From assembly GCA_016937175.1 (NCBI GenBank), contig JAFGWL010000013.1:1-64000 (forward strand): a DNA stretch of 64,000 bases, written 5' to 3'. Source of the stretch: Candidatus Mcinerneyibacteriota bacterium. GTDB taxonomy: Bacteria; Macinerneyibacteriota; Macinerneyibacteria; Macinerneyibacteriales; DSCS01. Of the stretch, positions 1 to 64,000 are shown piece by piece (position 1 is the first letter of the stretch; each line of letters opens with the position of its first letter). The notes beneath the pieces are model-generated. The model made no database searches and was not told the DNA's origin. It was given only the letters and a program-made list of their open reading frames with translations. A program made the position numbers and the translations under genes.

Positions 1-1
1 A

Positions 2-811
2 GCCGTCGTCAAGGGAGAAGCTGATATCAGCGGATGTATCCCGGGAGGGGCTGATACAGCAGCGGCTATTGCAGGGATTCTGGGCAAAAAAGCATCCAAG
101 GCCGAAAAGAGAGTCGCCGTAGTCCACTGTCAGGGAAATATCAATGCCATGCGAAACCGGTTTGAATATCAAGGCATCAAAGACTGTAATGCGGCTATGA
201 TGCTTCACGGCGGTGATGTGGATTGCCTTTACGGATGTCTGGGGTATTACTCCTGTGTGGAAGCCTGCCCCTTTGATGCCATCGATATCAATGACAACGG
301 CAGTGTCCGCATCAATGAGGAAAAGTGTGTAGGGTGTGGTGTCTGTGTGGATACCTGCCCCAAAAAGATCATCGAGATGAAAAAGGCTTCAAAGAAAGTA
401 GATGTCCTCTGCTCCTCACGGGATAAGGGAGCCGATGTCATGAAGATCTGTAAAGTCGGCTGTATCGGTTGTAAAAAATGTGAAAAGGCCTGTCCTGTGG
501 AAGCTATCAAAGTGACAGACAATCTGGCCCGCATCGACTATGATATCTGCATTTCCTGCGGAAAGTGCGCCGAAGTCTGCCCCACCCATGTCATCGAGGA
601 TAAACTGGCCGGCCTTTTTCCAGAAGGTAAACGTACCCCACCGCATATCGAACCTGAAAAATGCATCGGCTGTACGATCTGTGCAAAAAACTGTCCCGTG
701 GATGCCATCCGGGGTAAAGTGAAGGAAATCCACGAGATCGAACCGGAAAAGTGCGTTTCTTGTGGCATCTGTGTGGAAAAATGCCCGAAAGACGCCATCA
801 AATGGATTTAA
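2..811 (+). CDS. rnfB: RnfB, ferredoxin-binding subunit of the Rnf complex (5' end outside window)
   Basis: The reading frame is open from base 2 with no start in the window, so the N-terminal membrane anchor and the start of the first cluster domain are missing; about 269 residues remain. Visible are the end of the RnfB [4Fe-4S] domain (C-IPGG motif), the RnfB core RFEYQGIKDC, and then a long polyferredoxin tail. The tail has a CX3CX5CX3CP motif followed by five CX2CX2CX3CP-type clusters (CVGCGVCVDTCP, CIGCKKCEKACP, CISCGKCAEVCP, CIGCTICAKNCP, CVSCGICVEKCP). Rnf couples electron flow between reduced ferredoxin and NAD to ion translocation; RnfB is the membrane-associated subunit thought to take electrons from ferredoxin. 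A six-cluster tail is the form I associate with anaerobes such as clostridia rather than the shorter proteobacterial one. It is probably the last gene of an rnf operon lying to the left. Confidence 0.93.
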   Translation, partial: AVVKGEADISGCIPGGADTAAAIAGILGKKASKAEKRVAVVHCQGNINAMRNRFEYQGIKDCNAAMMLHGGDVDCLYGCLGYYSCVEACPFDAIDINDNGSVRINEEKCVGCGVCVDTCPKKIIEMKKASKKVDVLCSSRDKGADVMKICKVGCIGCKKCEKACPVEAIKVTDNLARIDYDICISCGKCAEVCPTHVIEDKLAGLFPEGKRTPPHIEPEKCIGCTICAKNCPVDAIRGKVKEIHEIEPEKCVSCGICVEKCPKDAIKWI

Positions 812-828
812 GAGTAAGGAGATGACCT

Positions 829-2268
829 ATGTTTAAAGATTATAGCGAGATCAGAGATTTTATCAAAAAAGAGGGAATCACCACTGTTGACTTAAAATAT
901 ACAGACCTGAACGGCAAAATGCGTCACCTCACCCTTCCGGCAGCAGAGTTCACTGAGAAGATCGTCAGAGAAGGGGAGGGGTTCGATGCATCTTCCACTT
1001 CGGGGTTGAAATCGGTGGAATCGGGCGATATGGTCATTATTCCTGATATGGATACGGGGTTTCTTGACCCCTTCTGGGAAACACCGACGCTCTCCTTTTT
1101 ATGCCGTATTGCCGATGCTGAGACCAAAGAATTTTTCCATATGGATCCCCGGGGAGTATCCCATCGCGCTCAGGAGTATATGGAAAAAAGCGGCATTGCG
1201 GACGAGAGCCTCTGGGGCCCGGAGTTCGAATTCTATCTTTTGACTTCCCTCTATTATAAAAATGCCGAAAACGGCGCAGCCTATTTTATGGGAACAGGGG
1301 AGAATAATTGGGATGTCATGGAAAACCAGCCCGATTATGCCATGGCCGGATCCATTAAGATCACGGATAAAGACGGGTACCATGCCCATCCCCCTGTGGA
1401 CCTCTATTTCAAGGTCCGGGAAGAGATGGTCCAGCTGATCAGGCAATGCGGGTATAGGATCCGGTATCATCACCATGAAGTCGCCGCCGCCAGCCAGCAC
1501 GAAATAGAAGTCCAGCCTATCGGCCTCGGGAAGGTAGGAGACATGGGCCAGGTAATCAAGTATATCATCAAGATGGTCGCACGCAGGCACGGACTACACG
1601 CGACATTCATGCCCAAACCACTCTACAACAGGGCCGGGTCCGGAATGCATTTTCATCAGTTTTTGAAGAAAAAGGGGAGGAATATATTTTTTGAGAAGGG
1701 GAGTTATGCTGATCTGAGCGAGACCGCCCTCTATTATATCGGCGGTATTCTGAAGCACGGGAGGGCCATCACAGCTTTCCTGAATCCTTCCACAAACTCC
1801 TATAAAAGGCTTGTCCCCGGATTTGAAGCCCCTACAGCCCTTGTCTTTTCAAAAGGGAACAGGAGCGCTGCCATCCGTATCCCCAAGAACTTCACATCTG
1901 AAGAGGACAAGAGGATGGAGTACAGGCCGGGAGATGCTACCTGTAATATCTATCTTGCAGCTTCAGCCATGCTCATGGCCGGCTTGGACGGCATAAAAAA
2001 GAGGATCGACCCGAGAGAAGCCGAAATGGGGCCTTATGAGGAAAATCTGGAACATATGCCTAAAAACAAGCTAAAAAAAATCGTTCACGTCCCGGGAAGC
2101 CTTCCGGAAGCCCTGGAGGCTCTGAAAAAGGATATGGATTTTCTGCTTCAGGGTGATGTTTTCAACCGTGAGATCATCGACAGCTATATAAGGCTGAAGG
2201 AGAAGGAGAGCCTGGAGATCAGAAACAGGCCGCACCCCAAGGAGGTCGATCTCTATTTTAACTGCTGA
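829..2268 (+). CDS. glnA: Glutamine synthetase, type I fold
   Basis: This 479-residue enzyme makes glutamine from glutamate, ammonia and ATP in the cytoplasm. An N-terminal beta-grasp is followed by the catalytic domain with PEFEFY (about 131-136, metal ligands), GSGMHFHQ (about 270-277), NPSTNSYKRLVPG (about 319-331) and RPGDATCNIYL. The region where enteric GlnA carries the adenylylated Tyr (NLYDL) reads NLEHM (about 406-410), so there is no Tyr to modify and control by GlnE-type adenylylation is unlikely. The start is supported by AAGGAGATGACCT-ATG. It lies 17 bp after rnfB and is probably cotranscribed with it, since I see no terminator between them. Confidence 0.95.
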   Translation: MFKDYSEIRDFIKKEGITTVDLKYTDLNGKMRHLTLPAAEFTEKIVREGEGFDASSTSGLKSVESGDMVIIPDMDTGFLDPFWETPTLSFLCRIADAETKEFFHMDPRGVSHRAQEYMEKSGIADESLWGPEFEFYLLTSLYYKNAENGAAYFMGTGENNWDVMENQPDYAMAGSIKITDKDGYHAHPPVDLYFKVREEMVQLIRQCGYRIRYHHHEVAAASQHEIEVQPIGLGKVGDMGQVIKYIIKMVARRHGLHATFMPKPLYNRAGSGMHFHQFLKKKGRNIFFEKGSYADLSETALYYIGGILKHGRAITAFLNPSTNSYKRLVPGFEAPTALVFSKGNRSAAIRIPKNFTSEEDKRMEYRPGDATCNIYLAASAMLMAGLDGIKKRIDPREAEMGPYEENLEHMPKNKLKKIVHVPGSLPEALEALKKDMDFLLQGDVFNREIIDSYIRLKEKESLEIRNRPHPKEVDLYFNC

Positions 2269-2270
2269 AC

Positions 2271-2286
2271 CGTGTAAATATACACG
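2271..2286. promoter_or_regulatory. Palindrome upstream of the nifJ promoter, possible operator
   Basis: CGTGTA-AATA-TACACG is a perfect 6-bp inverted repeat ending 6 bp before the nifJ -35 box and centred near -50 from the predicted start. No T run follows, which argues against a terminator for glnA, but a weak hairpin end for glnA cannot be excluded. It matches no regulator site I can name with confidence. Confidence 0.4.
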
Positions 2287-2292
2287 TATTAG

Positions 2293-2321
2293 TTGACATC
2301 CGGCGGGTTGGACAGTACTAT
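2293..2321 (+). promoter_or_regulatory. Sigma-70-type promoter of nifJ
   Basis: TTGACA (2293-2298), a 17-bp spacer, and TACTAT (2316-2321). The consensus -35 and 17-bp spacing make this a strong candidate. The predicted start is near 2328, giving a leader of about 25 nt with AAGGAGGA before the ATG. Confidence 0.75.
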
Positions 2322-2328
2322 TGTGTAA

Positions 2329-5889
<3,561 letters not shown>

Positions 5890-5906
5890 GCCGCATAAGT
5901 CATGGT

Positions 5907-5938
5907 AAAAGGGGCTCTCCCCGGGAGGGCCCCTTTTT
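5907..5938 (+). terminator. Rho-independent terminator after nifJ
   Basis: The GC-rich hairpin GGGGCTCTCC / GGGAGGGCCCC is flanked by AAAA on the left and TTTTTT on the right, 18 bases after the nifJ stop. Confidence 0.8.
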
Positions 5939-5955
5939 TAAGAAAAGGATAGATC

Positions 5956-6381
5956 ATGAGAGTCATCTCTGTGAACATCAGCCTCAAAGTAGGGGAGATA
6001 AAGAACCCTGTGCCAAAAGGGCGTTTTCTCACAGACTATGGAATGGAAGGTGACGCTCACGGAGGAAGCGGACGGCAGGTAAGCCTTCTGGCCCGTGAAA
6101 GCTACGAAAAAAGCGAAAAGACAGCTTCTCTTCCCTGGGGGTCTTACGCAGAAAATATTACGACAGAAGGCCTCCCTCTCCACAAGCTTCCTGTAGGGAC
6201 CAGAATGAAGATCGGGACGGCAGAGTTAGAAGTGACACAGATCGGCAAGAGATGTCACGCAGGCTGTGCCATCCGGGATCTTACCGGAGATTGCGTAATG
6301 CCCCTTGAGGGTATCTTCGCCCGGGTGATACGCTGCGGAGAGATCCTCCCCGGAGACTCCATCGAAATACTGCCCCGTTGA
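5956..6381 (+). CDS. Small stand-alone MOSC-domain protein
   Basis: The 141-residue protein consists only of a MOSC domain (molybdenum cofactor sulfurase C-terminal type). Family marks are GMEGDAHGGSGRQVS (about 30-44), the YAENITTEG strand (about 64-72), and the GTAELEVTQIGKRCH segment (about 75-90) with the conserved Cys. MOSC proteins bind or transfer sulfur species or pterin cofactors; small ones often sit with molybdenum cofactor genes, but none is present here. The start follows AAAAGGAT. The nifJ terminator precedes it, so it must use its own promoter or readthrough. The exact substrate cannot be told from sequence. Confidence 0.8.
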   Translation: MRVISVNISLKVGEIKNPVPKGRFLTDYGMEGDAHGGSGRQVSLLARESYEKSEKTASLPWGSYAENITTEGLPLHKLPVGTRMKIGTAELEVTQIGKRCHAGCAIRDLTGDCVMPLEGIFARVIRCGEILPGDSIEILPR

Positions 6382-6391
6382 AAATAATATC

Positions 6392-6420
6392 TTGCATTGT
6401 TTTTCTCCCATTGTTATACT
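6392..6420 (+). promoter_or_regulatory. Promoter of the PTS EIIA gene (extended -10)
   Basis: TTGCAT (6392-6397), 17-bp spacer, TATACT (6415-6420) preceded by TG at 6412-6413. The predicted start is near 6427, leaving a short leader that contains AGGAGA. Confidence 0.65.
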
Positions 6421-6448
6421 TTACTATAGAGGACAAAACAGGAGAATT

Positions 6449-6910
6449 ATGGTTTCTATCAAAGAATATGTTTCAAAAGAGTTGATTTTTGTTCAAAATG
6501 AAATTCCTTCAAAAGAGAAGGCTATCGATTTCCTCTGTTCGAGGATCGCAGCAATAAAGAACAGGGAAGCATCCGGACTTATTGAAGCTGTCCGGGACAG
6601 AGAAAGCAAGATATCCACAGGGATAGGGCTGGGAATCGCTGTTCCCCACGGACGTCTCTCCCGGTGGGGCGAGACGACGCTTTCTATCCTTCTCCTCAGA
6701 AAACCCGTGGAGTATGATGCTCTGGACGGTAAACCTGTCAGGCTGATCCTCCTCTTTATCTCAGACAAAGATAAGCCCTGCGAACATATCAACCTTCTTT
6801 CCAGGGTCTCCTATATTTTATCCGAGAAGGATAATCTCCAGTCCTTGCTGAAAAGCGAGACGCCTGATGAACTCTATAAGAGTTTTGTTGAATACAGTGT
6901 CCGGGTATGA
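6449..6910 (+). CDS. PTS EIIA domain protein, fructose/PtsN type
   Basis: This 153-residue single-domain protein has the PTS_EIIA type 2 fold. The likely phosphorylated His67 lies in GIAVPHGRL, after GIGLG, as in fructose-type EIIA and the nitrogen-PTS protein PtsN. No EIIB or EIIC is fused or adjacent, so a regulatory PtsN-like role is more likely than sugar uptake; this is inference. I chose ATG 6449 because AGGAGA stands 4 bases before it and the promoter ends at 6420, excluding an upstream in-frame ATG at 6392. The next gene begins 12 bp after the stop but appears to have its own promoter inside this coding end. Confidence 0.85.
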   Translation: MVSIKEYVSKELIFVQNEIPSKEKAIDFLCSRIAAIKNREASGLIEAVRDRESKISTGIGLGIAVPHGRLSRWGETTLSILLLRKPVEYDALDGKPVRLILLFISDKDKPCEHINLLSRVSYILSEKDNLQSLLKSETPDELYKSFVEYSVRV

Positions 6911-6916
6911 TATAAT
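6888..6916 (+). promoter_or_regulatory. Promoter predicted to give a leaderless trmH mRNA
   Basis: TTGAAT (6888-6893), 17-bp spacer, perfect TATAAT (6911-6916) with an extended -10 TG at 6908-6909. Counting the last T as -7 places +1 at 6923, the first base of the trmH GTG start. The -35 lies inside the end of the EIIA gene. Confidence 0.7.
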
Positions 6917-6922
6917 CACCCT

Positions 6923-7570
6923 GTGAACATTAACCGCTATCTGCAATATATAACTCCAAAACGTTATCAGCGCCTATCCCATGTGGCCTCCCGGCGCAGC
7001 CGTTATTTTACATTTGTCTTTGAAAATTTTTTTGATGTCCATAACATCAGTGCCGGGCTGCGAAGTATCGAGGCCTTCGGGTTTCAGGATGTGCATATCA
7101 TCGAAGGGATCAACCGGTTAAACGTCAATAAGGATATTACACGCGGAGCCCATCAATGGCTGACCCTTCACCGTTATGAGACGACTAAAGAGTGTTTTCA
7201 CAGACTCCGTAAAAAAGGCTATCAGATCCTTGTCGCCGATCCCGACCCCGGCCAGGCACCGCTCCATGAGATGGAGTTTATCCGCCCTGCAGCCTTTGTT
7301 TTTGGTCAGGAGCTTTACGGGATCTCGGAGACAGCCAGGAAGGAAGCGGACGGTATTTTCCATATTCCCATAGCAGGCTTTGTGGAAAGCTTCAACGTCT
7401 CGGTCTCCGTAGCCCTGACCGCCTACAGTGCACGGATCTATGCCGAATCTTCCCTGAAAGAGCGTCAATGGAAACTCTCTCCGGCTCAATATCAGGAATT
7501 GCTTATGAAGTGGGTCTTGAAACAGCCGGTGGTTCAGAAGATCATCCGGAAGGAGGAGAAACATGGATAA
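6923..7570 (+). CDS. trmH: TrmH-like tRNA 2'-O-ribose methyltransferase (SPOUT)
   Basis: The 215-residue protein fits TrmH, which methylates the ribose of G18 in tRNA with SAM. The three SPOUT motifs are visible: HNISAGLRSIEAFGF (40-54, catalytic Arg47), FGQELYGIS (127-135, Glu130), and IPIAGFVESFNVSVSVAL (148-165), the knot that binds SAM. The start must be GTG 6923: a stop codon (6908-6910) lies five codons upstream, no other start codon follows that stop, and the conserved core begins soon after. There is no Shine-Dalgarno sequence, and the promoter predicts transcription from this very base. The gene overlaps the next by 8 bp. Confidence 0.88.
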   Translation: MNINRYLQYITPKRYQRLSHVASRRSRYFTFVFENFFDVHNISAGLRSIEAFGFQDVHIIEGINRLNVNKDITRGAHQWLTLHRYETTKECFHRLRKKGYQILVADPDPGQAPLHEMEFIRPAAFVFGQELYGISETARKEADGIFHIPIAGFVESFNVSVSVALTAYSARIYAESSLKERQWKLSPAQYQELLMKWVLKQPVVQKIIRKEEKHG

Positions 7571-8528
7571 GGTCTATATCACTTTTAAAATCCCGAACAA
7601 GGGGATCGAATACCTCAAAAAAGAGTTTGATGTTCATGTCAATCCGCAACAAAAACCTCTCTCCCGGGAGTGGTTTCTTGAAAACGGAGGGGAATATGAT
7701 GCTTTTATCACAATGCTTCATGACCCCGTCGACAGAGAGGTCCTCGATGTCATGAAAAAAAGAGTCAAAGTCATCGCCAATTATGCCGTAGGGTTTAACA
7801 ATATAGACATAGAATATGCCTCCCGTTGCGGGATCACCGTCACCAATACACCCGATGTCCTCACCAATGCCACTGCCGAGATCGCCTTTGCCCTGATGCT
7901 CTCGGTCATGAGAAGGATCGTCGAAGGGGACCGCTATGTGAGAGAAGGGGCCTTTGATATGTGGAAGCCTGAGCTTCTCCTGGGAGAGGAGACAGCAGGG
8001 AAGACCGTGGGGATCCTGGGGATGGGCCGTATAGGCCGGTCCTTCGCCCGGAAATGCCGTTGTTTCGGGATGAATATGATTTATCATAACCGGCATCCAC
8101 TTCCGAAAGAAGAGGAAGTGGCCCTGGGTGTCCGTTACGCGGAGTTTTCTCAACTGATCGAACAATCGGATGTGATCTCCATCCATCTTCCCCTGACTCC
8201 TGAAACACGCCATTTGTTCACATGGGAGACTTTTCAGAAGATGAAGAGAGGGGCTTTTATCATCAATACAGGACGCGGCCCTGTCATCTGTGAAGAGGAC
8301 CTCGTAAAAGCCCTTAAAAAGGGGTTGATCAAAGGAGCCGGCCTGGATGTCTACGAGTATGAGCCGGAAGTCCACAAGGGCCTTTTAGAGCTTCCTAACA
8401 CTGTTTTACTGCCCCATATAGGCAGCGGGTCTGTTAAGGCCCGTGAAACTATGAGCCTTATGGTAGGAGAAGCTGTCGCGGATGTCCTCCACGGAAAGAC
8501 TCCGAGACATAAAGTGGCAGGGCCGTAA
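7563..8528 (+). CDS. D-2-hydroxyacid dehydrogenase (glyoxylate/hydroxypyruvate reductase-like)
   Basis: This 321-residue NAD(P)-dependent dehydrogenase has the two-domain fold of the D-isomer 2-hydroxyacid dehydrogenases. Visible marks: substrate-domain NYAVGFNNID (about 75-84), Rossmann GILGMGRIGRSFA (about 150-162), the NTGRGP catalytic Arg region (about 238-243), the acid in VYEYEP (about 265-270) and the acid/base His in LLPHIGS (about 285-291). The sequence is closest in style to GyaR-type glyoxylate reductases, but D-lactate or hydroxypyruvate activity cannot be excluded. GGAGGAG lies just before the ATG, inside trmH. The stop shares one base with the mgtE start (TAATG), implying translational coupling. 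Confidence 0.88.
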   Translation: MDKVYITFKIPNKGIEYLKKEFDVHVNPQQKPLSREWFLENGGEYDAFITMLHDPVDREVLDVMKKRVKVIANYAVGFNNIDIEYASRCGITVTNTPDVLTNATAEIAFALMLSVMRRIVEGDRYVREGAFDMWKPELLLGEETAGKTVGILGMGRIGRSFARKCRCFGMNMIYHNRHPLPKEEEVALGVRYAEFSQLIEQSDVISIHLPLTPETRHLFTWETFQKMKRGAFIINTGRGPVICEEDLVKALKKGLIKGAGLDVYEYEPEVHKGLLELPNTVLLPHIGSGSVKARETMSLMVGEAVADVLHGKTPRHKVAGP

Positions 8529-9889
8529 TGGAAACTCCTGATAAGATCAACCATTTTCTCTCTTCCATCCTCCAGGAGGGGACACCTGATGAGACGGCGG
8601 CACTTCTTCTCCGGGAGTTTCGTGTGGAGGATATCGCTGAGATCTTCGACCAGCTGGATGATGATCAGGTCATGCGTCTCTACACCCGTTTTTCTCCCGA
8701 GGTCAAAGGAGAGCTTCTAACCTATGCAGGCCCCGGCCTGATCCCGGTCCTTATCTCTGTTCTTGATGACAACTACAGCGATGAAGAGATTGCAGAGATC
8801 CTTTCTGATGTCAGCGATGATGACGTGACCGACATCCTTCTGGAATTCCCTAAAGAGAAAAGAGAATCGATCCTGGACTTTTTTTCCAGCCAGGACAGAA
8901 GGGATATCAAAAATCTCATTGTCTATCCTGAAGACTCAGCCGGCGGGATTATGACCACCGACTTTTTCTCCGTCAGGGATACACTCAATGTTCGTGACGT
9001 GAAACAGCAGCTGAAAAATACGGAAGACATCGAGTCTCTCCTCTATATCTATATCCTGGACCAGCACAACAGGCTGGAAGGTGTCTGCTCCCTCCATGAT
9101 ATTCTTCTAGCTTTTGACGAGGAGAAAATCAATCAGGTCATGACAACCGAGGTCATCTATGTCAACTGTTTTGAGGATCAGGAAACCGTTGCCAAAGTCG
9201 TTGAAAAATATGATCTTTTTGCTGTTCCCGTCACAGATGATAAAATGCATCTTTTAGGGATCATCACCGCTGACGATATCATCGATGTCATCCGGGAAGA
9301 GCATACAGAGGACCTCTATAAGACAGTGGGAACCGTGGAAGACGAGCTCTATACGAAAAATGTCTTTCGTGTAGCGCGTCTCCGGCTACCCTGGCTCATT
9401 ACCACTTTCTTCGGGAGCATGCTTTCCGCCGCAATCCTTTCAGCCTTCAACCGGACCCTGCAGGAGATCATCATCCTAACCAGTTTTGTCCCTGTCATCA
9501 CAGCCATGGGGGGGAATATCGGAAGCCAGACGGCTACCATTGTCGTTCGGGGGCTTGCCGTGGGGTATATTAATATCGGAAAGCTTAAAAGCACAGTCCT
9601 GCGCGAGATCGGTGTCGCATCTGTCATGGGCCTTGTAGTGGGGTTGATCGTCTCAGCCATTGCCATTCTTTGGCATGGGCAGCCTCTTCTGGGGTTGATT
9701 TTGGGCCTTTCCATGATCTCGGCGATCATTGTCGCTTCACTCATAGGGAGTTTTGCCCCGTTTCTCTTTGAGAAAATGAGTATCGACCCGGCCATAGCAG
9801 CAGGGCCTCTGGTGACCACCGCCAATGATGCCACAGGAATCGTGATCTATCTGGGATTGGCCACTCTTCTCCTTCAATGGCTCCATTGA
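8528..9889 (+). CDS. mgtE: Magnesium transporter MgtE
   Basis: The 453-residue protein has the full MgtE order: an N-terminal superhelical MgtE_N domain (about 1-125), two CBS domains (about 130-255) that act as the Mg sensor, a connecting plug helix, and five transmembrane segments (about 285-453). Channel signatures are MGGNIGSQTATIVVRGLA and PLVTTANDATGIVIY, the latter holding the conserved acidic residue of the Mg site. It mediates gated Mg2+ entry across the inner membrane. No room exists for an Mg riboswitch because the start overlaps the upstream stop; regulation is probably through the CBS sensor. Confidence 0.95.
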   Translation: METPDKINHFLSSILQEGTPDETAALLLREFRVEDIAEIFDQLDDDQVMRLYTRFSPEVKGELLTYAGPGLIPVLISVLDDNYSDEEIAEILSDVSDDDVTDILLEFPKEKRESILDFFSSQDRRDIKNLIVYPEDSAGGIMTTDFFSVRDTLNVRDVKQQLKNTEDIESLLYIYILDQHNRLEGVCSLHDILLAFDEEKINQVMTTEVIYVNCFEDQETVAKVVEKYDLFAVPVTDDKMHLLGIITADDIIDVIREEHTEDLYKTVGTVEDELYTKNVFRVARLRLPWLITTFFGSMLSAAILSAFNRTLQEIIILTSFVPVITAMGGNIGSQTATIVVRGLAVGYINIGKLKSTVLREIGVASVMGLVVGLIVSAIAILWHGQPLLGLILGLSMISAIIVASLIGSFAPFLFEKMSIDPAIAAGPLVTTANDATGIVIYLGLATLLLQWLH

Positions 9890-9892
9890 GAT

Positions 9893-10564
9893 ATGCTTGT
9901 CAGGGATACGGCTTATGTCCTTAAAAAAGTTCTTTTCAAAGAGACCTCTCTTATCCTCAATGTCCTGAGCAGAAGCGGGGGGCTTCAGAGTTTTATGGTA
10001 AAAGGGGCTCTTCGTCCTAAAAGCCCCTTCTTGGGGGTCATCGAGTTTCTTAATGAGATCGAGATCCACTATTACAAAAAAGAAAACACCACTCTCTATA
10101 CCTTGAATAAAGCCGAGTTGATCAAAGATCACTTTTCTTTGACCCTCTATCCCGATGTGCTGATGGAGATCGGAGAACTTGTCCAATATACACGAAGGAA
10201 CATCCCTTACAATGAGCCTGTCCCGGCGCTGTACCAAAGTTTTTCCTTTTTACTTAGAGGAGTCGGGGATAAGAAGGAAAATAAAGCTCTTCTTTACTAC
10301 TTTCTCACTCTTCTGCAGGAGATGGGGCTTCCCCTGAAGATCTCGAAACACTGCATCTGCGGTAATGCCGAGAGGAGCTATTTCGATCCTGAAAACGGCT
10401 CGTTTGGCTGTTCCCGCTGCCGAAAAGGTATCTTTGTCGGGGAAAAGATGGCGGATGACCTGACTGCCCTGGCCGGACACAGAGGAAAAGAGATAGAGAT
10501 AAGTTCGACAGAAAAAGCCGGTTACATGGAAATTTTAAAGGAATACTTGAAATACCATAAATAG
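9893..10564 (+). CDS. recO: DNA repair protein RecO
   Basis: The 223-residue protein shows the N-terminal OB-fold of RecO (about 1-80, with TAYVLKKVLFKETSLILNVLS) and a C-terminal helical region with a zinc-finger-like CIC-X18-CSRC motif (about 153-176). RecO works with RecR to load RecA on SSB-covered single-stranded DNA. It is the last gene of the trmH-mgtE-recO unit, 3 bp after mgtE. The convergent tRNA-Arg gene begins 5 bp after its stop, and no separate terminator is visible. Confidence 0.9.
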   Translation: MLVRDTAYVLKKVLFKETSLILNVLSRSGGLQSFMVKGALRPKSPFLGVIEFLNEIEIHYYKKENTTLYTLNKAELIKDHFSLTLYPDVLMEIGELVQYTRRNIPYNEPVPALYQSFSFLLRGVGDKKENKALLYYFLTLLQEMGLPLKISKHCICGNAERSYFDPENGSFGCSRCRKGIFVGEKMADDLTALAGHRGKEIEISSTEKAGYMEILKEYLKYHK

Positions 10565-10568
10565 GTAA

Positions 10569-10642
10569 TACGCCCAGGAGGATTCGAACCCCCAACCTCT
10601 TGGTCCGTAGCCAAACGCTCTGTCCAGTTGAGCTATGGGCGC
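10569..10642 (-). tRNA. tRNA-Arg (anticodon ACG)
   Basis: On the minus strand the 74-nt sequence folds as a cloverleaf: acceptor GCGCCCA/TGGGCGT (last pair G-U), D arm AGCTC...GAGC, anticodon stem TTTGG/CCAAG with loop CTACGGA (anticodon ACG, read through inosine in bacteria), and T loop TTCGAAT. The 3' CCA is not encoded. Confidence 0.95.
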
Positions 10643-10651
10643 AACGGGGTA

Positions 10652-10679
10652 ATTATACAAAAGCCTCTTCTTCTGTCAA
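10652..10679 (-). promoter_or_regulatory. Promoter of tRNA-Arg
   Basis: On the minus strand: TTGACA (10679-10674), 16-bp spacer, TATAAT (10657-10652). Both hexamers are consensus, ten bases before the mature 5' end. Confidence 0.8.
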
Positions 10680-10698
10680 TAAAAAAAAGAAAAATCTC

Positions 10699-10726
10699 TT
10701 GCAAAACTCCCGTTCTCCTGTAATGT
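10699..10726 (+). promoter_or_regulatory. Possible promoter of the histidine kinase gene
   Basis: TTGCAA (10699-10704), 16-bp spacer, TAATGT (10721-10726). The predicted start near 10733 lies past an in-frame ATG at 10723 and supports ATG 10747 as the start. The -10 is weak. Confidence 0.4.
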
Positions 10727-10746
10727 TAAAAATAGGTAATTTAAAT

Positions 10747-12099
10747 ATGAAATATCAAATTGTTACAGACAATGAAAATAGTAAAGAAATCGATACCCTT
10801 TGCATAGCTTTTTTCGGAGCAGGTTCGGGCGCGGGGACGTCTGTCTGTATCGGCGCAAAGGGGAGAGAAGAGACAGAAAACGCACTCCTTTCTCTCATTG
10901 TCTCCCGGGATATATATGGATTCGAAGAGACAACAGCTCCCATCTGGGAGGAATTGAACCGGGTAACAGGGGGCTTGTTCATCGATTTTTTTTTGCAGTT
11001 CGGGACAAAATACCGCATCAGTGGATACCCGCGGGGAGACCTCTATTGTCTGTCGCCGGAAGCTTTCGACTTCTTCCTGGCTTCTTTTCTTTACGCTTCC
11101 CCTGACGATCCTCTTTTTATCCTTTCGGGAGATCATTTTCTCTATACAAACCCGTCTTTTCTCCTTTTTACCGGAAGTCAGGTAAAACCGGGAGAAAAGC
11201 TTTTCCGGGAACAGATCTTTCCTTATCTGGAGAGAGAGAAGAAAAGGGGGAAACATAAGAAGCAGAAGGGTTTCAGAGCCTTTGTCCGCCGCTATTATAC
11301 ACAAGTAAATCCTTATCATTTGCTCTATTATGAAGGGAATGTGTTCAGCGCCGGGGCCATCCCTGAAGGAAACCGCATACGCTTCTATGAAGAGAGATGT
11401 AAAAAAAACAATCGTCTGGAGACCATCGGGCTTCTTTCCTCGACCATCGCCCACGATCTGAACAATACCCTGGGAGTCATCAGGGGATACTGTGAGATCC
11501 TGGAAAAGAAGCGGGGAGAGTCTGTCAAAGGGGCCAGGGAGGTCGACGCCATACGGTCCGCCGCTGAAAAAGGAATACGTCTGGCTTCCAAGATCCTGGA
11601 ATCCGCGAAAAAAGAAGAGGGGCGGAAAGAAGTAGTCTCCCTTCACAGTAAAGCTCAGACATCAATGGATATGATCGCCCACCTCTATCCGGGGAAACTG
11701 ATTTTGGAAGCATCCTTTGAAGCAAAAAACGACCTGATCCAAGCCGACCCCGTGGAGATCGACCAGGTGTTTATGAATCTCTTTATCAATGCCCGGGATG
11801 CTCTCGGCGGGAGAGGGCATGTCTGTCTGCATACAGAGAATGTAACAGGAGAATCAGGGGAAGCCATCCATGTGACACTCTCTGATGACGGGCCGGGGAT
11901 ACCCGAAGAGATCGCCCCCAGGATATTCGACCCATTTTTCACGACAAAAGAGGGGGATAAGGGGTCCGGACTGGGCCTCTACATCGTCAAGTTGATTATC
12001 ACCCGCATCGGTGGCTTTGTCTGGGCCGGGACGGCTTCCGGACGGGGCGCTTCCATCCATTTTGTACTTCCGGTCCTTAAAGGCCCTCTCAAGCCTTGA
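10747..12099 (+). CDS. Soluble sensor histidine kinase, NtrB/PAS-like
   Basis: This 450-residue cytoplasmic protein (no membrane segment) has an unrecognised N-terminal sensory region (1-215, possibly PAS-like around 120-215) followed by a complete kinase core. The DHp helix has H236 in STIAHDLNNTLGVIRGY; the ATPase domain has the N box NLFINARDAL, the G1 box DDGPGIP, the F box FDPFFTTKEG and the G2 box GSGLGLYIVK. It should autophosphorylate and pass phosphate to a REC domain; the two REC proteins downstream are the obvious partners. The start is uncertain: ATG 10747 has only a weak TAGG ahead, and an earlier ATG at 10723 has none. The ligand is unknown. Confidence 0.88.
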   Translation: MKYQIVTDNENSKEIDTLCIAFFGAGSGAGTSVCIGAKGREETENALLSLIVSRDIYGFEETTAPIWEELNRVTGGLFIDFFLQFGTKYRISGYPRGDLYCLSPEAFDFFLASFLYASPDDPLFILSGDHFLYTNPSFLLFTGSQVKPGEKLFREQIFPYLEREKKRGKHKKQKGFRAFVRRYYTQVNPYHLLYYEGNVFSAGAIPEGNRIRFYEERCKKNNRLETIGLLSSTIAHDLNNTLGVIRGYCEILEKKRGESVKGAREVDAIRSAAEKGIRLASKILESAKKEEGRKEVVSLHSKAQTSMDMIAHLYPGKLILEASFEAKNDLIQADPVEIDQVFMNLFINARDALGGRGHVCLHTENVTGESGEAIHVTLSDDGPGIPEEIAPRIFDPFFTTKEGDKGSGLGLYIVKLIITRIGGFVWAGTASGRGASIHFVLPVLKGPLKP

Positions 12100-12171
12100 A
12101 AAAAAGGATATCCCGCTAAAAAATCTTTTCAGACCCTTGAATTCTGCTCCATTTGGGTCAAATATTGAAGG

Positions 12172-13338
12172 ATGAATATCTATATTTTAGATGACCAGGA
12201 AGAAAACCGGGCTTTGATATCCCACATTATAAAACATCATACTTCCCATGAAGTCTACGAATTTTCCACGGGAGAGGCTCTTCTGAAATATTTGGAAAGA
12301 GAGGCTGGTCAACCGGACCTTTTTCTTCTTGATATTCTCATGGCGGAAATGGATGGCTTTGAAGTGGCCCGCCGGATCAAAAAAGATGAGCGCTTTTCCG
12401 ATATCCCGGTTATTTTTCTCACAGCCCTTTCTGACAAGGATAGTGTTGCCAAGGGTTTTGAGTCGGGCGGAAGCGATTATATCTCCAAACCCTTCTCAAA
12501 AGAGGAGCTTCTGGCCCGGATCACGGTCCATTTGAATCTTCGGCAGTCTCTGAGGGAATTGAAAAATCATTCCCTGGAGTTGGAAAAAGATAATGAGCTC
12601 TTTCTGATCCGGGGAAAAGAGCTCAGAAGTCTCTATCACATCCTTCAGCAAGGCATGGAAGAATCTTCTCTTGACGATTTTTTCCGTGAAGTCGTATCAA
12701 ACATCATTCCGGGAGCCTTTTCCTCTTCCCGGAACCCCATGGTCTTTATCAAATACCGGGGAGAAGTCTTTCATAATACCAGCGAAGGAGAAAAGCCTCC
12801 GCAATATTCCGTTAAAGCCCCGCTGATGATCCAGGGACGGGAAGAAGGGGCTTTGGTTGTGGGATTTCAGTCCGGGAAGAGGGAAAACTCCGTTGAATAT
12901 GAACGAAAACTTATCTTTCTCTTTGCAGAAAAGATAACCCGGGTGATCGAGCATTTCGAAAAAGAATCTCTCCTACGTTATGATGTCTTTCTCTTGAGAA
13001 AAGCCCTTGATTTTATGGAAAAGAGGGGATATATCCTATTTTCCGTTTCACATCATGTCATAGCCCACAACGAGACTTTTCTGGAAGCTTTCGGTATCTC
13101 CCGGGACTTGACAAAGGAAAAGGGGAGGGTCTATACACGGGAAGAGCTTTCGGGGCTCTTAAAGCCTGAAGTCAAAAAGGTCCTGAAGATGTTTCTTGAA
13201 GAAGACAGCCGAAATAAGATCCCCGTTACCGCACAAAACGGTAATGAATATACCCTTCTCTCTCTTCCGCTGGAGGATGAAGGGATAGTCACCGGGAAAT
13301 TGTGGATCCTGGAAAACGAGAAGGAGTCCGATGGCTGA
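12172..13338 (+). CDS. REC-domain protein with GAF/PAS-like regions and no DNA-binding output
   Basis: This 388-residue protein begins with a canonical receiver domain (1-120): acidic pair D7/D8 (YILDDQE), phosphoacceptor D54 (FLLDIL), Thr in FLTALSD and Lys in YISKPFS. A coiled linker (about 125-165) leads to a region that could be GAF-like (170-270) and a PAS-like end. There is no helix-turn-helix, GGDEF, EAL, HD or phosphatase motif. It is the likely partner of the kinase 72 bp upstream and overlaps a similarly built protein by 8 bp. The purine-rich GAAGG abuts the ATG directly, so ribosome binding is unusual here. Confidence 0.8.
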   Translation: MNIYILDDQEENRALISHIIKHHTSHEVYEFSTGEALLKYLEREAGQPDLFLLDILMAEMDGFEVARRIKKDERFSDIPVIFLTALSDKDSVAKGFESGGSDYISKPFSKEELLARITVHLNLRQSLRELKNHSLELEKDNELFLIRGKELRSLYHILQQGMEESSLDDFFREVVSNIIPGAFSSSRNPMVFIKYRGEVFHNTSEGEKPPQYSVKAPLMIQGREEGALVVGFQSGKRENSVEYERKLIFLFAEKITRVIEHFEKESLLRYDVFLLRKALDFMEKRGYILFSVSHHVIAHNETFLEAFGISRDLTKEKGRVYTREELSGLLKPEVKKVLKMFLEEDSRNKIPVTAQNGNEYTLLSLPLEDEGIVTGKLWILENEKESDG

Positions 13339-14611
13339 AGCTCCTGTTAAAAAGACACTTTTGATCATTGAACAGTATCCTGAAGATGCCCGTTTACTGG
13401 AAAAGATCATCAAAGACAATACAGCTCTGACCCCGGTAACGGCCTCAAACGGTGATATGGCCCTTGAGATGTTCGAAGTCCATATGTTCAAAACAAAAAA
13501 ATATCATCTTCCCGAGCTTATCATCATCGATGTCCTGCTTCCGGGAGAAGACGGTTTCTCCTTGGCGAAGAAGCTGGCTGAAGTCGATGAAGCCAAAGAG
13601 ATCCCCATCCTCTTTATCGTCTCCTCATCGGACATTGCCAACAAAAAGAAGATCTACCAGGTGGGAGGCAAAGATTATATTGAAAAACCTTTTGTCCTGG
13701 AAGAAGTCCTGACCAGGATAGACTCTCATCTGCGCTACAAAGTGATCCGTGACGAACTTGTCCTGAAAAGCGGTTTGCTGGAGGACAATGAAAAGCTTCT
13801 TGTCCATAGAAGCCGCGAGATCAAAGGCCTTCACGACCTCCTTTCTATCCTTGACAGTGGACAGAATATCGATGCTATGATGCAGGAGATCGCCAAACGG
13901 ATCATCCCGGAGCACCTCCAGTACCCTGACAGGACCTTCTGTGAGATAGAAGTGGATAAAAAAGTATACTCCAATTTCACAAATGTCTATTCAACGAATA
14001 ATTTCTCCTTCATTGCTCCGATACGGGTCAACGGAAAAGAGCGCGGAAACCTCAAAGTAGGTTATGAACGTCACGATGAAAAATATCTAAGCGCCTATGA
14101 AAAGAGGATGATGGAGATTTATGCCCATGAGATTGCCTACTATATTGAAAAGAACGAGCTTACGACCGCTGACCATCATATGAAAGAGACTGTATCTCTC
14201 ACTCTGGACGCCTATCAGGACGGGATCTTGCTGATCTCGAAAAACGGGGCCATCATGCGCTACAATAAGAAGTTTCTGGATGTCTGGGGGATCAATGAAG
14301 AAGTGATGAAAAAAGAGGGGACCCAAAAGACCATGAGCACCATGAAAAACAAGTTGGAGAACCCGGAGATCTACGATGACATCTTCAAGACATTCATGGC
14401 TTCTGAAAGGGAGTTTACAGTGGAGATGGCCTTTAAAAAAGGTGCTGTCTATGAAGTCAAGGGAACTCTTCTGCCCTATACAGGCGGAGAAAAGATCTAT
14501 GTCTGGAATTTTCGGGACATGACTGCTACCCGCCGCCTCAAGGACGAGTTGGATCAGTCCAAAGAGAGGATCGCCCAGATGGAGAAGATGGTCCGTTCCA
14601 AAATGAGCTGA
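13331..14611 (+). CDS. REC-domain protein with GAF/PAS-like regions, paralogue of the preceding gene
   Basis: This 426-residue protein repeats the architecture of its upstream neighbour: receiver domain (about 8-135) with D67 in IIIDVLLPGEDGF and Lys in YIEKPFV, a helical linker (about 140-185, both proteins share an N-E-L/K-L-L...R-E-I/L pattern), a GAF-like part, a PAS-like part (about 285-400, DGILLISKNGAIMRYNKKFL) and a short coiled coil at the end. The first acidic position of the REC pocket is E14 rather than the common Asp pair. No output domain is seen; a scaffold or phosphorylation-dependent interaction role is inference. It ends the kinase cluster. Confidence 0.78.
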   Translation: MAEAPVKKTLLIIEQYPEDARLLEKIIKDNTALTPVTASNGDMALEMFEVHMFKTKKYHLPELIIIDVLLPGEDGFSLAKKLAEVDEAKEIPILFIVSSSDIANKKKIYQVGGKDYIEKPFVLEEVLTRIDSHLRYKVIRDELVLKSGLLEDNEKLLVHRSREIKGLHDLLSILDSGQNIDAMMQEIAKRIIPEHLQYPDRTFCEIEVDKKVYSNFTNVYSTNNFSFIAPIRVNGKERGNLKVGYERHDEKYLSAYEKRMMEIYAHEIAYYIEKNELTTADHHMKETVSLTLDAYQDGILLISKNGAIMRYNKKFLDVWGINEEVMKKEGTQKTMSTMKNKLENPEIYDDIFKTFMASEREFTVEMAFKKGAVYEVKGTLLPYTGGEKIYVWNFRDMTATRRLKDELDQSKERIAQMEKMVRSKMS

Positions 14612-14665
14612 TCGCTTGAAAACCACTCCAGACATGATAAGATAAGAGCACAGGAGGTCACAAGG

Positions 14666-15136
14666 ATGATCAGACTATTTCTGATGCGATTATTTTTATT
14701 TCTCGTTCTTCTTTTCTCCCTCATTTCATTAACGCCGGGACGTCCGCTGAACGGCAAGCTTTCATTCAGTCTTCTTACATACGGTCCCTCTCTTTCCGCA
14801 GAACTTGAGATTAAACGTTTCTATGCAGAAGCAGGGGCCTTTGCCGGCCTCATTGATGACGGCTGGTTTCTTCAGGGAAGTTACGGACTCATGCCGGGGA
14901 GGCTTCAGACAGGGTTTACTGTTAAAATGCTTACAACCCACGATTCTCTCTTTACCCTGGGGCTGGCTGAGGAAGAGAGCCGCTATACCGCTCTGGGGCC
15001 TGTTCTTGAGGCCAGGCTCTTCAAGCTTTTTTTTCTTTCACCCTTTCTCAAGGGAGAGCTTTTGACCTATTTCCCCCAAAAGCGGGGACAGGATACATTT
15101 ACAGCCTTCAATGTCCAACTTGGTGTTCGATTTTGA
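14666..15136 (+). CDS. Small exported protein, probable outer-membrane beta-barrel
   Basis: The family is not recognised. The 156-residue product starts with a basic/hydrophobic signal peptide (MIRLFLMRLFLFLVLLF, cleavage perhaps near 26-30). Alternating short strands follow with many aromatic and Gly residues (SLSAELEIKRFYAEAGAFAGL), and the protein ends in GVRF. A C-terminal Phe on a predicted strand is the usual BamA recognition feature, so an outer-membrane barrel of about eight strands is plausible but inferred. The start has a strong AGGAGGT. It lies 25 bp before an alkaline phosphatase gene and may be cotranscribed with it. Confidence 0.65.
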   Translation: MIRLFLMRLFLFLVLLFSLISLTPGRPLNGKLSFSLLTYGPSLSAELEIKRFYAEAGAFAGLIDDGWFLQGSYGLMPGRLQTGFTVKMLTTHDSLFTLGLAEEESRYTALGPVLEARLFKLFFLSPFLKGELLTYFPQKRGQDTFTAFNVQLGVRF

Positions 15137-15161
15137 TTAATATCAGCAAAAAAGGAGCCTC

Positions 15162-16511
15162 ATGAGCAGGATCAGACAGAATGTGATTATTACTCTCTTG
15201 ATTATTCTTTTCAACGGTCTTTCGTTCGGGGCCGGAGCAGAGAGCCCCCGTTATATTTTCCTCTTTATAGGGGATGGGATGGGGTTATCTCAGACTGCAG
15301 CGGCCGAACTATATCTCAATGCCGTAAATCATAAGAGTGACCCGATTCAAACCAGAAGAGAGCTTTCTGTGACTTCATTCCCTGTGACCGGGCTCATGAC
15401 GACCCATTCGGCCGATGATTATATTACAGATTCCGCAGCTGCCGGAACAGCCATGGCCTCAGGGATTAAAACTAATAACGGATTTTTCTCATCCGGGGAG
15501 AAAGGGCTTCTCACAGAACATTTTGTAAAAAAGGGTTACCGGACAGCGATTCTGACCAATGTCCCGGCAGATCATGCCACCCCCGCTGCCTTCTATACCC
15601 GAAGACTTCATCGTAAAGCCTATTATGAGATCGCCCGGGAGATGATGCGTTCTCCCGTGGAGATCATAGCCGGTTCAGCCCTTCTGGGGAATACCCCCCG
15701 GGCAAAAGAGGGTAGACCGGGGGTCTTTGAAGGGGATGACAAAAGGGTGAGGGTCTCACTTGATAAGGAGGAGATCAAGTGGCCTGATGAGCCCCGGGCG
15801 CGTGTTCTTTTGATCCCCGATGAAGAGATGGGGCAGTTCCCCTATACCATCGACGACCCTGCTAACGTTATCATGGAAAAAGCCTTTCTCTCGATTCTTG
15901 ACCGGTTAAGCGAAGGGCCCTTTTTCTTTGTCATAGAAGGGGGAAATATAGATTGGGCCTGCCATAACAATGATGCCGCCACGGTGGTCCGGGAAGTCAT
16001 CTCCTTTGACCGTGTCATCAGAAAAGCTGTTGAGTTTTACCGTCGTTATCCGGATGAGACTCTGATCCTTGTCACAGGAGACCATGAGACCGGAGGACTT
16101 GCTTTAGGATCTGAGACAGCCGAGTCTCTCTCTCCGGCGCTGCTGCGTGAACAGGTCTGTTCTTCAGAGATGATGGCCATCAGGACGAAAGGGTCATCAG
16201 AATCATTTCAAAACATAGTCATTACCTTCTTTGGTGAAGATTTTTATCTTTATATCAAGGAAAGGGGGAAAGAAGAACTTCTTAAAAACAGATGGAAAGA
16301 TGTCAGGGAAGAAACTGATGTCTACACGCGTCTGGCATTTTTTGAAGAGCTCACAGGCCTCTTTGCAGGCCGTGCCGGTTTCTCCTGGGCCACAGGGGGC
16401 CATTCGGGAAGCCCTGTTCCTGTGTGGGCTCTGGGAGAGGGGAGCCTCAGTTTTACGGGCCTTTATGACAATATCCGGCTTTATGAAAAAATTTTGAAAT
16501 TGATCCCATGA
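15162..16511 (+). CDS. Secreted alkaline phosphatase, PhoA superfamily
   Basis: The 449-residue enzyme has an N-terminal signal peptide (about 1-26, ending GAGAES) and the alkaline phosphatase motifs in order: FIGDGMGLSQ (first metal Asp), TDSAAAGTAMASG (nucleophile Ser after TD), GGNIDWACHNND (metal Asp/His), GDHETGGL (metal Asp/His) and TGGHSGSPVPVWALG (last metal His). It would release phosphate from monoesters in the periplasm. The two Cys pairs of E. coli PhoA are absent, as in many homologues. AAAAAAGGAG precedes the ATG. No Pho-box-like site is evident. Confidence 0.92.
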   Translation: MSRIRQNVIITLLIILFNGLSFGAGAESPRYIFLFIGDGMGLSQTAAAELYLNAVNHKSDPIQTRRELSVTSFPVTGLMTTHSADDYITDSAAAGTAMASGIKTNNGFFSSGEKGLLTEHFVKKGYRTAILTNVPADHATPAAFYTRRLHRKAYYEIAREMMRSPVEIIAGSALLGNTPRAKEGRPGVFEGDDKRVRVSLDKEEIKWPDEPRARVLLIPDEEMGQFPYTIDDPANVIMEKAFLSILDRLSEGPFFFVIEGGNIDWACHNNDAATVVREVISFDRVIRKAVEFYRRYPDETLILVTGDHETGGLALGSETAESLSPALLREQVCSSEMMAIRTKGSSESFQNIVITFFGEDFYLYIKERGKEELLKNRWKDVREETDVYTRLAFFEELTGLFAGRAGFSWATGGHSGSPVPVWALGEGSLSFTGLYDNIRLYEKILKLIP

Positions 16512-16527
16512 GAGCTTCATTTTTCAC

Positions 16528-16556
16528 TTGAAAGAAAAAAAAGCTTTTGGTATACT
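16528..16556 (+). promoter_or_regulatory. Promoter of the tRNA-Val pair
   Basis: TTGAAA (16528-16533), 17-bp spacer rich in A, TATACT (16551-16556). The start near 16563 is nine bases before the first tRNA. Confidence 0.75.
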
Positions 16557-16571
16557 GTTTTTACCTTCAAA

Positions 16572-16644
16572 GGGCACATAGCTCAGCCGGTAGAGTAGCT
16601 GCTTGACGTGCAGTTGGTCGGGGGTTCAAATCCCTCTGTGCCCA
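16572..16644 (+). tRNA. tRNA-Val (anticodon GAC)
   Basis: 73-nt cloverleaf: acceptor GGGCACA/TGTGCCC, D arm GCTC..GAGT, anticodon stem GCTGC/GCAGT with loop TTGACGT, T loop TTCAAAT, discriminator A. The 3' CCA is not encoded. Confidence 0.94.
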
Positions 16645-16661
16645 TTTTTTCTTCGCTCTAT

Positions 16662-16734
16662 GGGCATGTAGCTCAGTCGGTAGAGTAGCAGCTTCACATG
16701 TTGTTGGTCGGGAGTTCGAGTCTCCCCATGCCCA
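16662..16734 (+). tRNA. tRNA-Val (anticodon CAC)
   Basis: 73-nt cloverleaf 17 bases after the tRNA-Val(GAC) gene: acceptor GGGCATG/CATGCCC, anticodon stem GCAGC/GTTGT with loop TTCACAT (anticodon CAC), T stem GGGAG/CTCCC. No encoded CCA. The two genes are close relatives and probably share one transcript. Confidence 0.94.
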
Positions 16735-16745
16735 TTTATTCCCGT

Positions 16746-17675
16746 ATGAGAGTCCGTAAGCGAATCCTTACAGAATACATCGAGGCGGCTCTCGATCGCC
16801 TGATCAAAGATCCTCGAATCCCGTCACTCCCTTTGGGGGAAAAATACCTTGTAATCAGTGATTTTCACTTAGGAGACAGATCAAAAGCTGACAATTTCAG
16901 AAAAAACGAAGAGATTGCTCTCAAAATGTTGAAATATTATTCCAAAAATGGATATTATCTCATCATAAACGGTGATTTTGAAGAGTTATGGCAGTTTTCT
17001 AGTGAAACTGTCCGGCTCTCTTATTCGAAAGCATTCAGGATGATAAAGTGCCTTTTCGGAGACAAGATCATACGCATATACGGAAACCATGACGACAAAG
17101 CACCCTGGCAGGGCCTCTGTCCTGGGATCTTTCTTAGAGATAAACGGGGAGAAAAGGTCCCGTTTCTGGTAACCCATGGCCATTTAGGAAGCAGAGAAAG
17201 CGATCTCTACAGTTGGTTTTCGAGAATTTTCGTGCGTTTATTCCGGCTTATCGAGCCGTTTTGCCTTCAAATCGGGATAATCAAAGCGCCGGTGTTTAAG
17301 AGAGTCTCCTTTTATCACGATTTTGAGCATATTCATGACCAATGGGCCCGGAAAAGGGGATACCGTATCATATGCGGACACTCTCACCGGGCAGCCTTTG
17401 CATCAAAATCATATTTTGAGCAATTGAAAAGAAACTTGACTAATGAGAAAAATGTCATTCAGAAAGTCTATATACTCTGTGCGCTTCTTAAAGAGATCAT
17501 AAGAAACCGGCATATTAAATTCAACAGTCCGGGTCAGGAAGGATTTTATTTTAACTGCGGATGCGGACTCTATAGAAATGGAATCACAGCCCTTGAGATC
17601 TGCCCGGATTCTATCAGCCTGGTCAAATGGGAGAAAAAGGGGACCCGGGTTTATAATAAGATGCTACTGAAATGA
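16746..17675 (+). CDS. Calcineurin-like metallophosphoesterase (LpxH-like fold)
   Basis: The 309-residue cytoplasmic protein carries all five metallophosphoesterase blocks: DFHLGD (about 40-45), GDFEELW (about 75-81), GNHDD (about 113-117), THGH (about 144-147) and GHSHR (about 215-219). The layout resembles UDP-2,3-diacylglucosamine hydrolase (LpxH) and related phosphatases, but it is longer and a specific substrate cannot be assigned. An in-frame opening reaches back into the tRNA gene; ATG 16746 is the first ATG after the mature tRNA end at 16734. It has no Shine-Dalgarno sequence and only about 11 nt of leader if the tRNA is trimmed away. It is probably cotranscribed with the tRNA-Val pair. 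Confidence 0.82.
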   Translation: MRVRKRILTEYIEAALDRLIKDPRIPSLPLGEKYLVISDFHLGDRSKADNFRKNEEIALKMLKYYSKNGYYLIINGDFEELWQFSSETVRLSYSKAFRMIKCLFGDKIIRIYGNHDDKAPWQGLCPGIFLRDKRGEKVPFLVTHGHLGSRESDLYSWFSRIFVRLFRLIEPFCLQIGIIKAPVFKRVSFYHDFEHIHDQWARKRGYRIICGHSHRAAFASKSYFEQLKRNLTNEKNVIQKVYILCALLKEIIRNRHIKFNSPGQEGFYFNCGCGLYRNGITALEICPDSISLVKWEKKGTRVYNKMLLK

Positions 17676-17697
17676 GAAAACCATTCCTACAATGTCC

Positions 17698-17868
17698 TAT
17701 AATATATGTTATGTTGAGTAGCATATTGAATGAAATAAATATTCTTTCTATAGAAGTATGTCTGGCTAATCAGTTTTCTGACAGGAGTTGGAAAATGCTT
17801 TATAAAAAGATATGCTTATAAACATTAGATTTTATAAAAAAGGCCCCGCTTGATGCGAGGCCCTTTCA
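17698..17868 (+). other. Intergenic AT-rich stretch with a -10-like TATAAT
   Basis: Between the metallophosphoesterase and osmC. TATAAT at 17698-17703 lacks a recognisable -35. A 36-codon frame from ATG 17711 has no recognisable family. The stretch runs into the osmC terminator hairpin. A small RNA or peptide is possible but not supported beyond this. Confidence 0.2.
17834..17862 (-). terminator. Terminator of osmC
   Basis: Read on the minus strand, GGCCTCGC-ATCAA-GCGGGGCC forms a hairpin with one internal mismatch, followed by TTTTTTAT. It lies about 25 bases past the osmC stop. Confidence 0.75.
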
Positions 17869-17887
17869 TGATAATAGTGAGACAGGA

Positions 17888-18322
17888 TTACTTGACGTTG
17901 AAGACGATCTTGCTGTCGTTTACTATATTGTCGGAGATGGGACAGCGACGGTCCACTTCGTGAATAAACTCCTCTTTTTCCTTATCGGAGATGGGAGCAT
18001 CCACTGTGACATTCACACGAAACTCAGTAAAACCCGGGCGTCCTTCATCTGTGGTACCCATGAGGAAGTCGGTATTGAGATCTCCCTCTACCTCGACTTC
18101 GATCCCCTTCAAATCGATACGGCGCTGTTTGGCCACTATGCGCCCGATCGTCGCTATACAGCCGGCCAGGGCCATAAGGATATAGTCAAGGGGTGACGGA
18201 CCGTCATTGTTGCCGCCGCCGGCCTGGGGCTGGTCTATGACCATGGTATGTGTCCCGGCCTGGCAGTCCACTCTGAAGTTTTCTTTTAATGAAGCTTGTA
18301 CAAAAACTGTTTTTTTCGGCAT
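17888..18322 (-). CDS. OsmC/Ohr-family thiol peroxidase
   Basis: The 144-residue protein has the OsmC fold and both redox cysteines: one in LMALAGCIATIGR (about 67) and one in DRRCPISDNI (about 127). Family members reduce organic hydroperoxides; the YhfA-like branch has the same cysteines with unclear function, so the substrate is not fixed. The start is ATG 18322, eight bases after AAAGGAGGAATA, rather than an in-frame ATG further upstream that would lie in the promoter. It is single-gene, with its own extended -10 promoter, an upstream palindrome and a terminator. In an anaerobe it would serve oxidative-stress defence. Confidence 0.88.
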   Translation of the reverse strand: MPKKTVFVQASLKENFRVDCQAGTHTMVIDQPQAGGGNNDGPSPLDYILMALAGCIATIGRIVAKQRRIDLKGIEVEVEGDLNTDFLMGTTDEGRPGFTEFRVNVTVDAPISDKEKEEFIHEVDRRCPISDNIVNDSKIVFNVK

Positions 18323-18348
18323 TGATATTCCTCCTTTAATGTTTCCCA

Positions 18349-18377
18349 ATACTATCAAATAAAAAATCAACTGTCAA
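18349..18377 (-). promoter_or_regulatory. Promoter of osmC (consensus -35, extended -10)
   Basis: Minus strand: TTGACA (18377-18372), 17-bp spacer ending TGA, TAGTAT (18354-18349). The predicted start is near 18342 and the leader about 20 nt. Confidence 0.75.
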
Positions 18378-18383
18378 TATAAA

Positions 18384-18402
18384 TGTTATTAGTATAATAA
18401 CA
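18384..18402. promoter_or_regulatory. Perfect palindrome upstream of the osmC promoter
   Basis: TGTTATTA-GTA-TAATAACA has 8-bp arms and lies 6 bp upstream of the osmC -35, between manB and osmC. It fits a dimeric regulator site. It is AT-rich and lacks a T tract, so a terminator for manB is less likely. It is not a clear PerR or OhrR consensus. Confidence 0.5.
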
Positions 18403-18405
18403 ATA

Positions 18406-19791
18406 TCAAAACAGCTCTTCCAGGTTCTTTGTATCGATTTCCGGATGTTCTGCCAGAGCTTCGTAGACCACATGCATGATCTTTTCCAGCCGCTCCCTGG
18501 TATTCGCTTCCATCCTGAGGACCAGGACGGGTTGTGTATTAGACGGCCTGATAAGAGCCCAGCCTTTGTCGCACAATATTCTAATTCCGTCAATATCAAT
18601 AAGTTCGTATTCGGTTTTAAAGTAATCATGAAGGTTTTTCATTATTTCGAACTTCTTATTGTCCGGACACTCCACCCGGATTTCAGGTGTAGAAAGGTAT
18701 TTGGGAATACGGCTTGCCAGGTCATGTACAGGAAGTTTCTCCTCTTCCAGGATAGCCAGAAGGCGCAGAGCAGCATAAAAAGCATCATCATAGCCGGGAT
18801 GAAGGTCTCTGAAGAACATATGGCCTGACATCTCTCCTCCTAAAGGTGCGTCATCTTCTTTCATCTTGGCTTTGATAAGAGAGTGCCCGGCTTTCCACAT
18901 CACCGGATTTCCCCCCTTTTCTTTGATATATTCCACAAGCCCCTGGGAACATTTCACTTCAAAGACGATCTCAGATCCGGGCCTTCTTTTCAGGAGTTCA
19001 CCGGCGTAGATCCCCAGAAGCGTATCTCCGTAGAGAAGGTTTCCCTGAGCATCTACGACACCTATGCGGTCGACGTCGCCGTCAAAACCGATTCCGATAT
19101 CATACTTCTCTTCAGTGACACGGCGGCGCAGTTCTTCAATGTTCTTTTCCACTGTAGGATCGGCGATATGGTTGGGAAACTTCCCGTCGGGCTTTTCAAA
19201 AAGAATATCCGCATCAAACCCGCACTTTTCGAAAATCCGCCGGGCGTAGATCCCCGCTGAACCGTTTCCGCAGTCCAGAAGTACTTTCAGATCTCCTTTA
19301 AAGTTAAACGGGGCCGTCAGATCTTCCATATAACGTTCATCGATATCGGCCCTTTCAACCCCCCCCTCCCCTTCTTCAAAATCATCCTTTTCGATCAGGT
19401 GCAGAAGGCTCTGGATCTCTTTTCCGTACAGGGCATCTACCCCTTTGCACATCTTGAAACCGTTATACTCAGGGGGGTTATGGGATGCTGTGATCATGAC
19501 ACCTCCCTGGGTTTCCAGAGCTCCGATGGAGTAATAAAAGACCGGGGTAGCGACTTTCCCGATATCCAGCACGTCAAGGCCGGTACTTCTGATCCCTTCG
19601 ATGAGAACGGGATTGATCCTGGGGCCGCTGAGGCGGACATCATGTCCTACAGTGACTTTGCGGCCGCCCTGACGCTTGATCATGGTCCCGAAAGCCTGTC
19701 CGATAAGACGGACACTCTTATCGTCCAGGTCCTTGTCGGCCAGTCCTCTGATATCATATTCGCGAAAAATATACGGATTCACCTTGCTCAT
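18406..19791 (-). CDS. manB: Phosphomannomutase/phosphoglucomutase
   Basis: The 461-residue enzyme belongs to the alpha-D-phosphohexomutase family and interconverts hexose 1- and 6-phosphates. Marks are FREYDIRG (about 8-15), the phosphoserine loop TASHNPPEYNGFK (about 101-113, Ser103), the metal loop GFDGDVDRIG (about 240-249), the sugar loop GGEMSGHMFF (about 328) and the phosphate-binding RPSNTQP near the C-terminus. GAGGAGG precedes the ATG. It is the last gene of the run STAS-RsbW-PhoH-upp-uraA-manB and supplies sugar phosphates for surface polysaccharide or nucleotide sugars (inference). Confidence 0.93.
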   Translation of the reverse strand: MSKVNPYIFREYDIRGLADKDLDDKSVRLIGQAFGTMIKRQGGRKVTVGHDVRLSGPRINPVLIEGIRSTGLDVLDIGKVATPVFYYSIGALETQGGVMITASHNPPEYNGFKMCKGVDALYGKEIQSLLHLIEKDDFEEGEGGVERADIDERYMEDLTAPFNFKGDLKVLLDCGNGSAGIYARRIFEKCGFDADILFEKPDGKFPNHIADPTVEKNIEELRRRVTEEKYDIGIGFDGDVDRIGVVDAQGNLLYGDTLLGIYAGELLKRRPGSEIVFEVKCSQGLVEYIKEKGGNPVMWKAGHSLIKAKMKEDDAPLGGEMSGHMFFRDLHPGYDDAFYAALRLLAILEEEKLPVHDLASRIPKYLSTPEIRVECPDNKKFEIMKNLHDYFKTEYELIDIDGIRILCDKGWALIRPSNTQPVLVLRMEANTRERLEKIMHVVYEALAEHPEIDTKNLEELF

Positions 19792-19815
19792 GATCTCCTC
19801 CTCCTTTCTGTTTTC

Positions 19816-21189
19816 TTAAATATCATTGAATTCAGTGGCTACGGCCTTTTCCTCCGGCAGGATCATATTGAGGAAGACTCCGATGATGCCCGCCAGGCCG
19901 ATTCCCGCCAGTGAAAGGGTGATCTGGAACCGCACAGCCACATAGGAGAGGATGACAAACAGAAGAGTCACCATAGTGATGAATATCGCACTTGAGATCC
20001 TGAAATCTGCTTTAGCTCTGCGCAGTTTTATAAGATGATAGAGAAGCCCTGCAAGGCTTGCCAGAAGGATTCCGTAGACCCCCTGCCAGGGGATGTCAAA
20101 AACGGCTCCGCCGATCCCGATGACCAGGATTACAGCAACGATAATAAGTTTTTTGTTGGAATCGAGATTGGTCTTGTTTTGGATCATATTCTTCACACCG
20201 ATGGCGGCGATGCTTCCGAAGAGGATGACCATGATCCCGCCCATGACGGGAGCAGGGATCGTCTTCAAGACAGCCCCTACCTTGCCGAAAAAGGCCAGAA
20301 GAATAGCCGTGACAGCTGCTATGCGCATGACCACGGGGTTGAATACCCTGGTCAGGGCCACTGCCCCGGTGACTTCGGAATAGGTCGTGTTAGGCGGCCC
20401 GCCCAGAAAAGAGGCAGCTGTCGTGGCGATCCCGTCTCCGAACATGGTCCTGTGAAGGCCGGGCTTTTCATAGAATTTTTCCCCGGTGATGTCAGAGATC
20501 ACCATGATGTCCCCTATATGTTCGATAGCCGGAGCAATGGCCACAGGGACGATGTAGAGTATAGCTTTCCAGTTAAACGCCGGCAAAGTAAAGGAAGGGA
20601 CGGAAAACCAGGCGGCATTTTTGATGGGAGTGAAATCGATATCTCCGAATAGGATAGCAGCGGCATATCCGAAGGCGATTCCTGCTAAAATGGGAGTCAG
20701 TTTCATCACGCCCTTACCGAAAAGAGCAAAAATAACCGTCATACCGAAGGCGATACCGGCCAGGGCCATATTATGAGGGGCATCGGGGGTATTTTTGATC
20801 ATGCCGATGGCTACAGGAGCCAGGCTCAGTCCGATGACCATGATCACGGGCCCGATGACATAGGAAGGCAGCAGTTTATCGATAAAGCCTATCCCCCGCC
20901 ACTTGATGAAACCTCCGAAGAGCATCTTGACCAGTCCGGCGGCTGCCAGGCCGCAAAGTGTTCCTTTGATCCCGTAGAGTTTGGTAGCTACGAGAATAGG
21001 TGCAATATAGGCAAAAGACGAGGCCAGAAACACCGGGACTTTCCCACGGGTCACCAAATGAAAGATCAGGGTTCCAGCACCTGCCGTGAACAGGGCCACA
21101 TTCGGGTCAAGGCCTGTGATCAGCGGGACAAGGACCAGCGCCCCGAAGGCGACAAACAGCATTTGAACACCCACAATAATCTTTTTCAT
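19816..21189 (-). CDS. uraA: Uracil (xanthine/uracil family) permease
   Basis: The 457-residue inner-membrane protein has about 12-14 hydrophobic segments typical of the nucleobase-cation symporter-2 family. Conserved elements include VPLITGLDP near the N-terminus, the acidic residue in APAIEHIGD (about 235-243, TM8) and GGPPNTTYSE (TM10). Uracil as substrate is suggested by the adjacent upp gene, 13 bp upstream in transcription order. TAAGGAG precedes the ATG. I see no pyrimidine attenuator between the two genes. Confidence 0.92.
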   Translation of the reverse strand: MKKIIVGVQMLFVAFGALVLVPLITGLDPNVALFTAGAGTLIFHLVTRGKVPVFLASSFAYIAPILVATKLYGIKGTLCGLAAAGLVKMLFGGFIKWRGIGFIDKLLPSYVIGPVIMVIGLSLAPVAIGMIKNTPDAPHNMALAGIAFGMTVIFALFGKGVMKLTPILAGIAFGYAAAILFGDIDFTPIKNAAWFSVPSFTLPAFNWKAILYIVPVAIAPAIEHIGDIMVISDITGEKFYEKPGLHRTMFGDGIATTAASFLGGPPNTTYSEVTGAVALTRVFNPVVMRIAAVTAILLAFFGKVGAVLKTIPAPVMGGIMVILFGSIAAIGVKNMIQNKTNLDSNKKLIIVAVILVIGIGGAVFDIPWQGVYGILLASLAGLLYHLIKLRRAKADFRISSAIFITMVTLLFVILSYVAVRFQITLSLAGIGLAGIIGVFLNMILPEEKAVATEFNDI

Positions 21190-21202
21190 GCAGACTCCTT
21201 AT

Positions 21203-21823
21203 CTATTTAGTTCCGAACAGCCTGTCTCCGGCATCTCCCAGGCCGGGGACGATATATTTATGGTCATCCAGGTAAGAATCGATGTGTCCCGTAAAGATCT
21301 CGATGTCGGCATAAGCCTTTTCCACGGCTTCGATCCCCTCGGGGGCCGATATGATGGAAATGATCTTGATGCGGTCAAACCCTTTTTTGCGCAGAAGGGC
21401 GATGGTCGCTATGATGGATCCTCCCGTGGCCAGCATGGGGTCGATGATGACCACCAGGGGATTCACGGGATTGACAGGCAATTTTTCATAATACTCTACG
21501 GGCTGTTTTGTATCGGGGTCGCGGTAGATACCGACAAAGCCTACACGGGCATTGGGGAGAAGGTTCAGGATCCCTTCCAGCATCCCTACTCCGGCCCGGA
21601 GAATGGGAACGATGATAATATCGTCTTTGATCTCGTAACCTTCCGTCTCTGTCAGAGGGGTCTCCAGGGACTTTTTCGACAAAGGCATATCCTTGAAGGC
21701 TTCATAGGTCAGAAGCATAGTGATCTCTGAAGATAATTCCCTGAACTCTTTCTGTTTTGTCCCCTTATCCCGGAGAAGAGAGAGTTTGTGCTGCAGCAGC
21801 GGGTGTCTGATTTCAACATGCAT
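21203..21823 (-). CDS. upp: Uracil phosphoribosyltransferase
   Basis: The 206-residue enzyme converts uracil and PRPP to UMP. Visible are PILRAGVGM (about 73-81), the PRPP loop DPMLATGGS (about 130-138) and the C-terminal uracil-binding GLGDAGDRLFG, which ends the protein as usual. It forms a salvage pair with the permease gene that follows. AAGGGGGAAT precedes the ATG. Confidence 0.96.
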   Translation of the reverse strand: MHVEIRHPLLQHKLSLLRDKGTKQKEFRELSSEITMLLTYEAFKDMPLSKKSLETPLTETEGYEIKDDIIIVPILRAGVGMLEGILNLLPNARVGFVGIYRDPDTKQPVEYYEKLPVNPVNPLVVIIDPMLATGGSIIATIALLRKKGFDRIKIISIISAPEGIEAVEKAYADIEIFTGHIDSYLDDHKYIVPGLGDAGDRLFGTK

Positions 21824-21841
21824 AAGATTCCCCCTTGGTTT

Positions 21842-23140
21842 TTACAGGATTTCAGCGGCCAGAGAGGCCAGCATACTTCGTTCGCTTTTGACCAGGGTAA
21901 TATGGCCGAAGATCCTCTCCCCCTTGAAGCGCTGGATGAGGTAGGTCAGGCCGTTGGATTCCGCATCCAGGTAAGGATTGTCTATCTGGTGGGGGTCTCC
22001 GGTGAGGATGATCTTGCTGTTTTCCCCTGCCCGGCTTACGATGGTCTTGATCTCATGAGGGGTCAGGTTCTGAGCCTCATCTATGAGGATGAACTGGGAA
22101 GAGATACTCCTTCCACGGATAAAGGTCAGGGCTTCCAGTTCGATTATATCAGATGTCAGGAAATAACCCCTGTTCTTTTTCCCCAGATGGTTGGCGTCTA
22201 CGACAAAATCCAGGTTGTCGAAAATGGGCTCCATCCAGTTTTCCAGTTTATTCTCTTTGCTTCCCGGAAGGTAGCCGATGTCACGCCCCATGGGCATAAT
22301 GGGACGCATGACGAGGACTTTTTTGTATTTTTGCTCCTCTGTCACCTTGTGGAGTCCGGAAGCCAGTGTAAGAAGAGTCTTTCCAGTCCCTGCCTGGCCT
22401 ATCAGAGTCACCAGTTTGACATCGTCGTCCAGAAGAAGTTCCAGGGCATAGGATTGCTCACGGTTGAGGGGTTTGATTCCCCAGGGATAGATCCCCTGGC
22501 TCTTCAGAGGGACTAGCTTCTCCCCTTCACAGCGGGAAGCCAGAGATTCCCGTCCTTCGGCGGTGATATTGATCATCTGGTTCGGGTAGAAGAGGCCGGG
22601 AGGGCATTCCAGACTGCCTTTGCTGGAAAAGGATTCCCATTGGCCGGGGCCGGCTGTGTACTCCCCTGTCCCGGCATAGAGTTCATTGAGGTCGATCTTG
22701 GTGTGTTCATAGACTTCAGCCTTAATGGATAAAGCTTCGGCCTTGACCCGGGCGTTGATATCCATGGAGACAAAGACGACATCTTCGTACCCTTTGTCCT
22801 GAAGGTGTCTGGCTGCCATGATGATGCGGTTGTCTGTGTTGCGAAGGTCGATCCCCTCAGGAAGGGGCGTCTCAAAATCAATGAGGATAAAGAGCTTTCC
22901 CCCCTCGTCATTGAGGGAGATCCCGTTGAGGAGATTGTCGCCTTTGCTCAGAGAGTCGATAGAGCGGATGACGCGCCGTGCGTTTCGGCCCCGTTCGCCC
23001 AGGTCGGACTTGAAACTGTCCAGCTCTTCCAGGACATCGATGGGAATATAGACGAAATTTTCCTGGAAATTAAAGAGAGAATGAAAGTCATGCAGAAGCA
23101 CATTCGTGTCAAGGACAAAATGCTTGACCCGCTCCTTCAT
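21842..23140 (-). CDS. PIN-PhoH fusion protein (PhoH2/YlaK type)
   Basis: The 432-residue protein joins an N-terminal PIN nuclease-like domain (VLDTNVLLHD at 9-18, further acids in LEELDSFK and NTDNRII) to a C-terminal PhoH ATPase (LIGQAGTGKTLLTLA Walker A about 243-257, Walker B FILIDEAQN, TGDPHQID). PhoH2 proteins of this build have been described as RNA helicase/RNases; the function here is inferred from that. The PIN acids look intact, so nuclease activity is possible. It starts 2 bp after the RsbW-like gene stop, with AAGAGG inside the upstream gene as a possible ribosome site. Confidence 0.88.
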   Translation of the reverse strand: MKERVKHFVLDTNVLLHDFHSLFNFQENFVYIPIDVLEELDSFKSDLGERGRNARRVIRSIDSLSKGDNLLNGISLNDEGGKLFILIDFETPLPEGIDLRNTDNRIIMAARHLQDKGYEDVVFVSMDINARVKAEALSIKAEVYEHTKIDLNELYAGTGEYTAGPGQWESFSSKGSLECPPGLFYPNQMINITAEGRESLASRCEGEKLVPLKSQGIYPWGIKPLNREQSYALELLLDDDVKLVTLIGQAGTGKTLLTLASGLHKVTEEQKYKKVLVMRPIMPMGRDIGYLPGSKENKLENWMEPIFDNLDFVVDANHLGKKNRGYFLTSDIIELEALTFIRGRSISSQFILIDEAQNLTPHEIKTIVSRAGENSKIILTGDPHQIDNPYLDAESNGLTYLIQRFKGERIFGHITLVKSERSMLASLAAEIL

Positions 23141-23142
23141 TC

Positions 23143-23556
23143 TCAGCGATACCTCTTTGTCATGACCAGCCGTGAGCCGTGGCTCCCCTGTTTTAATTTG
23201 ACGTCATCCATATAGGTTTTGATGATAAAAAGCCCCCTGCCGTGGATTGCTGTCTCGTCGGGGAGCTGGAACGCCTCTTCATCCAGAAAGGCTCCCCCCC
23301 CTTCCGGGTTGGAATCTTCGACAGAGAGAGAGATGATCTCTTTTTCCAGTGAGAGATCCACATAGATCGGCTTCAAAGCCTCTTCGTGATTTCCGTGGAT
23401 GATGGCATTACTGGCCGCTTCCGCCAGGGAAGCGACCAGAGTGCCTATCAGGTCTGAGTTGATATCATTACGTTCAAGAAACAGCTCCACAGAGTCCAGT
23501 AGGGTTTCGAGGTAATCCAGAGATGACGGGAGCTGCAGTTTGATGAATTCAGCCAT
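23143..23556 (-). CDS. RsbW-like anti-sigma factor / serine kinase (HATPase_c)
   Basis: The 137-residue single-domain protein has the GHKL ATPase boxes of RsbW/SpoIIAB relatives: N box LAEAASNAIIHG (about 45-56), D box VEDSNPEGG, and GRGLFIIKTYMDDV (about 107-120). Such proteins bind a sigma factor or other target and phosphorylate a STAS partner. The gene follows a STAS gene by 2 bp. No sigma factor is encoded in the window, so the target is unknown. Confidence 0.85.
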   Translation of the reverse strand: MAEFIKLQLPSSLDYLETLLDSVELFLERNDINSDLIGTLVASLAEAASNAIIHGNHEEALKPIYVDLSLEKEIISLSVEDSNPEGGGAFLDEEAFQLPDETAIHGRGLFIIKTYMDDVKLKQGSHGSRLVMTKRYR

Positions 23557-23558
23557 GT

Positions 23559-23903
23559 TCAGCGGGTCATATCTCTTAAAGCGTCGGCCTCCGAGTCGTA
23601 GCAGTCGAACAGAGTCAGGAGCTTTGTGATGGTCAAAAGGTCTTTGATACGCTGTGTGATCTTGACCAGGCTCATCTGCCCCTCTTTGGATTTAAGTGTC
23701 GTATACGCTGCGATGAGGACTCCCAGGCCTGTGGAATCCATAAAAGGAACATCTTCAAAGTCGACGATGACCTTGACAAAGCCGTCTTCCACAGCCTTAT
23801 TGATGGCCTCTTTGAGGGACATGACCTTTTCACCGCTGACGATCTTCCCGTGGGGGCGGATCATCACTATGTTATTGGATTTTTTCTCGACATCGATCTT
23901 CAT
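23559..23903 (-). CDS. STAS-domain anti-sigma factor antagonist (SpoIIAA/RsbV-like)
   Basis: The 114-residue protein is a stand-alone STAS domain. The phosphorylatable Ser sits in PFMDSTGLGVL (about 53-63), as in RsbV. It should release the partner of the RsbW-like protein when unphosphorylated. It is the first gene of the operon that continues through RsbW, PhoH, upp and uraA. AAAGGAGGATTTAC-ATG marks the start. Confidence 0.9.
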   Translation of the reverse strand: MKIDVEKKSNNIVMIRPHGKIVSGEKVMSLKEAINKAVEDGFVKVIVDFEDVPFMDSTGLGVLIAAYTTLKSKEGQMSLVKITQRIKDLLTITKLLTLFDCYDSEADALRDMTR

Positions 23904-23931
23904 GTAAATCCTCCTTTCAATCTTTCACTAA

Positions 23932-23959
23932 ATTATAGCAGATGTTTTTTTCTGCGCAA
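23932..23959 (-). promoter_or_regulatory. Promoter of the STAS-RsbW-PhoH operon
   Basis: Minus strand: TTGCGC (23959-23954), 16-bp spacer, TATAAT (23937-23932). The start is near 23925, 20 nt before the ATG. Confidence 0.6.
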
Positions 23960-23964
23960 TATCT

Positions 23965-24516
23965 TTATCCCGTTTCCGAAGGCGAAAAATCATCTTTACA
24001 GAGGGTGGCTGTAGAGAAAAAATGATGGAGTTCATATAAAAGATTTTCCGAAAAGAGGGGCCGTTTTTCCAGGATCTCTTCTTTTTCCCAGAATCGTGTT
24101 TCTTCGATCTCTTCCGGATCAAAACAGACGGTTTCTCCCCTGTAATCAGCGATGTAGAGGGAGACAAGCTCCCGCTCACGGGATGATTCCCAGATATAGC
24201 GCGTTTTGAAGAGAGCCTGCGACGGGAAAAACCCAATCTCTTCAAGAGACTCCCGTTTCAGGGCCTGGTAAAAGGTCTCACCCCAGGAGACATGGCCGCC
24301 TACGGCAGTATCCCATTTTCCAGGCTGGATCTGTTTCTTGCAGCTTCTCTTCTGTAAGAGAAAACGTCCCTCTTTATCAATGATCTGAAGATGGATAACG
24401 GGGTGCAGGATCTTTGTTCCGTCGTGACACTGGCCACGGGAGACTTTTTCCAGAGGCCTTCCCTCCGGTGAGCAGCGGATGAGCCATTCCATAGGCTCAA
24501 TTCTAATGCGGGACAT
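23965..24516 (-). CDS. NUDIX hydrolase
   Basis: The 183-residue protein has a complete Nudix box at residues 74-96 fitting GX5EX7REUXEEXGU (GGHVSWGE ... RESLEEIGF), preceded by HPVIHLQIID and LLQKRS, an arrangement resembling IPP-isomerase-like Nudix enzymes. The substrate (nucleoside diphosphate derivative or isoprenoid diphosphate) cannot be chosen from sequence. The start is uncertain: ATG 24516 has no Shine-Dalgarno sequence close by, while ATG 24492 has only GAG. It stands divergent to the MFS gene. Confidence 0.85.
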   Translation of the reverse strand: MSRIRIEPMEWLIRCSPEGRPLEKVSRGQCHDGTKILHPVIHLQIIDKEGRFLLQKRSCKKQIQPGKWDTAVGGHVSWGETFYQALKRESLEEIGFFPSQALFKTRYIWESSRERELVSLYIADYRGETVCFDPEEIEETRFWEKEEILEKRPLFSENLLYELHHFFSTATLCKDDFSPSETG

Positions 24517-24553
24517 TCAAAAAAGCAATGTTTCCTTTCCTGAACGAATATCA

Positions 24554-24581
24554 TTGACACTGAAAAAAAGGGCTATATAAT
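24554..24581 (+). promoter_or_regulatory. Promoter of the MFS gene
   Basis: TTGACA (24554-24559), 16-bp spacer, TATAAT (24576-24581). The leader is about 17 nt with AAAGGGATG before the start. Confidence 0.75.
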
Positions 24582-24604
24582 TCGCAAAGCGAAAGGGATG
24601 AACT

Positions 24605-25807
24605 ATGTTACGAGAATATCTGGAAAAGATCAGGATGATCTCTCCCAATGCCCGTTTTTTCCTCGTAGGAGGGCTTTTTAACGGGCTCGGGATGTCTGTC
24701 TTCTCTCTTTTGTTTAACCTTTACTTGAAAGATTTCGGTTATTCGGAAACAGCGATCGGACATATTCTCTCTGCCGGAGCCCTGGGAGCCGCCGTGGTGG
24801 CTGTCCCGGCAGCCATGATCATCGAGAGGTTTCATCTAAAGCATGTCCTCATCCTGGGAACCCTCCTCTCCTCCATCTCCTACGGGCTTCAGGTCTTTTT
24901 TCAGGATATCCAGTTTATCCTCTTTTTCTCCTTTACAGCGACCATGTTCATCACCGTCTACCGGGTCTCCGTGGCGCCGTTTTTTATGCGTAACAGCACT
25001 CCCGCCGAACGGATCCATCTTTTCAGCCTCAGTTATGCCATCATGATGTTCTCCCAGCTGCTGGGGTTCTTTCTCGGAGGATTTCTGCCTAAACTGACCA
25101 TGGGGCTCGGCCTTGCCGGTTCTCTGACAGAAGCTTACCGCCTTTCTCTCTACACCTCCATTTTTCTGACCATGATATCCGTCATCCCCTTCCTTTCCAT
25201 CGAACAGAGGCCTGTTCCCCGGATAAAAAGCAGATTCGCAGAAAGGATCCGGCGCTATAACTGGGGAATAATCCTCCGGCTGATGATCCCGAAGATCTTT
25301 GTCGGGATGGGCGCCGGGCTGGTCATCCCCTTTATGAATCTCTATTTCAAGATCGTCTTTAATCTTCAGGCAGAGACCATCGGCATCTATTTTTCCATTC
25401 TCCAGGTCTTTATGTTTTTCGGGATGCTCGCCGCTCCGTTTCTCACCAGACGTTTCGGGATGATCAAGAGCATCGTCCTCACAGAACTTTTGTCTGTTCC
25501 CTTTATGCTTACATTAGCCCTGACCCACAACCTGCCTCTGGCTGTGATGGCCTTTATCCTGAGGGGAACATTGATGAACATGAATATTCCCATAAGCAGC
25601 AATTTTGAGATGGAACTTGTACGTGAGGCTGATCAACCCTTTACCAATGCGATTTCCATGTTGGCCTGGAACGGGGCATGGACAGTGAGCGCTCACTGGG
25701 GTGGGAGGATTATAGAGGAGTATTCCTTTTCTTTTTCCTTCTACATCACCATAGCACTCTATGTCATCTCAGCTTTGACCTACTACTTCTTCTTTAAAGA
25801 CAAATAG
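24605..25807 (+). CDS. Major facilitator superfamily transporter
   Basis: The 400-residue inner-membrane protein has about 12 hydrophobic helices in two halves with a basic central loop (PVPRIKSRFAERIRRYN, about 200-216). The first-half loop GYSETAIGHILSAGALGA resembles the MFS motif region. It is probably an exporter or nutrient permease; the substrate is unknown. It is alone on this strand, and its stop is 3 bp from the stop of the convergent CHAT gene without an obvious terminator between, so transcripts may collide. Confidence 0.85.
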   Translation: MLREYLEKIRMISPNARFFLVGGLFNGLGMSVFSLLFNLYLKDFGYSETAIGHILSAGALGAAVVAVPAAMIIERFHLKHVLILGTLLSSISYGLQVFFQDIQFILFFSFTATMFITVYRVSVAPFFMRNSTPAERIHLFSLSYAIMMFSQLLGFFLGGFLPKLTMGLGLAGSLTEAYRLSLYTSIFLTMISVIPFLSIEQRPVPRIKSRFAERIRRYNWGIILRLMIPKIFVGMGAGLVIPFMNLYFKIVFNLQAETIGIYFSILQVFMFFGMLAAPFLTRRFGMIKSIVLTELLSVPFMLTLALTHNLPLAVMAFILRGTLMNMNIPISSNFEMELVREADQPFTNAISMLAWNGAWTVSAHWGGRIIEEYSFSFSFYITIALYVISALTYYFFFKDK

Positions 25808-25810
25808 AGC

Positions 25811-28800
25811 TCAATTCCCTGTATACTTCATGGAACTCCAGTATGCCGGGTGAGGGAAGAAAAGGCGCAGTTCTTTTTTTGCTTTCCAGAGGGCCAGAGG
25901 CGCCGGAGTCCCTTTGTCAAGTTCCCGGTAGAAGTGTTTGAAGAGCATTCCCGTAGCCACATCAGAGATTCGCCAAAGCGAGGAGATGACCGCGCTCTCT
26001 TCGGTTTTCATAAAGGCTCTGTCCAGGGCTGTGACTTCATCCCCCTCCCCCAGGACTCCGACTCCCGAATCACAGGCACTCAGGACCGCCAGGCGGGCTT
26101 GAGGGGTGAGATTGCGTATCTCTTCCACGTCGAACCTGCCGTCCAGATGGCCGCCGGAAGCAAAGAGAAGATGGGAAAGAAGTGAATAATGGCGGTTAAA
26201 GTAGCCATGGCAGGCAAAATGGATGATGTCATAATCCTTTGAAGCCATCTTTTCTCTGACCGCCTCTTCTGTGGCCGCTTTCCCTTTGAGGATATCGGTG
26301 ATGGGCCCGAAGATAAAACGGATCTCTCCGGCTTCTTTCTGGGCAAAATAGAGTTCCAGGTCGGGATTGTCCAGGTCCGGGTTTCCCACAGCCAGGATCG
26401 AACGGAAAGGCCCTGCCCCGGAGTTTTCCCTGAGCATGAAAAGGTCCGGGATATAGGTCACCGGAAAACGGTCGATAAGGTACTCTCCCTTTTTTACAAG
26501 AAGAGAGAAAGGCAGATAGTTGAGGACCCCTGAAGGCGATACGACCAGGTGGCCTGACTTCGGCAGGTCAAAGGGCAGGAGAAGGTCTCCCAGACGCGAT
26601 GACTCCCCGCGGATAACCTCTTCGCCGGCTGTTTCAGAGATCAGGTCGCGCAGACGGCTTACCTCTTCATTCAGGCGCTCTTTTCCCGCCGGGATGGAGT
26701 AACCGCTGATGGCTCCGTCCAGCCAGGACAGGAGAAGAGTCCGGTTTTCAAGGACAAGAAAAGACAGCACCAGGGTTCCCTGTGGAATCGTACCGGCGAA
26801 ATCCCGCTCCCCGGGGATGTCAGCGGATCCCTTCTGATTCATGGCGATCTCAAGTTTTAAACGGTCCAGGTCTTCTTTTCTCGCTTCATATTCTCGCACG
26901 ATGCTGGCGTCGTTTTTCATGAGAAGGTCGAGATGGTAGAGCTCTTTTTTCAACTTATCAAGGGCCTCTTCCTCCTCAGGCTTCAGGGTCGATTGCCCCG
27001 CCCCCAGGGGATTATTGACCAGGAAGGCTATCCGCTTCACCTTTTCCGTCGTAAAAAAAGACTTCTCAAATAGTCCTGCATCAAAATAGGCTTCAGCCAG
27101 AGAGCGGTAGATACCCTGATATTTTTTCAATAGCTTGACTTGAAGCCCGGGAGAGTCCATATCCTCCGCCATGGCTTCCAAAAGGGAAACCGCCATTTCA
27201 AAGTGATCGATCCGGCCTGAAAAGAGACCGAGATGATTGGCGATCTCCAAAGCCGTGGATATATCCCTGATGTCAAGAGCTTCCTGCCTGGCTTTCTCCA
27301 GCATGGGTATATCCTTTGTCACAAGCCCTGTGTAGTAGGAGGCATACATGGACTCTTCAGGAGTCAACTGGCCAAGATCCTTCATCTTCCCGAGATAAAG
27401 AAGCGCCTGCCCGGATGACCCGATCTGATAGGAGGTAATGGCCAGATGACGGTAAAGGCCTTTCAAAAGATAGCTGTTGTTCCGTGCCTGAGCTTCAGGA
27501 AGCTCACTTTCAAGAAGTGCCAGCGCTTCTTCCGGGCGTCCCGTTTCTCTCAGGATCAGGGATTTATTGATGATGAGAGCCGTCGTCTCCCCCACGATAT
27601 TGTATCGGCGGGCTGTTTCCAGCGCGCCATCTATCTCTGAAAGAGCCAGATGCTCACTTCCCGTCTCCAGAAGAGCCAGGGAGAGAAGGTTTTTGAGAAT
27701 GACTCGTTCAGCCTGGTTCTCTTTTTCCGGGAGGGATTGCAAAGTACGGCGGATGTAATCCAGACACTCATGATAGGCATTCGTCTTGAAGAGAAGATTG
27801 GCCATGCCGATGGCGGCATTGATCCTGATATTCCGCTCCGGAGATTCCGTGAGAGGCCGAAACAGAGCTTTAGCCGTCTCATAGTCCCCCTCTCTCAGGC
27901 TGATGGACCCCTTGAGGAGTTCCACAGTCTGCTGTTTGTCCCGGGAACGGACTTTTTCAAGAAGAGCCCTTGCCTTTTCATTTTCATTGAAGTACTTATA
28001 GTGGATCACAGCCCGTCTGATCAGGCTTTCTTCCGTATTGACAAGGTTCAGAAGCTCTGAAGCTTCTTCGTATTGGCCGTTTTTTTCATAAAGAGAGGCC
28101 AGCTGGAGTGTCTGGTCACCGGGGATCCGCCCCTCTTTGTAGAGGGCTATGGCGCGGCTGTAAAATCCCGTTCTCTCATAGAGGATGGCCAGATTTTTCT
28201 CGTAAGCCGATTCAGGCAGCCCCTTCAGGGATATATACTCTTTCAACTCTTGGCGGATCAGTTCCGGGTCCCTCAGATGGTCTGTTGCGATGGTGATCAT
28301 GAGGTAGAGGCGGCTTGTCAGGGTGGCTGTATCCTTTCGGGCCTTTAAAAGGGGGATCAAATTGGCCAATTCCCGGAAAGAACGGCTGTAATGCCCCTCT
28401 TTGTAATAGAGATAAGCCCTGCGGTCGATCTCACTTGTCTTTTCAGACAAAAAGGAAGCAAACTGTTTTTCTGTCATCTCCCTGTAGGAGAAGGTAATCT
28501 CCCCTATCTTGATTGTGTTAAGGCCTGCATAGATCAAAATATCTGTAAAAAGCCGCATAGAAATCGGAGAAGTAACCTCAGCTTCATCGACCCACAAGCC
28601 GTCCACCGTCAGGCCCTCCTTTAAAAACTGCAGCCCTGTATAGTCTCCTGCCTTACTGGCATAGGGATTGACCTGGTCACTCTCCAGGCTCCCGGAAAGA
28701 CGGAAATAACCGCTGCTTTCCTCGATCAGGGGTTTCCCCTCTGACAAGGACCACGGCCGGGGCATATGACGTCCTTCATAGAGAAGATAGAGCTGGGAGA

Positions 28801-31800
28801 GCGAAAAGGCATTATAGGCGGAAGAGCGGAACGAATCAGCCTTGCGGTCTATGATAAAAGTGGCATCCGGCGGAATATCCTGCTCGATACGGGCTCTGTC
28901 CCGTGTAAGCAGAAGAAATTTCTTCTCCAGCCGGTAGGCGATGATATCATCGGGAGAGAGCATCCTGCGGAGGCTCTCCCCTTTCAGGAAGGGGATACCT
29001 GAGATGAGTCTGGCGCGTTGATCCAGTTTCTCCGCGTAGCGGGATGCTTCTGCAAGGTCTTCACGGCCCAGATAGTAGAAATAGTTGCCCAGATTCACCG
29101 TATCCAGCTGGGAAAAGAGCTCAGGTTTATAGAAAAGGTAGCGTATCCTCTCTTCAAAGGACTCGAACCCGGACAAAAGGCGCACAAGACGATCGAAGTC
29201 GGTTTTCTCCGTTACGGCATCTTCCAGAAGCTGAAAGGGAATATAGCCTTTGTCCCTGAAAAAGGCTGCAAACCGGGGAGCTGTTTTATCATCGGCCCGA
29301 TTGATGGAATCAGATGCTTTTTCAAGGAATTCGAAACATGATTCGGGAGAAGATCTCCTTGTCAAAAGCGCTGCATCTATATTGATCAGAAAATCAAGAA
29401 AAACATCTTCTCCCTGCAGGCTCATAAGAGAAGAGAGGACGTCGTCTCCGAGAAACCGGTGCAGGAAAAGGTAAAAAAGACGCTTCATGGCGGGACTCAC
29501 TCCGGGCCTTTGGAGGAGAGAACGGATCTTCTCATAGCGCCTGAAATCCTTCTCCTGTTTGTCTACAGCTTCCCTGAGGGTGGAGAAAGACTCCTCCCGG
29601 GGAGCCGTCTTCATAAAAGCCAGAATCATCATCCATTGATGAAGCTCCTGCAGATCCGGATCCCTGATGGCTTTCACCCGTTCCTCCATGCCTTCCAAAA
29701 TTCCCAGGGGATCCGGAGATGAGTCCATATTAAGGAAGAGTGATGAAAGCTCGTTGATCAGCAGCCCCTTCTGGAACTTGTTCTCACGTGAGATCTCCAA
29801 AGAGCGGTCCAGATACTCCTGAAGGAGCTGATCATTGCCGATACGATAATAGAGAGAAGCGAAATTATTGGTGATGACCATATCCGCATAGGGGCTGTCG
29901 GAAACAGCGAGTTTTTCTTTGAACAGGTCCACGGCTGCTGACATCTCCCCTTTGTTCATGGAGGCCGCAGCCATGATGGAAAGAAGAAGGTTCCGTTCCA
30001 TCTCCGGGGTAAATCCCCGGTAAGCACCGGTCTCATGAGCTCCTGAGAGCGCCATGGCAATGCTTATATCCAGGAGGCCTCCCCCCTCTTTTTTGCGTGC
30101 CTGATCCCCCTGCAGAAGGTCCAACCCCTTTTTGGCATGAAAAAGAGCCTTGTCGGTATCGTCTCCCAACAGGGCATTGTAGGCGATATTCCTGTGATAA
30201 AGGACCTGCCGGACAGGGTCTTCTCCCGAAAGCCCCAGGGAAAGAGCCCTTTCAAAGTAACGGACAGATTCCAGATGTTTTCCTGAAAGAGAAGTGACCA
30301 TTCCAAGATGTTTGAGAATATAATCCTGCCCCCGGATATCCTGGTCTTCCAAATAGAGAGTCAAAAGTTTCCGGTCGAAGGAGGCTGTCTCTTCATATTG
30401 ATTGAGATTGTAATGGATGGTGGATAAGCGGAGCAGATACTGTTTTTCCTCCTGACGTCCCTGATAAGGAGGTATCTTTCCTGACATGGCGGTATAATAG
30501 TCAAGCGCCTTGTCAAAGATCCGGAGTTTGAAGTAGATGTTGGCCATGTTCTTTTCAAAATAGCCTCTGAGAAGTCTATCGTCTGTATCGGCCAGGGCCA
30601 GGCCTGTCTTGTACTCTCCCAGGGCCATTTCCAGGTATTGCCCCTGTCCAAGACGCTCCATCTCCTCGTAAAGCCATCCCAGGGTCAGATGCATGATCCC
30701 CTCCTGGGGACGACGGCCCACAGAGCTTACGACCAGATCCAGGGCCTCTTCATAGGCTGCGAGGGTGAGGTCAGTTCTCCCTCGCACTTCGTAGGATGTC
30801 CCCACATAGGTCAGGGCAAACCCGTAAAGGTACTGCATGAGAGGGTCTTCCGGATGATCCAGGTATAGGGCTTTATAACGCCCTGCTGTCTCCATGATAT
30901 TTCCCAGGAGGTAATCCAGCCGGATCATGGCCCGGTTGATCTCCAGATCCCCGGGCAAGGCCTCCCTCAAAAGAAGGATTATCTTTCGTGCCTTCAGAAG
31001 GTCCTCTTCTTTTTCATACTCTTCAGCCACGGCTACAGCCCTGGACCTCAGAAAGGAGACGATATCTTTATAATAGACGCCGTTATAGCCTGATGTGAGA
31101 ATATTTGAAAAGGCTGTTATCCCTTCTTCTGTCTCATAACGGCTGTAGATCTCAAGCAGGATGGGATAGAGCATCTCCCGGTTCTCATCTTCCCGGCCCT
31201 TGACCTTATGCCACTCCTGAAGTGCGCCGGCATAGTCTCCGACTACAAGGAGAGAATCCATGAGTGCCCCTGTGGCTCCGTAAAAGAGAGTGGAGCCGGG
31301 AGGGTTCTCATCCCGTATCCGGCTCAGAATATTGAGGGAATAGCCGCTCCCGGCTTTGTATTCCGCCCTCACCTTCAGATAAAGGCTCACAGCTTCGGTC
31401 ACGTAACGGTCACGGTAGAAGGCGTTATTGATTATCTTTTCCAGGAGTCCGAGTGCCGGGGTTTTCCGGCCTGTCATCAGCGCTGAGCGGGCAGCTAAGA
31501 GGGAAAGTTTGTTTTTCAGCCCGGTGGAGCGGATCCTGTTTTCCAGTGTAGAAAACGTCTCCAAAACAGCGCGATGCTCACCGGCTTCATAAAGACGGAA
31601 AATCAGGCGCTCAGACATCCCCTCTTCATAAAGAGAGGGAGCCCCGGCAATATCTTCTTTTGTGACCAGAGGTTTCAAAAGAGTCCCTTCGGCCAGGTAG
31701 GAAAATTTATCCGCCTCCCTTTCAGCCAGACGCGGGTATCCTGTTTCCAGGAGCTTATTGATATAATGTGTCAAAAAAAGAAGTGATTCGCGGGGCGAAA

Positions 31801-32758
31801 AGAGAGAGACGACTTTCTCGGCCAGAGGGAGGATCTCCTCTGGCTTGTCTGTCCGCTCCAGGTAATTGTTGTAATGGTAGACCGAAGAAAAACTGTAGGC
31901 AAGGTCTTCCCTGCTTTTATAGGAGAGTTTCGGGCCCTTTGTAAAAAAAAGGGTATCACTTGAAAGCGTAAAACTATGAAGTCCTTCTGCTCCAAAGAGA
32001 TAATGCTCTCTGCCCTCCTCCGATGAAGTGAGAAAGGCTGTCTGCAGATTCTCTTCCCTTCCGGGCACATCTTCTGCCAGTGGATAGGAGAGATAATAGA
32101 GTTTCCCTGTGACAGGATCATAAAAAAGGTCTGATTTGGGCAAAGGAGAAGTCTTCAGAACCCGGATATTCCCGGTGGCGGTCTCCACGGACAGGATCTC
32201 TCTGTCTCTGAGAAGATAGACCTCCCCTTCTCCAAAGGCAAGGTCTTCCGCGCCGGAGAACTCAGACCGATAGACCTCCTTCCCCTCACGGCTTAAGATG
32301 ACAAGGTCTGTCTTTCCCTCTTCGCGCGACAGGGCTGCGATCAGGGAGCCGTCGGGAGAGAACCGGGGAGACATCTCCCGGACGAAAGGCCTGCCCAGAT
32401 TTGTCATCTTTCCTCCCTGCAGAAGCAGGATGTCCCCCAGGACATCATACTGGTCCGAGGTGACAAGCAGGCTTCCCCTGCTGTCAGTATCTTCCAGGCT
32501 CTCTTCATAAGATGTTGAAAAAAGAGCCTCGCTCATTTGTGCGGTAAAATCATATTTGATGACTTGACGGTTGTTGTTGTCGATAACGGTATAGTAGAGA
32601 CACCCTGTCTCCGGGCAGAAACGCACAGATTCTATTCCCCCCAGCTGGACATCGATCTGCCCCTCAGGAGGCATCTCCTGCACGAGTCCGCTTTTGAGAG
32701 TACATCCTCCGGCTCCCAGAAGAATCAGGAGGAGAAACAGAAACGTTTTACGGTGCAC
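25811..32758 (-). CDS. Giant TPR-CHAT lipoprotein (2315 residues)
   Basis: A signal sequence with a relaxed lipobox (LLGAGGC, Cys19) predicts an exported lipoprotein. Residues about 40-270 contain beta-propeller/TolB-like repeats (SPRFSPDGSLIAALSREEGK). Residues about 290-2000 are helical with many TPR-like units (GWLYEEMERLGQGQYLEMA; LAILYERTGFYSRAIALYKE). The last about 260 residues form a CHAT domain, a caspase-like peptidase, with His2184 in IHFACHG and Cys2229 in LSACDSG, so the catalytic dyad is intact. CHAT proteins are known in separase-like and gasdermin/type III-E CRISPR settings, mostly cytoplasmic; an envelope-anchored version is unusual. Translation starts at GTG 32758 behind GGAAGGAG and overlaps the DUF1318 gene by 11 bp, indicating an operon with it and the AsmA/YdbH-like gene. 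Confidence 0.88.
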   Translation of the reverse strand: MHRKTFLFLLLILLGAGGCTLKSGLVQEMPPEGQIDVQLGGIESVRFCPETGCLYYTVIDNNNRQVIKYDFTAQMSEALFSTSYEESLEDTDSRGSLLVTSDQYDVLGDILLLQGGKMTNLGRPFVREMSPRFSPDGSLIAALSREEGKTDLVILSREGKEVYRSEFSGAEDLAFGEGEVYLLRDREILSVETATGNIRVLKTSPLPKSDLFYDPVTGKLYYLSYPLAEDVPGREENLQTAFLTSSEEGREHYLFGAEGLHSFTLSSDTLFFTKGPKLSYKSREDLAYSFSSVYHYNNYLERTDKPEEILPLAEKVVSLFSPRESLLFLTHYINKLLETGYPRLAEREADKFSYLAEGTLLKPLVTKEDIAGAPSLYEEGMSERLIFRLYEAGEHRAVLETFSTLENRIRSTGLKNKLSLLAARSALMTGRKTPALGLLEKIINNAFYRDRYVTEAVSLYLKVRAEYKAGSGYSLNILSRIRDENPPGSTLFYGATGALMDSLLVVGDYAGALQEWHKVKGREDENREMLYPILLEIYSRYETEEGITAFSNILTSGYNGVYYKDIVSFLRSRAVAVAEEYEKEEDLLKARKIILLLREALPGDLEINRAMIRLDYLLGNIMETAGRYKALYLDHPEDPLMQYLYGFALTYVGTSYEVRGRTDLTLAAYEEALDLVVSSVGRRPQEGIMHLTLGWLYEEMERLGQGQYLEMALGEYKTGLALADTDDRLLRGYFEKNMANIYFKLRIFDKALDYYTAMSGKIPPYQGRQEEKQYLLRLSTIHYNLNQYEETASFDRKLLTLYLEDQDIRGQDYILKHLGMVTSLSGKHLESVRYFERALSLGLSGEDPVRQVLYHRNIAYNALLGDDTDKALFHAKKGLDLLQGDQARKKEGGGLLDISIAMALSGAHETGAYRGFTPEMERNLLLSIMAAASMNKGEMSAAVDLFKEKLAVSDSPYADMVITNNFASLYYRIGNDQLLQEYLDRSLEISRENKFQKGLLINELSSLFLNMDSSPDPLGILEGMEERVKAIRDPDLQELHQWMMILAFMKTAPREESFSTLREAVDKQEKDFRRYEKIRSLLQRPGVSPAMKRLFYLFLHRFLGDDVLSSLMSLQGEDVFLDFLINIDAALLTRRSSPESCFEFLEKASDSINRADDKTAPRFAAFFRDKGYIPFQLLEDAVTEKTDFDRLVRLLSGFESFEERIRYLFYKPELFSQLDTVNLGNYFYYLGREDLAEASRYAEKLDQRARLISGIPFLKGESLRRMLSPDDIIAYRLEKKFLLLTRDRARIEQDIPPDATFIIDRKADSFRSSAYNAFSLSQLYLLYEGRHMPRPWSLSEGKPLIEESSGYFRLSGSLESDQVNPYASKAGDYTGLQFLKEGLTVDGLWVDEAEVTSPISMRLFTDILIYAGLNTIKIGEITFSYREMTEKQFASFLSEKTSEIDRRAYLYYKEGHYSRSFRELANLIPLLKARKDTATLTSRLYLMITIATDHLRDPELIRQELKEYISLKGLPESAYEKNLAILYERTGFYSRAIALYKEGRIPGDQTLQLASLYEKNGQYEEASELLNLVNTEESLIRRAVIHYKYFNENEKARALLEKVRSRDKQQTVELLKGSISLREGDYETAKALFRPLTESPERNIRINAAIGMANLLFKTNAYHECLDYIRRTLQSLPEKENQAERVILKNLLSLALLETGSEHLALSEIDGALETARRYNIVGETTALIINKSLILRETGRPEEALALLESELPEAQARNNSYLLKGLYRHLAITSYQIGSSGQALLYLGKMKDLGQLTPEESMYASYYTGLVTKDIPMLEKARQEALDIRDISTALEIANHLGLFSGRIDHFEMAVSLLEAMAEDMDSPGLQVKLLKKYQGIYRSLAEAYFDAGLFEKSFFTTEKVKRIAFLVNNPLGAGQSTLKPEEEEALDKLKKELYHLDLLMKNDASIVREYEARKEDLDRLKLEIAMNQKGSADIPGERDFAGTIPQGTLVLSFLVLENRTLLLSWLDGAISGYSIPAGKERLNEEVSRLRDLISETAGEEVIRGESSRLGDLLLPFDLPKSGHLVVSPSGVLNYLPFSLLVKKGEYLIDRFPVTYIPDLFMLRENSGAGPFRSILAVGNPDLDNPDLELYFAQKEAGEIRFIFGPITDILKGKAATEEAVREKMASKDYDIIHFACHGYFNRHYSLLSHLLFASGGHLDGRFDVEEIRNLTPQARLAVLSACDSGVGVLGEGDEVTALDRAFMKTEESAVISSLWRISDVATGMLFKHFYRELDKGTPAPLALWKAKKELRLFFPHPAYWSSMKYTGN

Positions 32759-33323
32759 TCTTCTCCTTCCAGCTGCCCGAGGCGTCCTGAATCAGCCAGC
32801 CTGGCCTGGCCTCGTCATGCATTTTATGAGCAAAGATCTCTTCCACTTTTCCCAGGTCATTCTCGCTTAATCCCTGGGTGATGCTGATAATGCGGTTATA
32901 GATGATCCTCCGGTCACGGTTCTCTTCCTGCAAAAACCGGTCGACCAGACGGGCAAGCTCTTTGTCCTCATCCAGCCGTCGGGAATCCCTGATCTCCACA
33001 TACCCGCTGTTGGACTCCCCTATGATCTTCATATCCATAAAACGCTGATAGTCGTCTTTATTGTAGAGTCTGTTCTGATAGGCTAAAAGAGATCTCCTTT
33101 TTTCATCGGAAATCTCGGCGATATCATCGGGGAGAGCCCTGACAGAGACAAGCAGCATAGGATCAGCCCCGATAAAGGAGTAGTTGCCCAGAACCTGGTT
33201 TTCCAGAGAGGTCTTCTCTCCCACCAGAGTGATCTCGATCTTCGCCTTGGGGCTTAAGAGAGAACACCCCGCAATAGCCAGCCCCGCGGCGAGATATGAG
33301 ATGAGAAGAACGGCTTTGTTCAT
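32748..33323 (-). CDS. DUF1318 (YdbL-like) lipoprotein
   Basis: The 191-residue product has a clean lipobox (LAIAGC, Cys20). The C-terminal half matches the DUF1318/YdbL pattern: LVDRFLQEENRDRRIIYNRI, then a short helix-turn (GLSENDLGKVEEIFAHK) and ARPGWLIQDASGSWKEK. In E. coli, ydbL sits with ydbH (AsmA-like) and ynbE (outer-membrane lipoprotein) in an operon linked to inter-membrane lipid transport. Here a lipidated DUF1318 protein follows a YdbH-sized AsmA-like gene, so it may combine the YdbL and YnbE roles (inference). AAAGGAGTGTC-ATG gives the start, and it overlaps the CHAT gene start. Confidence 0.82.
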   Translation of the reverse strand: MNKAVLLISYLAAGLAIAGCSLLSPKAKIEITLVGEKTSLENQVLGNYSFIGADPMLLVSVRALPDDIAEISDEKRRSLLAYQNRLYNKDDYQRFMDMKIIGESNSGYVEIRDSRRLDEDKELARLVDRFLQEENRDRRIIYNRIISITQGLSENDLGKVEEIFAHKMHDEARPGWLIQDASGSWKEKSAP

Positions 33324-33335
33324 GACACTCCTTTC

Positions 33336-35957
33336 TTAAAAGACAAGACCTGCTTCTTTGAGGATACTGTCCAGAGGAATACGCCTGATGGGTTCGACAT
33401 CCAGCCCTCCTATAAGAAAACCCAGGGCGAATGAGACTAAATTGGATCGGCGGAATCCGAAGGTGGGATGGATGTTGACAAACCCGTTGGATGTGGTGAC
33501 CAGCACATTTTTGGGTACTACCCCTACCATATTAAGCTTCTTGCGCATGCCTTGTATCTGGGGGTTTTTCTTGTCCGGGTCGAGAGAGAGGAGAGCTTTG
33601 TCCAGGACATCGCTGTCGATCTTTGTAATATCCCAGAATCCTTCCACTTCCGTTCCTTTACCCTTAAAGCGGGAAACCATGGAGAGAAGAGAGGTTCCTC
33701 CTTTGCCTGTCCCTTTTCTGATGTTCAGGTCGATGGCATTGAATTGAATATCGTAACTCAACACGTCCAGGTCGGCCGAAAGAGCCCCTCCGATCTGGCC
33801 ATCCAGAAAACGGCCATAAAAAGTGTGGACAGAGGCTTTTTTATTGACAGCGCTCAGAGAAGCCGCGAAATCTCTGATGACGAAATGCTGAAAACCGCCC
33901 TTCTCCATCCTGAAATTGATCTCTTCTCCCTGCCTCAACTCCCCGGGGGCGAATGGCCCGAAGTAGTAGGGAAGCGAAAGAGTCAGGCCCGTGACTGAGA
34001 TATCCCTGTCGTATTGGAGAGATCCCATTGAACAGTCAAAGACAGCCTTCCATTTTTTCTGAGTTCCTTCAAACCAGAGCCTCCCGTCGATTTCCTCCAA
34101 CCGGATCTTCTTTTCCGGATAAGAGAGAGATACACCGTCCATGGTGTTGTCTGTCTTGATGAACGGGGCAGCGAGGGTCCCTGAGAGATCCAATGTGAAG
34201 TTGACAGTCCCCTTTGATTCGATTGCCGGCAGTCCCGGGGCGAAGGAGATGAGTTCAGGGATATCGATCTTGGAATGGGAGAGAGTCAGATTGATGTTTT
34301 CTTCCCCCCACTTTTCCAGGGAGCCGTTTACAAGGAAGCGGTTGTTCTTCCCCAGTTTCAAAAAAAAGTTATCGCAGTAAAGATACTTCTGCATAGGAGC
34401 GATGATGAGCCCTCCTCCCATGCTGACTTTGGGGATCTTGACCGGCGAAAAATCAGTCCGGAAATCGATCTCCTGGGCTCCTGCCGAGATCAGCAGAGTC
34501 AACCCTTTGGAAATGGAACCGGTGACTTCTGCCAGGGCGTTCAGTTTTGCATAAAGAGGAATATCAAAATAGTTATAAAAGGTGAAATCACGCATCTGGA
34601 GGTTAAGCTGCAATGAATCCAGGTCCGGGGTATTACCCCGAAGTTTCAGCATTCCCCCGTAGAGGGAGAAGGAGAAATCTTCCAGGGTACATGCTCCTGT
34701 CATGCGCTGCGGATCCAGATGGCCCTTCACGGCCAGATGGATATTCTTCAAAGGCTCTGTCATGCGGGAGACTAAAAGAGAAGCGATCTCGGCTTCGGCG
34801 CTGATCTCCAGGTTCTCAGGGGTCCCTCCCAATGACAGGGTCACCAGAGCGTCTTTTAAAGAGGCTTCGCTGGCTGATGCCGAAGGGATACGGAGGATCA
34901 CCTTGCCTCTCATCGTCTCCTTCCGCGCTTCTCCCCGGGTCCGGATGTAACCTTCTACAGAGACCGGGGGAAAGCCGGGAATAGCCCGCCGGAGGATACT
35001 GGTGAGCCCGTCCAGGTCAATGTCCGAAAAAAGACGGCTGAAGGAGAGGGACTCAAACTTCATCGCATCATCAAAGAGGATTTTTCCCCGTATTTCGGCC
35101 AATGTCAACTGGTTCACAGCCACAGTAAAGTCTCCTGCTGTCAGGCTCTTCCTGGTTGTGCTGAGAAGATAGGATCCTTTCTGTGTCAGGGTCACCTCTC
35201 TTTCGGGTTCTCTGGCAGAGACAGCCTCCTTCAAAGCCAGAGAGCCGTCTGAGACAGCCGCCTGTAAGGATACTCCGTAGGGGAGAAAAAGCCTGTCCGG
35301 TCCGTTACCCAGCGTGACATTGTTATCATTAGTGCGGAGTCTGAAATAGCCTGTAAGTCCCTGAAATGTCCCGTCAGGAGCTTCAACAGCGCCCTCAAGG
35401 GAAAACGAGCCGGAATGAGAGACTCCCTTCCCCTGATAAAGAAGGCGAAGATTCCTGACATCAAGAGACCTGACCCGGAAACGGGGTATCTTTTCGGGGA
35501 TCAGAGGCTTTTTCTCAAGAGGTGTCTCTTCCTCTTTCCCTCCAGGGACACTTTCCTTTATTCGCCCATCTGAAAAAGAGGCCTCCTTCATGGAAAAGGT
35601 GACATCTTCCAGTGATATCGACTCGATTTCAACAAGCCCCCGAAAGAAAGCGAAGGGAGAAATCCGGATATGAATACGGCCTGCCGAAAGGTCTCCCCGG
35701 GGAAGAGAAAGGGTGAGGTCTTTTAACGTCAGGGAAAAAGGCAGTCGGGAAACGGACGATCCTGCAGAAAGGGGTAAAAAACGGGAGACAAGTGAGCTGT
35801 TCAGGACTCCTGGTGAAAGAAGGCTGTTGAGAAGAGAGAAGAAGAAAGCCATATGGACCAGAAAAGAAACAACGACTCCGCCTGCAGCAAGAAGAAGAGC
35901 TTCCCCCTTCCGGCCTTCCCTCTGATCTTGCTTTTTATCGTGTTTCAGACGACTCAT
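33336..35957 (-). CDS. AsmA/YdbH-like inter-membrane bridge protein
   Basis: The 873-residue protein has one N-terminal membrane anchor (about 22-48) after a basic cytoplasmic stretch, then a long beta-rich region with short amphipathic strands typical of AsmA-like (repeating beta-groove) proteins: VEIESISLEDVTFSM, LTLAEIRGKILFDDAMKFES, GLSLTLPYYFG-like segments and a C-terminal block LNMVGVVPKNVLVTTSNG with a final hydrophobic end (ILKEAGLVF). Its length is close to E. coli YdbH (about 880) and the DUF1318 gene follows 12 bp later. Such proteins span the periplasm and are thought to pass phospholipids to the outer membrane. AAAAGGGGCC precedes the ATG. The family call is by pattern and context. 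Confidence 0.75.
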   Translation of the reverse strand: MSRLKHDKKQDQREGRKGEALLLAAGGVVVSFLVHMAFFFSLLNSLLSPGVLNSSLVSRFLPLSAGSSVSRLPFSLTLKDLTLSLPRGDLSAGRIHIRISPFAFFRGLVEIESISLEDVTFSMKEASFSDGRIKESVPGGKEEETPLEKKPLIPEKIPRFRVRSLDVRNLRLLYQGKGVSHSGSFSLEGAVEAPDGTFQGLTGYFRLRTNDNNVTLGNGPDRLFLPYGVSLQAAVSDGSLALKEAVSAREPEREVTLTQKGSYLLSTTRKSLTAGDFTVAVNQLTLAEIRGKILFDDAMKFESLSFSRLFSDIDLDGLTSILRRAIPGFPPVSVEGYIRTRGEARKETMRGKVILRIPSASASEASLKDALVTLSLGGTPENLEISAEAEIASLLVSRMTEPLKNIHLAVKGHLDPQRMTGACTLEDFSFSLYGGMLKLRGNTPDLDSLQLNLQMRDFTFYNYFDIPLYAKLNALAEVTGSISKGLTLLISAGAQEIDFRTDFSPVKIPKVSMGGGLIIAPMQKYLYCDNFFLKLGKNNRFLVNGSLEKWGEENINLTLSHSKIDIPELISFAPGLPAIESKGTVNFTLDLSGTLAAPFIKTDNTMDGVSLSYPEKKIRLEEIDGRLWFEGTQKKWKAVFDCSMGSLQYDRDISVTGLTLSLPYYFGPFAPGELRQGEEINFRMEKGGFQHFVIRDFAASLSAVNKKASVHTFYGRFLDGQIGGALSADLDVLSYDIQFNAIDLNIRKGTGKGGTSLLSMVSRFKGKGTEVEGFWDITKIDSDVLDKALLSLDPDKKNPQIQGMRKKLNMVGVVPKNVLVTTSNGFVNIHPTFGFRRSNLVSFALGFLIGGLDVEPIRRIPLDSILKEAGLVF

Positions 35958-36033
35958 TTCCGGCCCCTTTTACTCTGTCTCCGCTTTTCTGCTAAAAAGC
36001 ATAAAAGTCTTTACCAGTATAGCTGAATTAATG

Positions 36034-36062
36034 AAAAAATAAAGGGGAGCTTAACGCTCCCC
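36034..36062 (-). terminator. Terminator of valS overlapping its stop codon
   Basis: Minus strand: GGGGAGC-GTTAA-GCTCCCC followed by TTTATTTTTT. The stop TAA is in the loop. It separates the kdsA-valS operon from the AsmA-like operon. A TATACT-like -10 at 36016-36021 may serve the AsmA gene, but no good -35 accompanies it. Confidence 0.85.
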
Positions 36063-38486
36063 CCATTTGATGGCCATGAGAAGGTCTCCCTCGCCGCACC
36101 TGGCGTCCGGCTCTTTAACCGGCGCCCGCTTTTCAACCTTCAGAAGAGAATCTATCTGACGGAGGACCCCCTCTTCGAACTCCTTTTTGGCATATCCCTC
36201 ATCGTCCAGTAATGCGATGGGATGAGCCAGAGAAAGTTTATGTTCTGATTTAGCTTTTCTTATAAATTCCACATATCTGAGGACTTTCTCTCCCTCTTCA
36301 GCTGCTCCGTCGAAAGCCTGATAGTTTTCAGGCAGAGGCCAGGGGGCCAGATGAATGGACTTTTCGGGTAAAAAGTCAGTGAAATAGAGTTGATAGATCT
36401 CTTCTGTGATATGAGGCAAGAAGGGAGCGAAGAGGCGCAGAACCCCGTAAAGGACTGTAAAAAGAGCCCACTGACTCCCCTTTTTCTCCTCTCGGGTCCC
36501 TTCCTTGATCTTGCCTTTCACCAGTTCGATATAATTATCGCAGAGGTCTTTCCAGAAAAAAGTCTCGATGGACTGAAGTGCAAGGCCGTATTCATAGCGC
36601 TCGAGATATTCGGTGGCCGTTCCTGCCGTGGACCGGAAAGATTCCAGGATCCAGCGGTCCACACTGTTAAGGCTCCCCCCTTTTTCGCCTGAATAACCTT
36701 CCAGGTTCATGATGGCGAATTTTGAGGCGTTCCAGAGTTTTGTGACGAGTTTACGCCCGTCTTTAAGGACATCTTCTGAAAAAAAAGTGTCCATCCCCAA
36801 CCGCGACCCTGCCGTCCAGTACCTGACCGGATCGGCTGAATGCTGAGCTACCAGAGCCTGGGGAGTCTGTCCTGCATTTCCTTTGGATTTGGATATCTTT
36901 TTGCGCTGAGGGTCCAGGCTGTGCCCGGATATCATGATGTTCTTCCAGGGTGGCACTCCATGATGGTAATAGGACTTGACGATGGTATAGAAAGCCCATG
37001 TGCGGATGATGTCATGTGCCTGGGGGCGCAGGTCCATGGGGAAGATCTCCTTCATCCGGTCGTCTTTTTCGCCCCATTTCCCGTTTATCTGAGGCGTCAC
37101 CGACGAGGTGGCCCAGGTGTCCAGGACATCTCTCTCGGGGACAAAAGAGGTCCCTCCACAGGACGGACAGGGCTTTCCCGGGCCATCTTTCAGGGGGTTG
37201 ACCGGAAGGGAGCTTTTATCGGCCACAACAGGCTCCCCGCAATCGTCGCAGTACCAGAGGGGGAACGGTACTCCAAAATAACGTTGTCTGGAGATCCCCC
37301 AGTCCCATTTGAGATTGGAAACCCAATGTATATAACGCTCTTTCATGAATTCAGGGTACCATTTAATGGAATCAGCCAAGCGGATAAGCTCTTCTTTATG
37401 CTCGAGGATCTTGATAAACCACTGTTTTTTAACGATAAACTCCATCTCCCGCCCGCAACGGTCATGAGTGTTTACAGGATGGGTGACATGGCGTTTCCCG
37501 CGTACGAAACCGCCCTCTTCCAGGTCGTTTATGATGGCTTTTCGCGCCTCTTTGATCTTCATCCCCTCGTAGGGACCCGCCAGGGTATTCATGCGGCCGT
37601 TTTCGTCTATGGCCTGGCGCAGCTCCAGGTTGTGGGTATGATACCATTCCACATCGGTGGAATCGCCGAAGGTACAGCACATGACCGCCCCGGAGCCCTT
37701 CTCCGGATCGACTTTGTCATCGGGACGGATAGTCACATCGATATCAAAAAGCGGTGGGCGGACAGTCATCCCGTGGGCCTTTTTATACCTGGGGTCTTCC
37801 GGATGGACGAAGACAGCGGTCAGCGCCGGAAGGAGTTCAGGGCGCGTGGTGGAGATGATCAGTTCCTCTCCGTTTTCCAGCGTAAAGGCGATATCCACGA
37901 ATTCCGAATCGAACTCTTTGTCTTCTGTCTCAGCCTGGGCCACAGTAGTCCGACAATGGGGACAATAGAGCGCCGGGGTAGCCTTATGGACCACATAGCC
38001 CTTTTCAAAGAGATCGATAAACGAACGCTGGGAGATCCGGCGTGAACGCTCATCGATGGTGGAATAGAGCTGATTCCAGTCAGCCGAGAAACCCAGGCTT
38101 TGCCAGAGAGCCTTGAATTCCGCTTCTACTTCAGCAGAGACCTCAAGACAATGAGAGATGAACTCCTCCCTGTCCATGGAGGAGGCGTTTTTTTTCAGCT
38201 TTTTCTCCACAAGGCGCTCGGTAGGAAGCCCGTTATCATCAAACCCGAAGGGATAGAAGACATTGTAACCCCGCATGCGTTTGTATCGCGTCATGATCTC
38301 AGCCTGGGTATAGGAAAAGACATGGCCGATATGCAGCTGTCCCGAGACCGTGGGGGGAGGAGTGTCTACTGAATAGACGGGCTTATCCCCTTTCCCTTCG
38401 TATGAAAAGATATTCTCCTCTTCCCAGAAACGTTGCCATTTTTTCTCTGAATCCAATCCGCCGTAATATTTTGGCAGCTCTTTCAT
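36051..38486 (-). CDS. valS: Valyl-tRNA synthetase, short archaeal/rickettsial-like form
   Basis: This 811-residue class I synthetase charges tRNA-Val. HIGH motif HIGH at 52-55 (GQLHIGHVFSYTQAEIM), the CP1 editing domain with TTRPELLPA, a zinc-like CPHC/CDDC-CPSC set, the DWGISRQRYFGVPFP block and the KMSKS motif as KISKSKGN. It lacks the C-terminal coiled-coil arm of usual bacterial ValRS (about 880-950 residues), and GFDDNGLPTERLVEKKL is typical of the archaeal/rickettsial type. Two tRNA-Val genes occur elsewhere in the window. CGAGGAGGAACAG-ATG marks the start. It ends the kdsA-kdsD-kdsC-valS unit; no T-box precedes it, since only 21 bp separate it from kdsC. Confidence 0.95.
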   Translation of the reverse strand: MKELPKYYGGLDSEKKWQRFWEEENIFSYEGKGDKPVYSVDTPPPTVSGQLHIGHVFSYTQAEIMTRYKRMRGYNVFYPFGFDDNGLPTERLVEKKLKKNASSMDREEFISHCLEVSAEVEAEFKALWQSLGFSADWNQLYSTIDERSRRISQRSFIDLFEKGYVVHKATPALYCPHCRTTVAQAETEDKEFDSEFVDIAFTLENGEELIISTTRPELLPALTAVFVHPEDPRYKKAHGMTVRPPLFDIDVTIRPDDKVDPEKGSGAVMCCTFGDSTDVEWYHTHNLELRQAIDENGRMNTLAGPYEGMKIKEARKAIINDLEEGGFVRGKRHVTHPVNTHDRCGREMEFIVKKQWFIKILEHKEELIRLADSIKWYPEFMKERYIHWVSNLKWDWGISRQRYFGVPFPLWYCDDCGEPVVADKSSLPVNPLKDGPGKPCPSCGGTSFVPERDVLDTWATSSVTPQINGKWGEKDDRMKEIFPMDLRPQAHDIIRTWAFYTIVKSYYHHGVPPWKNIMISGHSLDPQRKKISKSKGNAGQTPQALVAQHSADPVRYWTAGSRLGMDTFFSEDVLKDGRKLVTKLWNASKFAIMNLEGYSGEKGGSLNSVDRWILESFRSTAGTATEYLERYEYGLALQSIETFFWKDLCDNYIELVKGKIKEGTREEKKGSQWALFTVLYGVLRLFAPFLPHITEEIYQLYFTDFLPEKSIHLAPWPLPENYQAFDGAAEEGEKVLRYVEFIRKAKSEHKLSLAHPIALLDDEGYAKKEFEEGVLRQIDSLLKVEKRAPVKEPDARCGEGDLLMAIKWGER

Positions 38487-38507
38487 CTCTGTTCCTCCTC
38501 GTTGATG

Positions 38508-39014
38508 TCAGGGTATAAAAGGGTCCCAGTCATGGGCCTTCATAATAAGATCGGTGATTTCACGGGCCGCTCCCCGTCCTCCGGGAAGGCTTGTCACATA
38601 ATCGGCTTCCTGCAGCATGAGTTCGTGGGCATCGGACACGGTAAAAGCGATACCTGCACGCTTGAAGACCTCCAACTCGGGGATATCGTCTCCCACACAA
38701 GCTGTCTCTTCATCCTGAAGATGATATTTGGCTTTCAACTCTTCATAGACAGAGAGTTTGTCTTTGATCCCCTGATAGACCTCTGTGATTCCCAGGTCCC
38801 GGGCCCTCTTTTCTACAAGGCGGGATTTTCGTCCTGTCACGATAGCAAGGACGATCCCCCGCGAGAGAAGCATTTTCATCCCCAGCCCGTCGCGGGAGTG
38901 GAACGCCTTATATTCTCTTCCTTCGTCATCCATATAGAGAGAGCCGTCGGTAAGGACGCCGTCCACATCGAAGATGATAAGCCTGATCTTTCTGAGCTGG
39001 TCTTCAAATGTCAT
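38508..39014 (-). CDS. kdsC: 3-deoxy-D-manno-octulosonate 8-phosphate phosphatase
   Basis: The 168-residue HAD phosphatase lacks a cap domain, as KdsC does. Motif I is IFDVDGVLTDG (about 14-24), motif II VTGRKS (about 57-62), and motif IV CVGDDIPELEVFKRAG (about 99-115). It removes phosphate from KDO-8-P. It overlaps kdsD by ATGA and sits in the KDO operon, which fixes the assignment. Confidence 0.93.
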   Translation of the reverse strand: MTFEDQLRKIRLIIFDVDGVLTDGSLYMDDEGREYKAFHSRDGLGMKMLLSRGIVLAIVTGRKSRLVEKRARDLGITEVYQGIKDKLSVYEELKAKYHLQDEETACVGDDIPELEVFKRAGIAFTVSDAHELMLQEADYVTSLPGGRGAAREITDLIMKAHDWDPFIP

Positions 39015-39967
39015 AAGATCCCCGCTTTGAGAATGTCATGAATATGGATAACGCCTTCGATATGCTCGGAATCGTCCACCACCACAAGAGAGGTGATATT
39101 GTAGTCTTCCATGTTTTTGAGGGCAAAAGCAGCTAACTTATCCTCAGTGATGGTCTTGGGGTGGCGGATCATGATATCTTTCATAAGGATTTGATTGAGA
39201 GAGTCATGGGTCTGCAGAAAACGTTTGAAATCTCCGTCGGTGAAGATGCCCAAAAGATGTCCTGAATCATCTGCAACGGTGGTCATCCCCTTTCCCTTGG
39301 AGGAGATCTCATAGATGGCCTCTTTCAGCGGCGTCTCCGGCGAGACCCTCGGGATGGCTTCTCCTGTGACCATGAGATCGGCCACGGTAAGCAAAAGTTT
39401 TTTCCCTAAAGCTCCTCCTGGATGGTAGAGGGCGAAATCTTCAGCTTTAAACCCCTTCTCTTCAAGAAGGGTGATAGCCAACATGTCTCCGAGGACGAGA
39501 GTGACCGTCGTGGAAGCTGTAGGGGCCAGGTTCAGGGGGCAGGCCTCCTTCTCCACAGAGATATCAAGGACTTCGTCGCTGTATCGGGCCAGGGTAGACT
39601 CCTTTTTCCCGGTAATAGCTATGAGAGGGACGCCCATGCGTTTCAGAGTCGGCAGTATCTTGATGAGTTCTTCTGTCTCCCCGCTGTTGGAGATGGCGAT
39701 GACCAAGTCTTCCCGGCGGATCATACCCAAGTCGCCATGAGAAGCTTCCGCCGGATGAAGAAAAAATGATGGAGTCCCGGTACTGGCCAGGGTTGCCGAG
39801 ATCTTTCGGCCCACGAGCCCCGATTTGCCCATCCCGGTGATGACGACGCTTCCCTTGACCGAGGCCAGCAGAGTCACTGCATGAAAAAAGCGATTGTCGA
39901 TCCTGTCGTAGAGTCTCTTCAAAGCCTCCAGTTCCACATCCAGAACGCGCCGGGCCGCCTCTTTCAC
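39011..39967 (-). CDS. kdsD: Arabinose-5-phosphate isomerase (SIS + two CBS)
   Basis: The 318-residue enzyme converts ribulose 5-phosphate to arabinose 5-phosphate, the first step to KDO. The N-terminal SIS domain carries [20 protein letters not shown] (about 44-63) and SNSGETEEL (about 92-100); two CBS domains follow (about 195-318), as in KdsD/KpsF. The start is GTG 39967, overlapping the kdsA stop as GTGA. Confidence 0.94.
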
Positions 39968-40788
39968 AGGCTCTCCTCCTTGACAAGGGTATCGAGTTTT
40001 TTGAAAAAATCCAGCATAGCGGGAAGGTCTCTCAGAGAGACCATATTGGGCCCGTCGGAGAGTCCTTTGTCCGGGTCGGGATGTACTTCCATAAAGAGTC
40101 CTGCGATACCGGCGGTAAGAGCGGCTTTAGCCAGGGGAAATACATACTCACGGTTTCCCCCGCTTCGCCCTCCCAGCCCGCCAGGCTGCTGGACACTGTG
40201 GGTGGCGTCGAAAACAACCGGATATCCCATCTGACGCAACACGACCAGAGAGCGGATATCTGTGATCAGGTTATTGTAACCGAAACTTGCTCCTCTTTCG
40301 GTGAGAAGGATCTTTTCATTTCCCGTAGAGGCCACTTTTGCAGCGGCATGGGTCATGTCCCAGGGAGCTAAAAACTGTCCTTTTTTGATATTGACGGGGA
40401 TCCCGGTCTTTCCCGCTTCCAGGAGAAGGTCAGTCTGACGGCAGAGAAATGCGGGAATCTGTATCATGTCGACCACTTGTGCAGCAGCCTTGGCCTGTTC
40501 CTCTGTATGGATATCCGTGACCACCGGGAGTCCAAGCTCATCCTTGACCTTTTGCAGGATGCGGAGGCCCTCTTCCAGGCCGGGCCCGCGGTAGCTTTCT
40601 ATTGATGACCTGTTGGCTTTATCGAAAGAGGCTTTGAAGATAAAAAATATGCCTCTGTCCCTGCAGATCTTCTGAAGATCCTCGGCAATATCGAGCACCA
40701 TTTTCTCCCCTTCGATGACACATGGGCCGGCGATGAGAAAAAACGGTGAATCGTTGGAAAGTGTATGGTTTTGGATTGAAACAGCCAT
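39964..40788 (-). CDS. kdsA: KDO-8-phosphate synthase
   Basis: The 274-residue enzyme joins arabinose 5-phosphate and phosphoenolpyruvate. Family marks: IAGPCVIEG (about 19-27), [12 protein letters not shown] (about 55-66), [21 protein letters not shown] and [13 protein letters not shown] chose ATG 40788 because GAGGGAGGG precedes it and family alignment starts there; an in-frame ATG 26 codons upstream lies upstream of the promoter start. First gene of the KDO-valS operon. KDO implies lipopolysaccharide, lipooligosaccharide or a KDO-containing capsule; kdsB is not in the window. Confidence 0.95.
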
Positions 40789-40810
40789 GAGCCCTCCCTC
40801 GTTTAAATAA

Positions 40811-40835
40811 CGGCGGGGCCCTTCTGACCCCACCG
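40811..40835 (-). terminator. Hairpin after the XRE-GlmL fusion gene
   Basis: Minus strand: CGGTGGGG-loop-CCCCGCCG, an 8-bp stem with one G-T pair, followed by TTATTTAAA. It lies about 40 bases past the fusion stop and at the start of the kdsA leader, so it may also act in that leader. Confidence 0.55.
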
Positions 40836-40837
40836 AA

Positions 40838-40866
40838 ATCATATCACAGGCCGTTGGAAAAGTCAA
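40838..40866 (-). promoter_or_regulatory. Promoter of the kdsA-valS operon
   Basis: Minus strand: TTGACT (40866-40861), 17-bp spacer ending TGTGA (extended -10 TG), TATGAT (40843-40838). The start is near 40831. Confidence 0.7.
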
Positions 40867-40876
40867 CGAAGGATGG

Positions 40877-43800
40877 TCAGCTGTTGATAAGGAGGAAAGG
40901 CCGGATTACCCCGGCTCTGATCTGTGTCCGCCCGCTGATGCTGCCTACCTCTCCTGAATACTTCTCAAGGAAAGCGCGTGTCTCTTTGTTGAATGAACCC
41001 TGTCCGAATCCCCTGGTAAGGAGAAGGGTGAACCCGAGCCCCTCATCCCCGGTGATGGCGCTTCCCAGCTCTTCCCCCATGAAAGTGCGCCAGTCAGAGA
41101 GGACCATGGAAGGAGCGACAAGCCCTCTTACGCTTTTTTCCCGGCAGGCCTTAAGATGGTCCAGCGTTACTTCTCCGTTCAAAAAGAGGATCTTCCCCTC
41201 TTTTTCGCTTACTTCCCAGGGTACGACTTCTCCCCAATGCTCATGCCCGAACCCTATGCGCCCCGTCAGACGGTGTCCTTTTGCCTCTATAATGACTTCA
41301 TAGCCCGGAAGGATCTCTTTGACACGCCCCCGGACAAAGGCATAGGTGATGAGAGGTTTGAAATCATACTGTATCGTCACACTTCCCTCTTCATGGTCTA
41401 TTTTTTTCACGATTCCTGTAACCGGGGCTTTCAGGCCGGGAGATTCCCGCATATAAAGAGTCTCTGAAGACAGTTTAACAAGGTGCATTCCCTTTTCGAT
41501 GAAATCACCCTCTTTTACACTAAGATATCCCTTCATATGCCGCGGCCTGATATTGAGAAGAGAAGCCAGGGGGATTTTCACAGGTTTTGTGGAGTAGTCC
41601 TGGATCTCCTCAAGGACAATGATCCCGTTCTCCTCTACAGCCAGGACACGTCCGCGGACAGGAGTCTTCAAAACATGATGTTTTTTCCCGATCTTTCCGT
41701 CAAAAACTGTCTGGTTGGTGGAGACGATGTCGTTTTCCCGAACCGTGACACCTGCCAGAAGCTCCTCTTTTTCAGCCTTGATGTCATATCCCAGAAGCCT
41801 TCTGAGGTCTACCATGAAGATCCGCGGAGGAGTCATATTGTTTTCTCCCACGGGGGTCTCAGGGCGGACTTCGTCTCCTGCTTTTACCAGGACCTCCCCT
41901 TTGTAGGGCATCCTGCGGGGGACATCAGCCTTGATATCTTGCTCCAAAGAGACATGTTCGAGAGGAGCCTCCTCGCCGGGTTCTGCCTCCCCCTGATAAA
42001 GAGTGACATAGGAAGTGAATGGTTTCCCGTTGAAGAAGCGCCCCCGCCCCCGGCAGTCTATGACCACGGGAAGAGCGGAATCGATAGTGACTTCGTTACC
42101 GTTTTTGTCCAGAGAGACGTTTTTGGCCGGGATAACTCTGGCTTTGAGCCCCTGGGGATAAAAGAGCAGAGAACCCCATGCGACTTCCGTAGAGACAGCC
42201 CCCTCTTCCCGGATGAGAGTCAGGGCGCTCTTTTTTTCATCGTAGACCTTCCCGGTGGGAGCCAAAACATAAGCTATCTCCCTGAGGCTCGACTCGACAA
42301 AGGCATCCAGGGCTTCGGTGGGTGTGAGCGTACTTAGGATACCGAAATGGGGGCTGCGGAAGCCCTTGTCTATTGCCAGAGTCGTGATCCCTTCAGGGAG
42401 GAATCCGTCCAGAAGCATATGAACAGCTTCAGCATCTTGGCGGGTATGGGAAAGGACGCCTCCGGATCCGATAAACAGGTCGATATCGGCAAACTGAAAG
42501 GATTTCGGTGTATCTCTTATTGAAAGGATCTCAGAGAAGGGATCGAAATTCTCGTCCCGTCTCCTCCGGTCAAGAAACCCTACACGCAGAATCCGGAAAT
42601 TAGTCTTCTGATGCTGCTCCCAGGCAAGACGCAGGCCCAGAACAGCTAAGTGCTGTTCCACTTCGATCTCCCACTCTTCTTGAGGAAGGCGGGTGGGATA
42701 GAGCATCTTGTTTCCGCAGTACCTGCGTGCCGCCTCAGCGCTTAGCGGTGCTTCCAGGCGACCCGCCACCGCCTCTTCCCCGGCCTCTTTGAAGATCTGG
42801 CCTATTGAATAACTCATCCCGATATTGGCTGCTACGGTCCGGTTATATTCTCCGATGATATTGGAGAACAGGTCGGTGGTGGCTCCTCCCATATCGGCCA
42901 TGACTACGTTTTTGCGTTTCATCTCACCATAGAGAGAGAGGATCTTCTCTACACCTACAGGAGTCGGCAGGATATGGTCTCCGGCCCATTTTTTCAGCTT
43001 GGGGTATCCCGGAGCCTTTTCCATGACATGGTTGAGGAAGAGATGATGAATAGAGGCCTGGGCGGGAAAGATATTGGTCTTTTCAAGCGAAGGGCGGAGG
43101 TTCTCTGTCACATGGCAATTAAATCCCTGCAGAGTCTTCAGAACCAGTCCACGGGCATTGGTATTTCCCGCATAGACAACAGGAGGCCTTTCCTGACGGG
43201 AATATTTCATAGTAGGCTCCGAAAGAGCCAGTATCTCGGCCAGACGCACAACTCCGGCGATATTCCCCCCGTCGATCCCCCCAGCCATAAGGATCATGTC
43301 GGGATGGATGTCGTAGAGAAAACGCATGCGCTCTATCACAGGAAGCTCGTCATCGATGGTGAAACGCCTGAGGATGACTCCTCCCGCTCCATTAGCCGCC
43401 TGAGACGCCACTTCTCCGGTGTCGGTGGAAGAGACGCCGAAGACAGCTATCTGAAGTCCCCCGCCGGCTGAACTGGTGGCCAGCATCGGGATTTGCGGCT
43501 TTCCGGCTGATGTGACGATCTTCTTCCCCTTGTACCGGGAATCGATCTCCCTTAGTGCCGCAGTTACCCCTATGGTGACATCATTATCCGGGTCTTCCAC
43601 TGTGGTTTTTACATAGGAATCGGCTGCCACCACCCATCTATTGCCCTCTTTAGTCAAAAGGACAGCTTTTGTGGCTGTACTGCCTATATCGACAACGGCA
43701 AAGGCCTCCTCCTTCTCCAGAGGGTCTCGCCCCCCGGATCCGAAAAGGTCATCCAGAGAGCGGCCGAAGATCTGGGCCATCTTCAGGCAGATCTTCAAAG

Positions 43801-43924
43801 AAGGGTTGTACCTTCCTCCTTCGATAAGGGCTACAGTCTGACGGCTGATGCCCAGTTCCGCTGCCAGGTTTTCCTGGGTATATCCCGCCGCTTCACGATA
43901 TTTCCTGATCCGCTCACCGTCCAT
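40877..43924 (-). CDS. XRE helix-turn-helix fused to a GlmL/MutL-type ASKHA ATPase with a beta-rich C-terminus
   Basis: The 1015-residue product has three parts. Residues 4-62 form an XRE DNA-binding domain ([20 protein letters not shown]). Residues about 74-530 match the glutamate mutase L (GlmL/MutL) family of ASKHA ATPases: phosphate loops [16 protein letters not shown] and [14 protein letters not shown], and [10 protein letters not shown] near the adenosine site. The last about 420 residues are beta-rich with sandwich-barrel-like repeats ([35 protein letters not shown]). GlmL proteins accompany B12-dependent mutases, perhaps as reactivating factors; no mutase lies in the window. The gene has a strong promoter overlapped by a palindrome, suggesting self-control. 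GGAGGC precedes the ATG. Function as a metabolite-sensing regulator or chaperone is inference. Confidence 0.8.
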
Positions 43925-43942
43925 AAAGCCTCCTTTGTAACA

Positions 43943-43970
43943 TATATTATATATTGTATAGTATAATATA
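43943..43970. promoter_or_regulatory. Palindrome over the XRE-fusion promoter, probable operator
   Basis: TATATTATA (43943-43951) and its exact reverse complement TATAATATA (43962-43970) are separated by 10 bp. The right arm covers part of the -10 box and the left arm lies downstream of the predicted start (near 43953), a repressor position for the adjacent XRE protein. Confidence 0.6.
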
Positions 43971-43988
43971 CATTTCTTTCATTGTCAA
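43960..43988 (-). promoter_or_regulatory. Promoter of the XRE-GlmL fusion gene
   Basis: Minus strand: TTGACA (43988-43983), 17-bp spacer, TATACT (43965-43960). Near-consensus. Confidence 0.8.
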
Positions 43989-43990
43989 GG

Positions 43991-44018
43991 TTGCATCCCT
44001 CGTTTCTTCGTGTATATT
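43991..44018 (+). promoter_or_regulatory. Divergent promoter of the HAD gene, predicted leaderless
   Basis: TTGCAT (43991-43996), 16-bp spacer, TATATT (44013-44018). +1 falls at 44025, the A of the ATG. Its -35 lies two bases from the -35 of the divergent fusion gene. Confidence 0.6.
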
Positions 44019-44024
44019 ATCTTT

Positions 44025-44705
44025 ATGAAAGAACTTCTTTTGTTTGATATCGATGGTACATTGATCAAAGTAAATCATGCCGGCCGTGAGGCCTTTTGCG
44101 AGGCTCTCTTCTCACTTTTTCCCGATCTGATGAGGGGAGAGTTCTGTTTTTCCCTGCGTGGCGCCACAGATCTGGGTGTCTTCAAAGCCTTCTGCCGACA
44201 ATCCGGAATTACTTTTTCTCAAGATCTCTGGGAAAAGTTCACATTCCTCTTCACAGAAGCCCTGAAAATGACATCTGAAAACTATCAATGGGAGGTTATT
44301 CCCGGTGCGCGCAAAATGTTAAACCATTGCTTGAATATCGGCCTCTCTCTGGGATTAGCTACAGGGAATACAAGGGCGGGATCTATGCTTAAACTCTCCT
44401 CGGCCCTTTTTTCTTTGAAAGATCCCGTCGGTGGTTTCGGCGATGATTGCCTGACAAAAATCGAAGCCGTCCGTAAGGCCCTTCTCGCCTTTTCTTCTGT
44501 AACACCGGACCACATCCTCTTTTTCGGAGATACACATAGCGATTACCAGGCGGCCTGTGAATGCGGGATCTCATTCACAGGGATCGCGGGACTCGATTTT
44601 CAATTGAAAAAGCGTAAATACCCTTTTCCTGTGATCAAAGATTACCTTTCAATTCTTGACTCCCCCGGCTCACCCCTTTACAGGGAAATCTTCGGGGAAT
44701 CCTGA
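44025..44705 (+). CDS. HAD-superfamily phosphatase, phosphoglycolate phosphatase-like
   Basis: The 226-residue protein has HAD motif I LLFDIDGTLIKV (about 4-15), an alpha-helical cap, motif II LATGNT (about 112-117), the Lys in TKIEAVRKAL and motif IV FFGDTHSDYQAA (about 170-181). It resembles Gph-like phosphatases, but the substrate is open. A GTG five codons upstream (44010) is possible as start, but it lies within the promoter; ATG 44025 coincides with the predicted +1, and neither has a Shine-Dalgarno sequence. The 3' end overlaps the convergent thiamine pyrophosphokinase gene by 36 bp. Confidence 0.85.
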   Translation: MKELLLFDIDGTLIKVNHAGREAFCEALFSLFPDLMRGEFCFSLRGATDLGVFKAFCRQSGITFSQDLWEKFTFLFTEALKMTSENYQWEVIPGARKMLNHCLNIGLSLGLATGNTRAGSMLKLSSALFSLKDPVGGFGDDCLTKIEAVRKALLAFSSVTPDHILFFGDTHSDYQAACECGISFTGIAGLDFQLKKRKYPFPVIKDYLSILDSPGSPLYREIFGES

Positions 44706-45320
44706 TATAAAGAGCAGGATCCGTCCCTCTGTATAGGATATCTCTGTCTTTTCTCCGCTGACATTACTCAAAGAGAGGGTATCGGGGTCCAGAATGACAC
44801 TGTCCAGGGGATAACGGGCGTCTTTTATGGTCACACCGTATGAACGCTCCAGAGGGAGAAGCGAAAAGAGAGTCTCCTTCAGGACAGAAAGCCGGAGAGT
44901 CTCGCCCGGATTTAATAGAGACACAAGGCCATGGGATGTGGCCATCCTGACCTGGGGGCCGAACCTTTCCACGGCCCGAAGATTAAAATAAAAATGATCG
45001 GTACGGCCTCCGTCTGCGTTGAAAAGAGTGATCGTCTCATATGAATCTATTGAGCGTATATACTCCAGAGCATAAAAGAGGTCCGAAATATCCTTTTCGA
45101 CGGGCAGCCTGATGACAAGGGGCTTCTTCCCCTCCAGAAGAGATGAATCTCTGAGAGAATCAAAATCTCCGATGAGGGCAAGGGGCTCAAGATGGAGCTT
45201 TTGACAGACATCCGCCCCGTGGTCTGCAGCATAAATATCAAACCGATCCCAGAGGACTCTTTTCAAAAAGCTGTAATCAGGAGACTCCCGGCCGGCGATG
45301 AGTGCTGCATCCTTTTTCAT
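44670..45320 (-). CDS. Thiamine pyrophosphokinase
   Basis: The 216-residue protein matches the bacterial TPK family: ADHGAD (about 32-37), IGDFDSL (about 51-57), PVEKDISDLFYALEYI (about 73-88) with the metal Asp residues, and NADGGRTDHFYFNL (about 99-112), then a beta-sandwich thiamine-binding part. It makes thiamine diphosphate, the cofactor of NifJ, from thiamine and ATP. Some motif residues vary (ISDL for the commoner TD), so activity is likely but not certain. The ribosome site is weak (AGCAGGC). No TPP riboswitch is seen. Confidence 0.85.
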   Translation of the reverse strand: MKKDAALIAGRESPDYSFLKRVLWDRFDIYAADHGADVCQKLHLEPLALIGDFDSLRDSSLLEGKKPLVIRLPVEKDISDLFYALEYIRSIDSYETITLFNADGGRTDHFYFNLRAVERFGPQVRMATSHGLVSLLNPGETLRLSVLKETLFSLLPLERSYGVTIKDARYPLDSVILDPDTLSLSNVSGEKTEISYTEGRILLFISGFPEDFPVKG

Positions 45321-45339
45321 AGCCTGCTACGCCACCCCC

Positions 45340-45687
45340 TCAAAGGGTAAGGCTCTCACGGAGCCGGGAAGTCTCGCGGAGATAACAGAAAAAACGCTTG
45401 TCTCTTCCCCTGGCCGTGAGGAGAAACCTTATGGTCAGAGGAAGGCTCTTTTCAACACCCATCTCCTGGACGCACAGCAGGGGAAGTGTTTCAAACCCCA
45501 GACTTCTGATGGCAGCGCAAGGATAGGAAGCAGTGATATCTGGAGTAGCACTGATGAGAAGAAAATGGATCTGCCGGGGCTTTATCGACGCTTTTTTGAG
45601 AACGGCGGCAAAAAGTTCCTGTGTCCCCTTTCGGATCTCTTCTTCGGTATTGGACGGAATATTAACGGCACCCCGGACGACCTTCAC
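45340..45687 (-). CDS. aroH: Chorismate mutase, AroH class
   Basis: The 115-residue protein aligns with the trimeric AroH-type chorismate mutase: VVRGAVNIPSNTEEEI at the N-terminus (conserved Arg/Gly/Ala), FLLISATPDITASYP (about 42-56, replacing the usual FT-T-DL), AIRSLGF and QEMGVEKSLPLTIRFL with the catalytic Arg near 87. It converts chorismate to prephenate. The start is GTG behind GGGGAG, which lies inside the end of murA, 4 bp upstream. Confidence 0.88.
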   Translation of the reverse strand: MKVVRGAVNIPSNTEEEIRKGTQELFAAVLKKASIKPRQIHFLLISATPDITASYPCAAIRSLGFETLPLLCVQEMGVEKSLPLTIRFLLTARGRDKRFFCYLRETSRLRESLTL

Positions 45688-45691
45688 CCTG

Positions 45692-46996
45692 TCACTCCCC
45701 GACTCGTTCGATCTCTGCCCCTAAACCCTGCAGGCGCGTGTCTATATGCTCATAGCCCCTGTCGATCTGAATGATATTATGGATCTCCGATATCCCCTGA
45801 GCTCCCAGAGCCGCGATAAGAAGAGAGATCCCCGCTCTGATGTCCGGGCTGACCACTTCGCTCCCCAGAAGAGGAGAAGGCCCGATGATAACGACTCTGT
45901 GGGGGTCGCACAAGACGATCTGAGCTCCCATATACTTAAGTTTATCCACAAAGAACATGCGGCTTTCAAACATCTTTTCATGGACGATAACGCTTCCGTG
46001 AGCCTGTGTAGCCGCCACGATGATGACCGAAGTGAGGTCGGCCGGGAAAAGAGGCCATGGCCCGTCGCTGATGGTGGGGATCGCTCCCTTGAAATCGGGC
46101 CTGATCTTCATCTTCTGAGAGCCGGGTATAAAGAGGTCTTTTCCCTTTTTTGAGAATTGAAGCCCAAGGCGTTTGAACCCTGATGAGATCACGGCAAAAA
46201 CATCTTCATTGTCCCTGAAGACGTCAGAAATGGTTATCTCTCCGCCGGTTACAGCCGCCAGAGACATAAAACTCCCCGCTTCGATATAATCATACTGGAT
46301 ACGGTACCGGCCTCCGGAAAGGTTTCGGACGCCTTCGATGGTGATACGGTTTGTCCCTGCCCCTTCAATGCGGGCCCCCAAGCTGTTGAGAAAGTTACAG
46401 AGTCCCTGGACATGAGGCTCACAGGCAGCGTTATAGATGACCGTACGTCCCCGGGCCGTGACCGCAGCCATGACGGCATTCTCCGTGGCTGTCACAGAGG
46501 GCTCATCCAGCAGGATGGAGGCTCCTGTAAGGCTTTTTCCCGAGACTGAAAAGTGGAGCCTTTCTGCTTTTTCATCATGCTCCAGATTTGCGCCGAGCTG
46601 TTCCATGACTAAAAGATGAGTATCTATCCTCCGCCGCCCGATCCTGTCCCCCCCGGGAAGAGGGCAGCTCACCTCCCCTTTTCGCGCAAGAAGAGGCCCG
46701 ATGAGAGTCAGAGAGGCTCTCAACTGTTTGAACAGCCCTTCATCAAGGTCGCTTGAGTCAAGAGAAGAGGCATTGATCTTCCACTCATTTGCGCCCAGCC
46801 GCTCAACGCTTGTTCCCAGGGACCGGATCAGGTCAAGAAGGACATGGACATCTTTGATATCGGGCACGTTCTCCAGAATGATATCGTGCGGAGTCAGAAG
46901 GGATGCAGCGATGACAGGAAGCGCTTCGTTTTTATTGCCGGCTGGCCTTATAGGCCCTTTCAGGGGACGCCCGCCGGTGACCTTGAAATAGGACAT
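45692..46996 (-). CDS. murA: UDP-GlcNAc 1-carboxyvinyltransferase with Asp at the usual Cys position
   Basis: The 434-residue enzyme transfers enolpyruvate from PEP to UDP-GlcNAc, the first committed peptidoglycan step. The EPSP-synthase-like fold is complete ([14 protein letters not shown] near 21-34; [17 protein letters not shown] near 380-396). The active-site loop reads [15 protein letters not shown] (113-127): D117 stands where E. coli has Cys115. The Asp form is known in Mycobacterium, Chlamydia and Borrelia and is insensitive to fosfomycin. AGGAGGGCCT precedes the ATG and overlaps the end of the small gene upstream. Confidence 0.95.
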
Positions 46997-47004
46997 AGGC
47001 CCTC

Positions 47005-47178
47005 CTAGTTTTTGATTTTTGTGACTTTTTCGATCTCGCCGGTCAGCTGGACCACACTGTCCTTGATATCGCTCAAGTTGCGAAGCAGGAGATTCATGTC
47101 TCTTTTGAGATACTCCATCCTCTCATTGAGCCGTGCTATGACCTCATCAAAATAATCCTTCTCTTTGTCGCGGATCAT
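47005..47178 (-). CDS. Small coiled-coil protein (57 residues)
   Basis: An open frame from ATG 47178, behind AAAGGAGGAGTAAA, to TAG 47005. The product is charged and helical with heptad-like spacing ([20 protein letters not shown], then [10 protein letters not shown]). No family is recognised, but it resembles the small gene at 51036-51269 (ER-EYL-RD-N). It is tightly placed between the DHp-only kinase-like gene (1 bp) and murA (8 bp), so it is probably translated in the operon. A cytoplasmic adaptor or dimerising role is a guess. Confidence 0.7.
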
Positions 47179-47179
47179 T

Positions 47180-48088
47180 TTACTCCTCCTTTGGCTTATC
47201 TATGGAAAAATCGACCATATGGACATCTTTCAGATACTCTTTGATCTTATATTTACGTTTCAGGATCTCCAGATTCTGCACGATTTCGGAAATCGCAGAC
47301 ACCGCTTCCTCAATCCGTCCGATATTCTTTAAGACGGTATCATCTTTTCCGGCAGCTTCGCTCTTTTTCATGAGATAGAGAGCTCCCTTGATCACAGCCA
47401 GGGGGTTATTGATCTCATGGTTCAAACCGACCGTAAACTGGCTGAGCAGGACAAGGTTCTCTGTCTTTTTGAGCTTTTCATGTTCCTCTTCGAACTGCTT
47501 TTTGAAATCTTTGTCTGAATTCTGCTGCAGAAGGTCGTAAGCGCGTCCCCTATCCAGAGCCGCTGAAGCAAAGAAAGAGAAGAGGGAAGCCAGCTTTACA
47601 AAAGGAGCTGCCGTCATGTCCGGCTTTTTCCCCTGGAGGAGGAGAATATGAGATATCTCACTCCCACTTTTCAAAGCCATGGCCAGCAAGGACACATCCT
47701 TAGTGGCCCAGGTGAAATATCCTTTGGAGACTAAGGCCTGATGGAATGAATGTTTTGAGACCCGGTCGTCCAGATGGGAAAGACATGCTTCATCGCAGTC
47801 TGTGTCTTCGCAGGAGATCATGAGAGATGAAGAGGCAGGAAATAGTTCCAGGGCTTTTTTCTCGACAGCGGCACCCGCTTCCCGGTATCCTGATCCTCCG
47901 CCCGGAATCAGGTCATAAAGTGACTGGATCTGGCGAAAAGACTTCCCATAATGGACATTTTCCTGTAAACGGGAGAGAGCGGCAGAGAGAAGTTCTTCAT
48001 CGCTCATCTCCTCTCTGTAGGAAATGGAGCTGATGAATCCCTGTTCAGTGAGAAAATCGATCAGCCTGTCTACAGCTCGTCTGCCCAT
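47180..48088 (-). CDS. Histidine-kinase-like protein with a DHp helix but no ATPase domain
   Basis: Of the 302 residues, about 1-190 look like a GAF-type sensory region with a Cys-rich spot (CEDTDCDEAC, 93-102), 195-215 are coiled coil, and 215-285 form a HisKA-type helix pair with H224 in VGLNHEINNPLAVIKGALYL. The chain ends 78 residues after the His. No N, D, F or G box follows, and the next frame downstream is a separate small coiled-coil protein, so this is not a simple frameshift. It may be phosphorylated in trans or act as a phosphotransfer or decoy protein. Its start overlaps the coaBC stop (TGATG). Confidence 0.8.
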   Translation of the reverse strand: MGRRAVDRLIDFLTEQGFISSISYREEMSDEELLSAALSRLQENVHYGKSFRQIQSLYDLIPGGGSGYREAGAAVEKKALELFPASSSLMISCEDTDCDEACLSHLDDRVSKHSFHQALVSKGYFTWATKDVSLLAMALKSGSEISHILLLQGKKPDMTAAPFVKLASLFSFFASAALDRGRAYDLLQQNSDKDFKKQFEEEHEKLKKTENLVLLSQFTVGLNHEINNPLAVIKGALYLMKKSEAAGKDDTVLKNIGRIEEAVSAISEIVQNLEILKRKYKIKEYLKDVHMVDFSIDKPKEE

Positions 48089-49296
48089 CAGCGGCCCCTA
48101 TTGAACAAAAGGACGATCTCTCCGGCCAGATGTCCGGCAATATCCCTTTTTGACATCCGTTTCAATTCACGGGTCTCTTCCATTGAGACAAAATAGCAAT
48201 GGTTGAAATCAGAACGGAATCCTCCCTCTTTCTGGGTGATATCATTGGCGACGATAAGGGACAATCCCTTCTTTTTTAATTTTTCACGGGCATATTCCAC
48301 GACATTGTCCGATTCGGCGGCAAACCCGATAACAGGGACTTGGCTCGTTTTTTTGATCTCAGAGATGATGTCCGGGGTTCTTTTCAATGAAAGGGTCAAT
48401 CCCCCTTCTCCTTTTTTTATCTTTCGGCTCTCCGTCTTCTCAGGAGTGTAGTCGGCGACTGCTGCCGTCATGACCACAAGGTCGGCTCCCTTTTCTTTCA
48501 GGCGGCGCAAGACGGCCTCTTTCATCTCTGAAGCCCCCGTGACTCTTTCCTGGGGTACTGTCAGGCTTGGAACGGCATCCCTACCGCTGATCAGAAGGAC
48601 ATCGGCTCCCAGGCGCCAGCACTCTTCGGCCACAGCCAGCCCCATCTTCCCGGAAGAGTGGTTTGTGATATATCGAACCGGGTCGATGGATTCCACAGTG
48701 GCTCCCGATGTCACGATGATCTTTTTCCCTGAAAGCGCCTTGCCGGAGGTTTCCCTCTCAGTGACAGCAAAGATGACCTCTTCCCTGGGAAGGCGCCCTT
48801 TCCCTTCTACTCCGCAGGCCAGTTCGCCGGCATCAGGCTCTATGATGATAAACCCTCTCTTCTTCAATGTCTCGAGATTATCCCGGGTGGCCGGATTTTC
48901 ATACATCCGGACATTCATGGCGGGGCAGATGATCTTTGGAGTCTCTTTTTTCAGGGCAAGGATCGTCGTGGATAGGATGTCATCCGCCAGGCCGGCCGCA
49001 GCTTTGGCAATGATATTCCCCGTAGCGGGAGCGCAGACGAAGACATCGATGGAGTCGGCCAGGGAGATATGTTCCATGGAACCGTAGACGGGAAGGCTTC
49101 GTTCAAAGCTGTCGGTGATAACCGGATTCCCCGAAAGAGTCTCAAAAGTCAGCGGGGTGATAAACTCCATGGCGTTCTTTGTCATGGCCACGATAACGTT
49201 CCAATGAGCTTTCTTAAAGAGCCGGACAAGAGTGGCGATCTTGTAGGCCGCTATCCCTCCGGTGATGCCGATGAGGACACTTTTCTTCTCATTCAT
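48088..49296 (-). CDS. coaBC: Bifunctional phosphopantothenoylcysteine decarboxylase/synthetase
   Basis: The 402-residue protein has the N-terminal flavin-dependent CoaC domain (GITGGIAAYK about 9-18, active His in MEHISLADS about 73-81, PAMNVRMYENPAT about 126-138) and the C-terminal CoaB domain (VTSGATVESIDPVRYITNHS about 195-214, MTAAVADY, KRTPDII, GFAAES). It carries out two consecutive steps of CoA synthesis. AAAGGAGG lies eight bases before the ATG. Confidence 0.96.
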   Translation of the reverse strand: MNEKKSVLIGITGGIAAYKIATLVRLFKKAHWNVIVAMTKNAMEFITPLTFETLSGNPVITDSFERSLPVYGSMEHISLADSIDVFVCAPATGNIIAKAAAGLADDILSTTILALKKETPKIICPAMNVRMYENPATRDNLETLKKRGFIIIEPDAGELACGVEGKGRLPREEVIFAVTERETSGKALSGKKIIVTSGATVESIDPVRYITNHSSGKMGLAVAEECWRLGADVLLISGRDAVPSLTVPQERVTGASEMKEAVLRRLKEKGADLVVMTAAVADYTPEKTESRKIKKGEGGLTLSLKRTPDIISEIKKTSQVPVIGFAAESDNVVEYAREKLKKKGLSLIVANDITQKEGGFRSDFNHCYFVSMEETRELKRMSKRDIAGHLAGEIVLLFNRGR

Positions 49297-51055
49297 CCCC
49301 TTTTCCTCCTTTATACGGAACGGGATAATAGAGCATATCTGTAATCCGGGTTCCGTCGCTCAAACGAGCATAGACGGAAATATAGTTCCGCTTCAATCTT
49401 GTATTACTATACCTGTAAGGCAGATGTATTTCAAGTGTTCCCTTGGGAGGGATCTCTTCTCCGTCCAACAAAAAGGGTTTCCAGAGATCCGGGAAGATAT
49501 CCATAAAGCCGATCAGGGCCTTTTGGTCAGTATTGTTATGAAGGCTCCAGATGAAGCCCCCCTTTTTTTCTCTCAGGGACGAAGAGACCGGAGCCTTCCC
49601 ACGCTTCTCGAGGAAACGCTGCCTTACCGTCCCGGCGGCAAAGAGCCATTCTTCTGAATAGTGAGGTAATATGCGTCCGTTGAAGGTCCTCACCAGGTCA
49701 TGGAGGAAAAATCCCGCAAGTTGTCCCCGCTCATAGAGGACTCTGATATTATCCTCATACCGCCGGAGCATCTCTTCAGGCCCCTGACGGGCCGGGTCCG
49801 CTGCATCATTGAGGACCACATCCACATCCTGGCCGGCCAGGACTTGTAGAGGCCCCGCCTCTTTTAGATAATCCCTCCAACTTTCCATCATCTGGTCATG
49901 CTGGAGATAGGTAGCTTCATAAAACATCACCATGATGACATCGGCTCCCGCATCGGAGAACATGGCCGGATCCTGGCCGTGTGAATGGCCCTGCTCCCAT
50001 CCCAGGGTAAAGACAAAAAGAGGTTTTCTTACAGCTTTGCTCACCCTTCTGATGACCTGGGCTGTCTTGTACGCTCTGAAATAACGCCACTTCTCCCTCA
50101 GATCGGGGATGGTACCCAGGCGGACATGGGACCCGACATATGCGATCTTCTCATCTTCTTCTCCCCCAGGGAGGGTTATCCCGAAGATGTCGGCAAACTC
50201 CTGATAATGCTCAAATCCTCCGGGGCCCATGCGGATATAGTCAAGCCCCACAAAATCGATATCTTCGCTCTCATCCAGTTCCTTCGCCAGCTTGAGAATA
50301 TCGGCTTCTCTTTGAGAATCGGTTATTGAGATGAATTTGTTGGTAAAGATCCTCTTTTTGTCATCATCAAAATCCTTCGAAAAGCGATACTGCTTCAGTT
50401 TTCTGTTTCCGTTCCCGAAAGAGAGATAACTTCCGATGTAACCCCCTTTGTAGGAGGCCTGGCGATGACGGGCAAATCCCCGCCATGTCTTCAACGGCCC
50501 CGGGATCCAGGGATTTCCTTCATCGACACTTTTCAGGGACGAATTCGTCTGTCCGATCATGAAATAGAGCGTGTTGAACCCCGTCCTCTCTATCCAGCGG
50601 TCGATATGTTCAGCAGAAAAGGAAGGCTCTCTGAGAAAGTCAGCTTCCAAATGATCGTAGCGCCCTCCGTTCTCCACAGTCCACATGAAGAGAGGTTCAG
50701 GCAAAGGCTGCAGAGGGCGTCTCGTAACCAGAAAGTGATATTTCCGGTGCTCATCACCGTCGAGAAGCACCGTATAGACTCCCCGGGGAGCATTGAACCC
50801 TAAAGGGATATAAGCCCTTTTCAGTCCCTCCTTATCACCTTTGCAGGGAGCCAGCGGGATAGTGGAAGAGCCTTCGAAAGGGTCAAAGGGTCTCCCGTTA
50901 TATGAAACGGTGATGAAAGTGCCTGTATCGGTGAAAAAAAGAGGGATCTCATCCCGTGTATAATAAGGCCGGTCGAAAAAAGCAGCGTGACTCAGGCTCC
51001 AAAGGGAAAAGAGAAGTATCCCGAGCGAGAAGATCTTATGTAAAAGGTTTTTCAC
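49289..51055 (-). CDS. Exported protein of unknown family, glycosidase-like TIM barrel suspected
   Basis: I do not recognise a family with certainty. The 588-residue product begins with a signal peptide (KNLLHKIFSLGILLFSLWSL, cleavage near 24), then a small beta domain (about 25-115), and a central region (about 120-480) whose strands and acids (DFVGLDYIRMGPGGF, PLFVFTLGWEQGHSHG, DAGADVIMVMFYEAT, VLAGQDVDVV) look like the barrel of glycoside-hydrolase-like proteins that act on or bind surface glycans. A C-terminal beta-sandwich-like part follows. The start GTG 51055 has no clear Shine-Dalgarno and overlaps the small coiled-coil gene by 20 bp. It overlaps coaBC by 8 bp. Confidence 0.65.
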   Translation of the reverse strand: MKNLLHKIFSLGILLFSLWSLSHAAFFDRPYYTRDEIPLFFTDTGTFITVSYNGRPFDPFEGSSTIPLAPCKGDKEGLKRAYIPLGFNAPRGVYTVLLDGDEHRKYHFLVTRRPLQPLPEPLFMWTVENGGRYDHLEADFLREPSFSAEHIDRWIERTGFNTLYFMIGQTNSSLKSVDEGNPWIPGPLKTWRGFARHRQASYKGGYIGSYLSFGNGNRKLKQYRFSKDFDDDKKRIFTNKFISITDSQREADILKLAKELDESEDIDFVGLDYIRMGPGGFEHYQEFADIFGITLPGGEEDEKIAYVGSHVRLGTIPDLREKWRYFRAYKTAQVIRRVSKAVRKPLFVFTLGWEQGHSHGQDPAMFSDAGADVIMVMFYEATYLQHDQMMESWRDYLKEAGPLQVLAGQDVDVVLNDAADPARQGPEEMLRRYEDNIRVLYERGQLAGFFLHDLVRTFNGRILPHYSEEWLFAAGTVRQRFLEKRGKAPVSSSLREKKGGFIWSLHNNTDQKALIGFMDIFPDLWKPFLLDGEEIPPKGTLEIHLPYRYSNTRLKRNYISVYARLSDGTRITDMLYYPVPYKGGKGDE

Positions 51056-51269
51056 GGCTGTCTGTCATTTCGTTGATCTTACCCTCTTCAGGTGACGAAA
51101 GGTACAGGCTCTGCCGGACCTGGGCAAACTCCTGTTCCAATGCGGACAGGTCCTGGCCGATATTAGCTACATCTTTTTCGATCATATTGATATCACGAAT
51201 CAGATACTCCAGCCTTTCCTGGAACATCCCTTTCGCTTTTTCAATTCTTTTTTTGAGATCTTCTTTCAT
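51036..51269 (-). CDS. Small coiled-coil protein (77 residues)
   Basis: Highly charged helical protein (KEDLKKRIEKAKGMFQERLE, then YLIRDINMIEKDVANIGQDL), ending in a short flexible tail. It shares the ER-EYL-RD-N pattern with the 57-residue protein at 47005-47178. I prefer ATG 51269, nine bases after AAAGGGGG, over ATG 51278, which abuts that site. It lies between the Cmk-like gene (16 bp) and the exported protein, which it overlaps. Function unknown. Confidence 0.7.
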   Translation of the reverse strand: MKEDLKKRIEKAKGMFQERLEYLIRDINMIEKDVANIGQDLSALEQEFAQVRQSLYLSSPEEGKINEMTDSREKPFT

Positions 51270-51285
51270 GGACTTCATCCCCCTT

Positions 51286-51963
51286 TTATATCAAGGATTG
51301 CAGGACTTTGCCGAGGGCTTTTCCTCTCAGCCTTTCAACGTTGATTATCATATCATAGAGCTCCGGGGAGTCAACCTTCTTTCCGTAAAAGTAATCGATG
51401 TAGTCTCTCCGCTTTTTATCGATCTTTTTGATCCTGTCTTCCGCCTCATTTTCCGGGATCCCCTCCTTTTCAACCACTTTCTTCACGCGATACTCGAGGG
51501 ACGCGTCAAAACGCAAATGGATCACATCGGGGTAAGGTTGCAGTATGATCTGGGAACCTCGTCCGATGATGATGACATCACCTTTACGATAGAGGTCTTC
51601 GATGACTTTTTTCATGAGATCAGTATAGGATTTCCTGTTTTCGATCTTCTTCTCCTCTTCCTTTCCGTGAAGAGTGGGGAAAAAGAGAGGAAAATAGACC
51701 GGGGCATCGATCTGAGAGCCGGTGACCATAAGGGAAGAGGAGTCGGCCATGGACTGGAGCATTTCTGCGATGAAGATCTTGAAGGAATTAAAAGAATCCA
51801 TGGAATAGAGGTCTTCTATTTTGTCCAGGGGCTGCTGAACCGACTTGGCGACTTCCATAAGAAGCTCATGGGAAAAAATATCCAAATTGTTCTTTTCGGC
51901 AAATTCCTGAATCATCTCCTCAACATCCAGCCCGTAAGTACGTGAAACGGTAAAGACAGCCAT
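51286..51963 (-). CDS. Cytidylate-kinase-like protein with an altered P-loop
   Basis: The 225-residue protein resembles the cytidylate-kinase-like family (AAK-type): VFTVSRTYG at the start, HELLMEVAKS (about 32-41), DVIIIGRGSQIIL (about 125-137), IHLRFDASLEYRVKKVVE (about 143-160) and a lid-like RIKKIDKKRRDYIDYFYG (about 170-187). The glycine-rich loop after SR, usually GSGG-like, reads YGLDVEE, so nucleotide binding may be lost or changed. AAGGAGG before ATG 51963 fixes the start; an upstream in-frame opening is within rlmN. It may have a regulatory role (inference). Confidence 0.72.
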   Translation of the reverse strand: MAVFTVSRTYGLDVEEMIQEFAEKNNLDIFSHELLMEVAKSVQQPLDKIEDLYSMDSFNSFKIFIAEMLQSMADSSSLMVTGSQIDAPVYFPLFFPTLHGKEEEKKIENRKSYTDLMKKVIEDLYRKGDVIIIGRGSQIILQPYPDVIHLRFDASLEYRVKKVVEKEGIPENEAEDRIKKIDKKRRDYIDYFYGKKVDSPELYDMIINVERLRGKALGKVLQSLI

Positions 51964-51976
51964 GGGTTCAACCTCC

Positions 51977-52972
51977 TTAGTGATGACGTCCGGCCAGCTG
52001 CCCGCAGGCCGCGTCGATATCATTTCCTTTGCTTTCCCGCACCGTGGCCACAAGGCCTTCAGCCTGAAGGATCCCGGAAAACGCTTGAACGGCCTCAGTT
52101 CCGGGCCGCTCATAATCGGCATATGGGTGTGCATTATAGGGGATCAGGTTGACCTTGGCGTTCAGCATCCGCGCAAGGGAAGCCGTTGCCCTGGCCAGTT
52201 CCGGTGCATCGTTGACACCCTTGAGAAGGATATATTCCAGCGTCAAAGACCCGCCTGTACGTCGTCCGTATTCTTTCATGGCCGCCATGACCTCGTTTAT
52301 GGGATAGCGTCTGTTCACAGGGATCAGAGTAGAGCGCAAATCGTCTGTCGGCGCATGAAGCGACCAGGAAAGGCCGTATTGACGGTTTTCGTCCGCCAAA
52401 GCCCTGATCCCGTCGGGGATACCCACTGTGGAAATGGTAATCCGGCGGGCGCCGAAATTCATCTTGTCGGGATGGTTTAGAAGACGAAGAGCCTTGATCA
52501 GCTGGGAAAGATTATCCAGGGGCTCTCCCATCCCCATAAAGACAATATTTGTCAGCGGGGAATCATTGAGGATCTGGCCCATGATCTCGCCTGCGGTCAG
52601 ATCCCTTGTCAGGCCCCTGGTCCCCGTGGCACAGAAGCGGCACTTGTTCCGGCAGCCCACCTGTGTGGAGACACACAGGGTCTTGCGGTCCTCGTAACCC
52701 ATCAGGACCGATTCCACAAAAAGGCCGTCTGCTGTCTCGTAGAGAGTCTTGGCCGTGGATCCGTCCCCTGATCTCTGCCTGTCCGCAACCTTCAGAGGGA
52801 TAATATCCCAACCGCCGGCAAGTCTTTCCCGGAGCGGGAGGGGAAGGTTTGTCATCTTTAAAAAATCATAGAGATATTTCTGGAATATCCACTCATCTGC
52901 CTGTTTCAGGCGGTATCGTTGTTCGACAGCCTCCAAAAAGGCTTCTTCTTCATCGAAATAGGATCTATTCAT
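51977..52972 (-). CDS. rlmN: Dual-specificity 23S rRNA/tRNA C2-adenine methyltransferase RlmN
   Basis: The 331-residue radical SAM enzyme methylates A2503 of 23S rRNA and A37 of some tRNAs. Visible are the cluster motif CRNKCRFC (about 107-114), VGCRNKC context, the SAM-binding GMGEPLDN (about 148-155), and the catalytic Cys pair: one near the end in DIDAACGQLAG (about 318-328) and one in the N-terminal part of the core. Its start overlaps the GGDEF gene by 8 bp. Confidence 0.93.
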   Translation of the reverse strand: MNRSYFDEEEAFLEAVEQRYRLKQADEWIFQKYLYDFLKMTNLPLPLRERLAGGWDIIPLKVADRQRSGDGSTAKTLYETADGLFVESVLMGYEDRKTLCVSTQVGCRNKCRFCATGTRGLTRDLTAGEIMGQILNDSPLTNIVFMGMGEPLDNLSQLIKALRLLNHPDKMNFGARRITISTVGIPDGIRALADENRQYGLSWSLHAPTDDLRSTLIPVNRRYPINEVMAAMKEYGRRTGGSLTLEYILLKGVNDAPELARATASLARMLNAKVNLIPYNAHPYADYERPGTEAVQAFSGILQAEGLVATVRESKGNDIDAACGQLAGRHH

Positions 52973-54611
52973 AAGCCTTTTTCATTTTTTCGATCTCTTT
53001 GTCCAGTTTGCTCAAAACATCTTCCCGGCTTTCTCCCGAATAGGCCAGAGCCCCTACCAGGAGGTTCACCCGGTGGTAATTCCCCGACTCTTCGCTCAGC
53101 ATGGTGTTTTCAAACTTCTCTAAGATCCGTTCGGCTACGATCCTCAGGTTCTCTTCGGGGGTGTCTTCCAGAAGGACGATGAAATCGTCCTCTCCGAAGC
53201 GGAAGATCATATCGGTGGGGCGGAGGGTCTGTTCCAGGATGGCAGTCACCTTTCTCAGGATCTCGTCACCGGTCAGATTCCCGAAAAGGGAGACGATCTT
53301 GCTGAAATCCTCTACCTGTATCATCAGGGCTGAGAACATCCTTTTTTTACGCTTATAACGGCTGATGAAGCTGTCCAGGGTATCGTTTAGGTAATTCCGA
53401 TTATAGGCTCCGGTGAGAAAGTCTGTGATGGAGAGCATCTTGAGGTTCTGGCTCTGGTTGAAGATATACTCCCCTGTCTCCTTCATCTTCACCTGGTTAT
53501 TGATGCGCTTGATCAGCTCTTCGGGGAAGAAGGGCGTCTTGATGAAATCATCGGCAAACTCCTGGAGGCCGTAGAGCAGCTCTTCCATATCGCCGGGGCC
53601 GGCTATGAGCACGATGGGGATCCACTGCCCCTTCTCACGGGAAAGAGCATACCTCTGGAGCATGGGGAATGAATGAGTGCTGGTTCCGATATCGCACAGG
53701 ATCACATCGATATTTCCCTCATTGATGATGTTCTCCGCTTCAGTGCACTGAGATGTATTCAACACATGATACCCCTCTTTTTGAAGGATATAATTGACTG
53801 TATGGATCATAATGGGAAAATTTGAGAAGTGGAGAGCTGATTTATACTTCTTTTCGCTGATTTTTGTCACGATCTCAGTGATAAACCAGAGAAAGGCGCT
53901 GCTTTTCTCATCTTCCACATAAAAGTCCACAATACCTGCCATAAGGCTTTTACGCTTCAATTCAGCTGAAAGGGCTTTTGTCAGGAGAATGATGGGTATA
54001 TGACTTGTCAGGCGGTTGGATTTCAAGGCCCGGCTCACTTCAAAGCAGTCTTTGTCCGTGAGGCTGTCGCTGAGTACGATATAGTCGGGGTTATTCTCTT
54101 CGGCCAGCATGACCCCTTTCAGGCCTTCCGATGTCTCCCATGCTGTGAAATTGCCGCCACGGAGTTCAAAAAGGTGTCTTTCACGACGGAGGGGGTTTTC
54201 GTCGATGAGAAGAATGGAAGCGGGCTTGGGTTCACTCCAGAGAAGGTCGAAGACCTTGATATGTTTCATGAGCTCGCTCTCTTTGATCTTTTCAGGGAGA
54301 AAAATATTGATCCCCGACTCCCTTGCTTTTTTAAGAAGGTCCCTGCTGATAGATGGAGCCAGCCCCATGATGGGAGCCCTTACGTGAAGGTCATGGCGCA
54401 GAAAACGGGCTATCTCAGTGGTATCTGTCCCGTCTTTCAAAGGCCCGCCGATGATAACCAGATCCAGGCTTTCGCGGTATTCCTTTATAAAGGAACCCGC
54501 CTCTTCCATGGTATCGAACCCCGAGACAAAAAGGTCATGGCGCAAAAGGATATTTGAGAGTGCTTTGACAAAGTACTCATTTTCATGAATACACAAAATA
54601 TTCTTTATCAT
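52965..54611 (-). CDS. Three receiver-like domains plus a degenerate GGDEF domain
   Basis: The 548-residue protein carries three tandem REC-like domains (about 3-125, 130-250, 265-385) and a GGDEF domain (about 395-548). REC1 lacks the phosphoacceptor Asp (LVIIGG), REC2 has YIVLSDSL, and REC3 keeps the Asp (VILCDIG). The diguanylate cyclase signature reads GEDDF (473-477) instead of GGDEF, so catalysis is doubtful and c-di-GMP binding or a scaffold role is possible. The N-terminal GGDEF helix ITDFLTGAYNRNYL is conserved. It has its own promoter and AAGGGGGAAGT before the ATG. Confidence 0.85.
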   Translation of the reverse strand: MIKNILCIHENEYFVKALSNILLRHDLFVSGFDTMEEAGSFIKEYRESLDLVIIGGPLKDGTDTTEIARFLRHDLHVRAPIMGLAPSISRDLLKKARESGINIFLPEKIKESELMKHIKVFDLLWSEPKPASILLIDENPLRRERHLFELRGGNFTAWETSEGLKGVMLAEENNPDYIVLSDSLTDKDCFEVSRALKSNRLTSHIPIILLTKALSAELKRKSLMAGIVDFYVEDEKSSAFLWFITEIVTKISEKKYKSALHFSNFPIMIHTVNYILQKEGYHVLNTSQCTEAENIINEGNIDVILCDIGTSTHSFPMLQRYALSREKGQWIPIVLIAGPGDMEELLYGLQEFADDFIKTPFFPEELIKRINNQVKMKETGEYIFNQSQNLKMLSITDFLTGAYNRNYLNDTLDSFISRYKRKKRMFSALMIQVEDFSKIVSLFGNLTGDEILRKVTAILEQTLRPTDMIFRFGEDDFIVLLEDTPEENLRIVAERILEKFENTMLSEESGNYHRVNLLVGALAYSGESREDVLSKLDKEIEKMKKAYE

Positions 54612-54630
54612 ACTTCCCCCTTTATCTCAT

Positions 54631-54659
54631 AGTATACTCTTTTTTTGTGAACAATTCAA
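54631..54659 (-). promoter_or_regulatory. Promoter of the REC-GGDEF gene
   Basis: Minus strand: TTGAAT (54659-54654), 17-bp spacer, TATACT (54636-54631), located just after the stop of the radical SAM gene. The leader is about 13-14 nt. Confidence 0.7.
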
Positions 54660-54662
54660 TAT

Positions 54663-55466
54663 TTAGATGGTAATGTCGATCTCCACGGACCGGGAAGATT
54701 CGTTCTTATTCATTTTTTTCCGTATCTCGTCGTAGTATTTCCCATTCTTCAGGTAAATGGTCTGATACCGGACAAAGAGCTCCGGCTCATAGATCTTCAG
54801 CAATTCAAAGAGATTCTTTTTGACGATGTTGGCTTTCCAGTTGGGGCTGGCGATACGGAAAAAGGAGACATCATCGTTAAAAAGGTCAATCAGACGGAAA
54901 AGAGGTGTGATCTCAGGAAGAAACGGGTCTATGTTGAGAAAAGTCGTGATTCCGCTGTCTCCCAGAGCATAGAGAGTCTCCACCCTCTCATCCGACGAAG
55001 GAAGCTTTCCTTCGATGAGCTTTACGTGGAAGTCGTTTGTCGTGGTCAGGGAAATGCCCACATGGACATTGTTCATATTTTTCAGGACATCCAGGTCGCG
55101 AAGGACAAGGTCTGAATGGGTGATCAAACGGACATGACAGTCGATATCAGACAAACGCTCCAGCAATCCCCGGGTGATCTTGTACTTCTTTTCAGCAGGC
55201 TGATAAGGGTCTCCCAGAGAAGAGAGATAGACCTTTTTCCCGGCCCACCGGCTTGCGTTCTTCTCCACCGAGTCCAGAATATCTTTCCGGACTTCAACGA
55301 TCTCTCCCCATTTGTAGCCCGGATAGGCTGTCTTGGTCGGGATCTGGGCAGAACAGTGGGAACAGCCGTATTGACATCCCTTGTAGGGATTGACCACAGT
55401 GTATGGCTCCCCCTGGAAGAGGGCTCTGGTAAAGGGCGTGACACCTGAGGTTTCGACAAACTTCAT
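54663..55466 (-). CDS. Radical SAM protein of the SPL/COG1533 family
   Basis: The 267-residue protein has the cluster motif CQYGCSHC (about 31-38; CX3CX2C) after NPYKG, the arrangement of spore-photoproduct-lyase-like radical SAM proteins, then VYLSSLGDPYQPAEKKY (about 79-95), HVRLITHS and ISLTTTND. Members are diverse and mostly uncharacterised; the conserved C-terminal Cys of true spore photoproduct lyase is not evident. It shares its first base with the last base of the hypothetical gene upstream, so the two are probably coupled. Confidence 0.82.
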   Translation of the reverse strand: MKFVETSGVTPFTRALFQGEPYTVVNPYKGCQYGCSHCSAQIPTKTAYPGYKWGEIVEVRKDILDSVEKNASRWAGKKVYLSSLGDPYQPAEKKYKITRGLLERLSDIDCHVRLITHSDLVLRDLDVLKNMNNVHVGISLTTTNDFHVKLIEGKLPSSDERVETLYALGDSGITTFLNIDPFLPEITPLFRLIDLFNDDVSFFRIASPNWKANIVKKNLFELLKIYEPELFVRYQTIYLKNGKYYDEIRKKMNKNESSRSVEIDITI

Positions 55467-56227
55467 TATTTGATCCTCAGATTGGAGTTCGGTAAGCGGG
55501 CGATATGTTTCCCCTCGATAAAGACGATATCAGGATCATTGAGATCGAGGGCGATCTCCTCTGTATTGTCTTCAGTTTCGATGGTAAAGACCCACATATG
55601 AGCTTCGGCGCCATGGGCGAATTCTTTGACTTCATGGACAGGGTCTTTCCCATTCCCTTTGTATTTACGAAAGGAGACCACCGGATAGATGACCACGGGG
55701 TCGACATCCAGATGCTGGGGAAGCCAGTAGATAAACTGAAGGCCTACGATATTCTCGATCTCCACAGGCTCATCCTCTTCATCAGGGTCCTGAGGATCCT
55801 CCATCTGGGGGATCTTGACCTTAAAGGCGATCTCAGCCTCCCCCTTCTCTCCTGTCAGGTAGTTATGGATCCTCTGCTCCATGACATGCTCATAGATCGT
55901 TCCGGACAATTCCAATAACTCTCCTTCATCACCGCTTATTTTAAATGTATCTCCATTGAGGATTATATCAAGTCTCTCACGCCCCTTTTTCATAATTTTT
56001 TTCAGGTCTACCCAGTCCTTACGGCCGATATATCCATAATCCATAAGTGACCTGAAAAACAAGGTGAGGGCCTTCTTCAGCTCTTCTTCATCGTCGCACT
56101 GATGATCAAGGGCTGTGTACTGATAGAGCCATTTGACAGCCATGGAGAGTGTTTCGAGGCGTTCTTTGGGAGTGTAGACATTTTTGCGCAGCAGTATGCG
56201 CAGAAGGCCATCTTTAAAGTGTTTCAT
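55466..56227 (-). CDS. Conserved-looking protein of unknown function
   Basis: Not recognised. The 253-residue protein has a helical N-terminal third (about 1-100, with a paired KERLETLSMAVKWLYQYT), then a beta-rich acidic region (about 120-253; EDPQDPDEEDEPVEIENIVG, FIYWLPQHLDVDPVVIYPVV) with a hydrophilic end. No signal peptide or membrane segment. The overlap with the SPL-type radical SAM gene suggests that the two act together. AAAGGATAGAA-ATG supports the start. Confidence 0.7.
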   Translation of the reverse strand: MKHFKDGLLRILLRKNVYTPKERLETLSMAVKWLYQYTALDHQCDDEEELKKALTLFFRSLMDYGYIGRKDWVDLKKIMKKGRERLDIILNGDTFKISGDEGELLELSGTIYEHVMEQRIHNYLTGEKGEAEIAFKVKIPQMEDPQDPDEEDEPVEIENIVGLQFIYWLPQHLDVDPVVIYPVVSFRKYKGNGKDPVHEVKEFAHGAEAHMWVFTIETEDNTEEIALDLNDPDIVFIEGKHIARLPNSNLRIK

Positions 56228-56229
56228 TT

Positions 56230-56751
56230 CTATCCTTTGAGGTAATTTTTGTATCCTTCTTTTTGGAGTCTCTCATTTTTGGCCAGGACATCATCGCGCA
56301 TCTTCCTCTGATAATCCTCCATCTTGCCCCTGAGTTCTTTGTCAGAGACAGAAAGAATACGTACAGCCAGGAGAGCGGCGTTTTTGGCTCCGGTATCTCC
56401 GATGGCCACAGTGGCCACGGGTATTCCCGACGGCATCTGGACTATGGAGTAGAGGGAATCCACGCCTCCCAGGTCTGAAGTCTTCATGGGAATGCCGATG
56501 ACAGGAAGAGTCGTCTTGGAAGCCAGGACGCCGGGAAGATGAGCCGCTTTCCCTGCTCCTGCTATGATCACCCGGACTCCCCTCTCCACGGCTGTGGCGA
56601 CCCGTTCCAGGGCCTCTTCTGTGGTACGATGAGCCGAAAGGATATACATATTATAAGAGATCCCGAAATCATCCAGGACCTCGGCGCATTTGGCCATACT
56701 TTTCAGGTCGGAATCACTACCCATGAATATTTCAACATCACATTTCTTCAT
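56230..56751 (-). CDS. purE: N5-carboxyaminoimidazole ribonucleotide mutase (PurE)
   Basis: The 173-residue protein shows FMGSDSDLKSM (about 9-19), ILSAHRTTEEAL (about 42-53), AGAGKAAHLPGVLA (about 71-84) and VATVAIGDTGAKNAALLAV (about 116-134), the marks of PurE in purine synthesis. Both bacterial class I and the vertebrate-like class II share these; no PurK is in the window. ATG 56751 follows GAAGGAGGAGG and overlaps the lgt stop (ATGA). Confidence 0.95.
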   Translation of the reverse strand: MKKCDVEIFMGSDSDLKSMAKCAEVLDDFGISYNMYILSAHRTTEEALERVATAVERGVRVIIAGAGKAAHLPGVLASKTTLPVIGIPMKTSDLGGVDSLYSIVQMPSGIPVATVAIGDTGAKNAALLAVRILSVSDKELRGKMEDYQRKMRDDVLAKNERLQKEGYKNYLKG

Positions 56752-57542
56752 GTCGCCTCCTCCTTCTTTTTGATGAAGACCAGATAGACAAACAGAGAGA
56801 AAAGAATGACAAAGAGGCTTAAGACTTGCCCCATGGTCACCCACCCCCAGAGGAGATAACCCAGTTGAATGTCGGGTTCTCGGCAGAATTCCACGAGAAA
56901 ACGAAAAAGGCCGTAAAAGATCCCAAAGAGCGGCCCCATGAGGGGGATATTCTTTGTCTTTCTGAGTGTCAGCATGAGAATGAGAAAAAGAAGCGCCCCT
57001 TCCAGGAGGGCTTCATACAACTGAGACGGGTGGCGCGGGCTGATCCCAGCCATAGGGAAGATCACGCCCCAGCTCCCGTCTGTGGGTTTACCCCAGAGCT
57101 CACCATTTATAAAATTGGCGATACGTCCGAAAAAGAGCCCGACAGGAGCAAAAAGAGCCATGCTGCCCAAAATGGTCCATAGTCCCTGCTTCCTCTGCCG
57201 GGCAAAGAGCCAGGCAGCCAGTAGCACGCCGATAAACCCGCCGTGAAAGGACATCCCCCCTTCATAGACCTTGAAGATGGCCAGCGGATGGGACAAAAAG
57301 GCTTTCAGGTCATAAAAGAGCACATATCCGAGACGCCCCCCGATGATCACACCGAGGGCTGCATAAAAGACCAGGTCGTCCACATCCCGCTGCGTGAAGG
57401 GAAGAATCCCTTTGCGGGAAAGAAGTCTCATTCCCAGGTAAGCTGCCAGGAAACCCAGCAGGTAGGCGATGGGGTACCACCGCAGGGCCAGGGGCCCCCA
57501 GATATGAAGGATGACCGGATTGATATCATGTACCCAGATCAC
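56748..57542 (-). CDS. lgt: Prolipoprotein diacylglyceryl transferase
   Basis: The 264-residue inner-membrane enzyme attaches diacylglycerol to the lipobox Cys, the first step of lipoprotein maturation and required for the lipoproteins in this window. About seven transmembrane helices; family marks include LRWYPIAYLLGFLA, GGRLGYVLFYD (about 65-75), GGMSFHGGFIG (about 91-101), FGRIANFINGELWGKPTD (about 130-147) and RHPSQLYEALLEG. I chose GTG 57542 (MIWVHDINPVILH) because GGGGGG lies before it and it overlaps the rsmA stop as GTGA; ATG 57569 lies in rsmA. Confidence 0.94.
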   Translation of the reverse strand: MIWVHDINPVILHIWGPLALRWYPIAYLLGFLAAYLGMRLLSRKGILPFTQRDVDDLVFYAALGVIIGGRLGYVLFYDLKAFLSHPLAIFKVYEGGMSFHGGFIGVLLAAWLFARQRKQGLWTILGSMALFAPVGLFFGRIANFINGELWGKPTDGSWGVIFPMAGISPRHPSQLYEALLEGALLFLILMLTLRKTKNIPLMGPLFGIFYGLFRFLVEFCREPDIQLGYLLWGWVTMGQVLSLFVILFSLFVYLVFIKKKEEAT

Positions 57543-58315
57543 AGGTTCCCCCCCTCTTTGTTCAAGCATCCAAGAAGCCTGCTGAATTCTTCTACGGTCA
57601 GTTCCTGGGCCCGGGCATCAGGGCTCTTTCCCAGGGACTGTAAAAACTCTATGACGACTTCTTTGTTATACTCTTTTTTGAGATTATTGACAAGAGTTTT
57701 CCTCCGTTCCCGGAAGGCCCGGAACAGGATATCAGCCTCTTTTCCACTGAACAGCGTTTCAGATACCGGCCTCATGGTTATCTTCAGAAGGGCCGAATCG
57801 ACATTGGGGACCGGACGGAAGTCTCCCCTTTTGACCGTCCAAAGCTTTTCCACATGGGCGAAAAGACGGAGAAAGACACTGTAGGCGTTATAGTTTTCCG
57901 AATGGACAGGAGCTGTCAGGGCCAGCCCCACCTCTTTCTGGACCATGACGATGCCGCCGGCTATGGATTCCCTGTAGCGGATAAGATGGTTGAGAATAGG
58001 CTTTGTTATATAATAGGGCAGGTTGCCTGCAATGACCTGTTTTTTTCCGAAATCCAGGGGAATGTCAAGTATATTTCCCTGAACCACTTCTATTCCGGGG
58101 GAAATATCCCTGAGTACCGGGATCAGCTCCCGGTCGATCTCGATAACGACGAATCGGGGGAACGAGAGGCCGGCCAGTTCCCGTGTAAGGTTCCCGGTCC
58201 CACCGCCGATCTCCACCAGCGCATCCCCGTCGAATCCGGAAACAGCCTCGGCTATAGATTTAAGCCAGTGAGGATTGATTAAAAAATTCTGCCCGAACCT
58301 CTTCTTAGCCTTCAA
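57539..58315 (-). CDS. rsmA: 16S rRNA dimethyladenosine transferase RsmA
   Basis: The 258-residue enzyme dimethylates A1518/A1519 of 16S rRNA. Marks are KKRFGQNFLIN (4-14), VEIGGGTGNLTRELA (SAM loop, about 34-48), the NLPYYITKPIL catalytic block (about 99-109) and PNVDSALL. The start is TTG 58315 behind GAGGAAG in the upstream gene; the conserved N-terminus begins immediately and no ATG lies near. Confidence 0.95.
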   Translation of the reverse strand: MKAKKRFGQNFLINPHWLKSIAEAVSGFDGDALVEIGGGTGNLTRELAGLSFPRFVVIEIDRELIPVLRDISPGIEVVQGNILDIPLDFGKKQVIAGNLPYYITKPILNHLIRYRESIAGGIVMVQKEVGLALTAPVHSENYNAYSVFLRLFAHVEKLWTVKRGDFRPVPNVDSALLKITMRPVSETLFSGKEADILFRAFRERRKTLVNNLKKEYNKEVVIEFLQSLGKSPDARAQELTVEEFSRLLGCLNKEGGNL

Positions 58316-58586
58316 CGACTTCCTCGGAAATGGTCTTGTAGAGAGAAGAAGCCTTCTGTTTTGAGACGTTTTTGGTCTGAGGTATCTCGCTGATCTCCAC
58401 CACCAGGATCTTGTTATAGGCCTGGATCCTGATCCTGTCTCCCTCGTGTACTTCAGAGGCAGCCTTCAAAGTGACAAAACCGTCGGGCTCCTGAAGCCGC
58501 CAGACATGTCCCGCTTCACAGACTTCTTTGGCGGTGGAACGTTGTTTTAAAATCCTTGATAGCTGCAAAAACTTATCAGTTCTCAT
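58305..58586 (-). CDS. S4-domain RNA-binding protein, RqcP-like
   Basis: The 93-residue protein starts MRTDKFLQLSRILKQRSTAK and has the S4 fold to about residue 65, matching the short S4 proteins RqcP/YabO (and Hsp15). RqcP stabilises the 50S-tRNA-RqcH complex in ribosome quality control; here RqcH is not in the window, so the role is inferred. The C-terminal tail (about 70-93) is charged. It overlaps surA (ATGA) and rsmA. Confidence 0.8.
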   Translation of the reverse strand: MRTDKFLQLSRILKQRSTAKEVCEAGHVWRLQEPDGFVTLKAASEVHEGDRIRIQAYNKILVVEISEIPQTKNVSKQKASSLYKTISEEVVEG

Positions 58587-59821
58587 ATCAATATCTCTAT
58601 ATAATATTTATTTTGCAATTTAGCATATAGTTTTTCAATCTCTTCTTGAATTTTCTGCCCGTAGACATAATTTTTCACATAGTCCCGGACCTCTTCAAAA
58701 GCCATCTGTCGTGCTTCCTGGTGCTGATCGAGATAGATAAATGTCAGCCCGTTATTGATATAACTGACTGGTGAGATCTGGCCGGGTGCCAGCCTGTTAA
58801 GAATATCGAGTATGATGGTGTTTATCTCTCTTTTTTTGGCTTCCTCAAAGGGTATCAGCTGAACACCGCTCAGGCTGGCCCATTCGCTTATCCCTTCCAT
58901 CCCCTTCTTCTCAAAGGCGGTCATTACGTTCTTCTCAAAGGCTTTGCGCTTCTCTTCACTCACAGCCGGCAGAAGGATGATATGGCTGATGGCTCTCTTC
59001 TCTCCCTGTATATCACGGCATAGGGCGATATGATAGCCGAACTTTGTCTTGAAGGGGCGTGATATCTCCCCTTTTTTCAAATTGAAGGCGACTTCCTCGA
59101 ACTCAGGGACCATCATCCCCTTTCCTATAAGGCCCAGATCGCCTCCCTTGGGAGCTGTGGGGCCCTGGGAGTATCGGCTGGCGGCCTCTTCAAAAGTCGT
59201 CTCATGGTCGAGAATACTTTTTCGGATATCAGCCAGCTTCATCATTATGGCCCGTTCGTCTTCGTCAGTCATAGCCAGAGGAAGATAGCCGATGGTATAG
59301 GTAAATGTTTCTGGAGTCTTGAACTCAGCGGAATTCTCATCGTAGGCCGCCTTGACTTCATCGTCGGAAATGGATATCCCCGGGCGGATCACAGTGGCGA
59401 CATAGTTCTGGACGTACATCTCTTCTTTTATCTGCTGCCTGTAGATGGAGCGGAGGGTATTTTCATCCAGCCCCTCCTCCTTGAGGGCCTTTTTAAAAGA
59501 AGCTTCTCCTCCGAGGTTTTCCCGGATCCTTTCGATCATGGCATCCAGGCGCTTCTCGATATCATCGGAATTTACGACGAGTTCTTCGCTCTCAAGGGCT
59601 TCCATGTAGAGGACTTTGTTCTTTATCATCTCTTTCAGCACTTTACGCTGTTCTTCAATACTCTGGTCCGGGTTGCCCATCATAGCTTCTTTGACTTCAC
59701 TTTTCAGAATGACCGTATCATTGATACGGGCGGCGATTCCGTCGGAATAACCTTCTCCCTGGGCCAAAACCGATCCCGCTGTCATGAGAAGAACCGTAAG
59801 ACATCCGATGATGTGTTTCAT
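58583..59821 (-). CDS. SurA-like periplasmic chaperone with parvulin domain
   Basis: The 412-residue protein has a signal peptide (KHIIGCLTVLLMTAGSVLA, cleavage near 20), an N-terminal SurA_N helical domain (about 25-165) and a parvulin domain (about 165-270) with GGDLGLIGKGMMVPEFEEVA and FGYHIALCRDI. A second, incomplete parvulin-like stretch starts at ISHIILLP. It would guide outer-membrane proteins through the periplasm and may isomerise proline. ATG 59821 lies eight bases after AAGGAG; GTG 59830 is less likely. Third of three related chaperones in a row. Confidence 0.85.
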   Translation of the reverse strand: MKHIIGCLTVLLMTAGSVLAQGEGYSDGIAARINDTVILKSEVKEAMMGNPDQSIEEQRKVLKEMIKNKVLYMEALESEELVVNSDDIEKRLDAMIERIRENLGGEASFKKALKEEGLDENTLRSIYRQQIKEEMYVQNYVATVIRPGISISDDEVKAAYDENSAEFKTPETFTYTIGYLPLAMTDEDERAIMMKLADIRKSILDHETTFEEAASRYSQGPTAPKGGDLGLIGKGMMVPEFEEVAFNLKKGEISRPFKTKFGYHIALCRDIQGEKRAISHIILLPAVSEEKRKAFEKNVMTAFEKKGMEGISEWASLSGVQLIPFEEAKKREINTIILDILNRLAPGQISPVSYINNGLTFIYLDQHQEARQMAFEEVRDYVKNYVYGQKIQEEIEKLYAKLQNKYYIEILI

Positions 59822-59833
59822 ATGCAACACTCC

Positions 59834-60775
59834 TTACCTTTTAAAATAGTTTTCATTGATTGTAATGTCATAACTCCGTTTTTTGAGAGAATTGATCCAC
59901 TGGTCATACCGGAGCTCTCTTTTTTTCAGTAAAATGATCTGCTTGATAGTAGCTTCCACCTCTGAAAGGCTGATCTTTTTGGCATAGACCTTTTTTTCCA
60001 CTTTAAAGAGGTGGTAACGTCCGTATTCATCTTCAAGGATCTGTGATACGCCCCCTGTCCTCAGGGCAAAGAGCTCCTTGGCGTAATTTTCAGGCAGGTC
60101 GTCACGGGTATAGATGCGGGTCCCGCTTTCATCCAGCTGTCCGGTCAGGGTGACATAGATATCATCAAACTTTTCACCCGCTTTCAGCCGTTCGGTGACG
60201 GCATTGGCCTCCTCCAAAGTGGCAAAATCAAGCTCTTTCACTTCAATGGATTCCGAATGGGTGTAATCATCCTGGTTGTCAGCGTAATACTTCAGGATCT
60301 CTTTGTTGGTGACATTGATATTGTTATAGACCTTCTGTTCCTCCACAAGCCTGATAAGCCAGTAACGCCTGAGAAATTCTTTGAATCTGTCCCGGGTAAG
60401 CCCGGCCTTTTTGATGTAATCCTGAAAATGTTCTTCGCCGTATTGGCCTATGATGTTCCTCAACTCCTCTTCCAGCTGATAATCGTTCACTTCGATCTTC
60501 TCGCGTCTCGCCACTTCGAGGATGATCTCCTCGTCGATATAGTCATTGAGGATCTTATATTTGAGCTGGATAAGATCGGCTTCCTTGACACCCTGAGTCG
60601 CAGCCCCCAGCCTAAAGGCGAAAAAATCCTCGAACTCACCGACGGTGACGATCTTGTCATTGATCTTGGCCAGGATGGCATTTCTCTTGATCTCTTCACT
60701 GCTGCGGGAACAGGCGCCGGCCAGAAGAGCCAGTGACGTCAAAACAGCGATGATTTTCCCTTTTGACAGAATCAT
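59834..60775 (-). CDS. PpiC/SurA-like lipoprotein chaperone
   Basis: The 313-residue protein has a hydrophobic leader and relaxed lipobox (LLAGAC, Cys22), a SurA_N-like helical region (about 35-160, AILAKINDKIVTVGEFEDFF) and a weak parvulin-like end (LPENYAKELFALRTGGVSQI, then YHLFKVEKK) without the clear GGDLG element, so isomerase activity is doubtful. It overlaps its upstream neighbour by 4 bp. Probably a membrane-anchored chaperone for outer-membrane proteins. Confidence 0.78.
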   Translation of the reverse strand: MILSKGKIIAVLTSLALLAGACSRSSEEIKRNAILAKINDKIVTVGEFEDFFAFRLGAATQGVKEADLIQLKYKILNDYIDEEIILEVARREKIEVNDYQLEEELRNIIGQYGEEHFQDYIKKAGLTRDRFKEFLRRYWLIRLVEEQKVYNNINVTNKEILKYYADNQDDYTHSESIEVKELDFATLEEANAVTERLKAGEKFDDIYVTLTGQLDESGTRIYTRDDLPENYAKELFALRTGGVSQILEDEYGRYHLFKVEKKVYAKKISLSEVEATIKQIILLKKRELRYDQWINSLKKRSYDITINENYFKR

Positions 60776-61629
60776 AATGTCCCTTCGAATCCTTTTACTC
60801 TATATTTAACCAGCAGGTGCTTGAGAAGTTCCTCCAAAGCCTCTTTTCCCTTGATCTTACGGATAGCCTCGCGGATCTCTCCGGCTACGGCTTCACGCTT
60901 TAAAAAGTCATTTTTCCAGACCTTATCACGGACGACAAAGACATAATAAAAGGTCCGACCCTCCTCCTCATAACGCACGGGCCTGAGGGCTCTCCCTGTA
61001 GGGGCTGCAAGGATATCCTCCCGTATATCGTCTCCCAGGTCATTGAAGGGGAGATACCCCAGATCGGAAAAACCCGAAGTCTCTATCTCGCTGTAAAAAG
61101 TTGCGGGATCCATCTTCTGATCGTTGACTGACTCCATGGCTTTCAGGGCTTCTTCTTCATTCCGTGTGAAGATGACGACAAGCCAGGCCATCCCCTCTTC
61201 TGCTCTGTATTCCTCTTCTTTTCGATTCTGATAATAGCGGTTCACTTCATCGTCGGTTACGGTGACCTCTTTTTGGACATACTGACGGATTGCTTCAGCG
61301 ACAACAAGGTTTTCTCTGTAATCCTCTACCTTCCGTTCAATGGAGCGGTAGGATGCGCTCCCCTTCTCAAGCCCCATGTTTGAAGACTCCAGCAGGATAA
61401 GACGGCTGCGAAGCCATCCCCTGATGATCTCGCTGCGTTGGGATTCGGTGAGTTTCTGTTCATCGATCCCCCGGTCACGCAGATAAGAGGAAAACTCCCC
61501 GGTGCTCAGGGTGAACCCTCTCCCTTCCAGAAGCAGTTCTCCCTCTCCCGGCCTCACGACAAAGAGGATAAGAGCGGCGATCAGCAGAACCGCACATACC
61601 ATAAGAATGATCCATTTCTTTTTATTCAC
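60772..61629 (-). CDS. Membrane-anchored SurA/PpiD-like chaperone
   Basis: The 285-residue protein has an N-terminal transmembrane anchor (KKWIILMVCAVLLIAALILF, about 5-25), a helical SurA_N-like region (about 35-145; QYVQKEVTVTDDEVNRYYQN) and a degenerate parvulin-like C-terminus (SDLGYLPFNDLG). It is like a short PpiD. First gene of the three-chaperone operon, behind a consensus promoter; GGGGG lies about nine bases before the ATG. Confidence 0.72.
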   Translation of the reverse strand: MNKKKWIILMVCAVLLIAALILFVVRPGEGELLLEGRGFTLSTGEFSSYLRDRGIDEQKLTESQRSEIIRGWLRSRLILLESSNMGLEKGSASYRSIERKVEDYRENLVVAEAIRQYVQKEVTVTDDEVNRYYQNRKEEEYRAEEGMAWLVVIFTRNEEEALKAMESVNDQKMDPATFYSEIETSGFSDLGYLPFNDLGDDIREDILAAPTGRALRPVRYEEEGRTFYYVFVVRDKVWKNDFLKREAVAGEIREAIRKIKGKEALEELLKHLLVKYRVKGFEGTL

Positions 61630-61646
61630 TGAAAACCCCCATCATT

Positions 61647-61675
61647 AGAATAAAAGAAGCCCTTTCCTTTGTCAA
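61647..61675 (-). promoter_or_regulatory. Promoter of the chaperone-rqcP-rsmA-lgt-purE run
   Basis: Minus strand: TTGACA (61675-61670), 17-bp spacer, TATTCT (61652-61647). Confidence 0.75.
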
Positions 61676-61691
61676 TCATCATCCGCCCTCG

Positions 61692-61716
61692 GCGGGGGAA
61701 ACTAGACTTCCCCCGC
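61692..61716 (-). terminator. Hairpin after arcB
   Basis: GCGGGGGAA / TTCCCCCGC form a 9-bp stem with a 7-nt loop, about 18 bases past the arcB stop. No T run follows on the minus strand, so efficiency is uncertain. Confidence 0.5.
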
Positions 61717-61733
61717 TAAAGGGCATGAGAGCC

Positions 61734-62714
61734 TCAGGCTCCCAGAGTCGCCACCATCACGGCTTTGATGGTGTGCATGCGGTTTTCCGCCTGGTCGAAG
61801 ACTTTGGAATGCTTGCTTTCAAAGACTTCATCGGTCACTTCCTGGATCTCAGGATTGGCTTTGGACATGTCTGTATCTTCATTATGGAAAGAAGGCAAGC
61901 AGTGGAGGAAGATCATCTCTTCTTTCCCTGTCTTGCGCACCATATCCATGGTGATCCGGTAGGGTTTTAAAAGGTTGATCCTCTCCTGGATCTTGTCCTC
62001 TTCACCCATGGAGGCCCAGACGTCTGTGTAGAGGACATCGCAGTCTTTGACGCCCTTATCCACATCATCGGTGATCGTGATAGAGGCTCCTGTCTCGGCA
62101 GCGATCTTTTCAGCATAATCCACCAGGGAATTTTCAGGGAAGAGGGATTTGGGAGCCACGATCCGGAAGTCCATACCCATCTTGGCCGCGCCGATCATCA
62201 GAGAATTGGCCATATTGTTGCGTCCGTCGCCGACATAAGCGAAGACGATCCCCTTGAGGCGTCCGAAATTCTCTTTGACGGTAAGGAAGTCGGCCAGGAT
62301 CTGTGTGGGATGATATTGGTCAGTCAATCCGTTCCATACGGGGACTCCCGCCCAGCGTGCGAGTTCTTCCACGGTCTCATGCTTGAAGCCGCGGAATTCT
62401 ATACCGTCGAACATCCTTCCCAGGACACGGGCTGTATCTTTGACCGTCTCTTTTTTCCCAAGCTGGATATCGTTTTTCCCGAGATATTCGGGATGTGCCC
62501 CTTCATCCACACAGGCCACGGTAAAAGCGGCGCGTGTCCTAGTCGAGGGTTTCTCGAAAATAAGGGCGATGTTCTTGCCTTCAAGGCTTTTTGTCCTGAT
62601 GCCTGCATACTTGTTCTTTTTCAGGGTCTCTGACAGGCCGATGAGAAAATCGATCTCTTCAGGGGTAAAGTCTTTTAAAGCCAGCAGATGTCTTCCTTTC
62701 AGATTGAAAGCCAT
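61734..62714 (-). CDS. Ornithine carbamoyltransferase
   Basis: The 326-residue enzyme has the carbamoyl-phosphate motif PSTRTRAAF (about 56-64), the HPTQILADF block (about 136-144), the ornithine loop (DVWASMGEE, about 233-241) and HCLPSF (about 273-278). It could run anabolically (argF) or, as the adjacent carbamate kinase suggests, catabolically (arcB), splitting citrulline into ornithine and carbamoyl phosphate. GGAGGAATT precedes the ATG; 18 bp follow arcC. Confidence 0.93.
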
Positions 62715-62732
62715 AATTCCTCCTTTAAATTT

Positions 62733-63680
62733 TTATTCGATAATGGTTCCTGTTTTGCCTTCTAAAGCTTCTTCAATGGTCTCGGGGAGAGTAATGATGA
62801 CCTTTTTTCCGCCCATTTCAATAAAATCGATGGCGGCTTTGATCTTGGGGCCCATGCTTCCCTTGGGGAAGTGCCCCTCTTCCATATACTTTTTGCATTC
62901 TGCCACAGTCATCCTGTCCAATGTCCTCTCCTGGGGAGTCCCGAAACCCAGGGCGACTTTTTCCACCCCTGTGGAAATGACCAGTATCTCAGCCCCTATC
63001 TCCAGAGCCAGGACAGCGCTGGCCAGGTCCTTGTCTATAACGGCATCCACCCCTTCAAGGGTCCCGTCTTCTTCATAGTAGACAGGGATCCCGCCGCCGC
63101 CTACTGTGATGACGACGACACCCTCTTCAATGAGGCGTTTGATGACATTCTTTTCCACCACAGTCTGGGGAACGGGAGAAGGGACCACCCGGCGCCATCC
63201 GCGCCCGGCGTCTTCCACTATGCTCCAGCCCTTTTCACTGATCAGCCCTTTAGCCTGCTCTTCAGTATAGAACGGGCCCACGGGCTTTGAGGGATTAAGC
63301 ATCTGGGGGTCCTGAGGATCCACGACCACCTGAGAGAGGATGGTGACCACATCCCGTTCGATCCCCTCTTTGGCAAGCCTGTTCTGCAGGGACTGTTCTA
63401 TCATATATCCCATTCCGCCTTCTGTATCGGCCACAATGACACCAAGGGGCCGGTCAGGCACGTTTCTGGAAAGCCCGGCTTCGACCCGAAGCATCATATT
63501 TCCGGCCTGGGGACCGTTCCCGTGGGTAATTGCGACGTTGTAATCGTGTTTGATGACCTTTATTATCCCGTCCAGAGACGCCCTTGTATTGGCGAATTCT
63601 TCGGCGACGGTTCCCTTTTGCCCTTTGCGGATAATAGCATTCCCGCCCAGGGCGATGACGACTTTCTTCTTCTCTGACAT
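62733..63680 (-). CDS. arcC: Carbamate kinase
   Basis: The 315-residue amino-acid-kinase-fold enzyme makes ATP from carbamoyl phosphate and ADP. Marks are VIALGGNAI (about 7-15), HGNGPQAGNM (about 53-62), DPQDPQML (about 122-129), VITVGGGGIPV (about 195-205) and the C-terminal GTIIE. Together with the carbamoyltransferase it forms the second half of an arginine/citrulline or carbamoyl-compound fermentation; no arginine deiminase is in the window. Confidence 0.95.
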   Translation of the reverse strand: MSEKKKVVIALGGNAIIRKGQKGTVAEEFANTRASLDGIIKVIKHDYNVAITHGNGPQAGNMMLRVEAGLSRNVPDRPLGVIVADTEGGMGYMIEQSLQNRLAKEGIERDVVTILSQVVVDPQDPQMLNPSKPVGPFYTEEQAKGLISEKGWSIVEDAGRGWRRVVPSPVPQTVVEKNVIKRLIEEGVVVITVGGGGIPVYYEEDGTLEGVDAVIDKDLASAVLALEIGAEILVISTGVEKVALGFGTPQERTLDRMTVAECKKYMEEGHFPKGSMGPKIKAAIDFIEMGGKKVIITLPETIEEALEGKTGTIIE

Positions 63681-63765
63681 GTCTTACCTCCAAAAAATAA
63701 AAGCCTGGCGTGTTGCTCCATCATTATAGTGAAAACATGGTCTTTAACAAGAGAAATCAAAGAGG

Positions 63766-63792
63766 CCCGGGGAGAGGATTTCTCTCCCCGGG
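63766..63792 (-). terminator. Hairpin between the GTPase-like gene and arcC
   Basis: CCCGGGGAGAG / CTCTCCCCGGG is a perfect 11-bp stem with a 5-nt loop just after the upstream gene's stop on the minus strand. The following bases (CTCTTTGATTTC) are only moderately T-rich, so partial readthrough into arcC is possible. Confidence 0.6.
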
Positions 63793-63800
63793 GAAAGATA

Positions 63801-64000
63801 TTATTTAATCTTTTTGGTGATAATATCTTCCAGAGTGGGCTCGCCGATCTCCTGAAGTTCGTACTTCACGCGGACGGCAGGCTGTTTGATATTGATGATC
63901 CGACGCAGGTCGATGGGTGTCCCGATGATGACCATCTCGGCATCGCTCTTATTTATCGTCTTTTCCAGGTCTTTCATCTGATCTTCGCCGTAACCCATAG
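63801..64000 (-). CDS. C-terminus of a GTPase / cyclic-2,3-DPG-synthetase-like protein (start outside window)
   Basis: Only the last 66 codons are present. The sequence MGYGEDQMKDLEKTINKSDA, then VIIGTPIDLRRIINIKQPAV and RVKYELQEIGEPTLEDII resembles the C-terminal end of P-loop proteins annotated as GTPases or cyclic 2,3-diphosphoglycerate synthetases, which often lie beside carbamate kinase and carbamoyltransferase genes in anaerobes. The Met at 63998 is probably internal. Called from memory of the family ending, with moderate certainty. Confidence 0.65.
   Translation of the reverse strand, partial: MGYGEDQMKDLEKTINKSDAEMVIIGTPIDLRRIINIKQPAVRVKYELQEIGEPTLEDIITKKIK

Follow-up and report, generated by a model that had tools for sequence, protein, structure and literature searches.

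An exported propeller-TPR-CHAT giant encoded behind a bridge-like protein and a DUF1318 lipoprotein as parts of a candidate envelope machine

The presence of a very long exported protein with a caspase-like CHAT domain, encoded directly behind a membrane-anchored bridge protein and a DUF1318 lipoprotein, raises the question of whether the three act together at the bacterial envelope and, if so, what a protease would do there. The window, by which we mean the whole 64,000-nucleotide stretch that was analyzed (positions 1 to 64,000 of contig JAFGWL010000013.1, from a Candidatus Mcinerneyibacteriota bacterium), belongs to a 1.88-Mb genome that is 98.7% complete, the nearest named relatives of which are Candidatus Mcinerneyibacterium aminivorans and SpSt-1200, a MAG filed as Bacillota that a search assigned to the genus of the window. 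Record DSCS01000058.1 (L015) is titled Bacillota, although the search puts it in that genus, within Mcinerneyibacteriota. The three genes are codirectional on the minus strand. The bridge gene (33336..35957; 873 aa) is separated by a 12-bp spacer (33324-33335) from the DUF1318 gene (32748..33323; 191 aa), which overlaps by 11 bp (32748-32758) the gene for the giant (25811..32758; 2315 aa, GTG start). ORF calls reproduced the coordinates, single direction, gap, and overlap given in an earlier note on this DNA, and in genome G001 ORFs of matching length (168, 811, 872, and 191 aa) follow one another as they do in the window, as far as the giant.

Upstream of the bridge gene and in the same direction lie valS (36051-38486, minus strand), an unusual gene whose best match is NF009687, and, beyond it, the kdsA-kdsD-kdsC genes for KDO synthesis (38508..40866, minus strand), which we treat as context outside the claimed system. 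Since the cell makes KDO for LPS, it is very probably an LPS-bearing diderm. The murA gene lies farther upstream (45692-46996), and together with the kds genes it shows LPS and peptidoglycan synthesis in Mcinerneyibacteriota. The segment 40877-43924 encodes a 1015-aa protein that combines a helix-turn-helix with a MutL (PF13941) domain.

The bridge protein has a hydrophobic anchor at approximately residues 21-45 and is otherwise beta-rich. The description of this protein as an anchor followed by an AsmA-like chain thus stands as to the anchor and the beta-rich chain, but it matched no Pfam family, AsmA families included, and its AsmA character comes through its relatives: proteins encoded at the equivalent place in operons elsewhere match AsmA (1e-13), DUF748 (2e-13), and YhdP (2e-8), and the window bridge would belong to the AsmA clan only by way of them. 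The label YdbH-like found no support, as hhalign of the window bridge with Escherichia coli YdbH gave an E value of 0.16 and detected no sequence relation. An AlphaFold model (pLDDT 35) was too poor for a beta-groove (taco) fold to be read from it. A C-terminal module of approximately 230 residues (about residues 633-866; 33360..34061, minus strand), marked by a DPDKKNPQ...RKKL motif, is shared with bridges of other phyla (hhalign to four other bridges, E 3.4e-9). Since it is encoded next to the DUF1318 gene, this module may form the end of the bridge that meets the lipoprotein.

The lipoprotein carries a lipobox-like Cys20 and a DUF1318 domain (PF07027; residues 92-188, 32760..33050, minus strand; 1.8e-11, 44.9 bits against a cut-off of 27), and its C-terminus is homologous to E. 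coli YdbL (hhalign, E 4e-9), so that the lipobox and YdbL-like C-terminus read from the bare sequence were both borne out. We divided DUF1318 proteins by eye into class 1, which includes the window protein and has an N-terminal motif like [KRD][TS]xxExQxxGxY, and class 2, in which the N-termini are VNVYFP-like or of other kinds. The class-1 hallmark in the window is GEKTSLENQVLGNY (33180..33221, minus strand). The layout makes a YnbE-YdbL fusion attractive, but this idea was dropped for want of sequence support: hhalign to YnbE covered 17 columns at the lipobox with a probability of 23, and homology was not detected.

The giant begins with a signal sequence containing Cys19, which makes it a probable lipoprotein as far as its N-terminus can be read, and continues through a propeller-like region (approximately residues 38-330; 31769..32647, minus strand) and several TPR families to a C-terminal CHAT domain (PF12770; residues 2065-2314, 25817..26566, minus strand). 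All four elements named in the earlier note were therefore seen, although the propeller is weak in the window protein, in which PD40 is marginal (0.0021, below the family cut-off); in most of the homologues tested PD40 is strong (1e-8 to 6e-50), and it is weak in two. The middle of the giant (28424-28996, approximately residues 1255-1445) is non-TPR and beta-looking; homologues of this region were found only within the phylum, and it did not match the giant of Candidatus Sumerlaeota described below.

The CHAT assignment is secure at the level of the profile (3e-47, 161.9 bits against a cut-off of 24). Searched against the PDB, the CHAT profile matched DdvA best (1.4e-11), as well as Csx29 and the Craspase TPR-CHAT protein, and the alignment places His2184 (codon 26207..26209, minus strand) and Cys2229 (codon 26072..26074, minus strand) on H615 and C658 of Csx29, the double mutation of which abolishes cleavage (PMC10028731). 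Both residues are invariant in nine linked homologues, in keeping with the claim of an intact dyad. The earlier note had also proposed structure prediction, and a model of residues 1840-2315 (pLDDT 68, with a low-confidence catalytic loop) supports a CHAT fold: the best Foldseek matches were Craspase TPR-CHAT and SAVED-CHAT, and VIA-align recovered Craspase, DdvA, separase, and caspases with Z scores of up to 12 and a large rmsd.

How far does this arrangement extend beyond the window? Within Mcinerneyibacteriota the operon of bridge, DUF1318 lipoprotein, and CHAT giant is present in all three genomes examined, with identities of 58% and 27-28% for the giant and, well above these, 76% and 54% for the lipoprotein. 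A lipoprotein profile scan of named genomes found in Candidatus Sumerlaeota a 1434-aa bridge gene overlapping a DUF1318 gene, followed by a 2586-aa signal-propeller-TPR-CHAT protein related to the window giants by profile comparison (E 2e-34). DUF1318 occurs in 47 of 386 genomes spread over the bacteria, and a CHAT giant lies directly downstream of it in five more genomes (L049, L050, L058, L059, and L068). Outside Mcinerneyibacteriota the full order of bridge, DUF1318, and giant is found in Sumerlaeota and in the phyla of genomes G322 and G025. In four or more bacterial phyla DUF1318 and the giant are neighbors, and a large bridge-like gene usually precedes them. The phylum of G322 was surveyed most densely, with DUF1318 in 57 of 82 genomes. 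As the class-1 motif pattern was too narrow for this phylum, all 55 DUF1318 loci were counted; at 31 of them a CHAT giant lies no more than 400 bp downstream, and five others have a propeller giant in which CHAT was undetected, three of these ending at the contig end. At a few loci a single short ORF or a larger gap comes before the giant, and many of the remaining loci are contig ends. Most of family f280, whose DUF1318 genes mostly have no adjacent giant, is a real exception. Each of the three class-1 loci that could be determined in the phylum of G025 is linked to a giant. The earlier note had tied an exported CHAT protein to bridge and DUF1318 genes and had staked this on the neighborhood not being rare among homologues; the linkage recurs across phyla, and the claim survives.

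The giant and class-1 DUF1318 also occur together across genomes. In the 386-genome survey, any CHAT match was found in 22 of 26 class-1 genomes and in 80 of the 360 others (Fisher 2e-10), and a CHAT frame 2000 aa or more in length, among the matches listed, in 18 of 26 against 1 of 360 (Fisher 8e-24); both tests ignore kinship and rest on the matches listed, and are thus indicative. A directed look added giants in G224, G271, and G289, whereas three genomes with class-1 DUF1318 (G108, G244, and G102) gave no CHAT match on the same look. Several class-1 genomes carry the giant away from DUF1318, so that the two co-occur unlinked. Eight such unlinked giants keep the propeller-TPR-CHAT layout; PD40 is strong in six of them and weak or marginal in the other two. 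No propeller was detected in the giant of G352, the sole one outside class 1 among the matches listed, or in that of G371. Genes of 877 and 882 aa beside unlinked giants were considered as bridges by their size and were identified as PolA and ValS. At locus L139 (G357:C218), the CHAT profile matches two neighboring ORFs, of 376 and 666 aa, that lie next to one of 1363 aa, possibly a split giant in a genome with no DUF1318 match.

Linkage and co-occurrence strongly suggest that bridge, lipoprotein, and giant work together. The reading we favor, to which we nonetheless give somewhat less than an even chance, is that the three genes specify a single envelope machine, with a scaffold-held protease acting near an AsmA-clan-type bridge; it is favored because operon order is conserved across phyla and because giant and DUF1318 co-occur, and its LPS envelope follows from the KDO genes upstream. 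We infer the locations, lipid transport, docking, gating, and the existence of a substrate from known relatives. In an LPS-bearing diderm, the bridge would be anchored in the inner membrane and span the periplasm, and its conserved C-terminal end would be received or capped by the DUF1318 lipoprotein, which probably sits on the outer membrane. The exported propeller-TPR giant would dock on both as a scaffold that keeps the C-terminal caspase-like protease inactive. By analogy with Csx29, in which the CHAT site is gated allosterically, a change in the state of the bridge or its cargo would then lead the protease to cleave a protein near the bridge. A more specific and doubtful form of this proposal is envelope surveillance, in which the exported protease, carried on its propeller-TPR scaffold, would sense the state of a lipid bridge and cleave the bridge or an outer-membrane partner, as a widespread system.

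The main rival to this machine is that the giant serves the bridge primarily as a noncatalytic scaffold or assembly factor in the periplasm, whose propeller and TPRs would bind the bridge, the lipoprotein, peptidoglycan, or cargo, and whose CHAT domain is an accessory decaying in some lineages. Propeller and TPR together are a usual scaffold architecture. Among 61 giants, truncated frames set aside, CHAT is degenerate in approximately nine, and two linked giants (L055 and L205) have no CHAT; these proteins persist, most of them beside DUF1318. CHAT is still recognizable, with its catalytic residues lost, at L182, L186, L195, L197, L201, L202, L203, L211, and L136. Judged from such alignments, CHAT giants appear to have decayed repeatedly to pseudo-proteases, and predicted catalysis would be common but dispensable. 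The repeated loss of the dyad or of the whole CHAT domain from propeller-TPR giants that were kept in place speaks against proteolysis as their only or constant function, and the constant function is probably that of the propeller-TPR scaffold rather than catalysis. Both catalytic residues nevertheless align in 46 of the 61 giants, very distant ones included, and a mere scaffold would not need them. A scaffold with a secondary protease is therefore the rival that we take most seriously, if still as an unlikely account.

Less probable still is a giant whose protease processes or sorts surface proteins or lipoproteins, with a TamB- or GspN-like bridge that helps export by moving or inserting proteins rather than lipids. 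This idea draws on the NCBIfam matches of the window bridge to GspN and TamB, families that have both been associated with the export of proteins or lipoproteins (PMC12802150, PMC12800296), but these matches are weak (3e-4). A neighborhood inherited as shared ancestral gene order with no functional coupling is disfavored and quite improbable. The valS gene adjoins an unlinked CHAT giant in family f83 (L133, 13235-15868; L135, 1724-4372), possibly, given its place by the window operon, as a trace of ancestral order, and some order may thus be inherited for no obvious functional reason; against this, the linkage of the three genes outlasts divergence to 27-30% identity and spans several phyla while flanking genes change, and co-occurrence is kept where linkage is broken. 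Least credible is an immune or cell-death caspase that merely adjoins the bridge operon, since the CHAT fold shared with the defense proteins Craspase TPR-CHAT and SAVED-CHAT and a weak PADLOC match of the domain to BovA (5e-6) are set against a signal sequence, no other specific PADLOC defense match in the operon, and conservation and co-occurrence with the DUF1318 lipoprotein across phyla, unlike patchy defense genes.

Returning to the machine that we favor, both the passage of phospholipids across the envelope and the control of AsmA-type bridges are open questions, and, as far as an open-access search shows, none of the regulators described for such bridges has a protease domain. The exported caspase-like protein, encoded alongside a bridge-lipoprotein pair in several phyla, is a concrete and testable candidate, and the giants with naturally dead protease domains offer ready comparisons. 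It would also extend CHAT proteases from cytosolic immunity toward envelope biology. A search of the open-access literature, outside of which most subscription journals lie, found no paper joining a CHAT domain, AsmA, and the outer membrane, and almost nothing on DUF1318, a single paper that mentions it incidentally. The component families are known, and their combination and its spread appear undescribed in the open-access literature.

Three known systems frame the comparison. In E. coli, the AsmA-clan bridge YdbH acts together with the outer-membrane lipoprotein YnbE in phospholipid transport to the outer membrane (PMC8593681, PMC11784454), and ydbL is encoded beside the bridge gene ydbH in ydbH-ynbE-ydbL. 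Like the window operon, this one has a bridge gene and then a lipoprotein or DUF1318 gene, and the relation proposed in the earlier note holds for the YdbL half, which is homologous to the C-terminus of the window lipoprotein, but not for YdbH or YnbE, with which homology was not detectable. It differs further in that the window DUF1318 protein is a lipoprotein in its own right and bears another N-terminal motif, and in that the E. coli operon has no gene for a giant propeller-TPR-CHAT protein. Csx29, the TPR-CHAT protein of Craspase (type III-E CRISPR), has TPRs and then CHAT, as does the window giant, and an aligned dyad; the giant is exported, approximately three times longer, and headed by a propeller. 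Activation of Csx29 is gated by RNA in the cytosol and cannot apply outside the cytoplasm, and a Pfam scan of the operon and ten surrounding window proteins found neither gRAMP/Cas7-11 nor Csx30. DdvA (PDB 8rot, 8rw5), although named a transmembrane anti-sigma factor in its entry and only approximately 990 aa long, in both respects unlike the giant, is by entry title a membrane-associated CHAT protein, and it is the structure that the CHAT profile of the giant matches best.
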